Shown: piece by piece, positions 1-64,000 of the stretch
How the letters are laid out: every line of letters starts with the position of its first letter
Position numbering within the stretch: the stretch's first letter is position 1
DNA from: Calditrichota bacterium
GTDB taxonomy: Bacteria; Calditrichota; Calditrichia; Calditrichales; Calditrichaceae
Assembly: GCA_003854985.1 (NCBI GenBank)
Contig: RQOG01000024.1
Coordinates: 1 to 64,000, forward strand
Length of the DNA stretch: 64,000 nt
Direction: 5' to 3'
Notes under the pieces: generated by a model
What the model saw: the letters and a program-made list of their open reading frames with translations, nothing else
The model's database searches: none
Told to the model about the DNA's origin: nothing
Translations under genes and position numbers: made by a program

Positions 1-383
1 AATTAAAGGAAATCATCAATAATTGTGTACCCGAACGTTTTGACGTTAAAAGTTATGCCCGGATTTTCCATGCATGAAGAATCGAAGTAAATAATGAACT
101 TGGCGAGCTGGCAGCGGCGCTTGATGCATCTTTAAAAATATTAAAGAAAGGCGGCAGGCTGGGAGTAATCTCTTATCATTCGCTTGAAGACAGGATGGTA
201 AAGGATTTTATATATGAGAATGAACATCCCTGTCATTGTCCGCCTGAAATACCTGTTTGTGTTTGCGGAAAAAAGCCGGTAATGAAGCGGATTAAACCTT
301 TTTTAATCCGGCCGGCGGAAGAGGAAATCAAAGCTAATCCCAGGGCCAGGAGCGCCCGCTTTAGAGTGGGAGAAAAATTATGA
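1..383 (+). pseudogene. rsmH: RsmH (MraW) 16S rRNA methyltransferase, 3' end, with in-frame stop
   Basis: This is the 3' part of RsmH, the SAM-dependent enzyme that N4-methylates C1402 of 16S rRNA and usually opens the division/cell wall cluster. The gene starts before the window; about 126 codons are present, read from base 3. The family's C-terminal signatures are clear: RIEVNNELGEL, then ISYHSLEDR, then the closing NPRARSARFR. An in-frame TGA at 75-77 breaks the first block exactly where leucine is normal (RIFHA-stop-RIEVN). One T-to-G change from TTA would create it. The rest reads without damage, so a consensus error or very recent mutation is likely. The stop overlaps the ftsL start (ATGA), as in an intact operon. 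Confidence 0.9.
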
Positions 384-760
384 TAAAAAAGAAGAAAAAA
401 AATCTGCCAATCAGAAAAAAAATAATTGCTCTTGCCGTTCTCTTTGGTATGGTGCTGATTATATCGCTCAGAATGTATCAGGGATTCTATGTGGATCTTT
501 TGATGAAAGATTTGCATCAACTGGAGCAGGAGAAGAAACAGCTTTTGAGTGAGACCAATAAATTAAAGGCCGAGGTGTACCGGCTGAAAAATGTGGACAG
601 GATTTATAAGATCGCCGGAGAGAAGTTTGGATTGGTTGTAAATAATGATCCTGCGCATATTATCAAAATAGCGGAGTATGATGAATTTGAAACCGTAAAA
701 AAGAATTTTGCAGAGCGAAATAAAGAAAAATTGAAATTGAATGTTGCCGGAGTGCATTAG
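380..760 (+). CDS. ftsL: FtsL-like cell division protein
   Basis: This is a small bitopic membrane protein of 126 residues in the standard ftsL position between rsmH and ftsI. A lysine-rich cytoplasmic tail (residues 2-14) precedes one membrane segment (about 15-32). A heptad-rich, Glu/Lys/Leu-rich coiled coil follows (about 38-72), and then a short tail. FtsL pairs with FtsQ/DivIB and FtsB/DivIC in the divisome and helps activate FtsW-FtsI. The sequence itself is poorly conserved across bacteria, so the call rests on architecture and gene order. The ATG overlaps the rsmH stop by four bases, implying translational coupling. Confidence 0.85.
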   Translation: MIKKKKKNLPIRKKIIALAVLFGMVLIISLRMYQGFYVDLLMKDLHQLEQEKKQLLSETNKLKAEVYRLKNVDRIYKIAGEKFGLVVNNDPAHIIKIAEYDEFETVKKNFAERNKEKLKLNVAGVH

Positions 761-762
761 TT

Positions 763-2844
763 TTGTTAAACAGGGATGATAAAATTAACCGTCTGCGTCT
801 CAGTATACTTGTTGTTATTATTGCCGGGTTCTGGGGCGCACTGGAAATAAATCTGTTTCGCATACAGATTGTAAACCACGACCGGTTAAGCCGGATTGCA
901 TATAATCAATATGAAAAAAGAATCATCCTTCCTGCCAGAAGAGGTTCTATCTGCGACCGGAATGGTCATTTAATGGCTGCGACTTCGATTCATTACGACA
1001 TAGCGGCTGATCCTAAAATGATTAAAGATAGAGGAAAAGCGGCGGCGTGTTTTGCGCGTGTTTTTAATAAATCCGAATCCTATTTCCGGGGTCAGCTCAA
1101 AAAAAATACGCATTTTATCTACCTGGAAAGAAAAGTTGACAAAAAAAAGGTTGATAAAATTTTGGCTCTTAATGATCCGGGGATAATTATCCTGGATAAT
1201 TTTCGTCGCGATTACCCCTTTGGATCCGACGGGGGGCAGCTGCTGGGATTTACCGATACGGATGATCATGGCATCAGCGGGCTGGAATTGATTTTTGAAA
1301 AAGAACTGGCCGGGGAAGCCGGCGAGGCTGTTTTACAATATGACGGCCCCCGGCGCGTGTTTTATAACGCCGATTATCCTATCAGAGCTGCGCTGTCCGG
1401 CAATGATGTTTTTCTGACCATCGATAAGAATATTCAAACCATCGTAGAAGATGAACTTGAGTCCGGCGTAAAAAATGCCCATGCGGCAACCGGCATGGCC
1501 GTGGTGCTCGATCCTTATAGCGGAGCCGTGCTGTCAATGGCTAACTATCCGCGGTTTAATCCTAACCGGCAGGAAGATTATCCGCTTAATGTAAAGCGCA
1601 ACAGGGTGATAACCGATGTGTTTGAACCGGGTTCAACGCTTAAAATTTTCACCGCGGCTTCTTTGTTGCAGGACCGGTTAAGGAACACGGATGATATTGT
1701 TTTTTGTGAAAATGGCAGCTACCAGATTTATGATCGCAGATTTACGGATACCAAAAAATATGGCTGGTTAAGTTTCCGGAGAGTGGTGGAAAATTCATCC
1801 AATGTGGGAATGATTAAATTAAGTGCGGATCTGCACCCAAAGGTTTTTTTCCGGTATCTGAAAAATTTTGGTTTTGGCGAGAAAAGTCTGATAGAGCTGC
1901 CCGGTGAAGCGGCCGGTTTTTTAGAGCAGCCCATGAATTGGTCCGGCATTTCCCGGGCGTCCATTTCAATTGGTTATGAGATCGGGGTTACGGCTTTGCA
2001 AATGACTGCCGCCTATGCGGCCATCGTGAACGGTGGTTATTTGTATCGTCCGTTTGTTGTAAGTCATTTGCGCACCCTGGAAGGTGATATTATAAGAAAA
2101 ACAGAGCCCGAAGTTATCCGGCAGGTTATTTCTCCGGAAGTAAGCGATATCCTTAAAAATTTAATGCTGGGTGTGGTGCAAAGAGGAACAGGAACCAGGG
2201 CGGCTTTACAACAGATTAATGTCGGTGGAAAAACCGGAACGGCAAAAAAATATGATCATAAAAGAAAACAGTATCTGAATGACCGCTATCTGGGATCTTT
2301 TGTAGGTTTCGCATCTTACGAACAACCAAAATATATTTGCGCTGTTTTTATAGATGATCCCAGAAACGGTTATTACGGCGGCGAAGTGGCAGGACCTGTT
2401 TTTAATAGAATCATTCACAGGATTTTTAATCTGCAGCAGGCTCCGCAACTACCTATACTGGCCGGGCAGGATCGGGAGGAAAACAGAACGGCCAATCCGA
2501 TTTCCGATCTTCCTGAACTGGCAGGATTTAATATAAACGCGGCGGTGGCTTTATTAGATGAAAAAGATATTAAGTACGAAATCGCCGGCCGCGGACAGTA
2601 TGTAAAAGATGTTGCAAAAGATAAAAATCATCTTGTTATCAAGACCGGACCGCTTCGGCTTAATTCCGACAGAACGCCAAATTTAGTGGGATTAACCCTG
2701 AAGGAAGCGCTTAACCGGTTAAACCTGGAGAAATTTAAAATTGCTCTGGAAGGCGATCGCAGCGGCATCATCACCATGCAAAGTATAAAGCCCGGAACCA
2801 TGGTGGAACAAAGAACAACCTTAACTGTAAGATTGGCGAATTAA
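763..2844 (+). CDS. ftsI: FtsI / PBP3-type peptidoglycan transpeptidase with two PASTA domains
   Basis: This is the septal class B penicillin-binding protein (693 residues) that crosslinks peptidoglycan at the division site with FtsW. A membrane anchor lies at about residues 13-33 and the PBP dimerisation domain at about 55-200. The transpeptidase domain carries all three active-site motifs: STLK with nucleophile Ser291, SSN at 345-347 and KTG at 490-492. The C-terminus adds two PASTA repeats (about 575-635 and 640-693), common in Gram-positive PBPs and some FCB bacteria but absent from E. coli FtsI. The start is TTG, two bases after the ftsL stop; no ATG lies close by in frame. The neighbours on both sides are division and Mur genes. 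Confidence 0.97.
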   Translation: MLNRDDKINRLRLSILVVIIAGFWGALEINLFRIQIVNHDRLSRIAYNQYEKRIILPARRGSICDRNGHLMAATSIHYDIAADPKMIKDRGKAAACFARVFNKSESYFRGQLKKNTHFIYLERKVDKKKVDKILALNDPGIIILDNFRRDYPFGSDGGQLLGFTDTDDHGISGLELIFEKELAGEAGEAVLQYDGPRRVFYNADYPIRAALSGNDVFLTIDKNIQTIVEDELESGVKNAHAATGMAVVLDPYSGAVLSMANYPRFNPNRQEDYPLNVKRNRVITDVFEPGSTLKIFTAASLLQDRLRNTDDIVFCENGSYQIYDRRFTDTKKYGWLSFRRVVENSSNVGMIKLSADLHPKVFFRYLKNFGFGEKSLIELPGEAAGFLEQPMNWSGISRASISIGYEIGVTALQMTAAYAAIVNGGYLYRPFVVSHLRTLEGDIIRKTEPEVIRQVISPEVSDILKNLMLGVVQRGTGTRAALQQINVGGKTGTAKKYDHKRKQYLNDRYLGSFVGFASYEQPKYICAVFIDDPRNGYYGGEVAGPVFNRIIHRIFNLQQAPQLPILAGQDREENRTANPISDLPELAGFNINAAVALLDEKDIKYEIAGRGQYVKDVAKDKNHLVIKTGPLRLNSDRTPNLVGLTLKEALNRLNLEKFKIALEGDRSGIITMQSIKPGTMVEQRTTLTVRLAN

Positions 2845-2854
2845 GGATCATCAG

Positions 2855-4309
2855 ATGACTAAAACGATAACGGATCTGTTAAAAAACATTGACGCGGAGA
2901 TACCGGAAAATGCCCGTCTGTTAAATATAAACGCGCTTCAGTTCGATTCACGGAAAGTAGGGAAAGACGACTTATTCTTTGCCATTCCGGGATATAAAAC
3001 CGATGGCCATCAGTATTTACAGTCCGCCGAAAGTTCCGGAGCCTGCGCCGCCGTCGTCGAAAAAAGAATGCCGGGCGTTAAAATACCGCAGATTGTTGTT
3101 AAAAATGCCAGACAAGCGATGGCTTTTGCGGCGGCCGGTTTTTACAGCGAAGCGCTGAATACCATGAAACTGGTTGGAATTACGGGGACGAATGGCAAGA
3201 CAACCACATCCTTTCTGATCAGAAGCATATTGAATGAGGCCGGATTATCCTGCGGATTAATCGGAACCATTGCCTATGAATTCGGCGGTCAGAAAAAAAA
3301 TGCCTGGAATACTACGCCTGAAGCCATTGATCTTTATAAGATGATCAGCCAGATGTATGAGGCGGGTCAGAAGGCCTGTGTACTGGAAGTATCGTCGCAT
3401 GCCCTGGCACTGCAAAGAGTGGCCGGGCTTTGTTTTGACGCCGGTGTATTCACAAATCTTACCCGCGATCATATGGATTTTCATCCGGATGAAGAAGAGT
3501 ATTTTCAGACTAAGCTTAAGCTTTTTGATTTGCTTAAATCCAACGGCAAAGCAGTTGTCAATGCCGATGACGCCTATGGCCGGCGGATTCAGAAAGAAAA
3601 AATCACGGATGCCGTCAGTTATGGATTTTCGGAAAAGGCCATGATCCGGTTATTGGACTGGAAAATGGATATTAAGGGTATGCAGTTGCAAATATCCGAC
3701 GGGGAACAAACAACCAGGATTGATACAAAACTTATCAGCAAATTTAATACAGAAAATATACTGGCCTCATTTGCCGCCGGTATGGCGCTGGGTATTTCTG
3801 CCGCCATAATTAAACAAGGCATTGAGAAAGTTACCCGTATACCCGGCCGTCTGGAAGTTCATCAGATAAGTCCGGGAATCGCCGCCGTTATCGATTACGC
3901 ACATACGCCGGACGCCCTGCAAAAAGCGCAGGAAGCGCTCAAAGCCCTTGTAGAAAAAAGATTAATCGTTGTCTTTGGGGCCGGCGGCGACAGGGACAGA
4001 GGCAAAAGGCCGCTGATGGGCGCCGTTGTGGAAAAATTAGCCTATCTGCCTATCGTTACATCCGATAATCCGAGAACGGAAGACCCGCAACGCATTATCA
4101 ATGATGTGCTGTCGGGTATGTCTGAAAACTCTGAAAAAATAATCATCCCGGACAGGAAGAAAGCCATTTACGAAGCGGTAAAAATCGCACAACCGGGCGA
4201 TTTGATTCTGATAGCGGGAAAGGGGCATGAGACTTATCAGGAGATAAACGGAAAACGGTTTGATTTCGATGATGCGCTGATCGTACAGGAAGCGGCAAAG
4301 AATGTCTGA
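2855..4309 (+). CDS. murE: MurE UDP-MurNAc-tripeptide synthetase, meso-DAP type
   Basis: MurE adds the third amino acid to UDP-MurNAc-L-Ala-D-Glu in the cytoplasm, using ATP. The 484 residues have the usual three Mur ligase domains. The ATP loop GITGTNGKTTT is at about 108-118. The amino-acid selectivity motif DNPR is at 404-407; in well studied MurE enzymes this motif marks meso-diaminopimelate as substrate, whereas lysine enzymes differ here. DAP is therefore the predicted crosslinking residue of this organism, in keeping with a diderm wall. The gene follows ftsI by ten bases and overlaps murF by eight. Confidence 0.97.
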   Translation: MTKTITDLLKNIDAEIPENARLLNINALQFDSRKVGKDDLFFAIPGYKTDGHQYLQSAESSGACAAVVEKRMPGVKIPQIVVKNARQAMAFAAAGFYSEALNTMKLVGITGTNGKTTTSFLIRSILNEAGLSCGLIGTIAYEFGGQKKNAWNTTPEAIDLYKMISQMYEAGQKACVLEVSSHALALQRVAGLCFDAGVFTNLTRDHMDFHPDEEEYFQTKLKLFDLLKSNGKAVVNADDAYGRRIQKEKITDAVSYGFSEKAMIRLLDWKMDIKGMQLQISDGEQTTRIDTKLISKFNTENILASFAAGMALGISAAIIKQGIEKVTRIPGRLEVHQISPGIAAVIDYAHTPDALQKAQEALKALVEKRLIVVFGAGGDRDRGKRPLMGAVVEKLAYLPIVTSDNPRTEDPQRIINDVLSGMSENSEKIIIPDRKKAIYEAVKIAQPGDLILIAGKGHETYQEINGKRFDFDDALIVQEAAKNV

Positions 4310-5687
4310 TGTGTTGATAAATGATTTGGATAAAATTGAGGGATTTAAAATGCTGAATACGGAATCATTAAGGTCAAACAAGGAATTTCGTATTGATTTA
4401 AGCACCGATTCACGAACATTAAAAAGCGGACAAACTTATTTAGCCATCCGCGGCGAGCAGTTTGACGGTCATGATTTTATTGAACAGGTTTTTCTAAAAG
4501 GGGCGCAGTTGGCCATTGTGGATTCTGAGTTTATTAAGAAGAATATGTATAGCTATCCTCTTGTTGTTGTGCCGGATACCATCAAAGCCTTGCAAAAAAT
4601 GGCCGCCGGTCATCGGGATAAATTTAAAATTCCGATAATCGGATTAACCGGTTCCAATGGTAAAACAACAACCAAGGAAATGATTGCTCATGTTTTAGGA
4701 AGCCGCTTTAATGTGCATAAAACAAACGGGAATTTGAACAATCATATCGGTTGTCCTCTGACTGTACTGGGTATTAAAACCGGTCATGAAGCCGCTGTTA
4801 TTGAGATGGGTACAAATCATCCCGGAGAAATAGACGTTTTAGCAGACATTGTGCGCCCGGATCACAGCCTGATAACCAATATCGGTGAAGCGCATATTGA
4901 ATTTTTTGGATCGAAGAAGGCGATTTTCAAAGAAAAAAAGTCGGTCTTCGATAGTACAAAACCCGGCGGTAAAATATATATAAACCTGGATGATCCTTTT
5001 TTATCCGGGTATCAACATGACAATTGCGTCAGCATTACCTATTCGATGAAGGTAAAAGCGGATATTATGGGCCGGTTGAATGACATTACACCGATGGGAT
5101 TTCCGGTGTTTACCGTTAACGACAAAACAAAAGTCCGACTGCAGACCGCCGGTATTCACAATGCCCTGAACGCCTTGTCTGCCTTTGCCCTGGCTATGCA
5201 GTTTGGAATGACCGAAAACGAAATAAAGGATGCGCTGGAAAGTTTTATTAGCTATGATAAGCGTCTGCAAATTTCGGATTATAATGGCATCATGATAATT
5301 AATGACGCTTATAATTCCAATCCGGATTCTGTTGCCGCCGTTCTGGATTCGGTGCGGAAAATTAAAATACCAGGCAGAAAGATAATTGCCCTTGGCGATA
5401 TGTTCGAGTTAGGAAAGTTCAGCGCAGAAGCGCATATAAGAGTCGTCAAAATGGCCGTTGCCGGTGATGCCGATGAATTGATTCTTTTAGGAAATATGAT
5501 GACCGACGCCGGAAGAAGCGTAAATCATCCTAAAATTAAATGTTTTGAGGATCATGCCGTAGCGGCAGACTACTTAAATGCTTCGCTTGAAAAAGGCGAT
5601 CTTCTTCTGCTTAAGGGTTCCCGGGGCATGGCCATGGAAAAAATACTGGATATCATGGGCATATCGCAAAAACAAGACATTCATTAA
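4302..5687 (+). CDS. murF: MurF UDP-MurNAc-tripeptide:D-Ala-D-Ala ligase
   Basis: MurF joins D-Ala-D-Ala to the UDP-MurNAc tripeptide, the last cytoplasmic step of the stem peptide. The 461 residues show the Mur ligase fold: an N-terminal UDP-sugar domain, the ATP loop GLTGSNGKTTTKE at about 114-126, and a central domain with the NLNNHIG and EMGTNHPGE stretches typical of MurF. The C-terminal domain holds NDAYNSNPDS. The start ATG lies inside the last codons of murE. The supplier of D-Ala-D-Ala, ddl, is not in this window. Confidence 0.97.
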   Translation: MSDVLINDLDKIEGFKMLNTESLRSNKEFRIDLSTDSRTLKSGQTYLAIRGEQFDGHDFIEQVFLKGAQLAIVDSEFIKKNMYSYPLVVVPDTIKALQKMAAGHRDKFKIPIIGLTGSNGKTTTKEMIAHVLGSRFNVHKTNGNLNNHIGCPLTVLGIKTGHEAAVIEMGTNHPGEIDVLADIVRPDHSLITNIGEAHIEFFGSKKAIFKEKKSVFDSTKPGGKIYINLDDPFLSGYQHDNCVSITYSMKVKADIMGRLNDITPMGFPVFTVNDKTKVRLQTAGIHNALNALSAFALAMQFGMTENEIKDALESFISYDKRLQISDYNGIMIINDAYNSNPDSVAAVLDSVRKIKIPGRKIIALGDMFELGKFSAEAHIRVVKMAVAGDADELILLGNMMTDAGRSVNHPKIKCFEDHAVAADYLNASLEKGDLLLLKGSRGMAMEKILDIMGISQKQDIH

Positions 5688-5701
5688 CTGAGAAGTTGAC
5701 T

Positions 5702-6805
5702 ATGCTGGCTGATTTTTTATATCAATTTAAAGGTTATTTTTTCGGATTTAATATTTTTGGCTACATCACCGTGAGGGCCGCGCTTTCGGCTATTACGGCG
5801 CTTATTATTGCCTGGTGGGTAGGGCCAAAAATTATCCGCATGCTGAAAAAATACCAGATCGGCGAGGAAATAAGAATAGAAGGGCCGAAATCACATCAGG
5901 CTAAAAAAGGCACGCCAACTATGGGCGGACTCATTATTCTATTGTCAATTATCGCGGGCACTCTATTATGGGCGGATTTAACTAATATTTATCTTCTGTT
6001 GATTTTCGTCGCGACCATTACCATGGGTATTGTCGGGTTTATTGATGACTATATGAAATCTATTCTTAAGTTTAAAAAAGGGCTTATAGCCAGATACAAA
6101 TTAATCGGACAGATATCGCTTGGTTTACTGATAGGAGCGGTTATATACTGGCATCCGTTTTTTGAAGGATTGCATTCCAATACCAGCGTTCCTTTTTTTA
6201 AAAATTTGGAAATTGATTTCGGCCTGTTTTATATCCCGCTCGTTATTTTTGTTATAGCCGGAGCCTCCAATGCAGTGAATTTTACGGATGGTTTAGACGG
6301 CCTGGCATCCGGTCTGGCCGCCGTTGCTTTCATCGCTTTTGCCGGCGTTGCTTATGTAACCAGTAATATCAATTTCAGTAATTATCTTAACATAATTTAT
6401 TTGCCGGGTACTGAGGAAATCGCCGTTTTTTGTTTGACGGTATTCGGGGCGGCTATCGGATTTCTATGGTATAATACCTATCCGGCGCAGGTTTTTATGG
6501 GAGATACGGGATCGCTGGCTTTGGGAAGCGCATTAGGCACGGCGGCGATTCTGCTAAAAAAAGAACTGTTATTATTGTTAATCGCCGGTATTTTTGTTCT
6601 CGAGGTTGTTTCCGTAATCATTCAAACCCTGTATTTCAAGTACACAAGAAAAAAATACGGTGAAGGACGGCGCGTATTCAGAATGGCGCCCATCCATCAT
6701 CATTTCGAGCTATTAGGCTGGCATGAAAGCAAAGTTGTAGTCCGTTTCTGGATTATAGGTATTCTGCTGGCCCTGTTGAGTTTGAGTACATTTAAAGCAC
6801 AGTAA
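5702..6805 (+). CDS. mraY: MraY phospho-MurNAc-pentapeptide transferase
   Basis: MraY is the polytopic membrane enzyme that moves phospho-MurNAc-pentapeptide from UDP to undecaprenyl phosphate, making lipid I. About ten membrane segments are visible. The catalytic motifs are present: GFIDDYMK (the DD pair), NFTDGLDGLASG, FMGDTGSLALG, and the cytoplasmic PIHHHFE loop. I take the ATG at 5702; a TTG two codons earlier at 5696 is in frame but less likely. Length (about 367) matches the family. It lies 14 bp after murF. Confidence 0.96.
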   Translation: MLADFLYQFKGYFFGFNIFGYITVRAALSAITALIIAWWVGPKIIRMLKKYQIGEEIRIEGPKSHQAKKGTPTMGGLIILLSIIAGTLLWADLTNIYLLLIFVATITMGIVGFIDDYMKSILKFKKGLIARYKLIGQISLGLLIGAVIYWHPFFEGLHSNTSVPFFKNLEIDFGLFYIPLVIFVIAGASNAVNFTDGLDGLASGLAAVAFIAFAGVAYVTSNINFSNYLNIIYLPGTEEIAVFCLTVFGAAIGFLWYNTYPAQVFMGDTGSLALGSALGTAAILLKKELLLLLIAGIFVLEVVSVIIQTLYFKYTRKKYGEGRRVFRMAPIHHHFELLGWHESKVVVRFWIIGILLALLSLSTFKAQ

Positions 6806-6810
6806 AATTG

Positions 6811-8145
6811 ATGGAAGTTAGAGATAAGAAAATAACAATTTTAGGCGCTGCCCGTAGTGGTGTGGCTGCCGCCAGGTTACTGAAAGCGAAAGGCGCGAAG
6901 GTCTTTGTCAGCGATATTATGGAATATGCGCTTAAAAAAGATATTGCGAAAGAACTGGAATCGGAAGGCATCCCGTTTGAATTCGGCGGACACAGCGGCA
7001 AGGTCGGGGAATCTGAATTTATCGTGTTAAGTCCGGGTATTCCGGTTAAATCGGAATTTGTGCGAAGTCTTATTGCTAAAGGAATACCTGTTTATTCGGA
7101 AATTGAAATTGCTTCCTGGTTTTGTCAGGCGCCGATGATTGCGGTTACCGGTTCGAACGGGAAAACCACCACCACCACTTTGATCGGCGAAATGCTTAAA
7201 AAATGTTATCCGGATGCGATTGTGGCCGGTAATATCGGCTTTCCCTTTTCGGCCTATGTCCAGGAGAGTCATAAGGAGACGTGGGCGGTAATTGAGGTTT
7301 CCAGTTTTCAGTTGGAGACTATCGACCGTTTTCATCCTAAACAGGCGGTTGTATTGAATTTTGCACCCAATCATTTGGACCGGTATGATAGTTATGAGGA
7401 TTATCTTAAGGCAAAATGGCGCATAAAAAAAAATCTCAATTCCAGGGACCATTTAATCTATAATGCGGCGGATGAAAAACTCAGCGAATGGGCGCGGAAC
7501 ATCGCAGCGGTAAAATTAGGGTTTGACATCGATGGCGATGAAAAAGAGCAGGCGTATTATAAAAACGAGTCAATTTATGTCTTTGGCCAAAAGCTGATTG
7601 ATAGTAAAGATATGATTTTAAGAGGCAGGCATAATTATATGAATGCCATGGCAGCCGCTCTGGCGGCAAGCAATGCCGGTATTTCTATTGATCAAATCCG
7701 GGAAACGCTTACCACATTTAAAGGTGTTGAACACCGTCTGGAAATGGTGCGTGAAATCAACGGGGTAAAATTCGTCAACGATTCGAAAGCCACAACGGTG
7801 GAATCATTGTCTTTTGCCCTGCAAAGTTTTAATACGCCGGTTATACTGATTGCCGGCGGAAAAGATAAGGGCAGCGATTTCACCCGACTAAATGATTTAA
7901 TTAAAAAACATGTTAAAGAACTTGTTTTAATTGGTCAGGCGGCGGAAAAGATGACGGAAATATGGCATAAACTGAAACCGGTGCATCATCCGGAAACTTT
8001 AGAGCAGGCTGTGGAAACGGCTTTTAAACTGGCCGCCCCGAATGATGTGGTGCTTTTATCGCCGGCTTGCGCCAGTTTTGATATGTTCAGCGATTTTGAA
8101 GATCGCGGCAGGCAGTTTAAAGCGATTGTTAACGGGTTAAAATAA
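6811..8145 (+). CDS. murD: MurD UDP-MurNAc-L-Ala:D-Glu ligase
   Basis: MurD adds D-glutamate to UDP-MurNAc-L-Ala. An N-terminal Rossmann-like domain starts with ITILGAARSG, the ATP loop AVTGSNGKTTTT is at about 111-122, and the C-terminal domain carries FVNDSKATTVES and the family's closing LLSPACASFDMF. At 444 residues the length is normal. A TTG at 6808 is immediately upstream of and in frame with the ATG at 6811; the ATG is preferred. It sits between mraY and ftsW in the canonical order. Confidence 0.96.
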   Translation: MEVRDKKITILGAARSGVAAARLLKAKGAKVFVSDIMEYALKKDIAKELESEGIPFEFGGHSGKVGESEFIVLSPGIPVKSEFVRSLIAKGIPVYSEIEIASWFCQAPMIAVTGSNGKTTTTTLIGEMLKKCYPDAIVAGNIGFPFSAYVQESHKETWAVIEVSSFQLETIDRFHPKQAVVLNFAPNHLDRYDSYEDYLKAKWRIKKNLNSRDHLIYNAADEKLSEWARNIAAVKLGFDIDGDEKEQAYYKNESIYVFGQKLIDSKDMILRGRHNYMNAMAAALAASNAGISIDQIRETLTTFKGVEHRLEMVREINGVKFVNDSKATTVESLSFALQSFNTPVILIAGGKDKGSDFTRLNDLIKKHVKELVLIGQAAEKMTEIWHKLKPVHHPETLEQAVETAFKLAAPNDVVLLSPACASFDMFSDFEDRGRQFKAIVNGLK

Positions 8146-9321
8146 ATGAATCCGAATAACGGCAAAATAGATTTTTACCTGGCGGGTACGATTGTTATAC
8201 TTCTATTGATCGGAATGATTATCGTATTCAGTGCCAGCTCGATGATGGCTCAGAGCAATTACGGCACCATGGTTTATTTTTTCTGGAAGCAGATTATATG
8301 GGCGATTCTGGCGATTTTTACGATGGGTATTTTCTACAGGATTGACTATCGCATCCTTAAAAAAAATAAACGGCCCCTGTTTGGGATACTCATTACGATC
8401 GCTTTACTGGCAGGACTCTATGTTTTAGGCAGTAAAATCAATGGCGCCCGCCGCTGGTATTCGCTCGGATTTATGAATTTTCAGCCATCGGAATTCGCCA
8501 AACTAACCCTGATTATTTATATGGCCTATTTTCTGGCGTCGAGGGGTGAAAAACTACGTGATTTTAAATCGGGACTTTTACCTTTGGTAACGGTGCTGAT
8601 AAGCATAACCGCCCTGGTGATTTTCCAGCCAGATATGAGCACCGCAATGATTCTGGCGGCTGTATCCGGAGTAATGCTATTCCTGAGCAGGGCAAAACTA
8701 AGGCATATTGTTTTACTTTTATTGCCGGTAGTGCCGCTGATTATCTTTGTTCTGCAAACTAAAAAATATCAATTAGTACGTATATCAAGCTGGCTCAGTG
8801 CATGGCATGATCCGATGCAAAATGCTTATCAGGTTAAGCAATCCCTTATCGGTCTTGGCCGCGGCGGTTTCTTCGGGCAGGGTTTGGGACACAGCAAGCA
8901 GAAATTTTTCTTTTTGCCGGATTCGCATACCGATTTTGTCTTTTCAATTTTTGGTGAAGAATTCGGTTTTATAGGCACCAGCATTATTCTGGTTTTATTT
9001 TTGGTGATTTTTTACCGGGGAATGCGTCTTGCTTTCAGGGCGCCGGATGCATTCGGTAAATTTTTAGCGGTTGGTATTACAATAAATATCGTATTGGTCG
9101 CTTTTATCAATGCCTCTGTGGTCAGCATGCTGCTGCCGGCAACAGGCATTCCAATGCCTTTTTTAAGCTATGGCGGATCAAATCTTTTGTTTTTGGGCGT
9201 TGGCGTGGGAATTTTGCTGAACATATCCAGACAGACGGAAGAGAGAAGAATGTCTTCCAACTGGAGTGAATTCAGCAAGAAACGGGAACAATTTTTTCGG
9301 ACGGTAATAACCGCAGACTAA
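8146..9321 (+). CDS. ftsW: FtsW septal SEDS glycosyltransferase
   Basis: This SEDS-family polytopic membrane protein of 391 residues polymerises lipid II into septal glycan together with FtsI. About ten membrane helices are visible, with the SEDS hallmarks NGARRWYSLG, FQPSEFAKL, FQPDMSTAM, the large loop ending in LPDSHTDFVFSIFGEE, and the late PMPFLSYGGSN. The assignment as FtsW rather than RodA follows from its place between murD and murG; the window has a separate rodA beside mrdA. The ATG immediately follows the murD stop. Confidence 0.95.
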   Translation: MNPNNGKIDFYLAGTIVILLLIGMIIVFSASSMMAQSNYGTMVYFFWKQIIWAILAIFTMGIFYRIDYRILKKNKRPLFGILITIALLAGLYVLGSKINGARRWYSLGFMNFQPSEFAKLTLIIYMAYFLASRGEKLRDFKSGLLPLVTVLISITALVIFQPDMSTAMILAAVSGVMLFLSRAKLRHIVLLLLPVVPLIIFVLQTKKYQLVRISSWLSAWHDPMQNAYQVKQSLIGLGRGGFFGQGLGHSKQKFFFLPDSHTDFVFSIFGEEFGFIGTSIILVLFLVIFYRGMRLAFRAPDAFGKFLAVGITINIVLVAFINASVVSMLLPATGIPMPFLSYGGSNLLFLGVGVGILLNISRQTEERRMSSNWSEFSKKREQFFRTVITAD

Positions 9322-10488
9322 ATGACTGAAAGTGTAAGAATAATAATAGCCGGCGGAGGAACCGGCGGGCATTTGTTTCCGGCTTTGAATATCGCCGGAG
9401 CATTAAAGGAAAAATATAATGCACAAATTACATTTATCGGCACCCGGTATGGAATCGAAAGCAGAATTGTGCCGGCGAAAGGATATCACTTGGTTTTGAT
9501 ACCGGTGCGCGGATTTCAGCGCACGATTTCGCTGCAGAATATTCTTTTTCCATTCCGGTTGTGGAAAAGTGTCCGTATGTGCCGCAAAACCTTACGGACA
9601 TTCAAACCGCATCTGGTGATCGGAACCGGCGGCTATGTTATGGGACCGGTAATCAAAGCGGCAAGGAAATTAAGCATTCCTTATATCCTGCAGGAGCAAA
9701 ACAGCTATCCGGGCGTGACGACCCGCTGGCTGGCGCAGGGCGCGGAAATCATATTTACCACCTATGAAGAGGCTGAAAAATATCTGAAAGGCGCTAAAAA
9801 AATTATTGTATCAGGAAATCCGGTAAACGTTCATCAGACGGTTCCGGATAAAAAAACGGAACAAAAATTTTCCGAATTAAAACCGGATCTTAAAATTATC
9901 CTGGTGTTCGGTGGAAGCCAGGGCTCGGTAAATATCAACAGGGCCGTGCTGAATATGGTTCTTGAAAACGCTCTGCCTGAAGGCTATCAAATGCTCTGGC
10001 AGACGGGTTACCGGGATTTTGATGAAATAAAAAGCAGATTCAAAAAAGCGGAGCGGACTGTGCCGGTATCTGTTACGCCATTTATCGAACATATGGAGCA
10101 GGTGTATCCCAAAACTGAATTTGCTATTTGCCGGGCAGGGGCTATGACCATATCGGAGCTGATCAAATTCAGGCTTCCCGCTATATTTATTCCCCTGAAA
10201 TCGGCGGCGGCCAATCATCAATATAAAAATGCCCTGGAAATACAAAAAATTAACGGGGGAGTCCTTCTGGATGATGATGAGAATTTAAGCGCAAATTTGA
10301 ACCGGGAAATAAAACGATGGGCGGGCGATCAGAAATTATTGAAGACCATGGCTGATAATCTGAAAAAAATGGACAGGGGAAATGCCCTTGAAATTATCAT
10401 AAATGAAATTTCAAAGTTATTGGAAAATGATATTGATTTCCCAAAACTGAACAAGAAAGCATATGACAGAACTGAATTTGTCGGGTAA
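9322..10488 (+). CDS. murG: MurG lipid II-forming GlcNAc transferase
   Basis: MurG is a GT28-family peripheral membrane enzyme that adds GlcNAc to lipid I. The N-terminal glycine-rich GGGTGGHLFPAL binds the lipid-linked acceptor, the middle has QEQNSYPG and the GNPV element, and the C-terminal domain has the UDP-GlcNAc site FGGSQGSVNIN followed by CRAGAMTISEL. Length is 388, slightly over the common 355-365, from a longer tail that overlaps murC by 26 bases. The start abuts the ftsW stop. Confidence 0.96.
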   Translation: MTESVRIIIAGGGTGGHLFPALNIAGALKEKYNAQITFIGTRYGIESRIVPAKGYHLVLIPVRGFQRTISLQNILFPFRLWKSVRMCRKTLRTFKPHLVIGTGGYVMGPVIKAARKLSIPYILQEQNSYPGVTTRWLAQGAEIIFTTYEEAEKYLKGAKKIIVSGNPVNVHQTVPDKKTEQKFSELKPDLKIILVFGGSQGSVNINRAVLNMVLENALPEGYQMLWQTGYRDFDEIKSRFKKAERTVPVSVTPFIEHMEQVYPKTEFAICRAGAMTISELIKFRLPAIFIPLKSAAANHQYKNALEIQKINGGVLLDDDENLSANLNREIKRWAGDQKLLKTMADNLKKMDRGNALEIIINEISKLLENDIDFPKLNKKAYDRTEFVG

Positions 10489-11845
10489 GAAAAAGATACA
10501 CTTTGTTGGTATCGGCGGTATAGGCATGAGCGGACTGGCTGATATTCTGCTGGAGCAGGGTTATCAGGTGTCGGGATCGGACCGGCAAAAGTCGGCCCTA
10601 ACCGGGTATCTGGAATCACGGGGTGCCCTGATATACGAGGGACATAAGGACAGCAATATCGATCAGGCTGATCTGCTGGTATACAGTTCCGCCATTGGCA
10701 GGGATAATCCGGAAATAGTAAAAGCAAGACAAACAGGCATTACAATTGTTCGCAGGGCGGAAATGCTCGGTTATTTAATGAAGTTTAAGTTCGGAATCGG
10801 CGTGGCCGGGACGCACGGTAAAACTACCACGACATCCATGTTAGGCGAAATTCTGATTAAGGCCGGCTTTGATCCCACACTGGTAATCGGCGGCCGGTTA
10901 AAAAGCTCAATGACAAATGCCAGGCTGGGAAAAGGCGATATACTGCTGGCGGAAGCGGATGAATATGACCGGTCTTTTCTCACACTTAATCCGCGCATTG
11001 CAGTGATTACTTCGATAGAGAGCGATCATCTGGATATCTATCGCGATCTGGATGATATTCTTAATACATTCCTGCAATACGTACGCTGTTTGCATCCGCA
11101 GGGCATACTGATTGTTAACGGGGATGATGAGAATATTAAAAAAATTAAATCCGAATTCAATTGTAAGTTAAAAACTTTCGGACTGAAGAACGGCGTGGAT
11201 TTTAAAGCGGAGAATATGAACTTTGAGCAGGGCAGGTCTTCATTTGATATAAAAATAAATGGCGATAAAGCGATAACTTTGAATTTACAGGTACCGGGTA
11301 TGCATAATATCCGCAATGCACTGGCCTCTTTTGCGGCAGCCTGGGAGCTGAATGTTTCGCCGGATAAAATTGCCGAAGCGCTAAATGAATTTCAGGGCGT
11401 GGAAAGAAGATTTGATGTTCTGGCTGAAGTGGGCGGGATTTTAGTGGTTGATGATTATGCCCATCATCCGACTGAAATTGAAGAGACGCTGAAAAGCGCC
11501 CGCAGCGGCTGGCAGCGCAGACTGGTTGTTGTTTTCCAGCCTCATCTTTATTCACGCACCAGGGACTTTTACAAAGAATTTGCAAAGGCTTTAAGCCTGG
11601 CCGACCTGGCCATTGTAACCGAGATCTACCCGGCCAGAGAAACGCCTATTCCGGGCATTAGCGGTAAAATGATCTATGAATCTCTCCGGGAGATGGGAGC
11701 GCAGGCGGTCTTTGTGCCGGATAAAACAAAGTTACCTGAAGAGCTGAATCAAATAACGAAATCCGGAGACTTACTGATTACGATGGGCGCAGGCGATATA
11801 ACAGAAGTCGGCCGCCGGTTTGTACAGATGAAAAAGGAATCCTGA
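10463..11845 (+). CDS. murC: MurC UDP-MurNAc:L-alanine ligase
   Basis: MurC adds the first stem amino acid to UDP-MurNAc. The N-terminal domain has HFVGIGGIGMSG, the ATP loop GVAGTHGKTTTT lies at about 113-124, and the C-terminal part carries DDYAHHPTEI and FQPHLYSRT, both diagnostic of MurC. Length 460 is typical. In many bacteria murB and ddl follow murC; here ftsQ comes next, overlapping at TGATG, so those two genes must lie elsewhere. Confidence 0.97.
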   Translation: MTELNLSGKKKIHFVGIGGIGMSGLADILLEQGYQVSGSDRQKSALTGYLESRGALIYEGHKDSNIDQADLLVYSSAIGRDNPEIVKARQTGITIVRRAEMLGYLMKFKFGIGVAGTHGKTTTTSMLGEILIKAGFDPTLVIGGRLKSSMTNARLGKGDILLAEADEYDRSFLTLNPRIAVITSIESDHLDIYRDLDDILNTFLQYVRCLHPQGILIVNGDDENIKKIKSEFNCKLKTFGLKNGVDFKAENMNFEQGRSSFDIKINGDKAITLNLQVPGMHNIRNALASFAAAWELNVSPDKIAEALNEFQGVERRFDVLAEVGGILVVDDYAHHPTEIEETLKSARSGWQRRLVVVFQPHLYSRTRDFYKEFAKALSLADLAIVTEIYPARETPIPGISGKMIYESLREMGAQAVFVPDKTKLPEELNQITKSGDLLITMGAGDITEVGRRFVQMKKES

Positions 11846-12627
11846 TGGGGTATAGAATTAACAGAAGAAAAGCAAGGGCGATTAAAATTACCCTTTTGTA
11901 CCTGGGTGTGATTACGGTTCTATCATTAATCGCCTACGGGTATAAACAGGTTGACGCCTATTTACAGAATAAACTGACATCGTTCGAATTACAGGAAATT
12001 GAAATAAGCGGATTAAGTATTCTTAGCCGGGAAGAAGTGTTAGCCATGTGCGGTCTGGAAAAAGGTGAACAGCTTCTTACTATCCGGCCTTCGGAAATTG
12101 TGCAAAAAATCAAAAGATCTTCTTATATAAAAGGCGTAAGCGTAGTGCGCAGTCTGCCGGCCAAATTACGTATCAGTGTTATCGAGAGAACGCCTGTGGC
12201 TTTTATTTACGGAAGAGGATTGAACCTGATCGATGACGAAGGCTATTTAATTCCGGTACCCAGGGATAATCGCTATTGGAATCTGCCCTTTATAACGGGA
12301 ATAGAGTCCGCTTTAGGCGCTCTTGGCGAACAAACTGTATCAAAACAAGCTCTGAAAGCGGTGGAAATTATCAATTATATAAACTTTATAAATTCCGGTT
12401 TGCAGGAAGCGGTAGCGGAAGTGAATATGAAAAATCGGGATTATTTTAAAATAATCCTGATAAAAGGCGGCGCCGAAGTAAGAATCGATAAACATGAATT
12501 TGCCGAGAATCTTTTTGTTTTGTCAAAATATTTTGACCGCTACCTGGTTTGGGACGAGTTGTCGGATTTCAAATATCTTGATGTCAGGTATAAGGGGCAA
12601 CTGATCATCAGGAATAAAAACAGTTAA
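11845..12627 (+). CDS. ftsQ: FtsQ (DivIB) cell division protein with POTRA domain
   Basis: This is a bitopic division protein of 260 residues. A basic N-terminus precedes one membrane segment (about 15-33). A POTRA domain follows (about 50-120: the IEISGLSILSREEVL and VVRSLPAKLRISVIERTPVA elements), then the FtsQ beta domain. FtsQ/DivIB recruits FtsL and FtsB in the periplasm and restrains the septal synthase. Sequence conservation is low in this family, but domain order and placement just before ftsA make the call secure. Confidence 0.93.
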   Translation: MGYRINRRKARAIKITLLYLGVITVLSLIAYGYKQVDAYLQNKLTSFELQEIEISGLSILSREEVLAMCGLEKGEQLLTIRPSEIVQKIKRSSYIKGVSVVRSLPAKLRISVIERTPVAFIYGRGLNLIDDEGYLIPVPRDNRYWNLPFITGIESALGALGEQTVSKQALKAVEIINYINFINSGLQEAVAEVNMKNRDYFKIILIKGGAEVRIDKHEFAENLFVLSKYFDRYLVWDELSDFKYLDVRYKGQLIIRNKNS

Positions 12628-12654
12628 CACGATTAGGTTTAAAAGGAAATAAAA

Positions 12655-13884
12655 ATGGAAAAAGAAGAATTTATTGTCGGTCTGGATATAGGAACTACAA
12701 AAATAGCAGCGGTTATAGGAAAGCCGGATGAGTATGGAAATATTAATATCGTGGGCGTTGGCCAACATCCTTCGAAAGGATTACGGAGAGGCGTTGTAAT
12801 CAATATCACCCAGACGGTAGATTCTATCCGCAAAGCTGTTGAGCAGGCCGAACTGGTAAGTGGTCATAAGGTAACCCAGGTTTATGCGGGTATTGCCGGC
12901 GATCATATTCGTTCGATTAACAGTAAAGGCGTTATAGCGGTTAGCGGTAAAAATAAAATAATTACCAACGAAGATGTGGCGAGGGTAATCAGCGCGGCAA
13001 AAGCCATCGCTCTGCCTATGGACAGGGAAATTCTGCACATTCTTCCCCAGGAATTTACCGTTGATGATCAGGACGGCATCAAAAATCCCGTCGGTATGGC
13101 CGGCGTTCGTCTGGAAGCGGAAGTTCACATTGTTACAGCCGCCGCCGCATCCGCTCAAAATATAATTAATTGCATTGAAGAAGCAGGTTTTGAAGTGATA
13201 GATATAGTCCTGGAACCCTATGCTTCAAGCCTGGCTGTATTGGATGATGATGAAAGGGAACTGGGCGTTTGCTTGGTAGATATCGGCGGCGGCACTTCCG
13301 ATCTGGCCATGTTTTTTGACGGCAGTATTCATTATACATCGGTGATCGGTTTAGGCGGTCAGCATGTAACCAGCGATTTGTCCCAGGGACTGCGCACCTC
13401 GATGGAACAGGCGGAAGAAATAAAAATTAAACACGGCGTAGCGTTACAATCGTTGCTCGAGAAAGAGGAATTAATCAAAGTGCAGTCTGTCGGCGGACGG
13501 GCGCCCAGGGAAATTTCACGCAGTATTTTGGCTGCCATTATCGAACCCCGCATGGAAGAAATGTTTTCGTTAATATCCAGGGAAATGGAAAAATCACCGG
13601 TTCATGATTCCATGGGGGCCGGAATCGTATTAACCGGGGGCGCGTCGCTTTTGGAAGGCGCCGCCGAATTAGCAGAAAATGTTACCCGTATGCCGGTAAG
13701 GATTGGCTCACCAAAGGCCGGCGGCGGACTCGTTGAAACCATAAAAAGTCCCATTTATGCAACGGGCGTGGGATTGACTTATTATGCGGTTAAACATGGT
13801 TCATCGGAAAAAAGAGAAAAAGGCAGCGGCGTATCCTGGCTGATAGGCCGTTTCAAAGAAATGATAGAAAACTTATTTGGTTAA
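12655..13884 (+). CDS. ftsA: FtsA actin-like divisome protein
   Basis: FtsA is an actin-fold ATPase (409 residues) that tethers FtsZ to the membrane and signals to the septal synthases. Phosphate 1 motif GLDIGTTKI is at 9-17, phosphate 2 VDIGGGTSDLAMF in the middle, and the adenosine motif TGGASLLEG near 322-330. The C-terminus ends in an amphipathic membrane-targeting helix (WLIGRFKEMIENLF). A strong Shine-Dalgarno, AAAAGGA, stands eight bases before the ATG. It lies 27 bp after ftsQ and 23 bp before ftsZ. Confidence 0.97.
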   Translation: MEKEEFIVGLDIGTTKIAAVIGKPDEYGNINIVGVGQHPSKGLRRGVVINITQTVDSIRKAVEQAELVSGHKVTQVYAGIAGDHIRSINSKGVIAVSGKNKIITNEDVARVISAAKAIALPMDREILHILPQEFTVDDQDGIKNPVGMAGVRLEAEVHIVTAAAASAQNIINCIEEAGFEVIDIVLEPYASSLAVLDDDERELGVCLVDIGGGTSDLAMFFDGSIHYTSVIGLGGQHVTSDLSQGLRTSMEQAEEIKIKHGVALQSLLEKEELIKVQSVGGRAPREISRSILAAIIEPRMEEMFSLISREMEKSPVHDSMGAGIVLTGGASLLEGAAELAENVTRMPVRIGSPKAGGGLVETIKSPIYATGVGLTYYAVKHGSSEKREKGSGVSWLIGRFKEMIENLFG

Positions 13885-13907
13885 AATAAACTAAACGGGA
13901 GAACAAA

Positions 13908-15095
13908 ATGATTCAATTTGACGCTTCGGTCGAACAGACCGCCAGAATCAAAGTAATCGGTGTTGGAGGCGCCGGTGGCAATGCTTTGAACGGGATGATT
14001 GAAGCCGGTCTTACCGGTGTGGAATTTATCGCCGTTAACACGGATGCACAGGATTTAGGAAAAAACAAGGCCTCCAATCGTTTGCAGATAGGGAAGAATC
14101 TGACTAAAGGATTAGGCGCCGGAGCAAACCCGGAAGTAGGTTTTAAAGCAATCGAGGAGGATAAAGAATCGGTTATCGAGGCTTTAAACGGCGCGGATAT
14201 GGTTTTTGTTACCTGTGGTATGGGAGGCGGCACAGGCACCGGCGCAGCCCCGATTATCTGTGAAATTGCCAAAGATTTGGGTGCGCTGACCGTGAGCATC
14301 ACCACACAACCCTTTTCGTTTGAAGGCCTGATAAGGGCCAGAAATGCTTCCAAGGGTATCGAGGCGATGCGCGAACGGGTGGATACCATGCTTGTAATTC
14401 CCAACGATCGTATTTTTAATATCATCGAGAAAAATACGCCGGTTATATCCGCATTTAAAGTTGTGGATTCCTTGTTGCTGGAAGCGACCCGCAGCATCTC
14501 GGATCTGATCAATGTGCATGGCTATATTAACCTGGACTTTGCGGATATCAGAACCATTATGGCCGGAATGGGTGATGCGCTGATGGGCACGGGTGTTGGC
14601 GTCGGCGAAGGCAGAGCTTTGGCCGCCGCGGAACAGGCCATTACAAGTCCGCTTCTGGACGGCGTGGATATCAGCGGCGCCAGAGGCGTGCTGATTAATA
14701 TTACCGGCGGACCAAACATGTCCATGTTTGAAGTAGGCGAAGCATCGCGGGTAGTACAGGAAGCGGCAGGAAATGAAGCGAATGTAATCTGGGGTATGGT
14801 AATCGATGATACGTTGTCTGAAGAAGTACGGGTTACTGTAATTGCAACGGGATTTAATAAGGAAGCCAAACAGGCAAAGATTTTGCATCAACCGACTGTG
14901 TTGAAATCGCATGAATATTCACCTAATGACTTTTCCGATCTGGACAAGCCAACTTATAAAAGAGAAAGCAAAGAAGTGGATAAGGAATATCCCGGAAGTC
15001 CGCGTTCCAATATCTTTACGCTGCAGGAACAGGATGTGCCGGAAGGTCCGGATGAACTGGATATTCCGACATTTTTAAGAAAACAAATGGATTAA
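13908..15095 (+). CDS. ftsZ: FtsZ tubulin-like division GTPase
   Basis: FtsZ forms the cytoplasmic Z ring. The 395 residues include the GTP-binding loop GGAGGNA near 20-26, the tubulin signature GGGTGTG at 106-112, and the catalytic T7 loop around NLDFADIRTIM. A variable acidic linker leads to the conserved C-terminal peptide LDIPTFLRKQ (about 384-393), the docking site for FtsA and ZipA-type partners. The gene closes the division operon: a hairpin terminator starts 21 bases after its stop. Confidence 0.98.
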   Translation: MIQFDASVEQTARIKVIGVGGAGGNALNGMIEAGLTGVEFIAVNTDAQDLGKNKASNRLQIGKNLTKGLGAGANPEVGFKAIEEDKESVIEALNGADMVFVTCGMGGGTGTGAAPIICEIAKDLGALTVSITTQPFSFEGLIRARNASKGIEAMRERVDTMLVIPNDRIFNIIEKNTPVISAFKVVDSLLLEATRSISDLINVHGYINLDFADIRTIMAGMGDALMGTGVGVGEGRALAAAEQAITSPLLDGVDISGARGVLINITGGPNMSMFEVGEASRVVQEAAGNEANVIWGMVIDDTLSEEVRVTVIATGFNKEAKQAKILHQPTVLKSHEYSPNDFSDLDKPTYKRESKEVDKEYPGSPRSNIFTLQEQDVPEGPDELDIPTFLRKQMD

Positions 15096-15116
15096 ATAAA
15101 GGATTTTCTCCACAGG

Positions 15117-15165
15117 AGGAGAGGAACTTGTCTGTCTCCCGTTTGGTTCCTCTCCTCTATTTTTA
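15117..15165 (+). terminator. Rho-independent terminator after ftsZ
   Basis: A perfect 11-bp inverted repeat (AGGAGAGGAAC at 15117-15127, GTTCCTCTCCT at 15146-15156) with an 18-base loop is followed by CTATTTTT. It stands just after the ftsZ stop and would end the division operon transcript. Confidence 0.8.
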
Positions 15166-15332
15166 AAGCTATAGCCGTAGACAGCTTGTGTTTGAGAAAA
15201 GGGAGATAATGGCATCAGGGCCATTGTTACAATAAGAAAATTGAACAATATCTTTTTAAAATCAATTATTGATTGCCTTTTTCGCCTTTCTGAATACATA
15301 ACCTCGTGAAATAGGAAAAACTGTTGAAATAA

Positions 15333-15392
15333 CGATAACGATGACGATCAACGTTCAACGATGGGGTAACCCATGATTTCAATCATGGGGCT
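15333..15392 (+). repeat. 60-nt direct repeat, copy 1 (REP-like, hairpin-forming)
   Basis: This copy is identical over 60 bases to the one at 15542-15601. The 3' part contains the perfect palindrome CCCATGAT-TTCA-ATCATGGG (8-bp stem, 4-base loop), preceded by ATGGGGTAA and followed by GCT. Similar short palindromes behave as REP elements mobilised by IS200-like (RAYT) transposases in other bacteria; no such transposase gene is in this window. The flanking bases differ between the copies, so the repeat unit ends sharply. Confidence 0.85.
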
Positions 15393-15541
15393 GAATGAAC
15401 AGACGAATCTGAGCATGGCGATAAGCAACCCTACCCCTTATAATCCCCTTCCCTAATTTTTAGGGCAGGGGAGAGATCGTTGTCCTTTGAATATCCGGGA
15501 CTTTATGACTTAATTAGATGCAGAACATTTTTAATATAAGC

Positions 15542-15601
15542 CGATAACGATGACGATCAACGTTCAACGATGGGGTAACCCATGATTTCAATCATGGGGC
15601 T
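15542..15601 (+). repeat. 60-nt direct repeat, copy 2 (REP-like, hairpin-forming)
   Basis: This is the second identical copy in the same orientation, 209 bases downstream of the first, start to start. It has the same internal CCCATGAT/ATCATGGG hairpin. I saw no third copy in the window. Confidence 0.85.
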
Positions 15602-15734
15602 CAAATAAGCAAAACTATACTCTGTAATCGCTTTAACGATTTTAAATTGAAGAAACCAAATACATGTTATCGTCCATATAATACAAAGTGTATTAAAGCA
15701 ATAACTAAAAGACTATCACGAATTATTTCTAGAA

Positions 15735-15770
15735 ATAAAAAAAAGGCTGTATGAAAAAACCATACAGCCT
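15735..15770 (-). terminator. Rho-independent terminator of the mreB-rodA-TPR operon
   Basis: A perfect 10-bp inverted repeat (AGGCTGTATG at 15744-15753, CATACAGCCT at 15761-15770, 7-base loop) is flanked on its left by an A-rich run, which reads as a U tract on the - strand. It lies 25 bp past the stop of the TPR lipoprotein gene. Confidence 0.85.
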
Positions 15771-15794
15771 GTGAAGTAAATGAATTTATATCGA

Positions 15795-16676
15795 TTATAA
15801 CGTAGCGATTATTTTTTCCGCCCGGGATACATAGATGCTGTTCGGGTATTCGGTTTTTAACCTGTTAAACTCTTCAATCGCCTTGTTTTTATCGCCTTTG
15901 CGGGCATAACATAAACCGAGTTTAAACTGGGCATCCGGCTTTTTATTGGATTTAGGAAAGGTAAAGACTTTTTCGAAAGCGATTATCGCCGCATCATATT
16001 GCCTTAATGCATAATGGCATTCACCAATCCAATATTGCGCATTATCGGATAGCGATTTAGAGGTGCTGTTTCCTAAAAGGGATTCAAAAAGCTGTAAAGC
16101 ATATTCATAATTTCTGTTTTCAAAAGCCGCCCGCGCTTCATCGTATCTTGATTCATATTCACCGGAAGATATATCGCTTATCGGACCACCGCCACCGTCG
16201 CCGCTGTATATGGCTGAACTTGATTTTTGCTGATTTAATCTTTGAATCTCGCTGTCCTGAGAGACAAGCTTGGCTTTTAAATTGGCAATCTCATCGTCCT
16301 TTTTTTGGAGTTGTTTCTTCAGTGTCTGAACTTCCTGGCTTTGTTTAGCGGGTTCATCGGACGATGCGGCCATCGCCGCTGCCTGGTAAGCGCTTGAGGA
16401 TGAAGTGGAAACGCCTTCTTTTTGTTTGATCTCAGTATCTAACAGGGATAATTTTTCTCCCGAATCCTGCTTTTTCGGTTGCGCTTTTTGTTCGGTTTTC
16501 TTTGTCTCTTCCGTTGATGATATACCTAAGAGCTTTTCAATGTCATCAAGGTCTTCCTGCTGACTGTCTTGTGGACTTGATTCCGTCTCTGTTCCCTGAG
16601 TTCCGGCACAGTTTGTCAGACAAAATGATGAAAAAGCCATTATGACTAAAATAAACAAAATAAATCTATAACTCAT
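15795..16676 (-). CDS. TPR-repeat lipoprotein, CpoB/YbgF-like
   Basis: This is a periplasmic lipoprotein of 293 residues. The signal peptide ends in a lipobox with Cys at about position 23 (FCLTNCAG). A Ser/Glu/Lys-rich low-complexity stretch follows (24-105), then a coiled coil (about 110-150), then three TPR units (about 175-290) of the tol-pal CpoB/YbgF type. CpoB coordinates Tol-Pal action with PBP1B in E. coli; that role is inferred here, as no tol or pal gene is in the window. The order coiled coil then TPRs matches CpoB. It is the last gene of the - strand cell-shape group, 94 bp after rodA. Confidence 0.8.
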   Translation of the reverse strand: MSYRFILFILVIMAFSSFCLTNCAGTQGTETESSPQDSQQEDLDDIEKLLGISSTEETKKTEQKAQPKKQDSGEKLSLLDTEIKQKEGVSTSSSSAYQAAAMAASSDEPAKQSQEVQTLKKQLQKKDDEIANLKAKLVSQDSEIQRLNQQKSSSAIYSGDGGGGPISDISSGEYESRYDEARAAFENRNYEYALQLFESLLGNSTSKSLSDNAQYWIGECHYALRQYDAAIIAFEKVFTFPKSNKKPDAQFKLGLCYARKGDKNKAIEEFNRLKTEYPNSIYVSRAEKIIATL

Positions 16677-16770
16677 TTTGCCTCCTAAACATGATATAAT
16701 ATTGACGAAATATAAAAAATCATTAGAATTAAATCAACTAAATTGTTAATTTTTAACATATTAAGAGTAA

Positions 16771-17988
16771 TTATTGCTCAAACCGGTTCATTGAGAAATT
16801 CAACACGAATCCAATCATAATCAAAGTCGAAAATAAAAATGATCCTCCGTAACTGATAAAAGGCAATGGCAGACCGGTTACCGGCGCAAGCCCGATAGCC
16901 ATCCCGATATTTACTATGATATGAAAAAACAAAACGGTGGCTATTCCCACAGTAGAAATAGAGGCAAATGCCGACCGCATCTGAACCGCAAGATGCAGCA
17001 GATAGAGTAAAAGAGCCGTAAAACACACTAGAACCAAAAGAACGCCGCTTAGCCCTCTTTCTTCTCCAATCACCGAAAATATAAAATCCGTATGCTGCGC
17101 AGGCAGAAATTTTAACTGCGTCTGCGTGCCATTAAGATAGCCTTTGCCGTAGATGCCGCCGGAGCCAATGGCTACTTTACTTTGAATAATCTGATATCCC
17201 GCCCCTTTGGGATCCGATTCCGGATTGGCAAAGGTAAGTATGCGCTTTTGCTGATAGGGTTTAAGCTGATTCCACAGCGAGGGCGTTATAGAGCCAATTG
17301 TAATATGAAGAATAAAAATAGCAACAAGAATAGGTATTTTTTGACGGGAAAGATATAAAACAAAAGACAGCAAAAGAATCCATCCCAAAAAAGCATAAAG
17401 ATGAAATGAGACAATTAACGTTACGGCCGGTGAAAGAATTACAAAAATATAAAACCAGTGCAATCCCGCCCAAAAAAATATCGGTACCGTAATTGCCAGA
17501 AAAACCAACGAAGTCCCAAGATCCGGTTGCCTGATAATTAAAACGAATGGCAGTAAAATCATAAATGATACGACAAGGAAATCTTTGATTTTATTGATGT
17601 TTTTATCCGAACTGGAAAGATAATTGGCCACCGCCAGAATAGTGGCTAATTTGGCAAATTCCGATGGTTGAATTCGTATAGAGCCGATCGCTAACCATCT
17701 TTCTGCACCATATCCCTTTGCGCCAAAAAACAAAACAAAAATAAGCAGAAAAACAGACAGTAAATAAAAGGGAAAGGCAAATCTCTGCAGCATGCGCATG
17801 GGTATAAATATTAAACCGATCATAAAGATAAAACCGATTATGCTGAATACTAACTGTTTTACAAAATAAGCGCTGGTTTCCTCTGTTCCGGAATAGGTTG
17901 CGCTGTATACGGTTGTGAGTCCGAAAATGGCCAGGAAAAGAGCCAATCCTATCAAAGGATAATCAATTTTTACAAAAGGATTTTTCAT
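16771..17988 (-). CDS. rodA: RodA elongasome SEDS glycosyltransferase
   Basis: This SEDS-family membrane protein of 405 residues polymerises lipid II for lateral wall growth, partnered with PBP2. SEDS hallmarks include YGAERWLAIGSIRIQPSEFAK, RQPDLGTSLVF, the LPAQHTDFIFSVIGEE loop end and GLPLPFISYGGS. It differs from the window's FtsW in sequence and sits directly after mrdA, with start and stop overlapping at TAATG, which fixes it as RodA. Confidence 0.95.
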   Translation of the reverse strand: MKNPFVKIDYPLIGLALFLAIFGLTTVYSATYSGTEETSAYFVKQLVFSIIGFIFMIGLIFIPMRMLQRFAFPFYLLSVFLLIFVLFFGAKGYGAERWLAIGSIRIQPSEFAKLATILAVANYLSSSDKNINKIKDFLVVSFMILLPFVLIIRQPDLGTSLVFLAITVPIFFWAGLHWFYIFVILSPAVTLIVSFHLYAFLGWILLLSFVLYLSRQKIPILVAIFILHITIGSITPSLWNQLKPYQQKRILTFANPESDPKGAGYQIIQSKVAIGSGGIYGKGYLNGTQTQLKFLPAQHTDFIFSVIGEERGLSGVLLVLVCFTALLLYLLHLAVQMRSAFASISTVGIATVLFFHIIVNIGMAIGLAPVTGLPLPFISYGGSFLFSTLIMIGFVLNFSMNRFEQ

Positions 17989-19865
17989 TATTGATTTCCC
18001 TCAGGCAGGATAGGTCTGATTTGCATTGGCGTTATAACATCAATATTAACCGGGGAAATGGCAGAGTCCACCGGCAGCGTATTAAGTGAATCTTTTTTGA
18101 CCACCGGTCTGGGGATCAAACGGCCGAAAAAATGCATTTCCATAAATTTACGTGCCATGGGCGCTGCAATGCCGCCGCCGCTTCCCGCATTCTCAACGAT
18201 TACAGCAACAGCGATTTCAGGCCTGTCGAAAGGAGCGAACCCCATAAACCAGGCATGAGTATCGCCATGAGGATTTTGCGCCGTTCCGGTTTTTCCCGCC
18301 GTTTCAATCTCCGGCACCTTGCCAAGCCAGCCTGTGCCGCCATCACATACCTGACGCATTCCTTCTCTTACAATATCATAAACTTCGTCAGAAATACCAG
18401 TTACATATTTTGTATCGGTAGGAAATACAATTTTTGATTTTTTACTGTAATCATAATAATAATCAACCAGATGCGGTGTATGATAGACGCCTTTATTAGC
18501 TAAAATCATGGCAAATTGCGCCAGTTGAATCGGCGTTACCAAAAGTTCTCCCTGACCGATAGCCAGGTTGGCCAGATTACCTTTAGTCCAACCATTAACT
18601 CCATATACTTTATTCATATATTCGGTAGTAGGAACAAGTCCGGTATTCTCATTAGGCAGATCAATCCCGGTGCGTTTACCGAATGCAAGCATTTTACTAT
18701 ATTTGGACCACTCATCCAAACCGATCTTTAGCCCCAGTTGCAGAAAATACACATTACAGGAATTTTTAATCGCACCTAAGAGATCCAATGTGCCATGTCC
18801 TTTCAGGTTCCAGCAGTGTATGGTTTTTCTGCCTATTTGAAAATAACCGGGACAATAGGCTTTCCATCTTGGCGTGATAATATTTTCCTGCAAAGCGGCA
18901 ATAGCGGCCACAATTTTGTAGGTAGATCCCGGAGGATAGGCGCTTTGAATAGCCCGGCTATACAGGGGATGACTCTGGTCCGACATCAGATTTAGCCAGA
19001 CATCCTGATCAATTTTACCGGCTAACATTCTGGGGTCATAATCCGGTTTACTTACCAGCGCCAATATGGCGCCATTGCGGACATCGATGGCGGCCAGCGC
19101 ACCGAGCTTATCTACAAATAAGGATTCGGCAAATAACTGCATGCGATAGTCGAGAAATAAATGCAGATCACTGCCGTGCAACGGCTGATGATTCTGGCTG
19201 GGATCGTATTGACCTAATTCTTTACCAGCGGCATCTACCCGAATATATTCGGCGCCTTTTACGCCCCTTAGATCGGAATCATATTTTTTTTCGATACCGC
19301 TTTTTCCGATCATATCTCCCGGTTCATACATTTCATTAACGGTATGTTCGCTCTTGGAAATTTCACCGATCGTTCCAAAGATATGCGGCGACATAACATC
19401 CGGAGGATAATATCGTTTGGGCTCGGTCATGGTGATCACCCCAGGCAGGGTAAGACGATTTTCTTCCAGTCTGACAAGTTGTTCATAATCTATATCGCGG
19501 GCAATAATCACGGGCCGAAATCCATATTGTTTTGTCAGCTGTTCTTTAATTTCATCAATATTCAATTTAAGAACATCACAGACAAATTGTATACTCTTCT
19601 CAGAGGCGTTTCTCGGAATGAGAGCGGCCATATAGGAAGCCCGGGAATCAACAAGAATATCTCCATCACGATCGTGTATTAATCCGCGAACCGGCGTCTG
19701 AACTATTTTTCTTACGAAATTATCCCGGGAGCGTTCTTCATACTGTTCTTGCTGCCCGATTTGCAGATTAATAAATCCCACGGCTAAAATAATAAAGGCA
19801 ATTCCCATAATACCGGAATATAGAAGTCGTTTTTGATGTAGCGCTAATTTATCGTTAAGTGTCAT
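17988..19865 (-). CDS. mrdA: PBP2 (MrdA) peptidoglycan transpeptidase
   Basis: This is the elongation-specific class B penicillin-binding protein (625 residues) that crosslinks wall made by RodA. A single membrane anchor lies at about 13-31, a dimerisation/pedestal domain follows, and then the transpeptidase domain with STYK (in YPPGSTYKIV), SCN (in KNSCNVYF) and KTG (in ETAGKTGTAQ). The extended N-terminal region with the GKSGIEKKYDSDLRG element is typical of PBP2. It overlaps mreD upstream and rodA downstream by one base each, so the set is translationally coupled. Confidence 0.96.
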   Translation of the reverse strand: MTLNDKLALHQKRLLYSGIMGIAFIILAVGFINLQIGQQEQYEERSRDNFVRKIVQTPVRGLIHDRDGDILVDSRASYMAALIPRNASEKSIQFVCDVLKLNIDEIKEQLTKQYGFRPVIIARDIDYEQLVRLEENRLTLPGVITMTEPKRYYPPDVMSPHIFGTIGEISKSEHTVNEMYEPGDMIGKSGIEKKYDSDLRGVKGAEYIRVDAAGKELGQYDPSQNHQPLHGSDLHLFLDYRMQLFAESLFVDKLGALAAIDVRNGAILALVSKPDYDPRMLAGKIDQDVWLNLMSDQSHPLYSRAIQSAYPPGSTYKIVAAIAALQENIITPRWKAYCPGYFQIGRKTIHCWNLKGHGTLDLLGAIKNSCNVYFLQLGLKIGLDEWSKYSKMLAFGKRTGIDLPNENTGLVPTTEYMNKVYGVNGWTKGNLANLAIGQGELLVTPIQLAQFAMILANKGVYHTPHLVDYYYDYSKKSKIVFPTDTKYVTGISDEVYDIVREGMRQVCDGGTGWLGKVPEIETAGKTGTAQNPHGDTHAWFMGFAPFDRPEIAVAVIVENAGSGGGIAAPMARKFMEMHFFGRLIPRPVVKKDSLNTLPVDSAISPVNIDVITPMQIRPILPEGNQ

Positions 19866-20353
19866 TAATCTTCAGAAAAATATTTTCCACTTAAAATATT
19901 AATCACAAACAGCATTGCCGTTGAATAAATGGTATTGGGAAAAACACGGCTAAAAATCAAATACGTATAGGACAAATCGGTCTTATACTGAAAGAAGAAG
20001 AAGGTTATCAATTCGTGAATGAAAATGAATAACATGAACCACAAATAATAGGAAGTGCCTTCCAGCTTAAGCGTTTTTACTTTACCGCCGGCATAACCGG
20101 CGATGGCTTTAGGCAGCGCGGTTATACCGATAGGAAGACTGGTCAATGAATCCTGAAGCAAACCTAATATAAAACCGGCTGTGCTGCCTTTTACGGCTCC
20201 GAATCGTTTTCCCACCAACAAGACGATGATCAATACAAAATCCGGCCGCCAAAAATTAATTTCGATGAAAGGGACAAACAGACTTTGTACGATAACGCTG
20301 GTAAAACCGAAAATAAAAATTGTAAAAATGAAATATTTAATTTCCTGATCCAT
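19865..20353 (-). CDS. mreD: MreD rod shape-determining membrane protein
   Basis: This is a small polytopic membrane protein of 162 residues with about five hydrophobic helices. It contains the weakly conserved MreD elements FIEINFWRPDFVLI and GAVKGSTAGFILGLLQDSL. MreD works with MreC, RodA and PBP2 in the elongasome. It overlaps the 3' end of mreC by 17 bases. Sequence similarity within MreD is low; placement supports the call. Confidence 0.9.
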   Translation of the reverse strand: MDQEIKYFIFTIFIFGFTSVIVQSLFVPFIEINFWRPDFVLIIVLLVGKRFGAVKGSTAGFILGLLQDSLTSLPIGITALPKAIAGYAGGKVKTLKLEGTSYYLWFMLFIFIHELITFFFFQYKTDLSYTYLIFSRVFPNTIYSTAMLFVINILSGKYFSED

Positions 20354-21143
20354 TTTTCTCCAAAGCCTGTAATATAAATACTTCTTCCAGTTTACTAAAA
20401 CTAACAGATGGTTTAACCGTTACTGTCTGGAATAAATTTTCTTCGTTCTTTTTAGAATCCGTTACTACGCCAACCTTTATATTGGGCGGAAATATTGAAC
20501 TCATACCCGAAGTGATGATTACATCGCCCGTTAATATATCCACGGTATTCGGAATATAATTGAGGTATAATCCGCTGCCGCCATCCCAGGAAATTATGCC
20601 TAATTCTCTGTTTCTCTGCACACGGACGCTAACCCGGTTATTCGGATCTAACAAATGGTCGCAAATAGCATATCTTCCGGCGATTTTTACAATTTTCCCT
20701 ACCAGACCTTCTGCGCTCATTACGGCCATATTCTCGGATACTTTATCAATATCTTCGGTTGAAAGTAAAAAGCCGGTTACAACATCCTGGGGGCTGTGGC
20801 CGATTACTTTTGCCGGTACGAAGTCGTATTCAAGCTGGTGTTTAAACTGCAACAATTGGCGAAGGCGTATGTTTTCCAAAAGTGCATCTTCAAGCTGGTA
20901 TTTTTCATAAGCAAGGCGGGTATTTTGTTTTCTTAATTCACGGTTTTGGTCGTAAAGAGAAAAATAGGAACCGATTGCCTCAAGCTTTTCATTAAAGTAA
21001 CCAAAAAAATAAAGCGTCGAAGAACGCAATCCATCCATAATCTGGTTATCGCCTGAGGTAATAAAAATCATGGAAGCCAGAATATAAACGGCCAGAAGAA
21101 GTGATTCGCGAAATCGTGAAATAAAATGCGTAATGCTGGTCAC
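20337..21143 (-). CDS. mreC: MreC rod shape-determining protein
   Basis: This is a bitopic periplasmic scaffold of 268 residues. One membrane segment lies at about 14-30, a coiled coil at about 60-95 (NRELRKQNTRLAYEKYQLED), and then two beta domains with AKVIGHSPQD, EGLVGKIVKI and the GDVIITSGMSSIFPPNIKVG motif typical of MreC. MreC activates PBP2-RodA. The gene lies 44 bp after mreB. Confidence 0.95.
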   Translation of the reverse strand: MTSITHFISRFRESLLLAVYILASMIFITSGDNQIMDGLRSSTLYFFGYFNEKLEAIGSYFSLYDQNRELRKQNTRLAYEKYQLEDALLENIRLRQLLQFKHQLEYDFVPAKVIGHSPQDVVTGFLLSTEDIDKVSENMAVMSAEGLVGKIVKIAGRYAICDHLLDPNNRVSVRVQRNRELGIISWDGGSGLYLNYIPNTVDILTGDVIITSGMSSIFPPNIKVGVVTDSKKNEENLFQTVTVKPSVSFSKLEEVFILQALEKNGSGN

Positions 21144-21187
21144 AGGTTTCGTGCCATTATTTTTGATACCGGTCGTATTAAATTTTT

Positions 21188-22222
21188 TTATGCTGATCTG
21201 CGGTGCCGGAGAATAACTTTCTCATATTTTTCCGGCTCGTCCAATATTTTCCCGCAGCCACGCGCCACACAAGTCAAAGGATCCTCAGCAACATGAATGG
21301 CCATTGAGGTTTCCTCTCTTAATCTGGCGTCGAGATTTTTTAATAAAGCGCCGCCTCCGGACAAAATTATGCCTCTGTCAAGTATATCGGAAGCTAATTC
21401 CGGCGGAGTTCTTTCCAGGGATAATTTTATCGCTTCAACTATAGCGTTTATGCTGTCACTCAAAGCTTCGCGGATTTCAGCGGAACTGATTTCTATTGTT
21501 TTAGGAATGCCATCCACGAGATCCCGGCCTTTAACTTCGGTTTTAATTTCTTCATCTAATTTATAGGCGCTGCCAATATTGCATTTTATGTCTTCTGCGG
21601 TTTTTTCACCGATAAGTAAATTAAAATTTTTCTTGAAATACTGTATAATGGAACTATTCATTTCATCACCACCAACCCTGATGGAAGTGTGATTAACAAT
21701 TCCATTTAAAGATATAACCGCGATTTCTGAAGTTCCTCCGCCTATATCCACAATCATGTTGCCGATAGGTTCTTCAATTTCCAGCCCGACCCCTATGGCA
21801 GAAGCCATCGCTTCGGCAACAAGATCAACTTCACGGGCGCCTGCTCTTTCGGCTGAATCGCGAACGGCGCGTTTTTCTACTTCCGTGATACCCGAAGGTA
21901 CACAAACTATGATTTTGCCGATCATCATGCGGTTTACATTGGCTTTTTTAATAAACTCACGCATCATAATTTCGGTCGCTTCAAAATCGGCTATAACTCC
22001 GTCTTTGAGCGGCCTGATCGTTATAATATCCTGATGCGTTCTGCCCAGCATTTGTCTGGCTTCGTTTCCAACAGCGACAACCTTATCCGTATTCTCTTCC
22101 AGAGCAATAATGGATGGTTCATTGACAATGATGCCTTTACCCTTCACATAAATCAGAGTATTTGCGGTTCCGAGATCAATCCCGATATCGGAAGAAAGAA
22201 AGTTAAAGAATGAAAATCCCAT
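21188..22222 (-). CDS. mreB: MreB actin-like cell shape protein
   Basis: MreB is an actin-fold ATPase that guides lateral wall synthesis under the inner membrane. Phosphate 1 motif DIGIDLGTANTLIY is near the N-terminus, phosphate 2 is IVDIGGGTSEIAVI, and the adenosine motif is LSGGGALLKNLD. I choose the ATG at 22222 (start MGFSFFNFLSSDIGIDLG, 344 residues) because AAGGA stands just upstream and its amphipathic start is MreB-like; an in-frame TTG at 22249 would add nine residues. It leads the mreBCD-mrdA-rodA operon. Confidence 0.97.
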   Translation of the reverse strand: MGFSFFNFLSSDIGIDLGTANTLIYVKGKGIIVNEPSIIALEENTDKVVAVGNEARQMLGRTHQDIITIRPLKDGVIADFEATEIMMREFIKKANVNRMMIGKIIVCVPSGITEVEKRAVRDSAERAGAREVDLVAEAMASAIGVGLEIEEPIGNMIVDIGGGTSEIAVISLNGIVNHTSIRVGGDEMNSSIIQYFKKNFNLLIGEKTAEDIKCNIGSAYKLDEEIKTEVKGRDLVDGIPKTIEISSAEIREALSDSINAIVEAIKLSLERTPPELASDILDRGIILSGGGALLKNLDARLREETSMAIHVAEDPLTCVARGCGKILDEPEKYEKVILRHRRSA

Positions 22223-22279
22223 CGAGCAGCCCGTCCTTATCCGGTTCAACCTTATTTTAATAAGTTATTTAAATTCTTG

Positions 22280-22308
22280 AATTTAAAAAAAGTAATTAAC
22301 CGAGTCAA
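22280..22308 (-). promoter_or_regulatory. Candidate sigma-70 promoter of the mreB operon
   Basis: Read on the - strand, TTGACT (plus 22303-22308) and TAAATT (plus 22280-22285) are separated by exactly 17 bases. They lie in the gap between the LD-carboxypeptidase stop and mreB, with a start site expected near 22273. Five of six and four of six bases match the consensus. Confidence 0.5.
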
Positions 22309-22327
22309 TGCAATGAAGTTCCATTTA

Positions 22328-23248
22328 TCAAGAAAAAATATTATTAATTACTACTATTTTTTCATTTAAATCCAATCTGCCTTTAACGCCTATGGGTAAA
22401 GTGAACTTTCGGGTACTATGACCATATGGAAAATTATATAGAACAGGATAAGGACAAGTGGAAAAATAGTCCTGCAGGACAATCTTTGTAGTCACCTGAT
22501 CTTTTAAATTATCCTCGGCTTCACAGTTCTCGAATCGCCCGATAATTAAACCGCGGATTGAATCTAGAATACCCGCTTGTTTTAACTGTGACAGGTTTCG
22601 GTCCACTTTATAAGGCGCATCGCCCACATCTTCAATAAAAAGTATCTTATCCGCGTAGTCTGGAGAGTATGGCGTTCCCAAAAGATGGACGATCATGGAT
22701 AAACAACCTCCGACCAAAACGCCTTCTGCCGATCCCGGATTCCATATTTCGGTATTTTCTTCCGTTACCCGGTACTCATAAATATCATTCGTATTGTAAA
22801 TTTGATTCCAGAAATGCTTCATTGTAAACGGGTCGGGTTGGCCGGCAAAATCTGTTGCCAGCATGGGTCCGGATAAGGATGGGACAGCGCATTTGTGCCA
22901 GATGGCTAATTGCAGAAAGGTAATATCGGAATAGCCGATTAATAATTTCGGATGGCGGGCGATTAGTTTGTAATCGATTTTATCCAGCAGGCGTAACGAT
23001 CCCCAGCCGCCACGGGCGCACAAGATGGCTTCTAATGTTTTATCTTTGAACATATTGTTAAGATCGGCGGCGCGTTCCTTATCGGTACCTGCAAAATATA
23101 AATGCTTTTTATATACGGCTTCTCCGCTGATAATTTTATGCTTGTCCTTTTGCAGGTTATATATTCCGGATTGTATTTTTTTTTCATCGGCCGGAAAAGC
23201 CGGAGCTATTACGCCGAACGTGGAAGGATTATTTATTTTCTTTAACAA
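22328..23248 (-). CDS. LD-carboxypeptidase, peptidase family S66
   Basis: This is a muropeptide-recycling LD-carboxypeptidase that removes D-Ala from tetrapeptides in the cytoplasm (family knowledge). The 306 residues contain the family landmarks: GVIAPAFP at the start, CARGGWGSLRLL, the nucleophile elbow GYSDIT, VGGCLSMIVHLLGTP, the catalytic Glu region FIEDVGDAPYKVDR, and a C-terminal catalytic His in FPYGHSTRKF. The start is TTG with AGGGA upstream. It sits behind the elongasome operon, in keeping with a cell wall role, but has its own spacing. Confidence 0.92.
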   Translation of the reverse strand: MLKKINNPSTFGVIAPAFPADEKKIQSGIYNLQKDKHKIISGEAVYKKHLYFAGTDKERAADLNNMFKDKTLEAILCARGGWGSLRLLDKIDYKLIARHPKLLIGYSDITFLQLAIWHKCAVPSLSGPMLATDFAGQPDPFTMKHFWNQIYNTNDIYEYRVTEENTEIWNPGSAEGVLVGGCLSMIVHLLGTPYSPDYADKILFIEDVGDAPYKVDRNLSQLKQAGILDSIRGLIIGRFENCEAEDNLKDQVTTKIVLQDYFSTCPYPVLYNFPYGHSTRKFTLPIGVKGRLDLNEKIVVINNIFS

Positions 23249-23370
23249 GGTAGCAATCCCTATTTATTTTTGGGGAAAATAACAAAATAAAAGGTACAAT
23301 GAAATTGTATAAATATTAAATTATCATCATGGTAAGGCTGAATAATCAATAGACGCCCGGATTAAATAAT

Positions 23371-24042
23371 TTATAGGCGATCATCAGCCATTTTTTTCAT
23401 CATTTCATGATAAACATGAATCATCCAGATCGGGCCTAAAACAGGCACAAGCAGGTTTAAAACAGGCGTCAGATTCATCAGGGTGATCACAATACCTCCA
23501 AGATAAATCTGGCTTTGATAGCGTTTTCTTAATCCGGTCGTTGCTGGTTTACCGAGATGATAACCGGCTGCTGTTTCGAAAAACTCCCGGCCTAAAAGAT
23601 AACTATTAAGCAAAACAGAGATAATAAAACCTAATCCGAAAAGATAAAAGGGAAGTATGATCAGGTTGAGAAACAGTGCCCAAATGGTAAATTTGATATC
23701 ATGCCACAAATCCGGCCAGAATTTAACGTCTTCCATAAGCGCCGCATCAGGGTAGTATGTCATTTCCACTTTGTGTATAATTCTTTCCTGGAAAATACCG
23801 CCAATCAAAACGGTTAGCGCCGGCAGCATAAACCAGCCGCCAAGGCCGCTTAAAACGCCCGCGGTAATGGTGATTGCCGTATTGATCCATCCGGTTTCAA
23901 AATCAGAGAGATAGGCGGTAAGCCATGTGATCCCTATGATCAAAAGGATAATGACCAAAACCGCCAGCAGGGCGCATAAAATAATTATACCGATCAGGCG
24001 GGCTTTAAAAAGTGACAGGAAAGTTTTAATAATAGGAAACAA
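23371..24042 (-). CDS. EI24/CysZ-family membrane protein
   Basis: This is a polytopic inner-membrane protein of 223 residues with four to six hydrophobic helices. It has the EI24/CysZ pattern: a cytoplasmic N-terminus, FQERIIHKVEMTYYPDA after the first helices, a NSYLLGREFFETAAGYH segment, and a late LTPVLNLLVPVLGPIWMIH helix. CysZ imports sulfate, but many relatives have no known cargo, so I give no substrate. The TTG start is served by GGAGG inside the end of the upstream peptidase gene, implying coupling. Confidence 0.75.
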   Translation of the reverse strand: MFPIIKTFLSLFKARLIGIIILCALLAVLVIILLIIGITWLTAYLSDFETGWINTAITITAGVLSGLGGWFMLPALTVLIGGIFQERIIHKVEMTYYPDAALMEDVKFWPDLWHDIKFTIWALFLNLIILPFYLFGLGFIISVLLNSYLLGREFFETAAGYHLGKPATTGLRKRYQSQIYLGGIVITLMNLTPVLNLLVPVLGPIWMIHVYHEMMKKMADDRL

Positions 24043-24048
24043 TTAAAA

Positions 24049-24590
24049 TCAACCTCCGAAGCGGTTTTTCATTTCCCTGTCAATTTGCTCCAGAGTATAT
24101 TGTCTGGCCGGACTGGAAATGGATTTCATCTGCACATGAGGCCAGTCTCTGAAGTTAGTCCAGAAACCGCCGGCTGTAAGGCCTAAGGAACGAGCTTTTT
24201 CCGCGTAATTATGATAGCCGTTAATGCCGTTAATTTTTTCCGGACGGACCATTCGGCATTATCATCAATCAGCCAAAAACAGTCCACCGCTTCGCCCCAT
24301 TGATGCCAGGACAAACCGGGGATAGCATTGGTTACATGGCGGCCGTTCTGCGGACCAACGCTTTCGATGCAATATGCCAAAAAAGGCGCGCCTTTGCGCT
24401 TGAGATAAGAAATTTTTTCTTTAATCTCTTTTGTAGAACGGGATTGCCGCCAGAGTATACCCTGTTCAAAAGGCGTCCGCAGGGTAAAAAACGGACGCAT
24501 GGGATAACCGGAATCACTGCATAGTTTTAATAATGATTCTACCTGCGTTTTGAAAACTGGAATCAGATCGTTTAAATCGCGTGACATCAC
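24049..24590 (-). pseudogene. M15-family peptidase (L-Ala-D-Glu / D-Ala-D-Ala type) with frameshift
   Basis: This is a peptidoglycan peptidase of the M15 type, about 180 residues if the frame is restored. The first frame (24183-24590) carries the zinc motif GLSWHQWGEAVDCFW (His and Asp). The second frame (24049-24252) carries NGYHNYAEKARSLGL, GGFWTNFRDWPHVQ (second zinc His) and a C-terminal tail. The frames join if one base is added at the A6 run on the coding strand (plus T6, 24234-24239), giving a continuous domain. The break is therefore a one-base loss in a homopolymer: a sequencing error or recent mutation. No signal peptide is obvious. Confidence 0.85.
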
Positions 24591-24619
24591 TTACCCCCTT
24601 TTAAAATTACCACCTTCAT

Positions 24620-25165
24620 TTAAGGTTGTTTAAATAAAAATTTATCAGCGTTTATGCCGATGTTATGGATGATCTTTAACATTGGCGTGGCATTTTTACC
24701 CGCTCTTATGGTTTGTATTAAGACGAATAAAGCGGCCGCAGCCCAAATAACTGGATACCATAAGGAAATATAATTATCCACGGTATTGGCGATGAGAATA
24801 CTGCCTGTAGGAAGAATCAATAAAACAGCGCTGATTAAACCGGGCGCATATTCCCGGAAATAAACCGTCCAGAATATATGCTGAACCGCGTTCAACATAA
24901 CCAGAATAATCGCCGGTAAAAAGATATAAGCCGCAGCCGCCTGATCTGCTGAGAACGCTGCCACAGATACCCATATCAAGCCGGTTATACAGATAATTAA
25001 AATCCACAGACGCGATCTTTTAGGAGTTGTTCCCGCTGGCAGTCCTGTGAAATGCTTATCTTCGAATTTAAAAATATTCCATTCTTCCAGTTCGTGAATA
25101 ACAAAGAAAAAATAGAATATCCAGGAACCGGTGATAAAATCAATGTTTGATATTATTCTTTCCAT
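24620..25165 (-). CDS. HXXEE-domain membrane protein
   Basis: This is a membrane protein of 181 residues with about five helices. The first helix carries the family signature FFVIHELEEW (His-x-x-Glu-Glu), and a later helix has NAVQHIFWTVYFREYAPG with a second conserved-looking His. HXXEE proteins (Pfam family of that name) are uncharacterised; the buried His and Glu suggest metal binding or catalysis in the membrane, but no function is established. The neighbours (M15 peptidase, beta-barrel protein) give no firm clue. Confidence 0.75.
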   Translation of the reverse strand: MERIISNIDFITGSWIFYFFFVIHELEEWNIFKFEDKHFTGLPAGTTPKRSRLWILIICITGLIWVSVAAFSADQAAAAYIFLPAIILVMLNAVQHIFWTVYFREYAPGLISAVLLILPTGSILIANTVDNYISLWYPVIWAAAALFVLIQTIRAGKNATPMLKIIHNIGINADKFLFKQP

Positions 25166-25271
25166 ATAGGCGCTTCAAATTTATCATATAATAATTCTTA
25201 TTGCTACTTCAAATAAAATAAAATTCAATTTGAACTGATTACTATATACATTCATCAGGCGCTGAATTCAG

Positions 25272-26012
25272 TTATATTTTCCGGCAGGGATGTATTCCAC
25301 CAAAACCTATTAATAACCGGGCATAGGGACCGGTAATAGCTATCGCCGGCGCTCCGGACAGACTTTTCCGGCCCATCATCCATTTACCCTGCTCCAAATC
25401 CAGGATATAACCAATACGGAATCCAACAATCCACACAGAGCAGTGCTTTTCTTCTTTATTTATTTTCCTTTGATAATCCGCTCCCAATGAAAAATTGAGC
25501 AGCATACTCAATATCGAAATTTCGGAATTCCTTCCGGGATCATCAAGTACATCATTAAAGGAAGGATTACTCTTTTCTTCTATCTTCAGACGTATACCCC
25601 CGCCTCCAAAACCAATCATAGGATATAAACTCAGATGGGCCGATTGGTGCAGAAAATATCCCAGATTAAGAAATCCGTATCCACCCTTTACAGAGATCCT
25701 GTATGTGGAGTTTTCTGATTCTCTGGGTAAAAATCCATGTCCTTCACCTCCAATAATCCATCGATTTTTAAAAATATGCCCTCCACCGCCGAAACCAAGA
25801 AAATCATCGGAAACTTTCGGGTAACCGCTTGTCTGCAACCTGGAATTTAAGGCGCCGAAATCGAAACTGCTGCCACCGAACATAAAATAGCCTCTGCCCT
25901 GCCAATGTTTATTAACCAGACAGGAATCCCGTCCATAAACATCAGCAGAAATTATAAAAACAGTTAAGACTGATAAAATCATACGGTTATAAATTTTATT
26001 TTTCCAGAACAT
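25272..26012 (-). CDS. Predicted outer-membrane beta-barrel protein, unknown role
   Basis: This 246-residue protein has an N-terminal signal peptide (about 10-27, cleavage after DVYG or nearby). It then alternates glycine-rich turns and amphipathic strands such as FLGFGGGGHIFKNRWIIGGEG and YPMIGFGGGGIRLKIEE. The pattern is that of a small eight- to ten-stranded outer-membrane barrel. I cannot name a family. The ATG has a good Shine-Dalgarno (AGAGGAG). Two cysteines near the mature N-terminus region and one near the C-terminus are unusual for a barrel. Confidence 0.6.
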   Translation of the reverse strand: MFWKNKIYNRMILSVLTVFIISADVYGRDSCLVNKHWQGRGYFMFGGSSFDFGALNSRLQTSGYPKVSDDFLGFGGGGHIFKNRWIIGGEGHGFLPRESENSTYRISVKGGYGFLNLGYFLHQSAHLSLYPMIGFGGGGIRLKIEEKSNPSFNDVLDDPGRNSEISILSMLLNFSLGADYQRKINKEEKHCSVWIVGFRIGYILDLEQGKWMMGRKSLSGAPAIAITGPYARLLIGFGGIHPCRKI

Positions 26013-26040
26013 AATCAGATCTCCTCTTTTAAATAATTAA

Positions 26041-26595
26041 TTATTTTAACAACGCTGACCATTCAAATGTTGATTTAGAATGATCTGTAATTTGAAAACC
26101 TGCCCGGACAGCCTGCTCCAGCGTATAGTCAAAATCCTTTTTGGAGACATGAAACAGGCGCGGTTCAACCAACAGGAATTTGCCGTTTTTATTAAGAAGC
26201 GTTTTCAGTTCTCTGAACAGCCCGGCCTTATCCGGCGCTTCGTGTACCATATAATAGGCCAGGATAAAATCCACTTTACCGGTTAAACCGATTTTGTCTT
26301 TATCACATTTATGGAATAGTATTCGGTTGTCGAGAACCGTTCCGAAAGTCTTTTTTTTGACTTTTTGCAGCATGCCTTCCTGTAAATCCGCGGCAATGAC
26401 TTTACCGTTTTCTCCAACCATATCGGCCAATGGAATGGAAAAAAATCCCGGACCGCAACCCAAATCCAAAACGGCCATTCCTTCCTTGATATAAGGTTTT
26501 AGAATACTATATGGATTCTGAATCCATTTTCTCATTTTACTATCCAGACTGCCGGCCATTTCCACCGGGCAGACCCGGTTTTTATCCTTAGCCAT
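26041..26595 (-). CDS. Class I SAM-dependent methyltransferase
   Basis: This is a small Rossmann-fold methyltransferase of 184 residues. SAM-binding motif I is VLDLGCGPGFFSIPLA (about 43-58), the acidic residue of motif II is in VIAADLQEGML, and the later strand is DFILAYYMVHEAPD. It has the UbiE/YcgJ-like small methyltransferase layout. The substrate cannot be told from the sequence. AAAGGTG precedes the ATG. Confidence 0.85.
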   Translation of the reverse strand: MAKDKNRVCPVEMAGSLDSKMRKWIQNPYSILKPYIKEGMAVLDLGCGPGFFSIPLADMVGENGKVIAADLQEGMLQKVKKKTFGTVLDNRILFHKCDKDKIGLTGKVDFILAYYMVHEAPDKAGLFRELKTLLNKNGKFLLVEPRLFHVSKKDFDYTLEQAVRAGFQITDHSKSTFEWSALLK

Positions 26596-26835
26596 AGTTC
26601 ACCTTTCTTTTAAGCGTAACAGTTTTTGTTTTACTGCTGTATAATTAATCCAAATGCTATAATTTTGAAAGAAAAAAACGACAGACGGCCGAAATGAAAA
26701 GACGAACGGATAAAAAACTAAGTTGTAAATACCAGGCGGCAAATCCCGGATACCGATAGGCAGCGTTCAAATCAAAAAATATTTTGTTGTGCTATTTCCA
26801 TTGACTTCACTCTGCCGGCTATCCTAAATTTTGCC

Positions 26836-27822
26836 ATGAATTTATTTGAACCAGGGTATCTTAAACTCTATAAATCCGGCGAACTGAAACGCCGTGTTGA
26901 CGCGCTTAACGAAATGCTCGCTTCATGCCGGGTCTGTCCGCGAATGTGCGGGGTTAACCGCTTTGAGACTAAAAATGGTATCTGTCGGATCGGTCATCTT
27001 CCTTCCGTGGTTTCTATCTGTGATCATCATGGAGAAGAACCGGCTTTGTCCGGATCGAATGGCTCAGGAACGGTGTTTTTCGGGGGCTGTAACCTGCGCT
27101 GTGTGTATTGCCAGAATCATGAAATCAGCCAGGAAGCCAGCTATTTTTCCGCTTTTGAAATGGAGACCGGACGGCTGGCGGAAAAAATCGTTGATCTGCA
27201 AAATATATATAAGGTGCATAATATTAATTTCGTTTCTCCGTCACATTGTGTCCCGCAAATGGCGGAAGCTATTTTAAAAGCCGTTCCTCTGGGACTTGAA
27301 ATTCCAATAGTTTATAACTCCAATGGGTACGACTCGGTTGAAGTGTTAAAACTGCTTGAAGGCATCATCGATATTTATTTGCCGGATCTGAAATATGCCA
27401 ACGATCAAACAGCCCGGCAATACTCCGGCGGTGATAATTACCGGGAGACAGCAAGAGCAGCCATAAAGGAAATGTACAGGCAGGTCGGTAATCTGCAAAC
27501 GGATAAAAAGGGTATTGCCCGGCATGGTCTGATTGTCCGGCATCTGATCCTGCCCAATGATTTGTCGGATACCAGGGAAAACCTGGCATGGATTGCCAAC
27601 GAATTGTCGCCGCAGGTTACGGTTTCCCTGATGGCCCAGTATTATCCGGCAAATCGGGCTATGGAATTTCCCCTTATAAGCAGAACGATTAATTATTCCG
27701 AGTATCTTTCCGCACTGAATGCCCTGGAAGAACTGGATATGACCGCCGGCTTTATCCAGCAGATGGACGCTCCGGAATATTATCAGCCGCATTTCAGGGA
27801 AAACGGACATCCGTTCGAATAA
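26836..27822 (+). CDS. Radical SAM protein, PflA-like (COG1313 type)
   Basis: This is a radical SAM enzyme of 328 residues. The cluster motif CX3CX2C is seen as GGCNLRCVYCQNHEIS, where three Cys hold the 4Fe-4S cluster that cleaves SAM. An N-terminal Cys set, CRVCPRMCGVNR with a later GICRIG, is typical of the PflA-like uncharacterised group rather than of PflA itself. The C-terminal half has DLKYANDQTARQYSG and VTVSLMAQYYPA. Function is unknown. A TTGACT with a weak -10 ends at the ATG, hinting at a very short leader. It faces away from the methyltransferase gene. Confidence 0.85.
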   Translation: MNLFEPGYLKLYKSGELKRRVDALNEMLASCRVCPRMCGVNRFETKNGICRIGHLPSVVSICDHHGEEPALSGSNGSGTVFFGGCNLRCVYCQNHEISQEASYFSAFEMETGRLAEKIVDLQNIYKVHNINFVSPSHCVPQMAEAILKAVPLGLEIPIVYNSNGYDSVEVLKLLEGIIDIYLPDLKYANDQTARQYSGGDNYRETARAAIKEMYRQVGNLQTDKKGIARHGLIVRHLILPNDLSDTRENLAWIANELSPQVTVSLMAQYYPANRAMEFPLISRTINYSEYLSALNALEELDMTAGFIQQMDAPEYYQPHFRENGHPFE

Positions 27823-28139
27823 GTTTAAAATAATTAAAACAATATTGTATTAGGTCCTGAAATAATTTATACTTAACCTGTAAATACTCCTGATTCGTTA
27901 GATAGAACAAATAAACAAGAGTATGAGTATCCGGGGAAAAGTTAGTAATTGTTTTGTGAAATTTGTTTCAAGTTATGTTCCGTTACATGCGACTGATACA
28001 AAATGTTTCAAGGGTATCTATTTCATCTCATATTGAATATCAAGGGATTAGTATATAAATGAGAACAATATGTTTCATATAAAGAATAGTCCCGATGAAT
28101 AAAAACCTGTTATGCCAGCCATAATAAGGTATATACGGA
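27823..28139. other. AT-rich regulatory gap before the cytochrome cluster
   Basis: No gene is seen in this stretch. Three copies of GTTTCA (27965, 28005, 28072) and a GATAC-N14-GTATC dyad around 27996-28019 could be activator sites. An imperfect inverted repeat (ATGCCAGCC at 28112-28120 against GGATGGCAT at 28137-28145) abuts the sigma-54 promoter. Sigma-54 promoters need an upstream enhancer-binding protein, so a site in this gap is expected; which of these serves is not known. Confidence 0.45.
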
Positions 28140-28155
28140 TGGCATGGACTTTGCA
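28140..28155 (+). promoter_or_regulatory. Sigma-54 (RpoN) -24/-12 promoter of the cytochrome cluster
   Basis: The bases TGGCATGGACTTTGCA match the RpoN consensus TGGCAC-G-N4-TTGCA at all but one conserved position. The invariant GG (28141-28142) and GC (28153-28154) are exactly ten bases apart. Transcription would start near 28166, about 25 bases before the cytochrome start codon at 28191. Confidence 0.75.
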
Positions 28156-28190
28156 AAAATGAATATACACTTTAATTAATGGGAATGAAT

Positions 28191-29630
28191 ATGAAGAGAT
28201 TACTTTTTATACCCATGTTATTCATCACAGCCGTTTCCTGTACGCAGATCGTAGATGAAGACAAGATCGGAGAAAATGCCTATACCGGTGATGATGGATG
28301 TATTTACTGCCATACAAGTAAGGAAAGACTTACGGTTTTAGCTGTTGGCACGGGTGATACCGGCGGCGGAGGCGGCGGCTGAGGCGGCGAAGTCGCTCCG
28401 TTGGAGCCATGGGAAAAAATATATATCCGGCTAAGAACCGGACAAACGATTCCGGATATTGATCCGCATCTGCAAATCGCCTGTGTGGATTGTCATGGCG
28501 GCAATGCCAGTCAGCCGAATAACAAAGAAGCCGCCCACACCGGATTAATAGCCGATCCTTCAGAATACAGAATAATTGATGGTCAACGAACGAATAGCTG
28601 TGCCGGCGCCAATTGTCATGAATCCCTTGTAAAAGACCAGTATGGTAAGAGCCTGCATCAGAATCTGTGGGGCGAAAAAGTTATGGTGGCCGCCCGTTCC
28701 GGCGTACAAAGTTTTGATCAGTGTCCGCAAACAACCATTGAGGGCTATAACGGTGAATGCGCTAGCTGTCACGCCACCTGCGGTGATTGCCATATTGCAA
28801 TTCCTAACAGCGCGGGAAGCGGATTTCCAAAAACAGGTCCAATTTATTCTTCTCATAAATTCTATAAAACGCCGGATATGCAAAATAACTGCACGGCTTG
28901 TCATGGCTCGCGTGTAGCCCATGATTTTTACGGAGAAGAAGGGGTACGGCCGGGCGATGTACATTATGAGAACAATATGACTTGTCTGGAATGCCATACC
29001 CAGGCTGAAATGCACGGCGCGATTGCGGAGACAGATCAGAACAGCATATCCCGCTATCATTATGATCAGCTGCCAGCCTGCCAGGATTGCCATTCGGGTA
29101 TTACCGATGCCAATTTGTTTCACAGCTATCATATTGATGATATGACCTGTTACGTGTGCCATTCGCAGACCACGTATAATAATTGCACCGCCTGTCATGT
29201 TGATAATGTCTGGCAAACCGATCCGGTTTACCAAAATAATAATCCTGTGGAAGACTTCAGAATTGGATTGAATCCTTTGTACAGCACCTTTGAACAGGGT
29301 GATTTGCGCAAAGTTAAATTTGCTACGCTGCGTCATATTCCTATTGCGCCGGATTCCTATGCCAACTGGGGCGCCGCTTCAGCCAGCTTACCGGGATATA
29401 ATACGGTTCCGACCTGGAAGTATACCTCGCCGCATAATATACGGAGGTATAATGATCTTACGGAGGGCGTTTCTTTACCGGATTGTTATTCGAAGTGTCA
29501 TATAAGCGCGAATTCTGCTAATAAAAACTATTATCTGTTTAAAAGTTATGTCGATTCATTTTGGTCAAATGAATCGGATGCCAATACTCCGGTATTTGTC
29601 GACGGTCATTTACCGGATGGCTGGGAATAA
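28191..29630 (+). pseudogene. Multihaem c-type cytochrome lipoprotein (11 haem motifs), in-frame stop in linker
   Basis: This is a predicted outer-membrane or surface electron carrier of about 479 residues. The signal peptide ends in a lipobox (FITAVSC). One CXXCH (CIYCH) precedes a glycine-rich linker. Eight further CXXCH motifs follow, plus one CX4CH (CAGANCH) and one CX3CH (CYSKCH), so up to eleven haems. An in-frame TGA at 28380-28382 interrupts the glycine linker (codon 64); GGA to TGA would explain it, and the frame continues cleanly for 415 codons. Start: the ATG at 28191 has GGGA seven bases upstream and is preferred to 28179. It heads a cluster with rhodanese, beta-barrel and periplasmic cytochrome genes, which suggests trans-outer-membrane electron transfer. 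Confidence 0.85.
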
Positions 29631-29674
29631 TAACGGTAACTTGATTTAAGAGGTCAAACCAAAAGGAGTATTTT

Positions 29675-30609
29675 ATGAAGAAATATCTGATTTTTTTATT
29701 GGGAATATTGTTTGCTTTGTTTACCGGTTGCAGTTCATCCACAGATGATGATAAAAAAGAGCCGGTAAATGAGTTTCAGGTTCTGGTAAATTATCTTGAG
29801 GCCGGAGATACAGAGACGCTGGGCTGGGTGAACAATTTAAATGGATGGATTGTAAATTTGGCAGATATCGATACGAATGCCTTTTTATACTGGATATCCG
29901 CAGCGCGGCAGATTTTAGTTCCAAACCTCATTTTAAAGATGCCGTCAATTCGACAATGACTGGTATTTTTGATGCCGTAGACGGCGTTATAGATCCAATT
30001 CTTGTTGTATGTTATTCCGGTCAGTCTGCCGCTTACGCCCATATGCTGCTGAGATTGGCTGGTTATGAAGCCTATAGTCTTAAATGGGGCATGAGCATCT
30101 ATGATGCATCGCTCGATGTCTGGACTTCAAAATGTTCGAACTCTTACGCAAATGATGAAGACTGGGTAACTACGGCTTCCGTTGCCCTGCCAGCATTTGA
30201 TCCGCCGGTACTCAATACGGGAAAAACGACCGGCGCAGAGATCTTGCAGGCCAGGCTTACTGCAGCAGCAGCGATGTGGAGCGGCACAACTATTTCTGCG
30301 GCTGATGTTATGGCGGATCCCAGCGCTTATAATATCATGTGTTATTGGGGCGCGGGCGATTATACTACTCTGGGGCATATCGACGGGGCCTATCAGCTTA
30401 CGCCGAAAACATTGAAGTCAACGCAGAATTTATATGTTTTTGACCCAGATGCCGATAATATTCTCTATTGCTGGACCGGCCAGACGGCGGCCGCTACCAT
30501 AGCTTATCTGAAAGTTTTGGGTTATGAGAATGTATCATCAATAAGCTTTGGGGTTAATAGTATGATTTATGCTCAGTTATCAACCAATAAATGGCCGAAA
30601 CCTTGGTAA
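29675..30609 (+). pseudogene. Double-rhodanese lipoprotein with one-base frameshift
   Basis: This is a lipoprotein (lipobox ALFTGC, then an acidic Ser/Asp stretch) with two tandem rhodanese domains, about 311 residues when the frame is restored. The first domain has ILDIRSAADF and the active-site loop VVCYSGQSA. The second has the GHIDGAYQL element and active-site loop LYCWTGQTA, so both catalytic cysteines are kept. Frame 29675-29959 passes to frame 29845-30609 if one T is added to the T5 run at 29882-29886, restoring AFFILDIRS. Rhodaneses move sulfane sulfur; single-cysteine domains in such lipoproteins may act on sulfur or selenium oxyanions, but the substrate here is unknown. Confidence 0.85.
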
Positions 30610-30703
30610 AGTAATTAAAAAGATAAGAGGTTTTATAAATCCGGCGGATGACCGTACATTATCCGCCGGTTTGTCATTTTCACAATTAAACCTGGATAGC
30701 CCT

Positions 30704-31939
30704 ATGAAAAAGCTCATTTTAATAATACTGCTTATGGCCGGTTTGATTATGGCCGGGGATGTCGGGGGGAGTTTGTCTACCGGCATTTTTACTGGTACAC
30801 CTTTCTGGAATAAAGATAATATTAATTATGATGCAAGCGATTTAAAGTACATCAATTACGATGATATGTTCATCAGAAGTGTTAATCAATTGCGTCTTTA
30901 TGGGAAGAATTTCAGCGGATTTGATTTCAGATTGAATGCCCTAAGAAGTGACGCTCTTACCTATCAGGAAAAATTTAAATTTAATGGAATACTAATAGGA
31001 GAAGATAACCGGTTAAACAATACTAAAATTTATGAACTATTTGCCCAGTATAATTTTTCCTTGGGATATATTCAGGCCGGGCGCATTATGCCGTTTAACC
31101 GCTGGATAATGACTTCCATCGATGGCGGAGGCTTTTCTCTTGATATGAGTAGGAAAATTCGTATTACGGCTGTGGGGGGAATGAGCGTTAAGTATGGTAA
31201 AATATGGGATGATGAAAACACGCAAACAATCGCCTATGCAGATGCGGCCTACCAGAGCAGCGGCTACCGCGTAAAACTAAAATACTACCATGATGATGAT
31301 ATCGACAAAGCCGGAGCGGATTTTTACGGCGGTTTGAAAAAGCTGCGTTTCAACGGCAATTATGGTTATGATTTTACCAACGATCGTCTGGCGGACGGCG
31401 GACTTAATCTTTCATATCCCGTAAAAAGAAATATACTGCTAAGCGGCAACTACCTGCTATACCGTACACAAAACTGGTATTTTACAAATGTCGTCTATAA
31501 TCCCTATATGATCGAGCGTTTTATGCTAGGCGCCAGGTATCTGATGGATAATAACATCCAGGTAGATTTTAAACAGCTTCTGGCTATGAATTCCGAGCGG
31601 TCTGATTATTTGACCTATCTGACCGTAACGCACAAGTTTTTTACGGCTGGGGTTAATTATCTAACCGGCGGCTCCGATATGCAAAGGTTCGGCGCAACTT
31701 TAGGCGGGAATTATTCGCCCATGCAAAACATGATGATTTCCCTTGGCATATCACCGGTGGATTATATGTTTTATGATACCGAAGATCATGAATTCAGCAC
31801 GGCGGTTTATCTGCGAATCAAATATCGTTTTATGGAAAACTTTCAGGCTATGGGCAATTTAAACTATTACGATAATAATAATGCGCTTCATGCCAACCTG
31901 CGCGGCGGCGTTCGTATTCAATATAATTTCGGGAGTTAA
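30704..31939 (+). CDS. Porin-like outer-membrane beta-barrel of the cytochrome cluster
   Basis: This is a predicted outer-membrane barrel of 411 residues. A signal peptide (MKKLILIILLMAGLIMAG) is followed by repeated amphipathic strands with aromatic ends (YELFAQYNFSLGYIQAGR, LLSGNYLLYRTQNWYF) and a C-terminal YNFGS of the barrel-closing type. About 16-20 strands are plausible. The ATG at 30704 is chosen because it begins the signal peptide; the open frame runs 45 codons upstream without meaning. Lying between multihaem cytochrome genes, it would be the sheath through which haems cross the membrane, as MtrB does in Shewanella. No direct similarity to MtrB is claimed. Confidence 0.75.
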   Translation: MKKLILIILLMAGLIMAGDVGGSLSTGIFTGTPFWNKDNINYDASDLKYINYDDMFIRSVNQLRLYGKNFSGFDFRLNALRSDALTYQEKFKFNGILIGEDNRLNNTKIYELFAQYNFSLGYIQAGRIMPFNRWIMTSIDGGGFSLDMSRKIRITAVGGMSVKYGKIWDDENTQTIAYADAAYQSSGYRVKLKYYHDDDIDKAGADFYGGLKKLRFNGNYGYDFTNDRLADGGLNLSYPVKRNILLSGNYLLYRTQNWYFTNVVYNPYMIERFMLGARYLMDNNIQVDFKQLLAMNSERSDYLTYLTVTHKFFTAGVNYLTGGSDMQRFGATLGGNYSPMQNMMISLGISPVDYMFYDTEDHEFSTAVYLRIKYRFMENFQAMGNLNYYDNNNALHANLRGGVRIQYNFGS

Positions 31940-31941
31940 TT

Positions 31942-32805
31942 ATGAGAAAATATCTTGTAAGCGGATTATTTTTAATCGGGCTGCTTATCGCCGGTTCATC
32001 CTATAACAATTCGGATCATATTTTTTCTCATAAATTTCACGCGGAAGAAGCCGGAGCGGAATGCGACGCCTGCCACAATGCCGCTTTGGAAAGTTCAACC
32101 GGAGCGGATAATCTATATCCCAATCATGATAATTGTTACGCCTGCCATGACGAAGAGGATACGGAATGCGGTTACTGCCATAAGAATGCTGATGATCCGG
32201 TTGCGCTGGAAAGGATTGAGACGTATTCCAGGAAGTTCAGCCATAAACTGCATCTGGAAAACGGCGCCGAATGTTTAACCCGTCATGCGGGAATAGATCA
32301 AAAAGAAGATGCCTCTGCGGCCATGCATTTGCCGGATATGGATCATTGTATGACCTGCCACCAGACGCCTGCGGAAATGGATGGCTGTTATACCTGTCAT
32401 GAATCGGATGATATTTTAAAGCCAGCCGATCACGGGTTGGCCTGGATTGAAAGTCACGGCATGTATAGTGAAACCAATGCTCAGAATTGCGAGTCCTGTC
32501 ATCAGCAAAGCTACTGTATCGAATGCCACCAGGGGAAAAATTTATTCAACGAAAGTCATCCGGCGGATTTTATCGTAACCCATTCGATCAGCTATCTAAG
32601 CCGGGAAACGAATTGCGGCAGCTGCCATCAATCGCGGGATTACTGCATCGACTGCCATATCAATATTAATTATGTAATTCCGGCAAGTCATACTTTAGCC
32701 AATTGGACAGGTCAAGCCCATGCCAGGGAAGCCAGGATGGACTATGACCGCTGTTCGGTCTGCCACGTTCAGGGGGATCCTAATTGCACTACCTGTCATA
32801 ATTAA
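31942..32805 (+). CDS. Periplasmic multihaem c-type cytochrome (11 intact haem motifs, one lost)
   Basis: This is a small soluble cytochrome of 287 residues with a signal peptide (about 1-20) and no lipobox. Eleven CXXCH motifs are intact (CDACH, CYACH, CGYCH, CMTCH, CYTCH, CESCH, CIECH, CGSCH, CIDCH, CSVCH, CTTCH). A twelfth reads CLTRH (111-115), in a segment FSHKLHLENGAEC that copies the first haem segment FSHKFHAEEAGAEC; TGT to CGT at 32281 would explain the lost Cys. Dense haems in so short a chain suggest a periplasmic electron wire like MtrA. It starts two bases after the barrel gene stop. Confidence 0.9.
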   Translation: MRKYLVSGLFLIGLLIAGSSYNNSDHIFSHKFHAEEAGAECDACHNAALESSTGADNLYPNHDNCYACHDEEDTECGYCHKNADDPVALERIETYSRKFSHKLHLENGAECLTRHAGIDQKEDASAAMHLPDMDHCMTCHQTPAEMDGCYTCHESDDILKPADHGLAWIESHGMYSETNAQNCESCHQQSYCIECHQGKNLFNESHPADFIVTHSISYLSRETNCGSCHQSRDYCIDCHININYVIPASHTLANWTGQAHAREARMDYDRCSVCHVQGDPNCTTCHN

Positions 32806-32820
32806 CCAGGCCGGGAAATA

Positions 32821-32855
32821 AAAAAAAGGGCTTGCTATTGGCAAGTCCTTTTTTA
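32821..32855. terminator. Bidirectional hairpin terminator after the cytochrome cluster
   Basis: A stem of GGGCTTGC (32828-32835) and GCAAGTCC (32841-32848) with one G-U pair and a 5-base loop is flanked by A7 on the left and a T-rich run on the right. It can stop both the cytochrome operon and the converging - strand gene, whose last codons fall inside it. Confidence 0.8.
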
Positions 32856-33221
32856 TTTGGCCGAATACCAGTAAGCGGCAAATATGGAGAGACATACAAT
32901 CCAGATAACGATTTCTTCCATGCCGATCGTAAAGAATAATAATCCGGAAATCATACGAACAAGATAAAAACCACCGAACAGCCTTAAAAGCCATTTTTCC
33001 ACCGAAGAAAATGTGAATCTTTTGGAAAGTACGAGTGTAAAAACAGCGCTGGTAATCAGAAAATAAATTACCGCCAGGTTCAATGCTTCCATAATCCCCT
33101 GATTTTCGACGCTTAATTTTTTTACTTCGGTGCTCCAGTTAAGCATTGGCCAGAATAAAAAATGCAGGATAGTAAAAATAAACGCCCATACGGCGGCATA
33201 TATTAAAAGACGTCTTTTCAT
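32853..33221 (-). CDS. Small membrane protein of unknown function
   Basis: This is a 122-residue protein with four predicted membrane helices (about 7-27, 46-64, 80-97, 100-118) and a basic N-terminus (MKRRLL). I recognise no family motif. It is transcribed toward the cytochrome cluster and ends within the shared terminator. A Shine-Dalgarno-like GGAG precedes the ATG. It lies just downstream of the phosphoesterase gene and may share its transcript. Confidence 0.6.
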   Translation of the reverse strand: MKRRLLIYAAVWAFIFTILHFLFWPMLNWSTEVKKLSVENQGIMEALNLAVIYFLITSAVFTLVLSKRFTFSSVEKWLLRLFGGFYLVRMISGLLFFTIGMEEIVIWIVCLSIFAAYWYSAK

Positions 33222-33251
33222 GGTTACTCCGTGTCTTTATTTATTTTGCAT

Positions 33252-34001
33252 CTATTCTTTACACCTGCCGGTTCTCAACCATAAGGCCCAATCCGGCCGG
33301 TTATTTTGTTCGGCTTTCCTGGCGGCTTTTTCATAATCATACGGCACGGATATTTGATCGACTTTAACGGTGTCGTTTATTAATTCCACTATGCAATAGC
33401 GGGCGTTTGGATGATAATTTTCCATAGTATGATAATAGGGCTGATCATCATCGTAGGCAGGCAGACCTACGCTGCCCGGATTTATGATCGTTTTAGTTTC
33501 TGTTTTTACAATATTGGGTTTATGACTATGTCCGCAGCAAATAATGGATTCTGCGATAGACGATAATTGTTTATCTAATTCAGCACCGCCCTTTATTTTG
33601 ATTTTATCGGATAAAACCTTTTCCAACAAGTAATCATCATCTTTTACAGGAGCGCCGTGGCAAAGAAAAAGCTTTTCTTCAACCGACCGGTTCGGCGGTA
33701 ATTGTTTGATCCAGTTAAGGGCGTCTTTCGGCAGTTGGTTTATTACATAACTATAAGTCGGATTATCAACCATGTTTGCATCAGGCCTGATTATTATCCG
33801 GTCCTGGTTCCCGCATATACTTTGAATTTTGAATTTCTGAATCAGCTCAAATGTATGAGCCGGTTCCAAAGGCCCGTATAATGAATCGCCGAGATCATAA
33901 ACGCTGCTGGCGTTACGCTTTTCAATATCCTGCATTACGGCATGCAAAGCCCGGTAATTTCCATGAATATCCGAAATAAGAGCTATTTTGGCACTAAACA
34001 T
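33252..34001 (-). CDS. Calcineurin-like metallophosphoesterase
   Basis: This two-metal phosphoesterase has 249 residues. All five family blocks are seen: ISDIHGNYRAL (D-x-H), YDLGDSLYGP, CGNQDRI (GNHD-type, with Gln for His), LCHGAP and CCGHSHKPN, followed by INPGSVGLPAYDD. This layout matches the YfcE/predicted phosphodiesterase group. The natural substrate is not evident. Gln in place of the GNHD His is common in the PrpE/serine-threonine phosphatase-like branch. It is divergent from guaB, with a 247-bp gap between the genes. Confidence 0.88.
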   Translation of the reverse strand: MFSAKIALISDIHGNYRALHAVMQDIEKRNASSVYDLGDSLYGPLEPAHTFELIQKFKIQSICGNQDRIIIRPDANMVDNPTYSYVINQLPKDALNWIKQLPPNRSVEEKLFLCHGAPVKDDDYLLEKVLSDKIKIKGGAELDKQLSSIAESIICCGHSHKPNIVKTETKTIINPGSVGLPAYDDDQPYYHTMENYHPNARYCIVELINDTVKVDQISVPYDYEKAARKAEQNNRPDWALWLRTGRCKE

Positions 34002-34175
34002 TAATTTCCCTTTTTAAGTAATTTTCCCATGTTTCCCAAACGAAATATTCATATAAAAAAAAATGCCGAAGTAACCATCAATTTAAATAAAAACAGTATT
34101 ATTACAAAATTAATCAGCTTGAAAAGGCCTAAAAAAAATATCTTTAAAAAAGTTTGGTTTTCAGCGCCTTTTCGG

Positions 34176-34215
34176 GGATTTTTATTTTAAAAATCCGGCT
34201 GAATATCCTTATATT
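34176..34215 (+). promoter_or_regulatory. Dyad and possible promoter ahead of guaB
   Basis: A perfect 9-bp inverted repeat (GGATTTTTA at 34176-34184, TAAAAATCC at 34188-34196, 3-base spacer) overlaps a weak -35 (TTAAAA). TATATT (34210-34215) follows 17 bases after that. Start near 34222 would give a short leader to the ATG at 34249. The dyad could be an operator for the purine operon. It lacks the features of a purine riboswitch. Confidence 0.35.
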
Positions 34216-34248
34216 AACGCGATGCCGCTAACGAAATATGAGGGTATT

Positions 34249-35745
34249 ATGGCAAAGAAGATTTATTGGGAATATTCACGGACACTGATGGAATTCCGGT
34301 TATTGCCGGGGCTGACCACAAAAGAATCACAGATATCAAAGGTATCCCTAAGAACGCCGTTGGTATATTCGGAAGATGAAGATTCTAAGTATTATTTAAA
34401 CATTCCAATCGTTGCAGCCGCTATGCAGTCTGTTTCCGGCGTCGAAATGGGTATCGAACTGGCCAGGCTGGGAGGCGTGGCGTTTATTTATTGTTCACAA
34501 TCTGTTCAGCAGGAAGCAGAAATGATCAGGAAAATAAAAAAATACAAAGCCGGATTTGTGCCGCCCGAAACGGTTTCTCCGCAAACTTCAATTAAAGAAT
34601 TGCATGAACTTACGCGCAAAAGAGGCTACAATACCTTTCCGGTGGTCAATGGGTCTAATGAATTTCTGGGTATTATCACCAAAAACGATTATGACGTAAA
34701 ACCGCACGGCCATCTGCCGGTCGAAGACCGAATGATTCCGCGCAGTGAGATCACGGTCGGCGTTAATATCGGCGATATTAAAGAAGCAAATACGCTGCTG
34801 CGTGAAACACACCAGCCTTATCTGCCTATCGTGGATGATAAAGACCGGTTGTTGTATCTTGTTTTCCGTAAAGATATCCGCAATCATCTGGATAATCCTT
34901 TGGAAGTGTTAGATGAACAAAAGCGTTATCTGACAACGGCCGCTATCAATACGCATGATTATGAAAAACGGGTGCCGGCCTTGGTGGAAGCCGGAGCAGA
35001 TGTTCTGGCCATAGACTCTTCGGACGGGCATACGGTATTTCAGGGGGAAGCTCTGAAGTGGATCGGGGAAAATTATCCTGAAGCGCCGGTTATCGGGGGT
35101 AATGTTATCACAGAAGAAGGATTTAATTATCTGGTTGAAAACGGTGCGCGCGCTGTTAAAGTTGGAATGGGCGGCGGCTCGATTTGCATTACCCAGGAAC
35201 AGAAAGGAACGGGCCGCGGACTGGCAACGTCGGTCATTAAAGTGGCGGAAGCACGCGACCGGTATTTTAAAGAAACCGGCCGGTATATTCCTCTTGTGGC
35301 GGATGGCGGAATCGTTCATTCCAAAGATGTGGTGGTGGCTTTGGCTCTTGGAGCGGATTATGCGATGATGGGCCGTTATTTTGCCCGGATGGATGAATCG
35401 CCTACAGAAAAGATGACCATACGAAATCAGGTAATGAAACCATATTGGGGAGAAGGTTCAACAAGGGCCAGGGAATGGAAAGAAGCCCGTTATCACCAGG
35501 CCATGTTTGTGGAAGGCGTTGAGGGTTTTGTGCAATATGCCGGAAAATTAAAGGATAATCTGCCGGAAACGCTTTCAAAAATTAAAGCTTCTATGTCTTC
35601 CGTCGGAGCGGCAAATATAAAAGAATTACATGAAAATGCAGAGCTGGAAGTTGTTTCCGCATTGTCCATAAGGGAAGGACAGCCGCATGATATTTATCTG
35701 CCCGGCGGCGACAACAGCTATACGGCCATAAACTGGGGCGATTAA
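34249..35745 (+). CDS. guaB: IMP dehydrogenase, Tritrichomonas-like subtype
   Basis: This is the NAD-dependent enzyme converting IMP to XMP, the committed step to GMP. It has a TIM-barrel catalytic domain with CBS domains inserted (about 105-215). The catalytic Cys lies in MGGGSICITQEQKGTGRG (about residue 313) rather than the common GPGSICTTR. The mobile flap keeps the Arg-Tyr pair (about 414-415) after GEGSTRAREW. These loops match the subtype known from Tritrichomonas foetus and certain bacteria. Start: the ATG at 34249 has AGGGT five bases upstream; the in-frame ATG at 34222 has none. It heads the purine operon, with purA two bases downstream. Confidence 0.93.
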   Translation: MAKKIYWEYSRTLMEFRLLPGLTTKESQISKVSLRTPLVYSEDEDSKYYLNIPIVAAAMQSVSGVEMGIELARLGGVAFIYCSQSVQQEAEMIRKIKKYKAGFVPPETVSPQTSIKELHELTRKRGYNTFPVVNGSNEFLGIITKNDYDVKPHGHLPVEDRMIPRSEITVGVNIGDIKEANTLLRETHQPYLPIVDDKDRLLYLVFRKDIRNHLDNPLEVLDEQKRYLTTAAINTHDYEKRVPALVEAGADVLAIDSSDGHTVFQGEALKWIGENYPEAPVIGGNVITEEGFNYLVENGARAVKVGMGGGSICITQEQKGTGRGLATSVIKVAEARDRYFKETGRYIPLVADGGIVHSKDVVVALALGADYAMMGRYFARMDESPTEKMTIRNQVMKPYWGEGSTRAREWKEARYHQAMFVEGVEGFVQYAGKLKDNLPETLSKIKASMSSVGAANIKELHENAELEVVSALSIREGQPHDIYLPGGDNSYTAINWGD

Positions 35746-35746
35746 A

Positions 35747-36967
35747 ATGTCAAATTATATTGTATTGGGCGCTCAATGGGGCGACGAAGGAAAAGGTAAA
35801 ATTGTCGATATGCTTTCGGCGGAAATGGATATGGTGGTCCGGTTTCAGGGCGGCGCCAATGCCGGGCATACGGTTATCTGCGGCGATGAGAAATATGTGC
35901 TTCATCTTATTCCGGGAGGAATTGTATCCGGTAAAGCGGTTAATGTGATCGGTAACGGTTGTGTGGTTGATCCCGTTATTTTTTCAGAAGAAGTTGATTA
36001 TCTCCTGAAAAAGAATGTCGTGGTCAATCCGGATAAAATCATCATTTCTCTGCAGGCGCATATGGTTACGCCGGTACATAAATATATGGATAAGGTGCTG
36101 AATAAACACATTGGCACCACCGGCCGGGGAATTGGTCCTGCTTATGGCGATAAAATTACCAGGACCGGTATCCGCATGGAATCCGTACTGGACGGTACGT
36201 TTTTGGAGCGTTTCTGCAAGCAGGCCGATAATGCCAGAATATTGTGTGAGAGGGTTTATCAGACGGAGTTTCTGGATATAAAACAGGCGGAACAGGAACT
36301 GGCGGAATCCGTAGAAAGAGTGCGGCCGTTTATCAAAGATTCCGTGGAAATTATCAGCGCTATGGTTAAATCCGGAGGCAATGTTTTATTCGAAGGGGCG
36401 CAGGGCACTCTGCTCGATATCGATCACGGCACTTATCCGTTTGTTACCTCGTCCTCCACTTCAATTGGCGGGGCGTTGACCGGCTCGGGGGTTTTTGTCG
36501 ATTTTAACAAACGTATCGGCATCGTTAAAGCATACACCACCCGGGTTGGCGAAGGGCCATTTCCAACCGAACTTTTCGATGAAACCGGCGAAAGACTGCG
36601 TAAAAACGGCAATGAATTCGGCGCCACTACCGGCCGGCCCAGACGCTGCGGCTGGCTGGATTTAAAACAGCTACAAAGGTCATTTATCATCAATGGGTTC
36701 AATTATATTTCCATGAGCAAGATAAGCTGCCTTTCCGGATTTGATTATATAAAAGCCGCCGTCGACTACGACGTCCAGGGCAAGCCTGTTTATAAAACAT
36801 TCGGGGGCTGGTCGGAAGAAGTGGAAGGCGCTACGAGCCTTGAACAGTTGCCATCGGCTTGCAAAGAATATATAGATTTTATTGAAGACTATTTAAATGT
36901 GCCGGTGGGCATGATTTCGACGGGCCCCGACCGGGAACACATCATTTTTAAACAACCTTTGTTTTAA
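35747..36967 (+). CDS. purA: Adenylosuccinate synthetase
   Basis: PurA uses GTP to join aspartate to IMP on the way to AMP. The 406 residues show the GTP-binding loop GAQWGDEGKGKIVD, GGANAGHTV, the IMP-binding TTGRGIGPAYGDK, the GARAV-like RVGEGPFPTEL region, and TGRPRRCGWLD. Length is slightly below E. coli's 432. The start is only two bases after the guaB stop, so the operon feeds both branches from IMP. Confidence 0.97.
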   Translation: MSNYIVLGAQWGDEGKGKIVDMLSAEMDMVVRFQGGANAGHTVICGDEKYVLHLIPGGIVSGKAVNVIGNGCVVDPVIFSEEVDYLLKKNVVVNPDKIIISLQAHMVTPVHKYMDKVLNKHIGTTGRGIGPAYGDKITRTGIRMESVLDGTFLERFCKQADNARILCERVYQTEFLDIKQAEQELAESVERVRPFIKDSVEIISAMVKSGGNVLFEGAQGTLLDIDHGTYPFVTSSSTSIGGALTGSGVFVDFNKRIGIVKAYTTRVGEGPFPTELFDETGERLRKNGNEFGATTGRPRRCGWLDLKQLQRSFIINGFNYISMSKISCLSGFDYIKAAVDYDVQGKPVYKTFGGWSEEVEGATSLEQLPSACKEYIDFIEDYLNVPVGMISTGPDREHIIFKQPLF

Positions 36968-36984
36968 AGTTACGGAATGGGATT

Positions 36985-38067
36985 ATGACAAAAAAGCAAT
37001 CCGGCGTTGACATAGATTTGGGAAACCGTTGTTCAAAAATCGCCTATAACTGGGCTAAAAAAACATTTAGTTTACGTGAACCCGGCACGGGCAATCCGCT
37101 GGTTACTGTGGATGGCGGTTTTGCAAACATCATGGATTACGGCGGTGTTAAAGTGGGAATTTCTTCCGACGGCATCGGCACCAAAATAGAATTAGCGGAG
37201 CGTACCGGCATCTATTCCACGCTGGGCTTTGACCTGATAGCCATGATTGCGGATGATTTAGCCGCCGGCGGGATGGAAACGGTTAACCTGTCCAATATAT
37301 TGGACGTGGATCATCTGGACGCAGATATCGTGGATGAATTAATGAAGGGACTTTACGAAGCGGCCTCTTTTGCCCGTGTGACGGTAACCGGAGGAGAAAT
37401 TGCCGAGTTAGGTTCCAGGATCGGAGGTTATGGAGAACGGATGCATTTTAACTGGGGCGCCACCGGCGTGGGAATTCTTCCCGGAGGTAAAGAAATTATT
37501 GATGGCCGAGCGGTGAAGCCGGGGGATGCGGTTATCAGCTTAAAGAGCAGAGGTTTCCGCAGCAATGGCTTTTCATTAATCCGTAAAATCATGGAAACAA
37601 ATTTTGGTCCGGAATGGCACCTCGAAAAATACGACGCGCAAAAAACCTGGGGCGAAATTTTATTGACGCCTTGTTTAATCTATACTCCTTTAATTGCAGA
37701 TCTGATTCGTTCTGATGCGGAAATTCACGGTATCGCTCATATTACCGGCGGCGGTCTGGCGGATAATTTTTCCCGTATCCTGCGTGATAAAAAATATGGT
37801 GCGGAATTAACCGGTATTTTTCCGCCTTTGCCTTTTATGCTTAAAGTCCAGGAATTGGGCAATGTGCCGGAGGAACAGGCTTACCTGCTCTGGAATATGG
37901 GCAACGGTATGCTGCTTGCGGTTAATAAAGACCAAGCGCAGAAGATATTAGCTGAAATAAGCAAACAAAATTACCAGGCTAAAATCTGCGGCTATATAAC
38001 CGGTAAACCTCAGATTGATATTATGACTGCCGGTAATCATCCGCAACAACTAACATACAGGTACTAA
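36985..38067 (+). CDS. purM: Phosphoribosylformylglycinamidine cyclo-ligase (AIR synthetase)
   Basis: PurM closes the imidazole ring, turning FGAM into AIR with ATP. It is an ATP-grasp-unrelated PurM-fold enzyme of 360 residues. Diagnostic stretches are GVKVGISSDGIGTK, DLIAMIADDLAAGGM, VTGGEIAELG, SRGFRSNGFSLIRK and GIAHITGGGLADN. The N-terminal YNWAKKTF segment departs from the usual YAKAGV start of the family. The gene lies 17 bp after purA and 13 bp before purL. Confidence 0.93.
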   Translation: MTKKQSGVDIDLGNRCSKIAYNWAKKTFSLREPGTGNPLVTVDGGFANIMDYGGVKVGISSDGIGTKIELAERTGIYSTLGFDLIAMIADDLAAGGMETVNLSNILDVDHLDADIVDELMKGLYEAASFARVTVTGGEIAELGSRIGGYGERMHFNWGATGVGILPGGKEIIDGRAVKPGDAVISLKSRGFRSNGFSLIRKIMETNFGPEWHLEKYDAQKTWGEILLTPCLIYTPLIADLIRSDAEIHGIAHITGGGLADNFSRILRDKKYGAELTGIFPPLPFMLKVQELGNVPEEQAYLLWNMGNGMLLAVNKDQAQKILAEISKQNYQAKICGYITGKPQIDIMTAGNHPQQLTYRY

Positions 38068-38080
38068 AAAGGAAGATTTA

Positions 38081-41077
38081 TTGAATTCAACGATGAACCA
38101 TATTCAGCTTTTACTGCAAAAGAATATCCGCGATGTAGCCGCAGAACAGGTGCAGAATGAGGCAAAAAAATATTTAAATATCGATACAGGCAAAGTAAAA
38201 TCCGGAAAAATATTTTCGGTATTATACGACATGAATCCGGAGCAGGTGCAGGCTTTTGCCCGACAGACCCTGGCCGATCCGATTTTGCATGAGGTATATA
38301 TCAACCAGCTTTACCGCGATGATTATTACCATTCGTATATTCTGATTTCCAAATTACCCGGCGTAACCGATGATGAAGGGGTATCGGCCCAGAAAGCGTT
38401 GTGCGATCTTTTAAATATTGCCTTTGATTACAGTAAACAATGGATTTTTACCCGTGATATTTATTACCTGGAAAATCATCTTTCGGAAAAGCAGTTGCAT
38501 CGGATTGCGGAAGATCTTCTGGGCAATCCGTTAATCAACCATTTTGAATACGGAAAATTTGAAGGCCGGATATTGTACATGCCAACGGTGGATATGCAAT
38601 CGGATACGACAAGTAAAACCATCGATATCTTCGTCGATGATGCGACGCTGGTAAAATTGTCCAAAGATTATCTGCTGGCACTTGATCTGAATGAAATGAA
38701 AGCGATTCAGAATTATTATAAAGACATTAAGGTGAAAAGCATACGCCTGGTTAACGGCCTACCGGAACTGCCTACCGACACGGAGATCGAGGTCTTAGCG
38801 CAAACCTGGTCCGAGCATTGCAAGCACAAAGAATTCAATGCGCTGATTGAGTATAAAGACCTGGATACCGGCGAGGTGAAAACAATCGACTCACTTTTTA
38901 AAACCTATATCAGGCGTTCTACGGATGTTGTTAAAAATAACCTTGAAGAAATGGGGCATCGCTGGCTTTTAAAAGTATTCAGCGATAATGCCGGCGTGGT
39001 CCGCATCGATGATCAACGGGTTTTTATCTGGAAGGTTGAAACCCACAATAGCCCTTCCGCGCTGGATCCTTACGGCGGCGCCTTAACCGGCATCGTGGGT
39101 GTAAACCGCGATCCTCTGGGAACAGGTATCGGCGGCGGAAAATTATTGTTTAATACCGATGTATTATGTTTCGGTTCGCCATATTATAAAGGCAAACTGC
39201 TCCCCGGACAGCTTCATCCACGACGCATCATGTCCGGCGTTGTCAAGGGCATCGAAGACGGGGGCAATAAGTCCGGAATTCCTACGGTAAACGGTTCCAT
39301 CATTTTCGATGATCGTTTTCGTGGTAAACCTCTTGTTTTCTGCGGTACCGGCGCTGTGATGCCGGCCAGTTACCAGGGCGTTGATTCGTGGACAAAACCG
39401 ATTGTTCCCGGCGACCGTATCATTATGGCCGGCGGACGAGTCGGCAAAGACGGCATTCATGGAGCCACCTTTTCTTCCCTCGAAATTGATGAACACTCTC
39501 CGCGTTCCGCCGTACAAATCGGTTCGCCGATTACGCAAAAAAATATGTCCGATTTCATGGAACAGGCCGTAAAAAAAGGTTTGATAAAATGCTCGACGGA
39601 CAACGGCGCGGGCGGTCTGTCGTCCTCAATCGGGGAACTGGCGACCATATCCAATGGTGCGGTAATTCAGTTGGATAGAGTACCGCTTAAATATTCGGGA
39701 CTTAAACCCTGGGAAATATTTGTTTCCGAGTCGCAGGAAAGAATGTCTTTTGTGGTGCGTCCGGGCGATGTGGATGAACTGATGGCGATGGCCGCTGATT
39801 TTGAAGTGGAAACCACAGATATCGGTTATTTTACCGGCGAAGGATATCTGGATATACGTTTTGGCGATGAAAAAATGGCTTATCTCGACCTGGACTTTCT
39901 GCATAACGGCGTGCCGGGAAAATCCATGCAGGCCGAGTGGCAAACGCCAAAGCTAAAAGTGCCTAAGATTCCCGGAAAACCGGATCATAACCAGATTATT
40001 CTGAAACTTTTAAACAGTCTGAATATTTGTTCACGCGAACCCGTAATCCGCCGTTATGATCATGAAGTAAAAGGGAAAACAATCGTCAAACCCCTGATGG
40101 GCGGAAATGGATTTGCTCCCCAGGACGCCGGCGTTATGCGGCTGGGATTTGATTCGTTTATGGGTATTGCCATATCCAACGGCATTTTGCCCCGCTACGG
40201 CGACATCGACGCGTACCAGATGTCCGCGGGTTCGTTTGACGAAGCCGTCCGCGGCATCATTGCGGTCGGGGGGCTGCTGCCGGATTCGATAAAAGGCCAG
40301 AATATATTCTGGTCGGTAAACGATAATTTCTGTGTACCCGATTCGTTGTATCATCCGCAAAATAATCCGGACGGCAAATATAAGCTGGCCCAGTTGGTGC
40401 GCATGAATGAAGCACTGTTTGATATGGCGACCTTTTTTAATATTCCCATGACTTCCGGTAAAGACAGCATGAAGAATGATTTTATTAAAGAAGGCGTTAA
40501 GATATCCGTGCCGCCGACTATCCTGTATTCAATGGTCGCCCAGATTCCGGATGTGCGTAAAACATTAACCGCCGAATTTAAAAAACCCGGTGATAAAATT
40601 TATCTGGTAGGGAAAACCTATGATGAATTGGGCGCTTCGGAGTTTTATAAATTATTTAATGAACTGGGCGCCAATGTGCCTGTAGTACGCAAAGAAGACG
40701 GCCTGCGTATATATCGTAAAATGATTAAAGCCAATGAGCAGAACCTGCTGCTTTCCGCCCATGATTTATCGGACGGCGGGCTGGCGGTAGCTTTGGCCGA
40801 AAGCGCATTTGGAGGAAACCTGGGCGCGGAAATTCATTTGGCTGCGAATGGCTTAAAAGACTATGCCGTATTATATTCCGAATCGCATTCCCGGTTTATA
40901 GTTACCATTGCCGAGGAAAATAACGAAGCATTCGGACGGTTATTTGGCGATGACGCTCAGGTCATCGGCACGGTGAGCGATAGCGGGAAACTGGTAGTTC
41001 ACATTGATAATAAGAAACTCATTGATATAGAGGTGGAAAAATTATTATCCGCCTGGCGCAGTGGCCTGGAATTTTAG
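38081..41077 (+). CDS. purL: FGAM synthetase PurL, large-type synthetase chain without glutaminase domain
   Basis: PurL makes FGAM from FGAR, ATP and ammonia. At 998 residues it is longer than small PurL (about 720) and shorter than the single-chain large enzyme (about 1300). An N-terminal PurS-like region (about 1-190, with LPGVTDDEGVSAQKALCDLL) is fused on. The synthetase part has TLAQTWSEHCKHKEF-type (here VLAQTWSEHCKHKEF), GIVGVNRDPLGTG, GGKDGIHGATFSSLEID-like and CSTDNGAGGLSSSIGE blocks. The C-terminal glutaminase found in large PurL is missing; a separate purQ lies 107 bp downstream. An in-frame ATG at 38093 is an alternative start to the TTG-type start used. Confidence 0.92.
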   Translation: MNSTMNHIQLLLQKNIRDVAAEQVQNEAKKYLNIDTGKVKSGKIFSVLYDMNPEQVQAFARQTLADPILHEVYINQLYRDDYYHSYILISKLPGVTDDEGVSAQKALCDLLNIAFDYSKQWIFTRDIYYLENHLSEKQLHRIAEDLLGNPLINHFEYGKFEGRILYMPTVDMQSDTTSKTIDIFVDDATLVKLSKDYLLALDLNEMKAIQNYYKDIKVKSIRLVNGLPELPTDTEIEVLAQTWSEHCKHKEFNALIEYKDLDTGEVKTIDSLFKTYIRRSTDVVKNNLEEMGHRWLLKVFSDNAGVVRIDDQRVFIWKVETHNSPSALDPYGGALTGIVGVNRDPLGTGIGGGKLLFNTDVLCFGSPYYKGKLLPGQLHPRRIMSGVVKGIEDGGNKSGIPTVNGSIIFDDRFRGKPLVFCGTGAVMPASYQGVDSWTKPIVPGDRIIMAGGRVGKDGIHGATFSSLEIDEHSPRSAVQIGSPITQKNMSDFMEQAVKKGLIKCSTDNGAGGLSSSIGELATISNGAVIQLDRVPLKYSGLKPWEIFVSESQERMSFVVRPGDVDELMAMAADFEVETTDIGYFTGEGYLDIRFGDEKMAYLDLDFLHNGVPGKSMQAEWQTPKLKVPKIPGKPDHNQIILKLLNSLNICSREPVIRRYDHEVKGKTIVKPLMGGNGFAPQDAGVMRLGFDSFMGIAISNGILPRYGDIDAYQMSAGSFDEAVRGIIAVGGLLPDSIKGQNIFWSVNDNFCVPDSLYHPQNNPDGKYKLAQLVRMNEALFDMATFFNIPMTSGKDSMKNDFIKEGVKISVPPTILYSMVAQIPDVRKTLTAEFKKPGDKIYLVGKTYDELGASEFYKLFNELGANVPVVRKEDGLRIYRKMIKANEQNLLLSAHDLSDGGLAVALAESAFGGNLGAEIHLAANGLKDYAVLYSESHSRFIVTIAEENNEAFGRLFGDDAQVIGTVSDSGKLVVHIDNKKLIDIEVEKLLSAWRSGLEF

Positions 41078-41184
41078 ATAAAAAGAGCGTTATAAATCGG
41101 TATGTTGGTTAATTATAGAAAAAGAGCCGGATCGTTAAAAATAACATCCGGACTTATGAGTAATGCAATAAACATGGGGAAACA

Positions 41185-42006
41185 ATGACTAAAGTTCGAG
41201 CCCTGGTGGTGACAGGATACGGGATTAATTGTGAAGAAGAAATGGCCGCCGCCTATCATTTAGCCGGTGCGGAAGCAGATATTGTGCACCTGCACGAAGT
41301 TTTCAGCGAGCGAATTTCAATACATGATTATGACCTGTTGAACTTTCCCGGAGGATTTGCTTTTGGTGATGATCTGGGTTCGGCTAAAGTGTTGAGCAAT
41401 AAGTTTAAATACAAAAAAATGGCTTCAGGCAAGTCGTTCATTGATGACCTTCACAAATTTTTATCGGATAAAAAATATGTCATGGGCGTGTGTAATGGTT
41501 TTCAGGCCCTGGTTAAAATGGGTCTGATTCCCAATGTTATGGGCAATTATGAACAGGAAACAACGCTGACGCATAATAATTCCGGGCGGTTTGAAGACCG
41601 CTGGGTGACCTGTAAGGCAAATGAAAAATTAATTACGCCTTTTTTAAAGAGTATTGATTTAATCGATCTGCCTGTGCGTCATGGCGAAGGTAAACTGATC
41701 TTCAAAGATCAGGAAATCAGAACGCTTGTAGAAAAGAAAAATTTAAACTGCCTGAGCTATGCCGGTAAAGACGGACATCCGACGGATGAATACCCGGTCA
41801 ATCCCAATGGCTCGGAATTGAACTGTGCCGGTTTATGCGATGAATCGGGCCATGTGTTCGGATTAATGCCACACCCGGAAGCGTTTTTATCGCTATATAA
41901 TCATCCTGACTGGGGGAGAATGAAACGCGTTAATACCCATATTTCCGAAGAGGGTCAGGGTTTGGAAATCTTTAAAAATATCATCAAACATATAATGGAG
42001 AAGTAA
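41185..42006 (+). CDS. purQ: FGAM synthetase glutaminase subunit PurQ
   Basis: This is a class I glutamine amidotransferase that supplies ammonia to PurL. The 273 residues exceed the usual PurQ (about 225) and match the glutaminase domain of large PurL. The nucleophile Cys is in VMGVCNGFQALVKMG, the oxyanion part is FPGGFAFGDDLGSAK, and the His/Glu pair is in GLMPHPEAF. With the 998-residue PurL it sums to about 1271 residues, the size of a one-chain enzyme, so the two look like one enzyme split. A 6-bp hairpin (CCGGAT/ATCCGG) lies in the gap before it. Confidence 0.95.
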   Translation: MTKVRALVVTGYGINCEEEMAAAYHLAGAEADIVHLHEVFSERISIHDYDLLNFPGGFAFGDDLGSAKVLSNKFKYKKMASGKSFIDDLHKFLSDKKYVMGVCNGFQALVKMGLIPNVMGNYEQETTLTHNNSGRFEDRWVTCKANEKLITPFLKSIDLIDLPVRHGEGKLIFKDQEIRTLVEKKNLNCLSYAGKDGHPTDEYPVNPNGSELNCAGLCDESGHVFGLMPHPEAFLSLYNHPDWGRMKRVNTHISEEGQGLEIFKNIIKHIMEK

Positions 42007-42034
42007 ATATTTATTTCGGAATGTATTTTGTTTT

Positions 42035-42061
42035 TTGGCAAAATAAATAATATATTGCCAA
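42035..42061. promoter_or_regulatory. Inverted repeat upstream of the toxin-antitoxin pair
   Basis: TTGGCAA (42035-42041) and TTGCCAA (42055-42061) form a perfect 7-bp dyad with a 13-base AT-rich spacer, 19 bp before the antitoxin start. VapB-type antitoxins commonly autorepress by binding such dyads; that role is inferred. Confidence 0.45.
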
Positions 42062-42079
42062 TAATTATAAGGTAAAAGC

Positions 42080-42340
42080 ATGCTGACAACATTAGATAAA
42101 TTTGGCAGAATATTAATCCCTAAAAAAATAAGGGAGCATTTGGGAATAACCAGTAATTCTTCACTGAATGTAATTGAGGATGGCGATCGCGTTGTTATTG
42201 AGCGCATAAAAGAAGAAGAGCCTGTGATTGAAAAAGAGGGCATATTGGTATTTACGGGTAAATTGAGTGGAGATTTACAGAATCTTATTAATACTGACCG
42301 TTACCGGCGTGCAAATAAGCTATTATTTCCCGGAGAGTGA
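42080..42340 (+). CDS. AbrB/MazE-type antitoxin (VapB-like)
   Basis: This is an 86-residue protein with an N-terminal swapped-hairpin AbrB fold: LTTLDKFGRILIPKKIREHLGI is the standard DNA-binding half, followed by an acidic stretch and a C-terminal toxin-binding tail. Its partner PIN gene overlaps by four bases (GTGA). The pair sits inside the purine operon between purQ and purH. TA pairs move horizontally, so it is likely a later insertion. Confidence 0.85.
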   Translation: MLTTLDKFGRILIPKKIREHLGITSNSSLNVIEDGDRVVIERIKEEEPVIEKEGILVFTGKLSGDLQNLINTDRYRRANKLLFPGE

Positions 42341-42777
42341 CCTTGAAAATCCTTTTCGATACTTCGGTGTTAATTGCGGCAATGATTGAATCGCATCCAA
42401 AGCATCGATTGGCATTGGCATGGCTGATTAAAGCAAAAAATAAAGAATTTGAAATGATTATTTCCGATCATTCACTTCTGGAAATCTATAGTGTGTTGAC
42501 GTCGGCTCCGTTTAAACCAAGGATTTCTCCGAAGACAGCATTCAGGTTGATTGATAACAATATATACCAAAATGCTTCCATTCGATCATTGGAAAAAAGA
42601 CAATATATGCAACTCATCGAAAAAATAGCTCAACAGGGTTTTAAAGGCGGTATCATATATGATGCCTTCATTTATGAGTCTGCACAAAAAGCTGAAGTTG
42701 ATAAAATAATAACCTTTAATAAAAAAGATTTCGATCTTTTAAACATAGGTCAGAAAATTGAGATCATATCAGAATAG
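42337..42777 (+). CDS. PIN-domain ribonuclease toxin (VapC-like)
   Basis: This is a PIN-domain RNase of 146 residues. The first catalytic Asp is in ILFDTSVLIAAM (about residue 8), the Glu in DHSLLEIYSVL (about 49), and later acidic residues in IIYDAFIYESA (about 110) and FNKKDFDLL. The order and spacing fit VapC-type toxins that cut RNA such as tRNA or rRNA. The start is GTG overlapping the antitoxin stop; an in-frame TTG two codons on is possible. The AT-rich base use differs somewhat from the pur genes around it. Confidence 0.85.
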   Translation: MTLKILFDTSVLIAAMIESHPKHRLALAWLIKAKNKEFEMIISDHSLLEIYSVLTSAPFKPRISPKTAFRLIDNNIYQNASIRSLEKRQYMQLIEKIAQQGFKGGIIYDAFIYESAQKAEVDKIITFNKKDFDLLNIGQKIEIISE

Positions 42778-42832
42778 TATTGGAATTATCATTAAAATGG
42801 ACTTTTAATTTTTAAGTATTCAGAGGAAAAAT

Positions 42833-44452
42833 ATGCAACAGCAATTGATCAAAATAAAAAAAGTGTTGATCAGCGTTTCCGACAAGACCGGGATTGTGGA
42901 ACTGGCTGAAGCGCTTAAGAAGCAGGACTGTGAAATTATTTCTACCGGGGGCACGCGCAAGGAATTGGAAAAAGCCGGTATTAACGTTATGGAGATATCC
43001 AGGGTTACCGGCAATCCGGAAGCTTTCGGCGGCAGGATGAAAACGATTTCTTTTCAGATTGAATCAGCCATCTTATTCGACCGGGAAATCGATGCCGGCG
43101 AAGCCAGACTGCTGGGCATAGAACCCATAGATATGGTAGTCAGTAATTTATATCCTTTTGAGAAAATGCTGGAAAAAAGCGCCGATCTGGATACATTAAT
43201 TGAAAATATTGATATCGGCGGACCCACAATGGTGCGGGCGGCGGCCAAGAATTTTAAATATGTAGCCGTCGTTACAGATCCCGATGATTATCAAAGTATT
43301 ATTTCCGAATTAAAAGAAAACGACGGAACGCTGGGTTATGATACCCGTTTTAAACTGATGCGCAAAGCCTTTAACCGCACGGCCGATTATGACGCCGCTA
43401 TTGCCTCTGCGTTTGATCAGACCGCGGGGGAACTGTCGGTAAGATTAGCCTTCAGTCAGGCCAAAGAACTGCGATATGGCGAAAACAGCCATCAGAAGGC
43501 TTATTTTCTGCGTCAGCATAATGCATCGCATTCCCTGTATGATATTAAAGTACTGCACGGTAAGGAATTATCCTACAATAATATTGTTGATATGTACAGC
43601 GCCATTGACGTAGTGCGCGATCTTAAACAATACGGATGCGCCGTGATCAAGCATAATAATCCATGCGGTTTGTGCTCGGGGGATAATCCGTTGCGCGTGT
43701 TTCAACAAGCCTGGGCCGGCGACCCCGTGTCCGCTTTCGGATCGGTGATTGCTTTTAATAAACCGCTTGATAAAAAGACGCTGGAATTTCTTGAACTGGA
43801 TAATGAAAACAAAGCGCTGCGTAAATTTGTGGAAGTCATCGTGGCGCCCGGTTATACCGATGATGCGCTCGAATACCTGTACCAAAACAAGAACCTGCGC
43901 GTAGTGGAATTTGATCCGGCCGCTTTGGATACCGGTCAGGAAGTTAAAATTCTGTATAACGCTGCGCTGATACAAAATGCCGACCGACAATTGGCCGATG
44001 AAGTGAAGCCGGTAACTAAAATAGCACCTAAGGCGGAAAAAGACCTGGTGGAATTTGGACTAATCACTGTCCGGCAGTTGAGATCCAATGCAATTGTGGT
44101 GGTTCGCAAAACAAAAACAGCGGATTACCAGTTGTTAGGCATGGGCTGCGGACAGCCAAACCGGGTGAATTCAACACAATTAGCCGTAAAACGGTGTCAT
44201 GAAAATCTTAAAATGGAATATGACGGTCCGGCAGAGAAGTTAAATGATTATATAAAAAATGAAATGGGTAAAGCGGTTCTGGTTTCCGATGCTTTTTTTC
44301 CTTTTCCGGATAATATCGAGATCGCCGCAGATGCCCATATACGAACAATTTATCAGCCTGGCGGTTCAATCCGTGATAAATCGGTAATTGAAAAATGTGA
44401 TGAACTGGGTATCGCCATGGGGTTTACCGGTATCAGGCATTTTAAACATTAG
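42833..44452 (+). CDS. purH: Bifunctional AICAR transformylase / IMP cyclohydrolase
   Basis: PurH performs the last two steps of IMP synthesis. The IMP cyclohydrolase domain comes first (about 1-200: KKVLISVSDKTGIVELA, ISTGGTRKELE, GGRMKT). The transformylase domain follows, with LRYGENSHQKAYF, the catalytic KHNNPCGLC (Lys-His) and GMGCGQPNRVNS. Length 539 is typical. AGAGGA precedes the ATG. It restarts the purine gene order after the toxin-antitoxin pair. Confidence 0.97.
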   Translation: MQQQLIKIKKVLISVSDKTGIVELAEALKKQDCEIISTGGTRKELEKAGINVMEISRVTGNPEAFGGRMKTISFQIESAILFDREIDAGEARLLGIEPIDMVVSNLYPFEKMLEKSADLDTLIENIDIGGPTMVRAAAKNFKYVAVVTDPDDYQSIISELKENDGTLGYDTRFKLMRKAFNRTADYDAAIASAFDQTAGELSVRLAFSQAKELRYGENSHQKAYFLRQHNASHSLYDIKVLHGKELSYNNIVDMYSAIDVVRDLKQYGCAVIKHNNPCGLCSGDNPLRVFQQAWAGDPVSAFGSVIAFNKPLDKKTLEFLELDNENKALRKFVEVIVAPGYTDDALEYLYQNKNLRVVEFDPAALDTGQEVKILYNAALIQNADRQLADEVKPVTKIAPKAEKDLVEFGLITVRQLRSNAIVVVRKTKTADYQLLGMGCGQPNRVNSTQLAVKRCHENLKMEYDGPAEKLNDYIKNEMGKAVLVSDAFFPFPDNIEIAADAHIRTIYQPGGSIRDKSVIEKCDELGIAMGFTGIRHFKH

Positions 44453-44487
44453 TTAACGTCATCCTATAACGTTAATCGGGGATTAAT

Positions 44488-45873
44488 ATGAATTATATCA
44501 CTAATATCGTCACGCCTCAACTGGAGAAAATTCATACCGGTAAGGTGCGCGAAAGTTTTCGTGTTGATGATAAAAGCCGCCTTATTATAGCCACCGACCG
44601 TATTTCCAGCTTTGATTTTGTTCTGAATACACCCGTGCCCGGCAAAGGCGCTGTGTTGAATTCCCTGGCCGCGTTCTGGTTCGAAAATACACGGGATATC
44701 ATCGATAATCATTTTATAAAATTAATTGATCCCAATATTTCGCTGGTTAGGGAAGCCAAACCGATTCTGGTGGAAATGGTTGTTCGGGGCTATCTCACCG
44801 GTTCGGCCTGGCGCGGCTATAAAAATGGCAAAAGAGAAGTGTCCGGCGTATCCATTCCGGACGGCATGACCGTAAACCAGGCTTTTCCTGCGCCGATTGT
44901 CACCCCGACTACCAAGGAAAAAAGCGACCGTGAAATCAGTAAAGAAAACCTGATCAAGGAAGGCTGGGTTTCGAAAAATATTTATCAGCAAATGGAAAAG
45001 GCTGCCCTGGCTTTGTTTAAGAAAGGCAGCCGGATGCTGGCTGAACGCGGGATTATTCTCGTGGATACGAAATATGAATTTGGCCTTATCGATAATAAAT
45101 TAATTTTGATCGATGAAATCCATACGCCCGATTCTTCACGGTTCTGGTCAAAAGAGGATTATGAAAAAAATCCGGAGCAGGCGGAACAACTGGATAAAGA
45201 ATATGTGCGCAGTTATCTGATAAACAACAAAATAGATAATGAGTATCTTAAGGATCTGCCCGCAGAAGTGGTTAACGAAACAACCCGCCGCTACCAGGCC
45301 ATATATCAAATGATTACAGGGCATGTTTTACCTCCTGCCGATGAAAATGTAACGGAGCGTATTCATTATAATCTTGTTAAGCACGGCTTGATAAAAGACG
45401 GCTACATCGCCATTATCATGGGTTCTCCTTCCGATAAAGACCATGGCCTTAAGATGAAGAAAATAATCGAATCCTATGATATACGCTGTGAATTGAGAGT
45501 GGTATCCGCTCATAAAAACGGCGAACAGATACCTGTGGTAACCAAAGATTATAATCAATCCATTGAACCGGTGGCCGTTATTGCCGTGGCCGGGAGGTCG
45601 AACGGACTCGGCGGAGCGCTGGCCGCCAACCTGACTGTGCCGGTATTCAATTGTCCTCCTTTTGCGGATAAAACAGATCTGTTGGTTAATATCAATTCTT
45701 CGCTGATGATGCCCTCCAATACGCCTGCGGCTACGGTTGTCGATCCCGTAAATGCAGCTTTGGCCGCACTGCGCAGCCTGAATTTGCCAAGACTCAGGCA
45801 GATATTTGCCGATGAGATCATCATCATGAAAGAAGAATTATTCGAAGCGGACAAAACAATGAGGTTATCTTAA
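44488..45873 (+). CDS. PurC-PurE fusion: SAICAR synthase + class II AIR carboxylase
   Basis: This is a bifunctional purine enzyme of 461 residues. Residues 1 to about 295 are SAICAR synthase of the Ade1-like type (HTGKVRESF, ATDRISSFDFVL, LTGSAWRGY, LVDTKYEFGL). Residues about 305-445 are a PurE domain with MGSPSD (311-316), SAHK (340-343), VAGRSNGLG (about 367-375) and NCPP (388-391). The SAHK, AGRSNGLG and CPP variants are those of class II PurE as in animal PAICS, which carboxylates AIR directly with CO2, not of class I (SAHRT, AGGAAHLPGM), which needs PurK. No purK is in the operon, as expected. It ends exactly where purB begins. Confidence 0.92.
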   Translation: MNYITNIVTPQLEKIHTGKVRESFRVDDKSRLIIATDRISSFDFVLNTPVPGKGAVLNSLAAFWFENTRDIIDNHFIKLIDPNISLVREAKPILVEMVVRGYLTGSAWRGYKNGKREVSGVSIPDGMTVNQAFPAPIVTPTTKEKSDREISKENLIKEGWVSKNIYQQMEKAALALFKKGSRMLAERGIILVDTKYEFGLIDNKLILIDEIHTPDSSRFWSKEDYEKNPEQAEQLDKEYVRSYLINNKIDNEYLKDLPAEVVNETTRRYQAIYQMITGHVLPPADENVTERIHYNLVKHGLIKDGYIAIIMGSPSDKDHGLKMKKIIESYDIRCELRVVSAHKNGEQIPVVTKDYNQSIEPVAVIAVAGRSNGLGGALAANLTVPVFNCPPFADKTDLLVNINSSLMMPSNTPAATVVDPVNAALAALRSLNLPRLRQIFADEIIIMKEELFEADKTMRLS

Positions 45874-47235
45874 GTGGATAAATCCATTTCACCTTTGGAC
45901 GGACGTTACGGAAAACGCCTTGAACATCTTGGCGAGTATTTCTCCGAATATGCCCTGATGAGGATGCGGATCATTACGGAGCTGAGATTTCTGGAAGCCC
46001 TGAACCGGACAAAGTTATTTAAGCCTCTGTCTGTCAAAGAACTTGAAACAATTCATAGCACGGAAAATAATTTTTCGGAAAATGATTACAAACGTATTAA
46101 GGAAATTGAAGCGGTTATCAATCACGATGTCAAATCCTGTGAAATTTTTCTGCAGGAACGTCTGGGATTAAATCAGCCCAATATGATTCATTTCGGATTG
46201 ACGTCCGAAGATGTGAACAACCTGGCCTATACCTTCCTTTTTAAGGAATATGTTGAAAAAGAACAGCTTCCGCAGTTAAAAGAATTGATCGGCGTTTTAA
46301 CCGGGCATGCAAAAAACTGGGCGGATATTCCTTTTCCCGCCCGCACACATGGCCAGATAGCCTCGCCGACCACCGGCGGGAAAGAAATGGCTGTATTTAT
46401 TGCCAGGCTGATCCGTCAGTATAATTTGCTTAAAAATTTTATTTTTACAGGCAAACTAAATGGCGCCACCGGGAATTATTCGGCGTTGTCTGCCGCTTTC
46501 CCTGATTACGACTGGCTGAAATTCTCGGGCGATTTTCTGGCAGGTTACGGTCTGGAACCAAATCTGGTTACTACCCAGATCGAGGATCATGATAACTGGG
46601 CGCAATATTTTTCGATTACCAGACAGATTAATCACATTGTTCTTGACCTTGACCGTGATATCTGGCTCTATTTAACCCTGGGATATCTGACCATCGACGC
46701 GGATAAAGGCGCGGTGGGATCATCCACCATGCCTCATAAGGTTAATCCGATTAACTTTGAAAACAGCGAGGGTAATGTTCAGGTATCAAATTCCGTTTTA
46801 GGAGGATTGATCGATAAATTGGGGAATTCCAGGATGCAGCGGGATCTGTCCGACAGCACTTCGGCCAGGAATATCGGGGTGGGATTAAGCCATTCCTATC
46901 TAGCGGTCAGCGAAACGATCCGGGGATTGAAGAAATTACAAATCAATCAGGAGCGCTGTCTGGAAGAATTAAATAATCATCCCGAACTGTTAGCCGAGCC
47001 TGTTCAGACAATTTTGCGCCGTGAAGGGGTGGATAATCCTTATAACCTGCTCAAGGATATTACCCGGGGTAAACGGGTGAATCTGGAAGAATTGCGCAAA
47101 TTTATCGGGACTCTGGATGTAAGCGACAAAGTAAAAAAACAGTTGCTGAGCCTTGAACCGGCCGCTTATCTGGGCGAAGCGGTCCGGATAACAAAAATGG
47201 TGGTGTCGCAGGCGGAGGACATTTTAAACCAATGA
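45874..47235 (+). CDS. purB: Adenylosuccinate lyase
   Basis: PurB splits fumarate from SAICAR and from adenylosuccinate. The 453 residues begin SPLDGRYGKRLEHLGEYFSE, the E. coli-like subtype. Catalytic His regions are HFGLTSEDVNN and ARTHGQIASPTT, and the fumarase-superfamily signature GSSTMPHKVNPINFEN is present. The start is GTG directly after the purCE stop. Confidence 0.96.
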   Translation: MDKSISPLDGRYGKRLEHLGEYFSEYALMRMRIITELRFLEALNRTKLFKPLSVKELETIHSTENNFSENDYKRIKEIEAVINHDVKSCEIFLQERLGLNQPNMIHFGLTSEDVNNLAYTFLFKEYVEKEQLPQLKELIGVLTGHAKNWADIPFPARTHGQIASPTTGGKEMAVFIARLIRQYNLLKNFIFTGKLNGATGNYSALSAAFPDYDWLKFSGDFLAGYGLEPNLVTTQIEDHDNWAQYFSITRQINHIVLDLDRDIWLYLTLGYLTIDADKGAVGSSTMPHKVNPINFENSEGNVQVSNSVLGGLIDKLGNSRMQRDLSDSTSARNIGVGLSHSYLAVSETIRGLKKLQINQERCLEELNNHPELLAEPVQTILRREGVDNPYNLLKDITRGKRVNLEELRKFIGTLDVSDKVKKQLLSLEPAAYLGEAVRITKMVVSQAEDILNQ

Positions 47236-47311
47236 TATTTCAATATTCCAGGTACATGTTTACCAATAAAATATAAGGTCAGTTAAGTTATCTAAAATTC
47301 AGGATAATAAA

Positions 47312-48562
47312 ATGAAAATTGCAGTAATCGGCTCCGGAGGAAGAGAACATACCATAGCATGGAAATTAGCGGAACAAAATCCGGATAGTGAAATATTCGT
47401 GATGCCCGGAAACGGCGGAACCCCCAATAATGTTCCTGTTACAGCCAACGATTTTGCCGGTATTAAACAGTTTTGTGAGGATAAAGGCATTCAGCTGATT
47501 ATCGTAGGTCCCGAAGATCCTCTGGCCGGAGGCATTGTCGATTTTTTTACCGGTTCTGCCATCAGAATTTTTGGTCCTGATAAAGCCTCTGCCCGGCTGG
47601 AAGGCTCCAAAATATTTGCTAAAAAATTCATGAAAAAATATAAGGTTGCCACTGCCGATTTCTGGTTATCGGATGATGCGGAAGGTATAGAGAGCGCTAT
47701 AAAGCGCACCGATGGCCATATCGTTGTAAAATATGACGGGCTGGCGGCGGGCAAGGGCGTGTATGTATGTTCTTCGCAACAGCAGGCCCGGGAAGCAATT
47801 GCCGACATCAAACAGAAATACGGCACAAATGCTCCGTTTATTGCCGAGTAAAAATTATCTGGCCAGGAGGTTTCGATTATCGGGTTTACGGATGGCAAAG
47901 ACATGAAAATGCTGCTGCCGTCGCAGGATCATAAACCGGCCTTTGATGACGACAGGGGACCGAATACCGGCGGTATGGGTGCGTATTGCCCGGTGCCGTT
48001 CTGTGATGAGAAACAGATTTCCGCTATCCGCCGTGCCGTAATTGAACCGACGCTGGAGGGCATCCGTTCCGAAAGAATGAACTATAAAGGGGCTATTTAT
48101 TTTGGTTTAATGATGACTGAAAAGGGTCCCAGCCTGCTGGAATACAATGTCCGCTTTGGCGACCCCGAAACCGAAGTGATATTGCCGTCGCTGAAAACTA
48201 ATTTTCTGGAACTGATTATATCATGTCTGGAAGGCCGGTTATCGGAAGTTAATATGGATTTTCATCCGGGTTATTATGTGGATGTGGTTCTGGCTTCCGG
48301 AGGATATCCCGGTTCTTATGAAAAGGGTAAAGTTATCAAAGGGCTGGATAAGATAGACGGCTCTGTATTTGTTTTTCATGCCGGGACAAAAAAGGAGAAT
48401 AACAACATCGTTACTTCGGGCGGAAGAGTTTTAAATGTTGTGGCCAATGGCGTTTCTCTGGAAAGCGCTATCGAAAAAGCATATAAAGAAGTAAAAAAAA
48501 TTGAATTTGATCGTATGTTTTATCGCAGCGATATTGGCCGGAAAGGATTGATGAAACGATGA
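47312..48562 (+). pseudogene. purD: GAR synthetase PurD with in-frame stop
   Basis: PurD is an ATP-grasp ligase joining glycine to phosphoribosylamine; 416 residues if read through. N-terminal IGSGGREHTIAWKL and IVGPEDPLAGGIVD are present, the grasp domain has VVKYDGLAAGKGVYV, and the second half has FDDDRGPNTGGMGAY and EYNVRFGDPETEV. A TAA at 47849-47851 (codon 180) falls where the family has Glu (FIAE-stop-KLSGQEVS); GAA to TAA would explain it. Both sides are fully conserved, and purN overlaps the stop at ATGA, so the gene looks intact apart from this base: consensus error or fresh mutation. Confidence 0.92.
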
Positions 48563-49146
48563 AAAAACGGATCGCTATTTTTATTTCCGGCCGGGGCAGC
48601 AACATGGTGGCTATTTTGGATAATATAGAACGGGGCAAATTGAAGGAAGTCTGTGAAGCGGCGCTGATTTTTTCCAATAATCCTGAGGCCAAAGGGCTGG
48701 AAATAGCGCGGGAAAGAGGTTATAAAACCGGCTGCATTCCATCCAAAGGAAAGCAGCGCGAAGAATTCGACCGGCAGGTGGTTGAATATCTTAAATCTTT
48801 CAGTCCGGACTATATTGTGTTGGCGGGATTTATGCGTATATTGAGCCCGGTTATCATCAGGGAATATTCCAACCGGATCATTAATATTCATCCGGCGGAT
48901 ACCGATCAGTTCCAGGGTGTCGGAGCCTATGAATGGACTTTTAATAATAAACTTGAAGAGACTAAAATAACAGTACATTTCGTGGATGAAGGCGTGGATA
49001 CCGGCCCGGTAATCGGTAAAAGAAAAGTTGATCTGCGTGGTGCGAAAACCCTACACGAAGTTGAAGAAAGAGGCTTAGCCGTTGAGCATGATTTTTACAG
49101 TGAAGCCTTGTATGATGTTTTCAGCGGCAGGTATAAATTTAATTAA
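48559..49146 (+). CDS. purN: GAR transformylase PurN
   Basis: This is the 10-formyl-THF-dependent GAR transformylase of 195 residues. ISGRGSNMVAIL starts the phosphate site, the catalytic Asn and His are in RIINIHPAD, and the catalytic Asp in VDEGVDTGPVIG. The loop after NIHP reads ADTDQFQGVGAYEW instead of the usual SLLPxxxG, a notable local divergence that keeps the catalytic residues. The ATG overlaps the purD stop. Confidence 0.93.
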   Translation: MKKRIAIFISGRGSNMVAILDNIERGKLKEVCEAALIFSNNPEAKGLEIARERGYKTGCIPSKGKQREEFDRQVVEYLKSFSPDYIVLAGFMRILSPVIIREYSNRIINIHPADTDQFQGVGAYEWTFNNKLEETKITVHFVDEGVDTGPVIGKRKVDLRGAKTLHEVEERGLAVEHDFYSEALYDVFSGRYKFN

Positions 49147-49163
49147 AAGGATACACAACATAA

Positions 49164-50597
49164 ATGTGCGGTATAATTGGCGTAATCGGCCATGAAGATG
49201 TTTCTTCTGAAATTATAAACGGTATGACCACCCTTCAGCACCGGGGACAGGATGCTGCGGGCGTGGTTATGTTTAACGGTAATTTCCGGTTGAAAAAAGG
49301 TAATGGCCATGTTAACGAAGTTTTTAAGGATATTGATTTCAAAACACTGAAAGGAAATTGCGGATTAGGGCATGTGCGCTATTCCACGCTTGGTTCTACG
49401 GATGCGGTGGATGCACAGCCGATTGCCGTCAATTATCCTTACGGTCTGGCCATGGTACATAATGGCAATGTCATCAATTTTAAAGAATTAAAGAAAACGC
49501 TTTATGAAGAACATCACCGGCTATTGGATACTTCGAATGACGTGGCGTTAATCCTGTATACATTTGCTTCGGAACTGGAACGAAAAGATCTTAAACATCT
49601 TAAAGTTGATGATATTTTTGATACGGTGCAGGAAGTGCAGCGAAAAGTCAAAGGAGCCTATTCCGCGCTAACCATCATCGCCAAGAGAGGTATTCTGGCT
49701 TTTAGCGATCCATACGGGATTCGTCCTCTGGTCATGGGTAAAAAATATACCGATCAGGGCGTGGTCTATGCGTTTGCCTCCGAATCATCCACATTCGATT
49801 ATCTTGGCTATGAAATGATGCGTGATCTTCGCCCCGGTGAAATGATATTCATTGATAATAATCATCACGTTTACGAAAGAATCGGCGAGAAGAAGCAGCA
49901 GGCGTTCTGTGTATTTGAGTATATCTATTTTGCCCGCGAAGACACTAAAATTCACAACCGGCTTGTAGCTACGGAAAGAGTCCGGATGGGTAAAAAACTG
50001 GCGGAAACTTTTAAAGAGACCGGTTTGCAGCCTGACATTGTGATCGATGTGCCGAATTCCGCATATTTCTTTGCTTCCGGTCTGGCGGAAAACCTGGGTG
50101 TTCCTTACCGCCGTGGACTGGCTAAAAATTATCATATGGGCAGGAGTTTTATTACACCCAACCAGGAAGCCAGAGAAAAAATGGTTAAACAAAAACTCAA
50201 TCCGATTAAAGACATTGTACAGGGCCGAAAAATTGCGGTGGTTGACGATTCTATTGTAAGAGGAACAACATCAAAAAGAATTATTAAAATGCTCAGGGCG
50301 GCCGGCGCTAAGGAAGTGTATTTTGTTTCCGCTTCTCCTCCCATAAAATATCCGTGTATTTACGGGATTGACATGTCCGTGAAAAAGGAGATTCTGGCTT
50401 CGAATTATGAAATATCGGAAATTGCTCACTATATCGGGGCCGATGCCGTGGTATACCAGAAGCTTGAAGACTTGCAGGAGCTTTATAAAGATTTACCGAT
50501 ATGTCATGCCTGCTTTTCCGGCCAGTATCCGACCGGAGTTACCAAAGAAATTTTAGAGGATATTGAACGCGAAAAAATGGAGTCCAACCGGGTATGA
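49164..50597 (+). CDS. purF: Amidophosphoribosyltransferase (Fe-S type)
   Basis: PurF makes phosphoribosylamine from PRPP and glutamine, the first purine step. The protein starts MCG, so Cys2 becomes the N-terminal glutaminase nucleophile after Met removal; there is no propeptide. The Ntn domain (LQHRGQDAAG, GHVRYSTLG) is followed by the PRTase domain with VVDDSIVRGTTS. Cysteines at 249, 398, 447 and 450 match the four that hold the 4Fe-4S cluster in Bacillus subtilis PurF. Length is 477. It is the last gene of the purine operon, with a terminator 60 bp downstream. Confidence 0.97.
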   Translation: MCGIIGVIGHEDVSSEIINGMTTLQHRGQDAAGVVMFNGNFRLKKGNGHVNEVFKDIDFKTLKGNCGLGHVRYSTLGSTDAVDAQPIAVNYPYGLAMVHNGNVINFKELKKTLYEEHHRLLDTSNDVALILYTFASELERKDLKHLKVDDIFDTVQEVQRKVKGAYSALTIIAKRGILAFSDPYGIRPLVMGKKYTDQGVVYAFASESSTFDYLGYEMMRDLRPGEMIFIDNNHHVYERIGEKKQQAFCVFEYIYFAREDTKIHNRLVATERVRMGKKLAETFKETGLQPDIVIDVPNSAYFFASGLAENLGVPYRRGLAKNYHMGRSFITPNQEAREKMVKQKLNPIKDIVQGRKIAVVDDSIVRGTTSKRIIKMLRAAGAKEVYFVSASPPIKYPCIYGIDMSVKKEILASNYEISEIAHYIGADAVVYQKLEDLQELYKDLPICHACFSGQYPTGVTKEILEDIEREKMESNRV

Positions 50598-50658
50598 TGT
50601 CATCGGATTCAATGTTGCGAATCTTAACATGCTTCAAATCTGTTGAATCCCTTTTATC

Positions 50659-50685
50659 AGGACTGATGATCTCAGTCCTTTTTAT
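50659..50685 (+). terminator. Rho-independent terminator after purF
   Basis: AGGACTGA (50659-50666) pairs with TCAGTCCT (50672-50679) around a 5-base loop and is followed by TTTTTATT. Upstream, GGATTCAA and TTGAATCC (about 50605-50650) form a separate long hairpin. Together they separate the purine and pyrimidine operons; an attenuator for pyr genes is possible but no overlapping antiterminator is evident. Confidence 0.75.
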
Positions 50686-50780
50686 TATCCGTCAGACTGT
50701 TTTCGCAGGTTTAAACCCTGGAATCAGTTTATTAACAAATCAGCGCCGGTTTGATTATGGTAGTCAAATAGAAAGGCGGA

Positions 50781-52070
50781 ATGGTGGGTAATCTGATTAT
50801 AAAAAATGCCTATTGGCTGACGCCGCAGGGCAGTTTCGATCAAGGATCTATCTTAATCAGTGAAGGTAAAATTGTATCATTAAATAAAACACAAATTAAA
50901 CTGGCGGATGCTGAAGTCCATGACGCCAGTGGTTATATGATTTTACCGGGAGCAATCGATCCGCACGTTCATTTTCGGGAACCGGGTCAGAAATATAAAG
51001 AAGGCATTGATAACGGCTCTAAGGCCGCTCTGGCCGGAGGCGTTACCACTGTGATCGATATGCCTAATAATAATCCTCCCTGTTCAACGCTCAGACGGAT
51101 TATGCAAAAGAAAAAACTGTTCAGTCATAAAAGCCATGTTAACTGGGGAGTTATGCTGCATACCAGTTCCCGGATTGAAAAAAACTTAGCGGATAAAATA
51201 ATCTCGGCTAAAGTGTATATGGCAAAGTCTTCGCGTCTTCCGGCCATAACAGACGTAAAAACCATCATCCGGATTATGCGGAATTTCCCGGTTATATCCT
51301 TTCATGCCGAAGATGAAAGCCTGCTTGATATAAGCCCGCAGCGTAGTCCCCTGCATCATGAAAACCGCCCGCGGCAGGCGGTAATATCCGCTTTAAATAA
51401 AATCGAACAGGCCTTCAATAGTTTACCGGAAAAGGACCGGCCGAGGATTGTAATCTGCCATATGAATACCACTGAAGAAATGGCGTGGATAAAGAAAAAG
51501 AAAACCGAGGGCTGGGATATTTTCGGAGAAACCTGTCCGCATTATTTGTTTTTTACGCAGGATGATTACATCGCTGGCGGAGCGGTTTTTCAGGTAAATC
51601 CGCCTATCCGCACCCGGGAAGATCAGAAAGCCCTGCATCGTAGCCTGGGAGACGGAACGATTGATTTTATTGGCACCGATCATGCCCCCCATGCCTCGGC
51701 AGAAAAAGCAAGCGCCAAGCCTCCGTCAGGGATTGCTTCAATTGAATGGCTATTGCCCCAGATACTTTATCTCATTGACAAGAATATTATAAACTGGAAA
51801 AAATTTCATGAGCTGACGGTTGCCAATGCCGCCCGCTGTTATGGTATAGCACTGCGCAACGGCATTATTGAAGGCAATTATGCCGATCTGGTTTTTGTAA
51901 AACGGGTGGAGCAAAAGGATAAAATCAGGAAGATACAGTCAAAAACCGGAATTAATCTTTATGAAAAATTCGATTTTAAATGGCGGGTTTGCCGAACCTT
52001 TGTCAATGGTATATTAAAATACGATGGTAAAAAGTATTTCGAAAAAGGAAAAGGGAAAGAGGTAAAATAG
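50781..52070 (+). CDS. pyrC: Dihydroorotase
   Basis: This amidohydrolase closes carbamoyl-aspartate to dihydroorotate. The 429 residues have the metal motif DPHVHFREPGQ, the bridging Lys in AKVYMAKS, metal His residues in ISFHAEDE and ICHMNT, and the catalytic Asp in GTDHAPHAS. It is the class I type and of normal length. It opens the pyrimidine operon, 183 bp after purF with a terminator between, so it probably has its own promoter. GGCGG lies just before the ATG. Confidence 0.93.
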   Translation: MVGNLIIKNAYWLTPQGSFDQGSILISEGKIVSLNKTQIKLADAEVHDASGYMILPGAIDPHVHFREPGQKYKEGIDNGSKAALAGGVTTVIDMPNNNPPCSTLRRIMQKKKLFSHKSHVNWGVMLHTSSRIEKNLADKIISAKVYMAKSSRLPAITDVKTIIRIMRNFPVISFHAEDESLLDISPQRSPLHHENRPRQAVISALNKIEQAFNSLPEKDRPRIVICHMNTTEEMAWIKKKKTEGWDIFGETCPHYLFFTQDDYIAGGAVFQVNPPIRTREDQKALHRSLGDGTIDFIGTDHAPHASAEKASAKPPSGIASIEWLLPQILYLIDKNIINWKKFHELTVANAARCYGIALRNGIIEGNYADLVFVKRVEQKDKIRKIQSKTGINLYEKFDFKWRVCRTFVNGILKYDGKKYFEKGKGKEVK

Positions 52071-52696
52071 TGGCATTGAAAAACAAAGGAGAATTTGTTC
52101 AGTTTTTGATTGATGAAAAAGCGCTGAGGTTTGGCGAATTTACCTTAAAATCAGGATTAAAATCGCCGTTCTTCATTAACCTGGGCGATATTGCCTCAGG
52201 CAAAGCCCTGGATTATATCGGCAAGGCGCTGGCGCAAACTATCAAAGAATCCTTCGGCGATGTGGACAGTCTGTATGGCCCTCCGTATAAAGGAATCAGC
52301 CTGGTGACGGCCACAGCAATGGCATTTTATCAGAACTATGGTAAAATTGTTAATACCTTTTATAGCCGTAAGGAAGTTAAAGTCCATGGAGAAGCGGGTG
52401 TCTTTGTAGGAAAACTACCGCAAAAGGAAGAGCGCGTTCTGGTGATTGATGATGTGTTGACAACCGGCGGCACAAAGGTAGAGGCCATTCAACAGACGGA
52501 AAAGACGTTTGGCGTAAAAATAGCCGGTGTTGTTATCTCTGTCGACCGCAGAACCAAAAATGCCGATGCCGGTTTGGGTAACTATCCGCTGGTATCTATC
52601 ATTAACTTAACAGATATTATCGAATATTTGTATTCCATAAATGATTCCAACGCACGGTTAATTGAAAATTATTATGAGGAAAAATACTTTGAATAA
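52070..52696 (+). CDS. pyrE: Orotate phosphoribosyltransferase
   Basis: PyrE joins orotate to PRPP, giving OMP. The 208 residues have FTLKSGLKSPFFINL for orotate binding, the flexible catalytic loop around YSRKEVKVHGEAG, and the PRPP motif VLVIDDVLTTGGTK. It starts with GTG overlapping the pyrC stop by one base, and its end overlaps the pyrF start region. Confidence 0.95.
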   Translation: MALKNKGEFVQFLIDEKALRFGEFTLKSGLKSPFFINLGDIASGKALDYIGKALAQTIKESFGDVDSLYGPPYKGISLVTATAMAFYQNYGKIVNTFYSRKEVKVHGEAGVFVGKLPQKEERVLVIDDVLTTGGTKVEAIQQTEKTFGVKIAGVVISVDRRTKNADAGLGNYPLVSIINLTDIIEYLYSINDSNARLIENYYEEKYFE

Positions 52697-53384
52697 AATC
52701 CGTAAAATTATTCCGGCTCTTGATGTAAAAAAACTGGAAGAGGTCGTCAATTTAATAAAGGCTGTTGATCAACATCCGATACTTTACGGATATAAAATCG
52801 GTTTTTCACTTGGATTAACTTATGGCCTGCCTAAAATTGTAGAGGCTATCCGTGCCATATCCGATAAGCCGGTTATTTATGATCATCAAAAGGCGGCGAC
52901 TGATATTCCCGATACAGGTAAATTATTCGCTTTGGTGATGAAAGAAAGCGGCGTTGATGAAGTGATTTTATTTCCACAGGCCGGCCCGGCTACTTTGCAG
53001 GCCTGGGTGGAAGCGTTAAAAGAAAAAGAACTTACCGTGATTGTCGGCGGTATTATGACTCATCCCAAATTTGTCATTTCCGAAGGAGGTTATATCAGGG
53101 ATGACGGTGTATGGGAAATGTATCGCCTGAGTCATTCGCTGGGCGTTGACCGGTTTGTTGTGCCGCTGACCAAGCCGGAAGCAACCCGAAAGCTTTACGC
53201 AGAGGCCGCTCTGGATGATGGCTGTGTTTTTTATTCTCCGGGTTACGGAAAGCAGGGCGGCGACCCGCAGGAATTTGATTTTCTCCGGACTCATTTTTTA
53301 ATTATCGGGCGTTCACTGCTGCAGGCCGCCAATCCGCTGGATTATTTATCCGGCGTTGAAAAAGATTTACAAAGGCTTAAATAG
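52674..53384 (+). CDS. pyrF: Orotidine 5'-phosphate decarboxylase, divergent
   Basis: PyrF converts OMP to UMP. It is a TIM barrel of about 236 residues. The catalytic motif reads YDHQKAATDIPDT (D-x2-K-x3-D) in place of the usual D-x-K-x2-D-I, with one extra residue around the Lys. The C-terminal phosphate site is YSPGYGKQGGDP followed by IIGRSLL. Position between pyrE and pyrB supports the call. Starts: ATG 52674 is listed, but TTG 52689 has AGGA nine bases upstream and may be the true start; a TTG at 52662 is less likely. Confidence 0.88.
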   Translation: MRKNTLNKIRKIIPALDVKKLEEVVNLIKAVDQHPILYGYKIGFSLGLTYGLPKIVEAIRAISDKPVIYDHQKAATDIPDTGKLFALVMKESGVDEVILFPQAGPATLQAWVEALKEKELTVIVGGIMTHPKFVISEGGYIRDDGVWEMYRLSHSLGVDRFVVPLTKPEATRKLYAEAALDDGCVFYSPGYGKQGGDPQEFDFLRTHFLIIGRSLLQAANPLDYLSGVEKDLQRLK

Positions 53385-53420
53385 AATTAAAATTATCAGA
53401 GTATGCATTATGAGGAAAAT

Positions 53421-54341
53421 ATGAAAAAAGACCTTATCTCCATGGAAGACCTGACGCTTGAAAAGATCAAATCCTATCTGTCTGAGGCAAAAAAAGTCGA
53501 AGGAACCCCCTTGCAGGACAGGGTTCGGCTTCTTCCGGGAAAGATTTTAGCGGCTTTATTTTTTGAACCGAGCACCCGCACCCGTCTGAGTTTTGAAGCG
53601 GCTATGCATCGTCTTGGGGGCAGCGTAATCGGATTTGCCGAGCAGGGAGCCACTTCTGTTTCCAAAGGCGAATCGTTCACGGATACCATCCACACCGTAG
53701 AAAATTATTGTGATATCATGGTTATCCGCCATCCGGGCGAGGGCACAGCCCGTTTAGCCGCCAACGAAAGCATTCTTCCGGTAATCAATGCCGGAGACGG
53801 ATCGAATCAGCATCCCACGCAAACCCTGCTGGACCTTTATACAATCGAAAAATATCTGGGCAAAATTACCGGCATTAAAATTGCGTTTGTCGGCGATTTA
53901 AAATATTCACGCACGGTTCACTCCCTGATTAATGCCCTGATGAAATTCAGCGTTACCGATTTTACGCTGGTGGCCCCGGAAGCCTTGAAACTGCCAAAAT
54001 ACTTTATGCGCACGGATCAGCCGGGAAAATTTAAATTTAAAGAAACAGAATCGCTGGAAGATGCCATCCCTGAATGCGACATTCTTTATATGACCCGAAT
54101 CCAGAGAGAGCGTTTTCCCGATCTGGTGGAATATGAGAAAGTGAAAGACAGCTATATTTTAAGCGCAGATATGTTAAAACAAGCCAGGCCGCATTTAAAG
54201 GTGCTGCATCCTTTGCCCAGGGTAAATGAAATAGCCTATAATGTTGATAAAACCGATTTTGCCGGTTATTTTCCACAGGCCAGAAATGGAGTAATTATGC
54301 GCCAGGCAATTATTTTGAAACATCTTGGAGTAACCTTATGA
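53421..54341 (+). CDS. pyrB: Aspartate carbamoyltransferase, catalytic chain
   Basis: PyrB makes carbamoyl-aspartate from carbamoyl phosphate and aspartate. The 306 residues carry FFEPSTRTRLSFE for carbamoyl phosphate, the SVSKGES loop, NQHPTQTLLDLY and the late VLHPLPRVNEI. The ATG at 53421 has AGGA five bases upstream and gives the usual N-terminus; an in-frame ATG at 53403 would add six residues. It overlaps pyrI by four bases. Confidence 0.97.
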   Translation: MKKDLISMEDLTLEKIKSYLSEAKKVEGTPLQDRVRLLPGKILAALFFEPSTRTRLSFEAAMHRLGGSVIGFAEQGATSVSKGESFTDTIHTVENYCDIMVIRHPGEGTARLAANESILPVINAGDGSNQHPTQTLLDLYTIEKYLGKITGIKIAFVGDLKYSRTVHSLINALMKFSVTDFTLVAPEALKLPKYFMRTDQPGKFKFKETESLEDAIPECDILYMTRIQRERFPDLVEYEKVKDSYILSADMLKQARPHLKVLHPLPRVNEIAYNVDKTDFAGYFPQARNGVIMRQAIILKHLGVTL

Positions 54342-54814
54342 ACAACCAGGAGAATGTATTATATATCCCGAAAATTGAACTGGGAATAGTGATTGACCAT
54401 ATTCCGGCCGGGAAAGGTCTTAAGATACTGGATATTATTTCCCGCTATGAAGAGATGAAAGACGTAGTGGTAACCCTTGGTCAGAATTATTACAGTAAAA
54501 AATTAGGCAAAAAGGATTTAATCAAACTGCAGATGGAATATCTGGCGCCGGAGATTATTCAGCATATTTCCATTGTAGCTCCCGGCGTTACCATCAAAGC
54601 CATAAAGGATTTTAAGGTACATAATAAGGTTGTGGTACATCCGCCGAAGGAAATACGTAATCTGCTGGAATGTAAAAATCCCAAATGCATCACCAATCAG
54701 GAAAAACATATCGGCACCAAATTTACGGCCGTGGATGATACGATTAAAGAAGTAAAATGCAATTATTGTGAACGCGTATTTAAGCTGAGCGAATTAGACG
54801 TTATTAACCGGTGA
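54338..54814 (+). CDS. pyrI: Aspartate carbamoyltransferase, regulatory chain
   Basis: PyrI is the allosteric subunit of ATCase, 158 residues. The nucleotide-binding N-terminal domain has LGIVIDHIPAGKGLKIL, and the C-terminal zinc domain has four Cys in ECKNPKCI and KCNYCERVF (CX4C and CX2C). Its presence predicts an E. coli-like ATCase holoenzyme controlled by CTP and ATP. It starts within the end of pyrB. Confidence 0.96.
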   Translation: MNNQENVLYIPKIELGIVIDHIPAGKGLKILDIISRYEEMKDVVVTLGQNYYSKKLGKKDLIKLQMEYLAPEIIQHISIVAPGVTIKAIKDFKVHNKVVVHPPKEIRNLLECKNPKCITNQEKHIGTKFTAVDDTIKEVKCNYCERVFKLSELDVINR

Positions 54815-54821
54815 AAAACGG

Positions 54822-55736
54822 ATGATCAACACGCATTTTTTAAATATAGAACTTAAGTCACCGACTGTTCTGGCTTCGGGCATTTTAGGATTAACCGCCT
54901 CTTCCATGCAACGGGTCATTGAATTTGGCTGTGGTGCGGTGACTACCAAATCGTTTAGCCTGGATTGGCGAACGGGACATAAAAATCCCAGTATTATTCC
55001 TTTTGAACATGGTATGCTAAACGCGGTCGGACTTTCGAATCCGGGTATCGATGAAATGGTTAAAGAAATCCGTTTATTCCGCCGGCAGTGTACAGCGCCT
55101 GTTTTTGCTTCTATCTTCGGCAGAACGCTCGATGAATTCGGAGAAGTAACCCGGCGCGCCGCCGAAGCGGAACCGGATATGATTGAAGTTAACATTTCCT
55201 GCCCCAACGTGCATTCGGAATTCGGACAGCCCTTCGGCGAAAGTTGTCCGGATACGGCAAAAATTACACAGATTGTTAAAAAGCATGCCGGTAAAATTCC
55301 CGTATCCATTAAACTTGGTCCGCATGGTCCCGGTATAGGGAAACTGGCTAAAATCTGCGAGGAAAACGGCGCGGATGCCATTACAGCTATTAACACGGCC
55401 GGGCCTGGAATGTTGATCGATATTAATGTCAGAAAGCCGGTTTTAGCCAATAAAACGGGCGGGGTATCCGGACCGGCTATTTTACCTATAGCAGTGAAAT
55501 CCGTTTATGAGGTCTACCGGAGTGTTAAAATTCCGATTATCGGGACTGGGGGGATCACAAAAACCGGTGATGCCATTCAGATGATTTTAGCCGGCGCACA
55601 TATTTTAGGCGTTGGCACGGCGGTTTATTATGAAGGTATTGAGGTGTTTGATAAGCTGAATAAAGGCATCGAAAACTATCTTAAAGAGCAGGGATTTGAT
55701 TCAATAGAAGAAATCAGAGGCGCCGCCCATGAGTGA
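54822..55736 (+). CDS. pyrD: Dihydroorotate dehydrogenase, class 1B catalytic subunit
   Basis: This FMN-containing TIM barrel of 304 residues oxidises dihydroorotate to orotate. LASGILGLT and NAVGLSNPG bind FMN and substrate, NISCPNVHSE carries the catalytic Cys region that marks class 1, and GTGGITKTGDAIQM is the phosphate site. The following pyrK, overlapping at ATGAGTGA, makes this the NAD-linked heterotetrameric 1B form. Confidence 0.96.
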   Translation: MINTHFLNIELKSPTVLASGILGLTASSMQRVIEFGCGAVTTKSFSLDWRTGHKNPSIIPFEHGMLNAVGLSNPGIDEMVKEIRLFRRQCTAPVFASIFGRTLDEFGEVTRRAAEAEPDMIEVNISCPNVHSEFGQPFGESCPDTAKITQIVKKHAGKIPVSIKLGPHGPGIGKLAKICEENGADAITAINTAGPGMLIDINVRKPVLANKTGGVSGPAILPIAVKSVYEVYRSVKIPIIGTGGITKTGDAIQMILAGAHILGVGTAVYYEGIEVFDKLNKGIENYLKEQGFDSIEEIRGAAHE

Positions 55737-56508
55737 TTTAATGCAGACTTTTCCCATCAGAAGAATCGTTGAACATGGGCCGGGCGTTAAGAGTTTTTAT
55801 TTCGATAAGATCTTTAATGTTGAAGCCGGGCAGTTCATCAATTTATGGATTCCGGGTCTGGATGAAAAACCCTTTTCGGTTTCCTCAATTACCGGGGATC
55901 AAATAGAGCTGTCCATTAAAGCATACGGGCCGTTTTCGAAGGAAATGATGAAAAAAAAGGCCGGCGATTATCTTGGTATACGCGGACCATTCGGAAAAGG
56001 ATTTTCCTTTCATGATAAAGCCTTAATTATCGGCGGGGGAATCGGTATTGCTCCTTTACGGATTTTAGCGCAGAAACTAAAAGAGCAAAACAATACCTTT
56101 ATCAGCCTTTTAGGCGCTGTTACCAGGCAGGAAATAATATTTTCCTCGTGGTGGGATAGCCTGGGACAAAGACATTTTACCACGGACGACGGATCTTTGG
56201 GTTTAAAGGGTGTTGTTACGGATGTTTTACCGGAAATTCTGAAAATGAATGACATAAAGTATATTTATGCGGCCGGTCCGGAAATCATGTTTGTTAAGGT
56301 AAAGGAAATGATCGATCCTACGGGTATTCCTTACGAATTCTGTATGGAACGTTATATGAAATGCGGTATCGGGATTTGCGGGCAATGTGTTCTGGACGGT
56401 TCTGGTATTCGTTTATGCGTTGAAGGACCGGTTCTGAACAAGGAAGCATTGTCCGGGATAACCGAATTAGGCATGAAACACCGGGATGCGTCCGGGCGAA
56501 GGGTCTAA
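55729..56508 (+). CDS. pyrK: Dihydroorotate dehydrogenase, electron transfer subunit
   Basis: PyrK passes electrons from PyrD to NAD+ through FAD and a 2Fe-2S cluster. The 259 residues have the FAD site KPFSVSSI, the NAD-binding IIGGGIGIAPLRIL, and the C-terminal cluster with Cys in MKCGIGICGQC and a further RLCVEG. It ends the pyrimidine operon. carAB, which make carbamoyl phosphate, are not in the window. Confidence 0.95.
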   Translation: MSDLMQTFPIRRIVEHGPGVKSFYFDKIFNVEAGQFINLWIPGLDEKPFSVSSITGDQIELSIKAYGPFSKEMMKKKAGDYLGIRGPFGKGFSFHDKALIIGGGIGIAPLRILAQKLKEQNNTFISLLGAVTRQEIIFSSWWDSLGQRHFTTDDGSLGLKGVVTDVLPEILKMNDIKYIYAAGPEIMFVKVKEMIDPTGIPYEFCMERYMKCGIGICGQCVLDGSGIRLCVEGPVLNKEALSGITELGMKHRDASGRRV

Positions 56509-56527
56509 ACAGGGGTTTTCTATTCTT

Positions 56528-57256
56528 CTATTTCTGCTCGGCAAGGGGTCTTGTACGGAAAAATTTATCCGTGATAATGCCATTGAATTTATGTTTGCTG
56601 ATTTTCTTTAAAACGGCGGGTTTATTTACCGTCCAGATATAAACTTCTTTCCCCATTCTTTCCGCTAAACTGAAAAATCCTGGCGACACCTGTGAGTAAT
56701 GAGGATGCCAGGCGTCTGATTTAAGAAAGATATCTATAAAAAAATGAATCATGCCCAGGCTGTTGTATAAATACCCGGTGCGTAAAGCCGGTTGGGCTTT
56801 TTTAAGAAAATGCAGGTCTACCGGGTTAAACGAAGAAACCCAAACCTGGTTGATCATATTATGCCGTTCAACAGCCCGGATAACTTTAAGACATAATTCT
56901 TTGTTGGGAATCAGATATGTTTTAATATCTATGTTTATCGGGATGGTGCCTTTAAAGGATTCCAATAATTCATTCAGGGTAGCGATCTGATCCGTATATT
57001 TATATTTTTGTCCGGAAAAGGAAAGCGATTTCAATTCTTTCAAAGTGCAGACGGCAATTTTTCTGCGATCCTTAAAGTGGCGCGAAAGCGTATAATCATG
57101 GAACAAAACAACTTCACCATCGGCGCATAATCGAACGTCGGTTTCCAGGGCCGTGGCTCCCTGTTTAACCGCTAACTGAAAAGCCGTTATGGTGTTTTCC
57201 GGCGCCAATTCGTGCTCGCCGCGATGGGCTATTAATTTAAATTTTTGTAGTTCCAT
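56528..57256 (-). CDS. Glycerophosphodiester phosphodiesterase
   Basis: This is a TIM-barrel phosphodiesterase of 242 residues that frees glycerol 3-phosphate from lipid headgroup diesters. Metal and catalytic residues are in IAHRGEHELAPENT and ALETDVRLCADGEVVLFHDYTL. The later INIDIKTY and VYIWTVNKP elements are standard. There is no signal peptide, so it acts in the cytoplasm (UgpQ-like). It is transcribed toward pyrK with only 19 bp between, and follows a phosphatidyltransferase gene by six bases. Confidence 0.93.
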   Translation of the reverse strand: MELQKFKLIAHRGEHELAPENTITAFQLAVKQGATALETDVRLCADGEVVLFHDYTLSRHFKDRRKIAVCTLKELKSLSFSGQKYKYTDQIATLNELLESFKGTIPINIDIKTYLIPNKELCLKVIRAVERHNMINQVWVSSFNPVDLHFLKKAQPALRTGYLYNSLGMIHFFIDIFLKSDAWHPHYSQVSPGFFSLAERMGKEVYIWTVNKPAVLKKISKHKFNGIITDKFFRTRPLAEQK

Positions 57257-57262
57257 AATGGT

Positions 57263-57901
57263 TTATGACAAAAAGCTAAATCCCTTCATCGAATAAATAA
57301 TTATTACCGTTAGAATAATACTAATAATTTTGAAAAGATAGCGCGATTTTTTAGTTGTAAATATTACTTTTTCAGCAATGCCGGCATAGGATATTCCGGA
57401 AATGATAATCGTCATATAACCAGTGAAAAGAAAAATATCAAGCAGAATACCTTTGATCCCCAATAAATACAACAAAACCGTAAGCGCAATAACAGTTGTG
57501 TTTAATTTCCCGTAAAAATTAGCCATTTCCGGTTTGCCGGTGCGGTTTAGTACGATCCAGCTGAAGATAAATATCATCAGGTCGCGGTATATCAGAAAAA
57601 CTACAATTGGAACTGGGAAATCCCGGTATAGAATAAGAGCCACCAAACCGATAGCCATGACAATTTTATCGGCCATCGGATCGAGAATCTTTCCCAGATC
57701 GGTCACCTGGTTCCGTTTGCGGCTGCAATATCCATCCAGGAAGTCGGTGAGTATGATAACTATGGTCAGCAGTATCAGCCCGGTATTGGCCATGCCGGTA
57801 TCCGGTATAAGCAGGAAGTAAAAGGGAATTATTAATACCAGCCGGGTCATGCTAAGTATATTTGAAATATAAAAAAATTCCTTAAATCTGATTTTCATCA
57901 A
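57263..57901 (-). CDS. CDP-alcohol phosphatidyltransferase
   Basis: This integral membrane enzyme of 212 residues makes phospholipid headgroups from CDP-diacylglycerol. The family motif spans DFLDGYCSRKRNQVTD-LGKILDPMAD, matching DGX2ARX8GX3DX3D except Ser for Ala. About six helices are present. It resembles PgsA (phosphatidylglycerophosphate synthase), but the acceptor alcohol cannot be proved from the motif. The phosphodiesterase next to it also handles glycerophospholipids. Confidence 0.88.
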   Translation of the reverse strand: MMKIRFKEFFYISNILSMTRLVLIIPFYFLLIPDTGMANTGLILLTIVIILTDFLDGYCSRKRNQVTDLGKILDPMADKIVMAIGLVALILYRDFPVPIVVFLIYRDLMIFIFSWIVLNRTGKPEMANFYGKLNTTVIALTVLLYLLGIKGILLDIFLFTGYMTIIISGISYAGIAEKVIFTTKKSRYLFKIISIILTVIIIYSMKGFSFLS

Positions 57902-58075
57902 CCAACAAGTCTCCAGTCTTTTTTTAACTTTTCGGCAGCAATAATCTGAATATTATAAATCAATTTAAAAAATAAACAATTCAAATGAAATAAACGATTG
58001 GCGCGTTGCGATTTATTTAATAAAAAACTAATTTGCAAAAAAACCCCGGCGGGAAGTTAAGAAAGTATCGATGTA

Positions 58076-59896
58076 ATGAATCTGGAAGAAAAATTAAAAA
58101 CGCTGCCCGATCGTCCCGGCTGTTATTTATTTAAGGATAAGCAGGGCGTGATTTTGTATGTGGGGAAAGCCGGCGTTTTAAAGAACAGGGTTCGTTCTTA
58201 TTTCCATAAATCCCGGCCGGAGCATCCTAAATTAGCCGCTCTGGTTAAACGTATCACTGATCTGGAATGGATCATCACCGATTCCGAGATTGAGGCGTTA
58301 ATTCTGGAAAACAATCTTATCAAAAGGCATCATCCCAGGTATAATGTTATTTATCGGGATGACAAGTCTTATCCCTATATCCGGATTACTAACGAAAATC
58401 TGCCGCAGGTTTTTATAACCAGAAAAATAATCCGCGACGGATCGGAATATTTTGGCCCCTATACCGATGTTAAAAATGTCCGTCATACCTTAAAAACGCT
58501 GAAAGGTATTTTCACCATACGTTCCTGCAAATACGATCTGACGAATGAGGTTTTAAAAAGCCGCAAGATTAAACTTTGCCTGGAATATCAGATTAAAAAA
58601 TGTAAAGGCCCCTGTCAGGGATTGCAAAGCGTGGAAGAATACCGCAGTATGATTGAACAGGTGAAGCGTTTTTTGAAAGGTTATACCAACGATCTGGTTA
58701 AAGAACTTCGTACGGAAATGGCTGAGTTGTCCGATAGAATGGAATTCGAAGAAGCCGCCAGAACGCGCGATAAACTTGAAATGCTGGAGACCTATCGTAA
58801 CAGCCAGAAAATGGTGCAAAACGATCCGGTGGACAGAGATATCGCGGCCATAGTAAAAGAAAACGATGATGCCTGCGCCGTTTTGTTTCGAATACGGGAA
58901 GGTAAAGTGATCGGGAAAATACATAAATATATCGGTCAGGTTGAATGGCTGGAAGAACCGTCTATCTGCGGCTCCTTTTTAAAAAACTATTATTTTGAGG
59001 CTGAAGATCTGCCCGGGGAAATTTTTATTGCTTATGCATTGGAAGATAAAGAGGCAATTGAAACATGGCTGACAGAACGCTCAAAACGAAGAGTCAGAAT
59101 TATTATTCCTAAAATCGGTGAAAAACGAAAATTGTTGGAAATGGTCAGCCGCAACGCCCGGTTTTTACTGGATGAATTAAAATTGCAGAAACTAAAATCG
59201 AAAGACTATGTATCGCATGTGGTCAAAGCCCTGCAAAGAGATTTAAGCCTGGAAAAAGCGCCCAAAAGAATGGAGTGCTTTGATATATCTAATTTCCAGG
59301 GCAGCGACCCGGTGGCCTCGATGGTGATGTTCGAGAATGGAAAACCTAAAAAATCAGAGTACCGGCGGTTTAAAATTCAGACTAAAGATACACCGGATGA
59401 TTTTGCCATGATGCGCGAGGTGATAAGACGGCGTTACAGCCGGATTCTGCGCGAGAAAAAAAACATGCCCGATTTGATTGTGGTGGACGGAGGCAAAGGC
59501 CAGCTTTCCAGCGCGCTGGCCGTGCTGAATGAACTTGACATCAGGGATCAGCAAATTATCGGGCTGGCCAAAAGGCTGGAAGAGGTCTTTATACCCGGTT
59601 ATGCCGATGCCCAGATGCTGCCCAAAACTTCTTCGTCGTTAAAACTTTTACAGCAGATAAGAGATGAAGCGCATCGTTTCGCCGTTACGTTCCATCGACA
59701 GCGCAGGAAAAAACGTACCATTGCTTCTGAATTAGATCAAATTGAGGGCATTGGTGAAAAAAGACGGCAGCAGCTTTTGAAGGTTTTCGGATCGGTTAAA
59801 AAAATCAAAGAGGCCGGTATGGATGAACTGCATACAAAAGGCCAAATCCCCAAAAACATTGCTTTAAAAATATATAAACATTTTAACGAAGAATGA
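58076..59896 (+). CDS. uvrC: UvrC excinuclease subunit
   Basis: UvrC makes both incisions in nucleotide excision repair. The 606 residues start with the GIY-YIG nuclease domain (about 10-90: PGCYLFKDKQGVILYVGKAG), a UVR domain for UvrB near 200-240, and the RNase H-like endonuclease domain with MECFDISNFQG and VVDGGKGQL. A helix-hairpin-helix end follows (IEGIGEKRRQQLLKVFGS). Length is normal. It has its own 174-bp upstream gap facing the phosphatidyltransferase gene. Confidence 0.97.
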   Translation: MNLEEKLKTLPDRPGCYLFKDKQGVILYVGKAGVLKNRVRSYFHKSRPEHPKLAALVKRITDLEWIITDSEIEALILENNLIKRHHPRYNVIYRDDKSYPYIRITNENLPQVFITRKIIRDGSEYFGPYTDVKNVRHTLKTLKGIFTIRSCKYDLTNEVLKSRKIKLCLEYQIKKCKGPCQGLQSVEEYRSMIEQVKRFLKGYTNDLVKELRTEMAELSDRMEFEEAARTRDKLEMLETYRNSQKMVQNDPVDRDIAAIVKENDDACAVLFRIREGKVIGKIHKYIGQVEWLEEPSICGSFLKNYYFEAEDLPGEIFIAYALEDKEAIETWLTERSKRRVRIIIPKIGEKRKLLEMVSRNARFLLDELKLQKLKSKDYVSHVVKALQRDLSLEKAPKRMECFDISNFQGSDPVASMVMFENGKPKKSEYRRFKIQTKDTPDDFAMMREVIRRRYSRILREKKNMPDLIVVDGGKGQLSSALAVLNELDIRDQQIIGLAKRLEEVFIPGYADAQMLPKTSSSLKLLQQIRDEAHRFAVTFHRQRRKKRTIASELDQIEGIGEKRRQQLLKVFGSVKKIKEAGMDELHTKGQIPKNIALKIYKHFNEE

Positions 59897-59903
59897 GGTA
59901 GAC

Positions 59904-60302
59904 ATGAGAACTAAATTTGATTTGTTCGGCATCTTTGTAAAGGATTTAAAATTAATGGTCGCTTTTTACAGAGATGTTCTTGGACTGGAAACTGCCTGGG
60001 ATGGGCAGGGTCCTTATGCGGAGTTTAAACATGAAGGCATACGTCTGGCCATGTTCGAAAGACAGGCCCTGCCCGCATTGCTGGGTAAGGTTCCGGATTA
60101 TCCAAACGGCATCAACGGCACTTTTGAGTTGTCCATTAATGTCGGCGAGCCGGAAAATGTTGATAAGAAATTCGGGGAATTAGTAAAGGGAGGAGCGCAA
60201 AAAATATATGTTCCGCGTGATGAACCCTGGAAAATGCGTTCGGCAATGATAGCCGATCCGGAAGGAAATCTGATCGAAATTGCTTCAGATTTTTGGGAGT
60301 GA
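59904..60302 (+). CDS. VOC-family (glyoxalase-like) protein
   Basis: This is a single-domain protein of 132 residues with two betaalphabetabetabeta units of the vicinal oxygen chelate fold. The N-terminal unit is IFVKDLKLMVAFYRDVLGLE, and the C-terminal unit ends MIADPEGNLIEIAS with the usual metal Glu. Members include glyoxalase I, dioxygenases and resistance proteins; nothing here picks one. TGAGGT precedes the ATG, seven bases after uvrC. Confidence 0.85.
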   Translation: MRTKFDLFGIFVKDLKLMVAFYRDVLGLETAWDGQGPYAEFKHEGIRLAMFERQALPALLGKVPDYPNGINGTFELSINVGEPENVDKKFGELVKGGAQKIYVPRDEPWKMRSAMIADPEGNLIEIASDFWE

Positions 60303-60314
60303 AACAGGATAACT

Positions 60315-60923
60315 ATGCAAGAAAATAATAAATTAAAATCCATTTCGGTTTTTTGCGGGTCAAGCGTCGGTTTCGATGAAATATACGGGGAAAAGGCTTA
60401 TGCGCTGGGTAAATTTTTAGCGCTTAAAAATATTACCTTGGTTTATGGCGGCGCCAACCGGGGATTGATGCGTTATCTTGCGGACGGCGCTTTGGACAAC
60501 AACGGCAAGGTCATCGGCGTAATGCCGGCCTTTTTAAAATCAAAAGAAGTCGCCTATGAGAAGATTACCGAGCTGATTATTGTTGAAACCATGCATGAAC
60601 GCAAATGGAAAATGTCGCAGTTATCCGATGCGGTTATTGCCATGCCGGGCGGATTCGGTACCCTGGATGAGTTTTTTGAAATGATTACCTGGGGGCAATT
60701 GGTTTTGCATAGAAAACCGGTATCACTTTTAAATATCAAAGGGTATTTTGACAGCCTGATGGATTTTGCCGATCAGATGGTGCGGGAAGGTTTCCTTAAA
60801 CCTGAAAACAGGGCCCTGGTTATCACCGATGATAAGATCGAAGCATTGTTTGAAAAGCTGACTAATTATAAACCTCCGGATAGTGCAAAACGGATTACAG
60901 ATAAACTTTTGTATGAAAATTAG
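60315..60923 (+). CDS. LOG-family nucleotide phosphoribohydrolase
   Basis: This is a Rossmann-fold protein of 202 residues of the LOG (lysine decarboxylase-like, TIGR00730) family. The signature PGGFGTLDEFFEMITW holds the catalytic Glu, with upstream ISVFCGSSVG, LVYGGANRGLM and ETMHERKWKM. Characterised members cleave the N-glycosidic bond of nucleoside monophosphates (cytokinin precursors, or purine nucleotides). Its neighbours do not single out a substrate, though nucleotide genes lie close by. Confidence 0.92.
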   Translation: MQENNKLKSISVFCGSSVGFDEIYGEKAYALGKFLALKNITLVYGGANRGLMRYLADGALDNNGKVIGVMPAFLKSKEVAYEKITELIIVETMHERKWKMSQLSDAVIAMPGGFGTLDEFFEMITWGQLVLHRKPVSLLNIKGYFDSLMDFADQMVREGFLKPENRALVITDDKIEALFEKLTNYKPPDSAKRITDKLLYEN

Positions 60924-60932
60924 AAGTTGCTT

Positions 60933-60966
60933 TCACTTTGTCTTAACTGTTGAAAGTGAGACTTTT
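60933..60966 (+). terminator. Probable terminator after the LOG gene
   Basis: TCACTTT (60933-60939) and AAAGTGA (60953-60959) form a 7-bp stem with a 13-base loop, followed by GACTTTTTT. It is a moderate match ten bases past the gene stop. Confidence 0.55.
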
Positions 60967-61104
60967 TTAACGGAATACCTTGAATCGGTGATGTTCCCGG
61001 TGGTCAATAATGGTTATGCGGTTTAAAACAAATCGTAATTTATATCTTGTCTGATTTTATTATAAATAGTAATTTGACCACCTGTCTTCTATACGACAAT
61101 AATA

Positions 61105-61113
61105 TGGTATAAT
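61105..61113 (+). promoter_or_regulatory. Extended -10 promoter before the esterase gene
   Basis: TGGTATAAT is a full extended -10 (TG at 61105-61106, TATAAT at 61108-61113), 34 bp before the start codon. No good -35 stands at 17 bases, as is usual for extended -10 promoters. Confidence 0.55.
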
Positions 61114-61146
61114 GATTGGATTTATTTAGCGGAGTGTTAAACAGCG

Positions 61147-61815
61147 ATGAATCTAAAAACAGGGAAGCAAAGCCGGCAGCAATTAAGAAAAATAATTAAG
61201 AAAGAAATTAAGATAAAATATCTGCTCTATCTGCCGGAAGGTTATTCGGAAGATGGTGAAAAATGGCCGTTAATGTTGTTTCTGCATGGCGCGGGCGAGA
61301 GAGGCAGCGATCTAAAATTGTTAAGAATCCATGGATTACCCAAGCTTATAAATCAGGGAAAATCCTTTCCGTTTATTGTTGTTTCTCCGCAATGCCCGGA
61401 AAACGGCTGGTGGCCGCAGGAAATCGAATCGCTTGAAATACTGCTGGATGATATTATCAATAGATATCGTATTGATGAAAAACGTATTTATGTCACGGGA
61501 CTCAGCATGGGCGGGTATGGAACATGGGCGCTGGCTATTAATAATCCCGAAAAGTTTGCCGCCATCGCTCCTATCTGCGGCGGCGGCGATGCCCGGCGGG
61601 TCGGCAGAATAAAAAAATTACCGATTTGGGCGTTTCATGGCGCTAAAGATGAAATCGTTCCGCTGGAGGAATCCAGGAAAATGGTTGACGCCCTTAAAAG
61701 GGTAGGTGGAAAAATTAAATTTACGGTCTATCCCGAGGCGGAACATGATTCCTGGACACAGACCTATGAAAATCCAAAATTATACAAATGGTTTTTAAGC
61801 CATTCAAAAAAATAA
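61147..61815 (+). CDS. Alpha/beta hydrolase, dienelactone hydrolase/esterase-like
   Basis: This is a serine hydrolase of 222 residues. The oxyanion region is LMLFLHGAGERGSD, the nucleophile elbow is VTGLSMGGYGTW (Ser), the catalytic Asp is in FHGAKDEIVP, and the His in PEAEHDSWTQ. It resembles the phospholipase/carboxylesterase and PHB-depolymerase-like groups seen in FCB genomes. There is no signal peptide. Its stop overlaps the next gene start (TAATG), so it may work with the dihydropyrimidinase. Confidence 0.85.
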   Translation: MNLKTGKQSRQQLRKIIKKEIKIKYLLYLPEGYSEDGEKWPLMLFLHGAGERGSDLKLLRIHGLPKLINQGKSFPFIVVSPQCPENGWWPQEIESLEILLDDIINRYRIDEKRIYVTGLSMGGYGTWALAINNPEKFAAIAPICGGGDARRVGRIKKLPIWAFHGAKDEIVPLEESRKMVDALKRVGGKIKFTVYPEAEHDSWTQTYENPKLYKWFLSHSKK

Positions 61816-63185
61816 TGTCGAAAATTTTAATTAAAAACGGAAATTTAGTTACTCCGCAGGAAAACATTAAAGCGGATATTTTAATCGGCGATGCCAAGAT
61901 TGAAAAGATAGAATCGAAAATTGATGCGCCCAATGCTGAAATATACGATGCCTCCGGGAAACTGATTTTCCCGGGATTTATTGACGCGCATACACACATG
62001 GGTATTCCGATCCGGCATACCTTTTCCGCGGATAATTTTGAGTCCGGTTCTATGGCTGCGCTGCACGGAGGGGTCACCACAATAATTGATTTTACCGTGC
62101 AGGATAAAGGAGAATCTCTACTAAAAAGTATCGAAAGACGGCGAAAACTCGCGGATGAAAAAATCTCGGTGGATTATGCCCTGCATTGTAATGTAACGGA
62201 TTTGAATGAGCATACCGTAAATGAAATTCCTGAGGTAATCAAACAGGGTATCATCAGTTTTAAAGCCTTCACCGCTTATAAAGAAGCGGGAATGCAATTG
62301 GATGATGAACAGATTCTGGATTTATTATGGCATGTGAATATTGCCGGGGGCATGGTTATGTTTCATGCCGAAAACGGCGGATTGATTTCATTTTTGACGA
62401 AGAAGTTTATTCAGCATGGTAAAACCGATGCCCAATTCCATCCGAACAGCCGGCCTCCGGAGGCGGAGATTGAAGCCGTATGGCGACTGATTACCCTTAA
62501 CCAATCAATTAATTGTCCGATTTATTTTGTTCACCTGACTACCGCGGAAGCGGTACAAATTATAGCGGCCGCCAGAGAGCGGAATCAGTATGTTTATGCC
62601 GAGACTTGTCCGCAATATCTGTTTTTCAATAAGAATGATTATAAAAAAAATAACGGGCACCGACTTATTGCGGCTCCGCCTTTTCGTAATCCCGATGATA
62701 ATATTTTTTTATGGCAGGCTTTACAACAGGGTATGATCAATGTAGTCGGTACGGATCATTGTCCGTTTACTATACAGCAAAAGGAGATGGGGCAGAGACG
62801 ATTTGATTTGACGCCCAATGGCATTCCGGGCGTGGAGACTTTATTCTATTTATTATACTCGGAGGGTGTAAAAAAAGAGCGTCTCTCGTTACAGCGTCTG
62901 GTCAGCCTGATTGCTGAGGAACCGGCCCGCCTGTTCGGATTATATCCGCAAAAAGGAACCTTGATAAAGGGTGCGGATGCCGATCTGGTCATGGTGGATC
63001 CCGATACGAAATGGAAAATTTCCGTTGATAAAATGCATTCTGATATAGACTGGACGCCATATGATGGTCTGGAAATAAACGGGAAAATAAAATCTGTTGT
63101 GCTGCGCGGGAAATGGCTGCTTAAAGACGGAAAGGTTGTTACAGAAAATTTAAAACAGGGGCAATTTGTTCCGGCTCCTGTCTGA
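61815..63185 (+). CDS. Dihydropyrimidinase / D-hydantoinase family amidohydrolase
   Basis: This cyclic amidohydrolase of 456 residues opens dihydropyrimidine or hydantoin rings (family knowledge). The metal motif is PGFIDAHTHM, the carboxylated Lys is in IISFKAFTAYKE, metal His residues are in VMFHAENG and FVHLTT, and the Asp in GTDHCPFT. The ATG at 61815 overlaps the esterase stop; an earlier in-frame start at 61788 lies inside that gene and is rejected. True substrate could also be allantoin-like. A clear terminator follows. Confidence 0.92.
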   Translation: MSKILIKNGNLVTPQENIKADILIGDAKIEKIESKIDAPNAEIYDASGKLIFPGFIDAHTHMGIPIRHTFSADNFESGSMAALHGGVTTIIDFTVQDKGESLLKSIERRRKLADEKISVDYALHCNVTDLNEHTVNEIPEVIKQGIISFKAFTAYKEAGMQLDDEQILDLLWHVNIAGGMVMFHAENGGLISFLTKKFIQHGKTDAQFHPNSRPPEAEIEAVWRLITLNQSINCPIYFVHLTTAEAVQIIAAARERNQYVYAETCPQYLFFNKNDYKKNNGHRLIAAPPFRNPDDNIFLWQALQQGMINVVGTDHCPFTIQQKEMGQRRFDLTPNGIPGVETLFYLLYSEGVKKERLSLQRLVSLIAEEPARLFGLYPQKGTLIKGADADLVMVDPDTKWKISVDKMHSDIDWTPYDGLEINGKIKSVVLRGKWLLKDGKVVTENLKQGQFVPAPV

Positions 63186-63230
63186 TGTTATATTTTATTC
63201 GACCTGACAAAAATAAGATTACCAGAATAG

Positions 63231-63259
63231 GGAAATGTTAAATAATATTTCCTTTTTTT
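63231..63259 (+). terminator. Rho-independent terminator after the dihydropyrimidinase gene
   Basis: GGAAATGTTA (63231-63240) pairs with TAATATTTCC (63243-63252), including one G-U pair, and T7 follows directly. The loop would open to include the inner TTA/TAA. Confidence 0.75.
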
Positions 63260-63384
63260 GTGAGAAACAAATCTGTGTTATTAATAATACTTTAAATTAA
63301 ATATTTAGTAACACATAGTTTTATTATATGTCCGAGATACTAAACGTTTCCTTACCTGTTTATCAGAAAGGAATATGGATCATT

Positions 63385-64000
63385 ATGCGAGTAAAAAAAT
63401 TACCAAAAATAGTCTATTCCGGCCTCTTTTTATTCTTAATCGCCTGCGGACTTTTTGAAGGCGATGAAAAGAACGGCCAGACTGATAATGATGTCATGCT
63501 AACTGAGAATGTTAATTACGGAACGAACGAATCGGGAGGTAAACTTTGGATGGATATGTTTATACCCGTTGATGCTTCTTCTGCGCCATGGCCGTGCGTC
63601 ATTTATATTCATGGTAGCGGATGGCGGGCGGGCAATAAAAAATACACCCATGAACGATGTATTGCGTTGTCTAAAAGAGGTTATGTTGTGGCCACCATTA
63701 ATTATACGTTAAGCGATGAAGCATGCTGGCGCGCTCAGATTTATGACTGCAAAACGGCTGTACGGTTTATGCGTGCCAATTCCGATTTATATAATATCAA
63801 TCCCGACAAAATCGGCGCCTGGGGAGGATCAGCCGGAGCCCATCTGGCATTGATGCTCGGGACCACCAATAATGTTGGAGAAATGGAAAGCGGCGGCGGC
63901 AATAATTCTATTTCCGGTAAAGTTAGCGCTGTCTGCTCATGGAACGGGCCTACCTGGCTGATTAATGGCGAACTCAATGCAGATTATCTTGAAATCCTTG
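63385..64000 (+). CDS. Alpha/beta hydrolase lipoprotein, 5' part
   Basis: This is a secreted esterase-like lipoprotein; 205 codons are present and the gene runs off the window. The signal peptide ends in a lipobox (FLIACGLF). The oxyanion motif is YIHGSGWRAGNK, of the HGGGW type seen in BD-FAE/carboxylesterase lipases. The nucleophile elbow is GAWGGSAGAHLALM (Ser), and the region between them has VVATINYTLSDEACW. AAAGGA lies 13 bases before the ATG. Substrate could be an acylated sugar or ester; the catalytic Asp and His are beyond the window. Confidence 0.85.
   Translation, partial: MRVKKLPKIVYSGLFLFLIACGLFEGDEKNGQTDNDVMLTENVNYGTNESGGKLWMDMFIPVDASSAPWPCVIYIHGSGWRAGNKKYTHERCIALSKRGYVVATINYTLSDEACWRAQIYDCKTAVRFMRANSDLYNINPDKIGAWGGSAGAHLALMLGTTNNVGEMESGGGNNSISGKVSAVCSWNGPTWLINGELNADYLEIL

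Follow-up and report, generated by a model that had tools for sequence, protein, structure and literature searches.

An 11-haem cytochrome predicted to contain selenocysteine in a candidate outer-membrane electron conduit of Calditrichota and relatives

Gene cluster and its conservation

Within the analysed stretch of 64,000 nucleotides of Calditrichota DNA (the window), four adjacent genes on the forward strand code in turn for cyt1, a multihaem lipoprotein; a lipoprotein with two rhodanese domains; a beta barrel; and cyt2, a periplasmic protein with multiple haem motifs (Table 1). An earlier interpretation from the letters alone (the sequence-only reading) had described a four-gene porin-cytochrome-rhodanese cluster here, and gene content and adjacency are both borne out. 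The survey of related genomes that it proposed found the order surface cytochrome, rhodanese, barrel and 12-haem cytochrome conserved in Calditrichota and Fidelibacterota, where a 4-haem protein and a multihaem cytochrome b often come next. Chance does not account for the arrangement, as many relatives have the same genes in the same order. In diderm loci, the barrel, the 12-haem cyt2 and often cytochrome b lie downstream of cyt1 and the rhodanese; in the Chloroflexota loci, cyt1 and a multi-rhodanese protein are present and the barrel was not detected. The cluster is also found in a genome (G005) that is probably that of Caldithrix abyssi.

Table 1. Features of the cluster, with positions in the window.
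Feature	Positions	Strand	Basis
cyt1, predicted surface c-type cytochrome, a lipoprotein with 11 haem motifs and one selenocysteine	28179..29630	+	read-through translation
Codon of selenocysteine 68, in-frame TGA	28380..28382	+	same place in homologues
Bacterial SECIS hairpin, GCTCC-GTT-GGAGC, loop 28400-28402	28394..28408	+	covariation
Double-rhodanese lipoprotein gene, broken	29675..30609	+	relatives intact
GC-rich hairpin with T-rich tail, between rhodanese and barrel	30641..30669	+	sequence scan
Outer-membrane beta barrel, 411 amino acids, no plug domain	30704..31939	+	AlphaFold2 model
cyt2, periplasmic multihaem cytochrome, 12-haem family	31942..32805	+	motif count
Terminator-like hairpin followed by T run, cluster end	32828..32855	+	sequence

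The rhodanese gene contains a −1 frameshift of one base at a run of five thymines (29882-29886). The active-site loops (CYSGQS and CWTGQT) are both encoded in the second frame and retain their cysteine; the sequence-only reading was right on the cysteines and missed the frameshift. In cyt2, the 11 intact haem motifs counted before are joined by a twelfth, broken one, CLTRH at 32272-32286, in which Arg114 (codon 32281-32283) replaces a cysteine found in 12/12 compared relatives. The frameshift is either genuine decay or an error of the MAG consensus, and the two lesions together are likewise either decay or assembly error; this copy of the cluster may be failing. In the PDB, cyt2 has its relatives among the c7-type multihaem 'nanowire' cytochromes (3ov0, E 1.3e-23).

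The barrel, modelled on its own, is predicted to have about 22 strands and no plug (AlphaFold2, pLDDT 79), which agrees with its earlier description as porin-like. It is homologous to the barrels in the same position in Fidelibacterota (hhalign 98.2%, E 5.6e-14). It matches no Pfam family, gives no meaningful NCBIfam match and no PDB sequence match, and MtrB is absent from its top 50 fold matches; the likeness to MtrB suggested before was thus supported by neither sequence nor structure searches, and membership of the MtrB/PioB barrel family was rejected.

A single promoter, also proposed earlier, is not demonstrated: the scan gave 17 promoter-like sites, with 15.0 expected by chance. As for the terminator, a hairpin of that type is indeed present beyond the last gene; a strong T-tailed hairpin also lies inside the cluster, where it is a possible attenuator or processing site. 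The terminator scan gives the minus-strand version of the hairpin at the cluster end. No tRNA genes were found within the window.

Evidence for selenocysteine in the predicted surface cytochrome

The cyt1 gene is not one ordinary open reading frame. Its product has a lipobox cysteine (Cys21) and 11 haem motifs, nine CXXCH, one CX4CH and one CX3CH, and this full set requires read-through of an in-frame TGA as selenocysteine 68 (Sec68). The earlier count of 11 therefore stands, with the in-frame stop overlooked. Sec68 is placed between haems 1 and 2 on a glycine-rich arm, GGGGGG-U-GGEVAPLEPWEK, for which the family pattern is GxG-U-GG. In 38 of the 39 arm-bearing homologues position 68 is Sec (TGA), and in the remaining one it is Cys; TAA or TAG was never seen there among homologues. 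Across these 39, all 11 haem motifs are 100% conserved and Sec68 is as invariant as the haem cysteines. The TGA-bearing homologues span Calditrichota, Fidelibacterota (Neomarinimicrobiota), Chloroflexota and further lineages, and in the relatives compared the position of the TGA is invariant except in the Cys variant (genome G016) and in arm-less loci. A pseudogene or assembly error as the origin of the TGA was rejected on the strength of this conservation among relatives.

About 12 nucleotides 3' of the TGA begins the SECIS hairpin, in which 88.3% of cells are paired, and 25 paired cells show a double change where shuffles gave 4.9 ± 1.9. The covariation score is 0.385, compared with 0.130 ± 0.022 for shuffles and at most 0.163 for slid controls, and the hairpin region shows stronger codon conservation than any other 7-codon window in the gene. 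The hairpin matches no Rfam family, and an Rfam scan of 26.5-34.5 kb was empty. It is absent from the Cys variant, in which codon 68 is TGT, the reading frame is continuous and the genome is without SelA, SelB and tRNA-Sec. SelB and/or tRNA-Sec is encoded in each of the 28 genomes surveyed that have the TGA form, and none of the three non-TGA genomes has SelA, SelB or tRNA-Sec; in one genome (G000) the scores are 487.7 bits for SelA, 325 bits for SelB and 73.9 bits for tRNA-Sec, all over cut-off.

These are the features by which bacterial selenoproteins are recognised: a UGA conserved with coding constraint on both sides, a SECIS, the Sec machinery and a Cys homologue. The conserved TGA, the covarying hairpin, the co-occurrence with SelB and tRNA-Sec and the Cys homologue in a Sec-less genome make it almost certain, as judged from sequence, that cyt1 is a selenoprotein. 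It is highly improbable that the TGA is a true stop, leaving cyt1 a pseudogene or two proteins made by reinitiation, for instance at a conserved TTG at 28401. That TTG does lie inside the hairpin region, and the frameshifted rhodanese and the CLTRH motif are other lesions in the window, but a true stop would hardly be kept as TGA, never TAA or TAG, in diverse genomes and between strongly constrained flanks, nor be replaced by Cys in a continuous frame precisely where the Sec machinery is lacking. The hairpin covaries and is tied to the TGA, and a separate downstream product would be without the signal peptide needed for export and haem attachment.

No conserved non-haem cysteine is found in cyt1 among the 39 homologues, and there are only nine conserved non-motif histidines for 11 haems, a shortfall that would allow one haem to be open or unusually ligated. 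The AlphaFold2 model of cyt1 has a pLDDT of 41, a low value that may be expected without the haems, and a PDB profile search gave weak multihaem matches at best (4qo5, MccA, NrfA; E 8e-5 or worse).

In all 35 arm-bearing loci with flanks long enough to tell, cyt1 has the rhodanese gene as its neighbour, and so has the Cys variant; next to arm-less cyt1 homologues this gene is found in 0/2 loci, both from one family. Arm and rhodanese thus appear linked, with the arm-less side represented by these two loci; together with Sec insertion and the conservation of the cluster, this link is what the comparison of sequences establishes.

Comparison with known conduits and selenoproteins

In Geobacter sulfurreducens, ExtH is a rhodanese lipoprotein, ExtI an outer-membrane porin and ExtKL a predicted selenoprotein cytochrome, periplasmic and pentahaem, with its TGA at the ExtK/ExtL junction (PMC6148476, PMC5877670). 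The statement in the sequence-only reading that some ext clusters include rhodanese-like lipoproteins and that extHIJKL is linked to selenite and tellurite proved correct (PMC6148476, PMC5877670). In the present cluster, as in extHIJKL(MNOPQS), a rhodanese lipoprotein is found together with an outer-membrane barrel of comparable size, with multihaem cytochromes and with a c-type cytochrome that contains Sec. Unlike ExtKL, cyt1 has 11 haems, is a lipoprotein and carries its Sec near the N-terminus; extHIJKL has been described without an outer-membrane cytochrome, whereas cyt1 is predicted to be one. The ExtKL model NF040886 had no match in cyt1, none at E<=1 in the 21 members searched and none at the window locus in a genome search, and cyt1 as an ExtKL was rejected. 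Those of its matches elsewhere that were inspected are other pentahaem proteins or chance frames.

The shared parts, extending to a barrel of about 45 kDa and a cytochrome b, and the impaired reduction of selenite and tellurite upon loss of ExtI (PMC5877670) would also fit a device for reducing or taking up selenite, tellurite or another oxyanion, equivalent to extHIJKLMNOPQS and with incidental sulfur chemistry. We consider this rather unlikely; at the level of the searches made, cyt1 shows no homology to ExtKL, and the barrel again lacks a meaningful NCBIfam match.

A surface multihaem lipoprotein, a barrel and a periplasmic multihaem cytochrome are also the parts of the MtrCAB, ExtABCD, ExtEFG and OmcB conduits. 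The barrel, however, is unrelated to MtrB by sequence or clear fold match, and Sec and a double rhodanese are added to the usual porin-cytochrome set. The architecture, and the conserved non-motif histidines being fewer than the haems of cyt1, would suit an ordinary conduit to Fe(III)/Mn(IV) or an electrode, in which Sec would buffer redox changes, ligate a metal or haem or guard against oxidation, and would not act on chalcogens. This is unlikely, as a metal conduit would not need a rhodanese, yet no neighbour is more constant than the rhodanese, which is retained even where barrel and cyt2 are undetected.

Cyt1 resembles known bacterial selenoproteins in its UGA, downstream hairpin and Sec machinery. 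A review table of 2026 contains 119 bacterial selenoprotein families (PMC13188914), and no counterpart of the GxG-U-GG 11-haem cytochrome is among them. Known multihaem families include ExtKL (NF040886), the octahaem TIGR04315 and the barrel NF041027. Cyt1 from the window has no match among the NCBIfam models of June 2026, and the open-access literature yielded no Sec cytochrome of this kind, the closest being ExtKL and the table entries in PMC13188914.

A possible role in extracellular chalcogen reduction

The recurring gene order and the barrel of about 22 strands support the earlier view of the cluster as an electron conduit. In diderms the genes very probably belong to a trans-outer-membrane conduit; for the fuller reading, an outer-membrane conduit ending in a Sec-containing 11-haem lipoprotein and a rhodanese lipoprotein, we estimate a probability of about 0.6. 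We infer localisation, electron route, substrate and direction as follows. Electrons would pass from the quinone pool to a multihaem cytochrome b (for example G000:C108), and on through the 12-haem cytochrome and the barrel to cyt1 at the surface. The rhodanese would trap sulfane sulfur, in the form of polysulfide, S0 or thiosulfate, or else the selenium or tellurium analogues; Sec68 on its flexible glycine arm would accept the sulfur as Se-S, and the haems of cyt1 would reduce it, releasing sulfide. As cyt1 has no conserved cysteine partner, the partner of Sec68 probably acts in trans, as a persulfide on the rhodanese cysteine or as the chalcogen of the substrate.

Chalcogen chemistry, with sulfane sulfur, selenium or tellurium, is somewhat favoured, and sulfane sulfur specifically is a plausible substrate though short of an even chance. 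More tentative is the complete scheme, a widespread extracellular respiratory module of at least three phyla in which the surface rhodanese passes the chalcogen to the Sec arm and the haems reduce Se-S directly, as a selenium-based terminal reductase for chalcogens outside the cell. Inward transport of electrons from extracellular sulfide or metal sulfide oxidation is quite improbable: work cited in PMC6148476 connects a rhodanese on the outer surface of Acidithiobacillus ferrooxidans with the oxidation of metal sulfides outside the cell, but the relatives look anaerobic and the cytochrome b looks quinol-dehydrogenase-like (Ni_hydr_CYTB/formate-DH gamma-like).

A conduit with a sulfur-type substrate is supported by the cluster in the probable genome of C. 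abyssi, which when fermenting reduces S0 and thiosulfate to sulfide (PMC5317091). As counter-evidence, neither S0 nor thiosulfate served this species as a respiratory acceptor for growth with H2 or acetate, and the authors of that work ascribe the sulfide it forms to enzymes of the cytoplasm (PMC5317091). Further counter-evidence is that the nearest analogue, Geobacter extHIJKL, is tied to selenite and tellurite and partly to metals, not to S0.

The 11-haem surface cytochrome apparently represents an undescribed selenoprotein family in Calditrichota, Fidelibacterota, Chloroflexota and further lineages, whose genes would be cut in two at the TGA by standard annotation. Selenium, sulfur transfer and extracellular electron transfer are joined in one conserved cluster, and its probable presence in the cultured C. 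abyssi makes the question of the conduit's substrate testable. Besides ExtKL, cyt1 would be a second, apparently unrelated Sec cytochrome beside a rhodanese and a porin, which points to shared chemistry.

The in-frame TGA codon of the first cytochrome gene

The gene for the multihaem lipoprotein cyt1 is interrupted by a TGA codon which, judging by comparison with homologous sequences, is a selenocysteine (Sec) codon. Among the relatives read first, the six that have the upstream gene all carry TGA, never TAA or TAG, at the same site. A scan of the genomes of 84,980 species, with patterns that excluded the TGA, gave 21 clear homologues, all with TGA at the site; their hosts are Calditrichota, Neomarinimicrobiota/Fidelibacterota, Anaerolineales (Chloroflexota) and unnamed bacteria. 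By profile search the protein was found in 31 of 385 genomes (the genomes surveyed being mostly MAGs). Of 39 aligned sequences bearing the arm, the glycine-rich GxGUGG stretch, 38 have Sec at position 68 and the remaining one has Cys, an invariance equal to that of the haem cysteines.

SelB (above its curated cut-off) and/or tRNA-Sec (above the gathering score) are present in 28 of 28 TGA-form genomes, and the window's genome encodes SelA, SelB and tRNA-Sec. None of these was detected in the three genomes with non-TGA forms among the 31 cyt1-bearing genomes; under random labels such a 28/3 split has a probability of 1/4495, phylogeny ignored. One of the three, G016, belongs to the same order as the window and has TGT (Cys) at the Sec site of a continuous reading frame; phylogenetically it falls as sister to a Sec clade, on a long branch, with support of 100/98 for the joining group. 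The other two, G344 and G059, lack the entire arm.

A candidate SECIS hairpin begins about 12 nt 3' of the TGA and has a short loop, mostly GTT. In 38 sequences, 25 double-changed paired cells were observed against 4.9 ± 1.9 in shuffled alignments, and the covariation score was 0.385 against 0.130 ± 0.022. Stem variants include GGCTCC/GGAGCC, GGTTCC/GGAACC, GGAGCC/GGCTCC, GGCCCC/GGGGCC and GCCTCC/GGAGGC. The hairpin stretch is also the most codon-conserved seven-codon window of the gene (rank 1 of 401). Some distant members pair solely in a shifted register; at locus L044, excluded from the counts, another hairpin, read by eye, occupies the corresponding stretch; and no comparable hairpin was found in the Cys variant.

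Gene cluster and conserved neighbours

Features of the cluster and its borders in the window
Feature	Position	Strand	Remarks
Radical-SAM-like gene	26836-27822		upstream neighbour
Gene 1, cyt1	28179-29630	+	lipobox Cys21; 11 haem motifs
In-frame TGA	28380-28382	+	within GGGGGG-*-GGEVAPLEPWEK
Gene 2, double-rhodanese lipoprotein	29675-30609	+	one-base frameshift at T5 run 29882-29886 in present assembly
Hairpin, 11 bp, T-rich tail	30641-30669		between genes 2 and 3
Gene 3, barrel	30704-31939	+
Gene 4, cyt2	31942-32805	+	12-haem family; one motif missing
CGT (Arg) codon	32281-32283		replaces second Cys of a cyt2 haem motif (CLTRH)
Terminator-like hairpin	about 32828-32855		downstream boundary

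The four-gene cluster proposed in the sequence-only reading stands as four plus-strand genes before a terminator-like hairpin, and has to be amended for the TGA in cyt1 and the frameshift in the rhodanese gene, which is intact in relatives. The haem motifs of cyt1 are nine CXXCH, one CX4CH and one CX3CH. The last gene does have the 11 intact motifs ascribed to it; the Cys lost from the twelfth is present in 12 of 12 compared relatives. The frameshift and the missing motif could be assembly or consensus errors, or decay. The hairpin between the rhodanese and barrel genes is possibly an internal terminator or attenuator.

A rhodanese gene adjoins cyt1 in 35 of 35 arm-bearing loci with sufficient flank (two locus surveys pooled). 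It is also found beside the Cys variant, and beside neither of two arm-less homologues (L082:6250-7479 and L083:5604-6548), which adjoin HD-domain phosphohydrolase genes in genomes without Sec machinery. The gene order recurs: among Calditrichota and Fidelibacterota, cyt1 and rhodanese are followed by the barrel and then by an 11-12-haem cyt2. Often a 4-haem protein is present there as well, together with a multihaem cytochrome b; in the window's genome, the cytochrome b is on a separate contig (G000:C108). At L011:1984-6917 and L084:1-4721, tandem multihaem genes (11 and 19 CXXCH) with cytochrome b-type membrane domains lie 3' of cyt2; these are possible quinol dehydrogenases of the conduit. 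Anaerolineales loci have cyt1 and then a multi-domain rhodanese; barrel and cyt2 were not detected in those examined, which fits with these cells being commonly considered to lack an outer membrane.

A MerR-like regulator of about 150 residues lies immediately 5' of cyt1 at Fidelibacterota-type loci L034, L035, L036, L037 (confirmed by Pfam), L040, L045 and L046. Inspection of sequence places LysR-like genes near cyt1 in Anaerolineales L038, L039 and L041, resembling the LysR-like gene reported upstream of Geobacter extHIJKL.

The barrel, for which a structure-based search had been suggested, models with about 22 strands and is homologous to Fidelibacterota barrels from the corresponding slot; its top PDB fold matches were generic barrels (ushers, OprD/Occ porins) with low TM-scores.

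Relation to Ext clusters and proposed function

As noted in the earlier reading, a rhodanese lipoprotein occurs in a Geobacter ext cluster: extHIJKLMNOPQS encodes one, along with a barrel and the cytochrome ExtKL, which is predicted to be a selenoprotein (PMC6148476, PMC5877670). In its set of parts the cluster of the window agrees with this one, ExtH and ExtI being matched by description, and a selenite/tellurite device equivalent to Ext is one rival reading. However, cyt1 is not ExtKL: it gives no match to the ExtKL model NF040886, has 11 haems instead of five and carries its Sec near the N-terminus. Among the 119 selenoprotein families of prokaryotes listed in a 2026 review are ExtKL, a family of octahaem tetrathionate reductases and a barrel of MtrB/PioB type, and none that matches cyt1 (PMC13188914). 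On these grounds we call cyt1 a new, predicted selenoprotein family.

No conserved Cys beyond the haem motifs was found in the 39 arm-bearing cyt1 sequences, so the Sec would be without a partner in its own chain; conserved non-motif His number only nine for 11 haems. Since a rhodanese is the constant companion of cyt1, the simplest model would be that the Sec sits on a flexible glycine arm beside haems 1 and 2, that the rhodanese persulfide passes sulfane sulfur (or Se/Te) to it, and that the haem chain then reduces what the Sec has taken. Alternatively, the cluster may be a metal conduit in which Sec is a ligand or redox buffer, or electrons may flow in the oxidative direction. During fermentative growth, Caldithrix abyssi forms sulfide from S0 and thiosulfate, and with H2 or acetate it respires neither (PMC5317091), which neither proves nor excludes the sulfur-transfer proposal. 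Overall, the cluster would be a new variation on a known type of arrangement.
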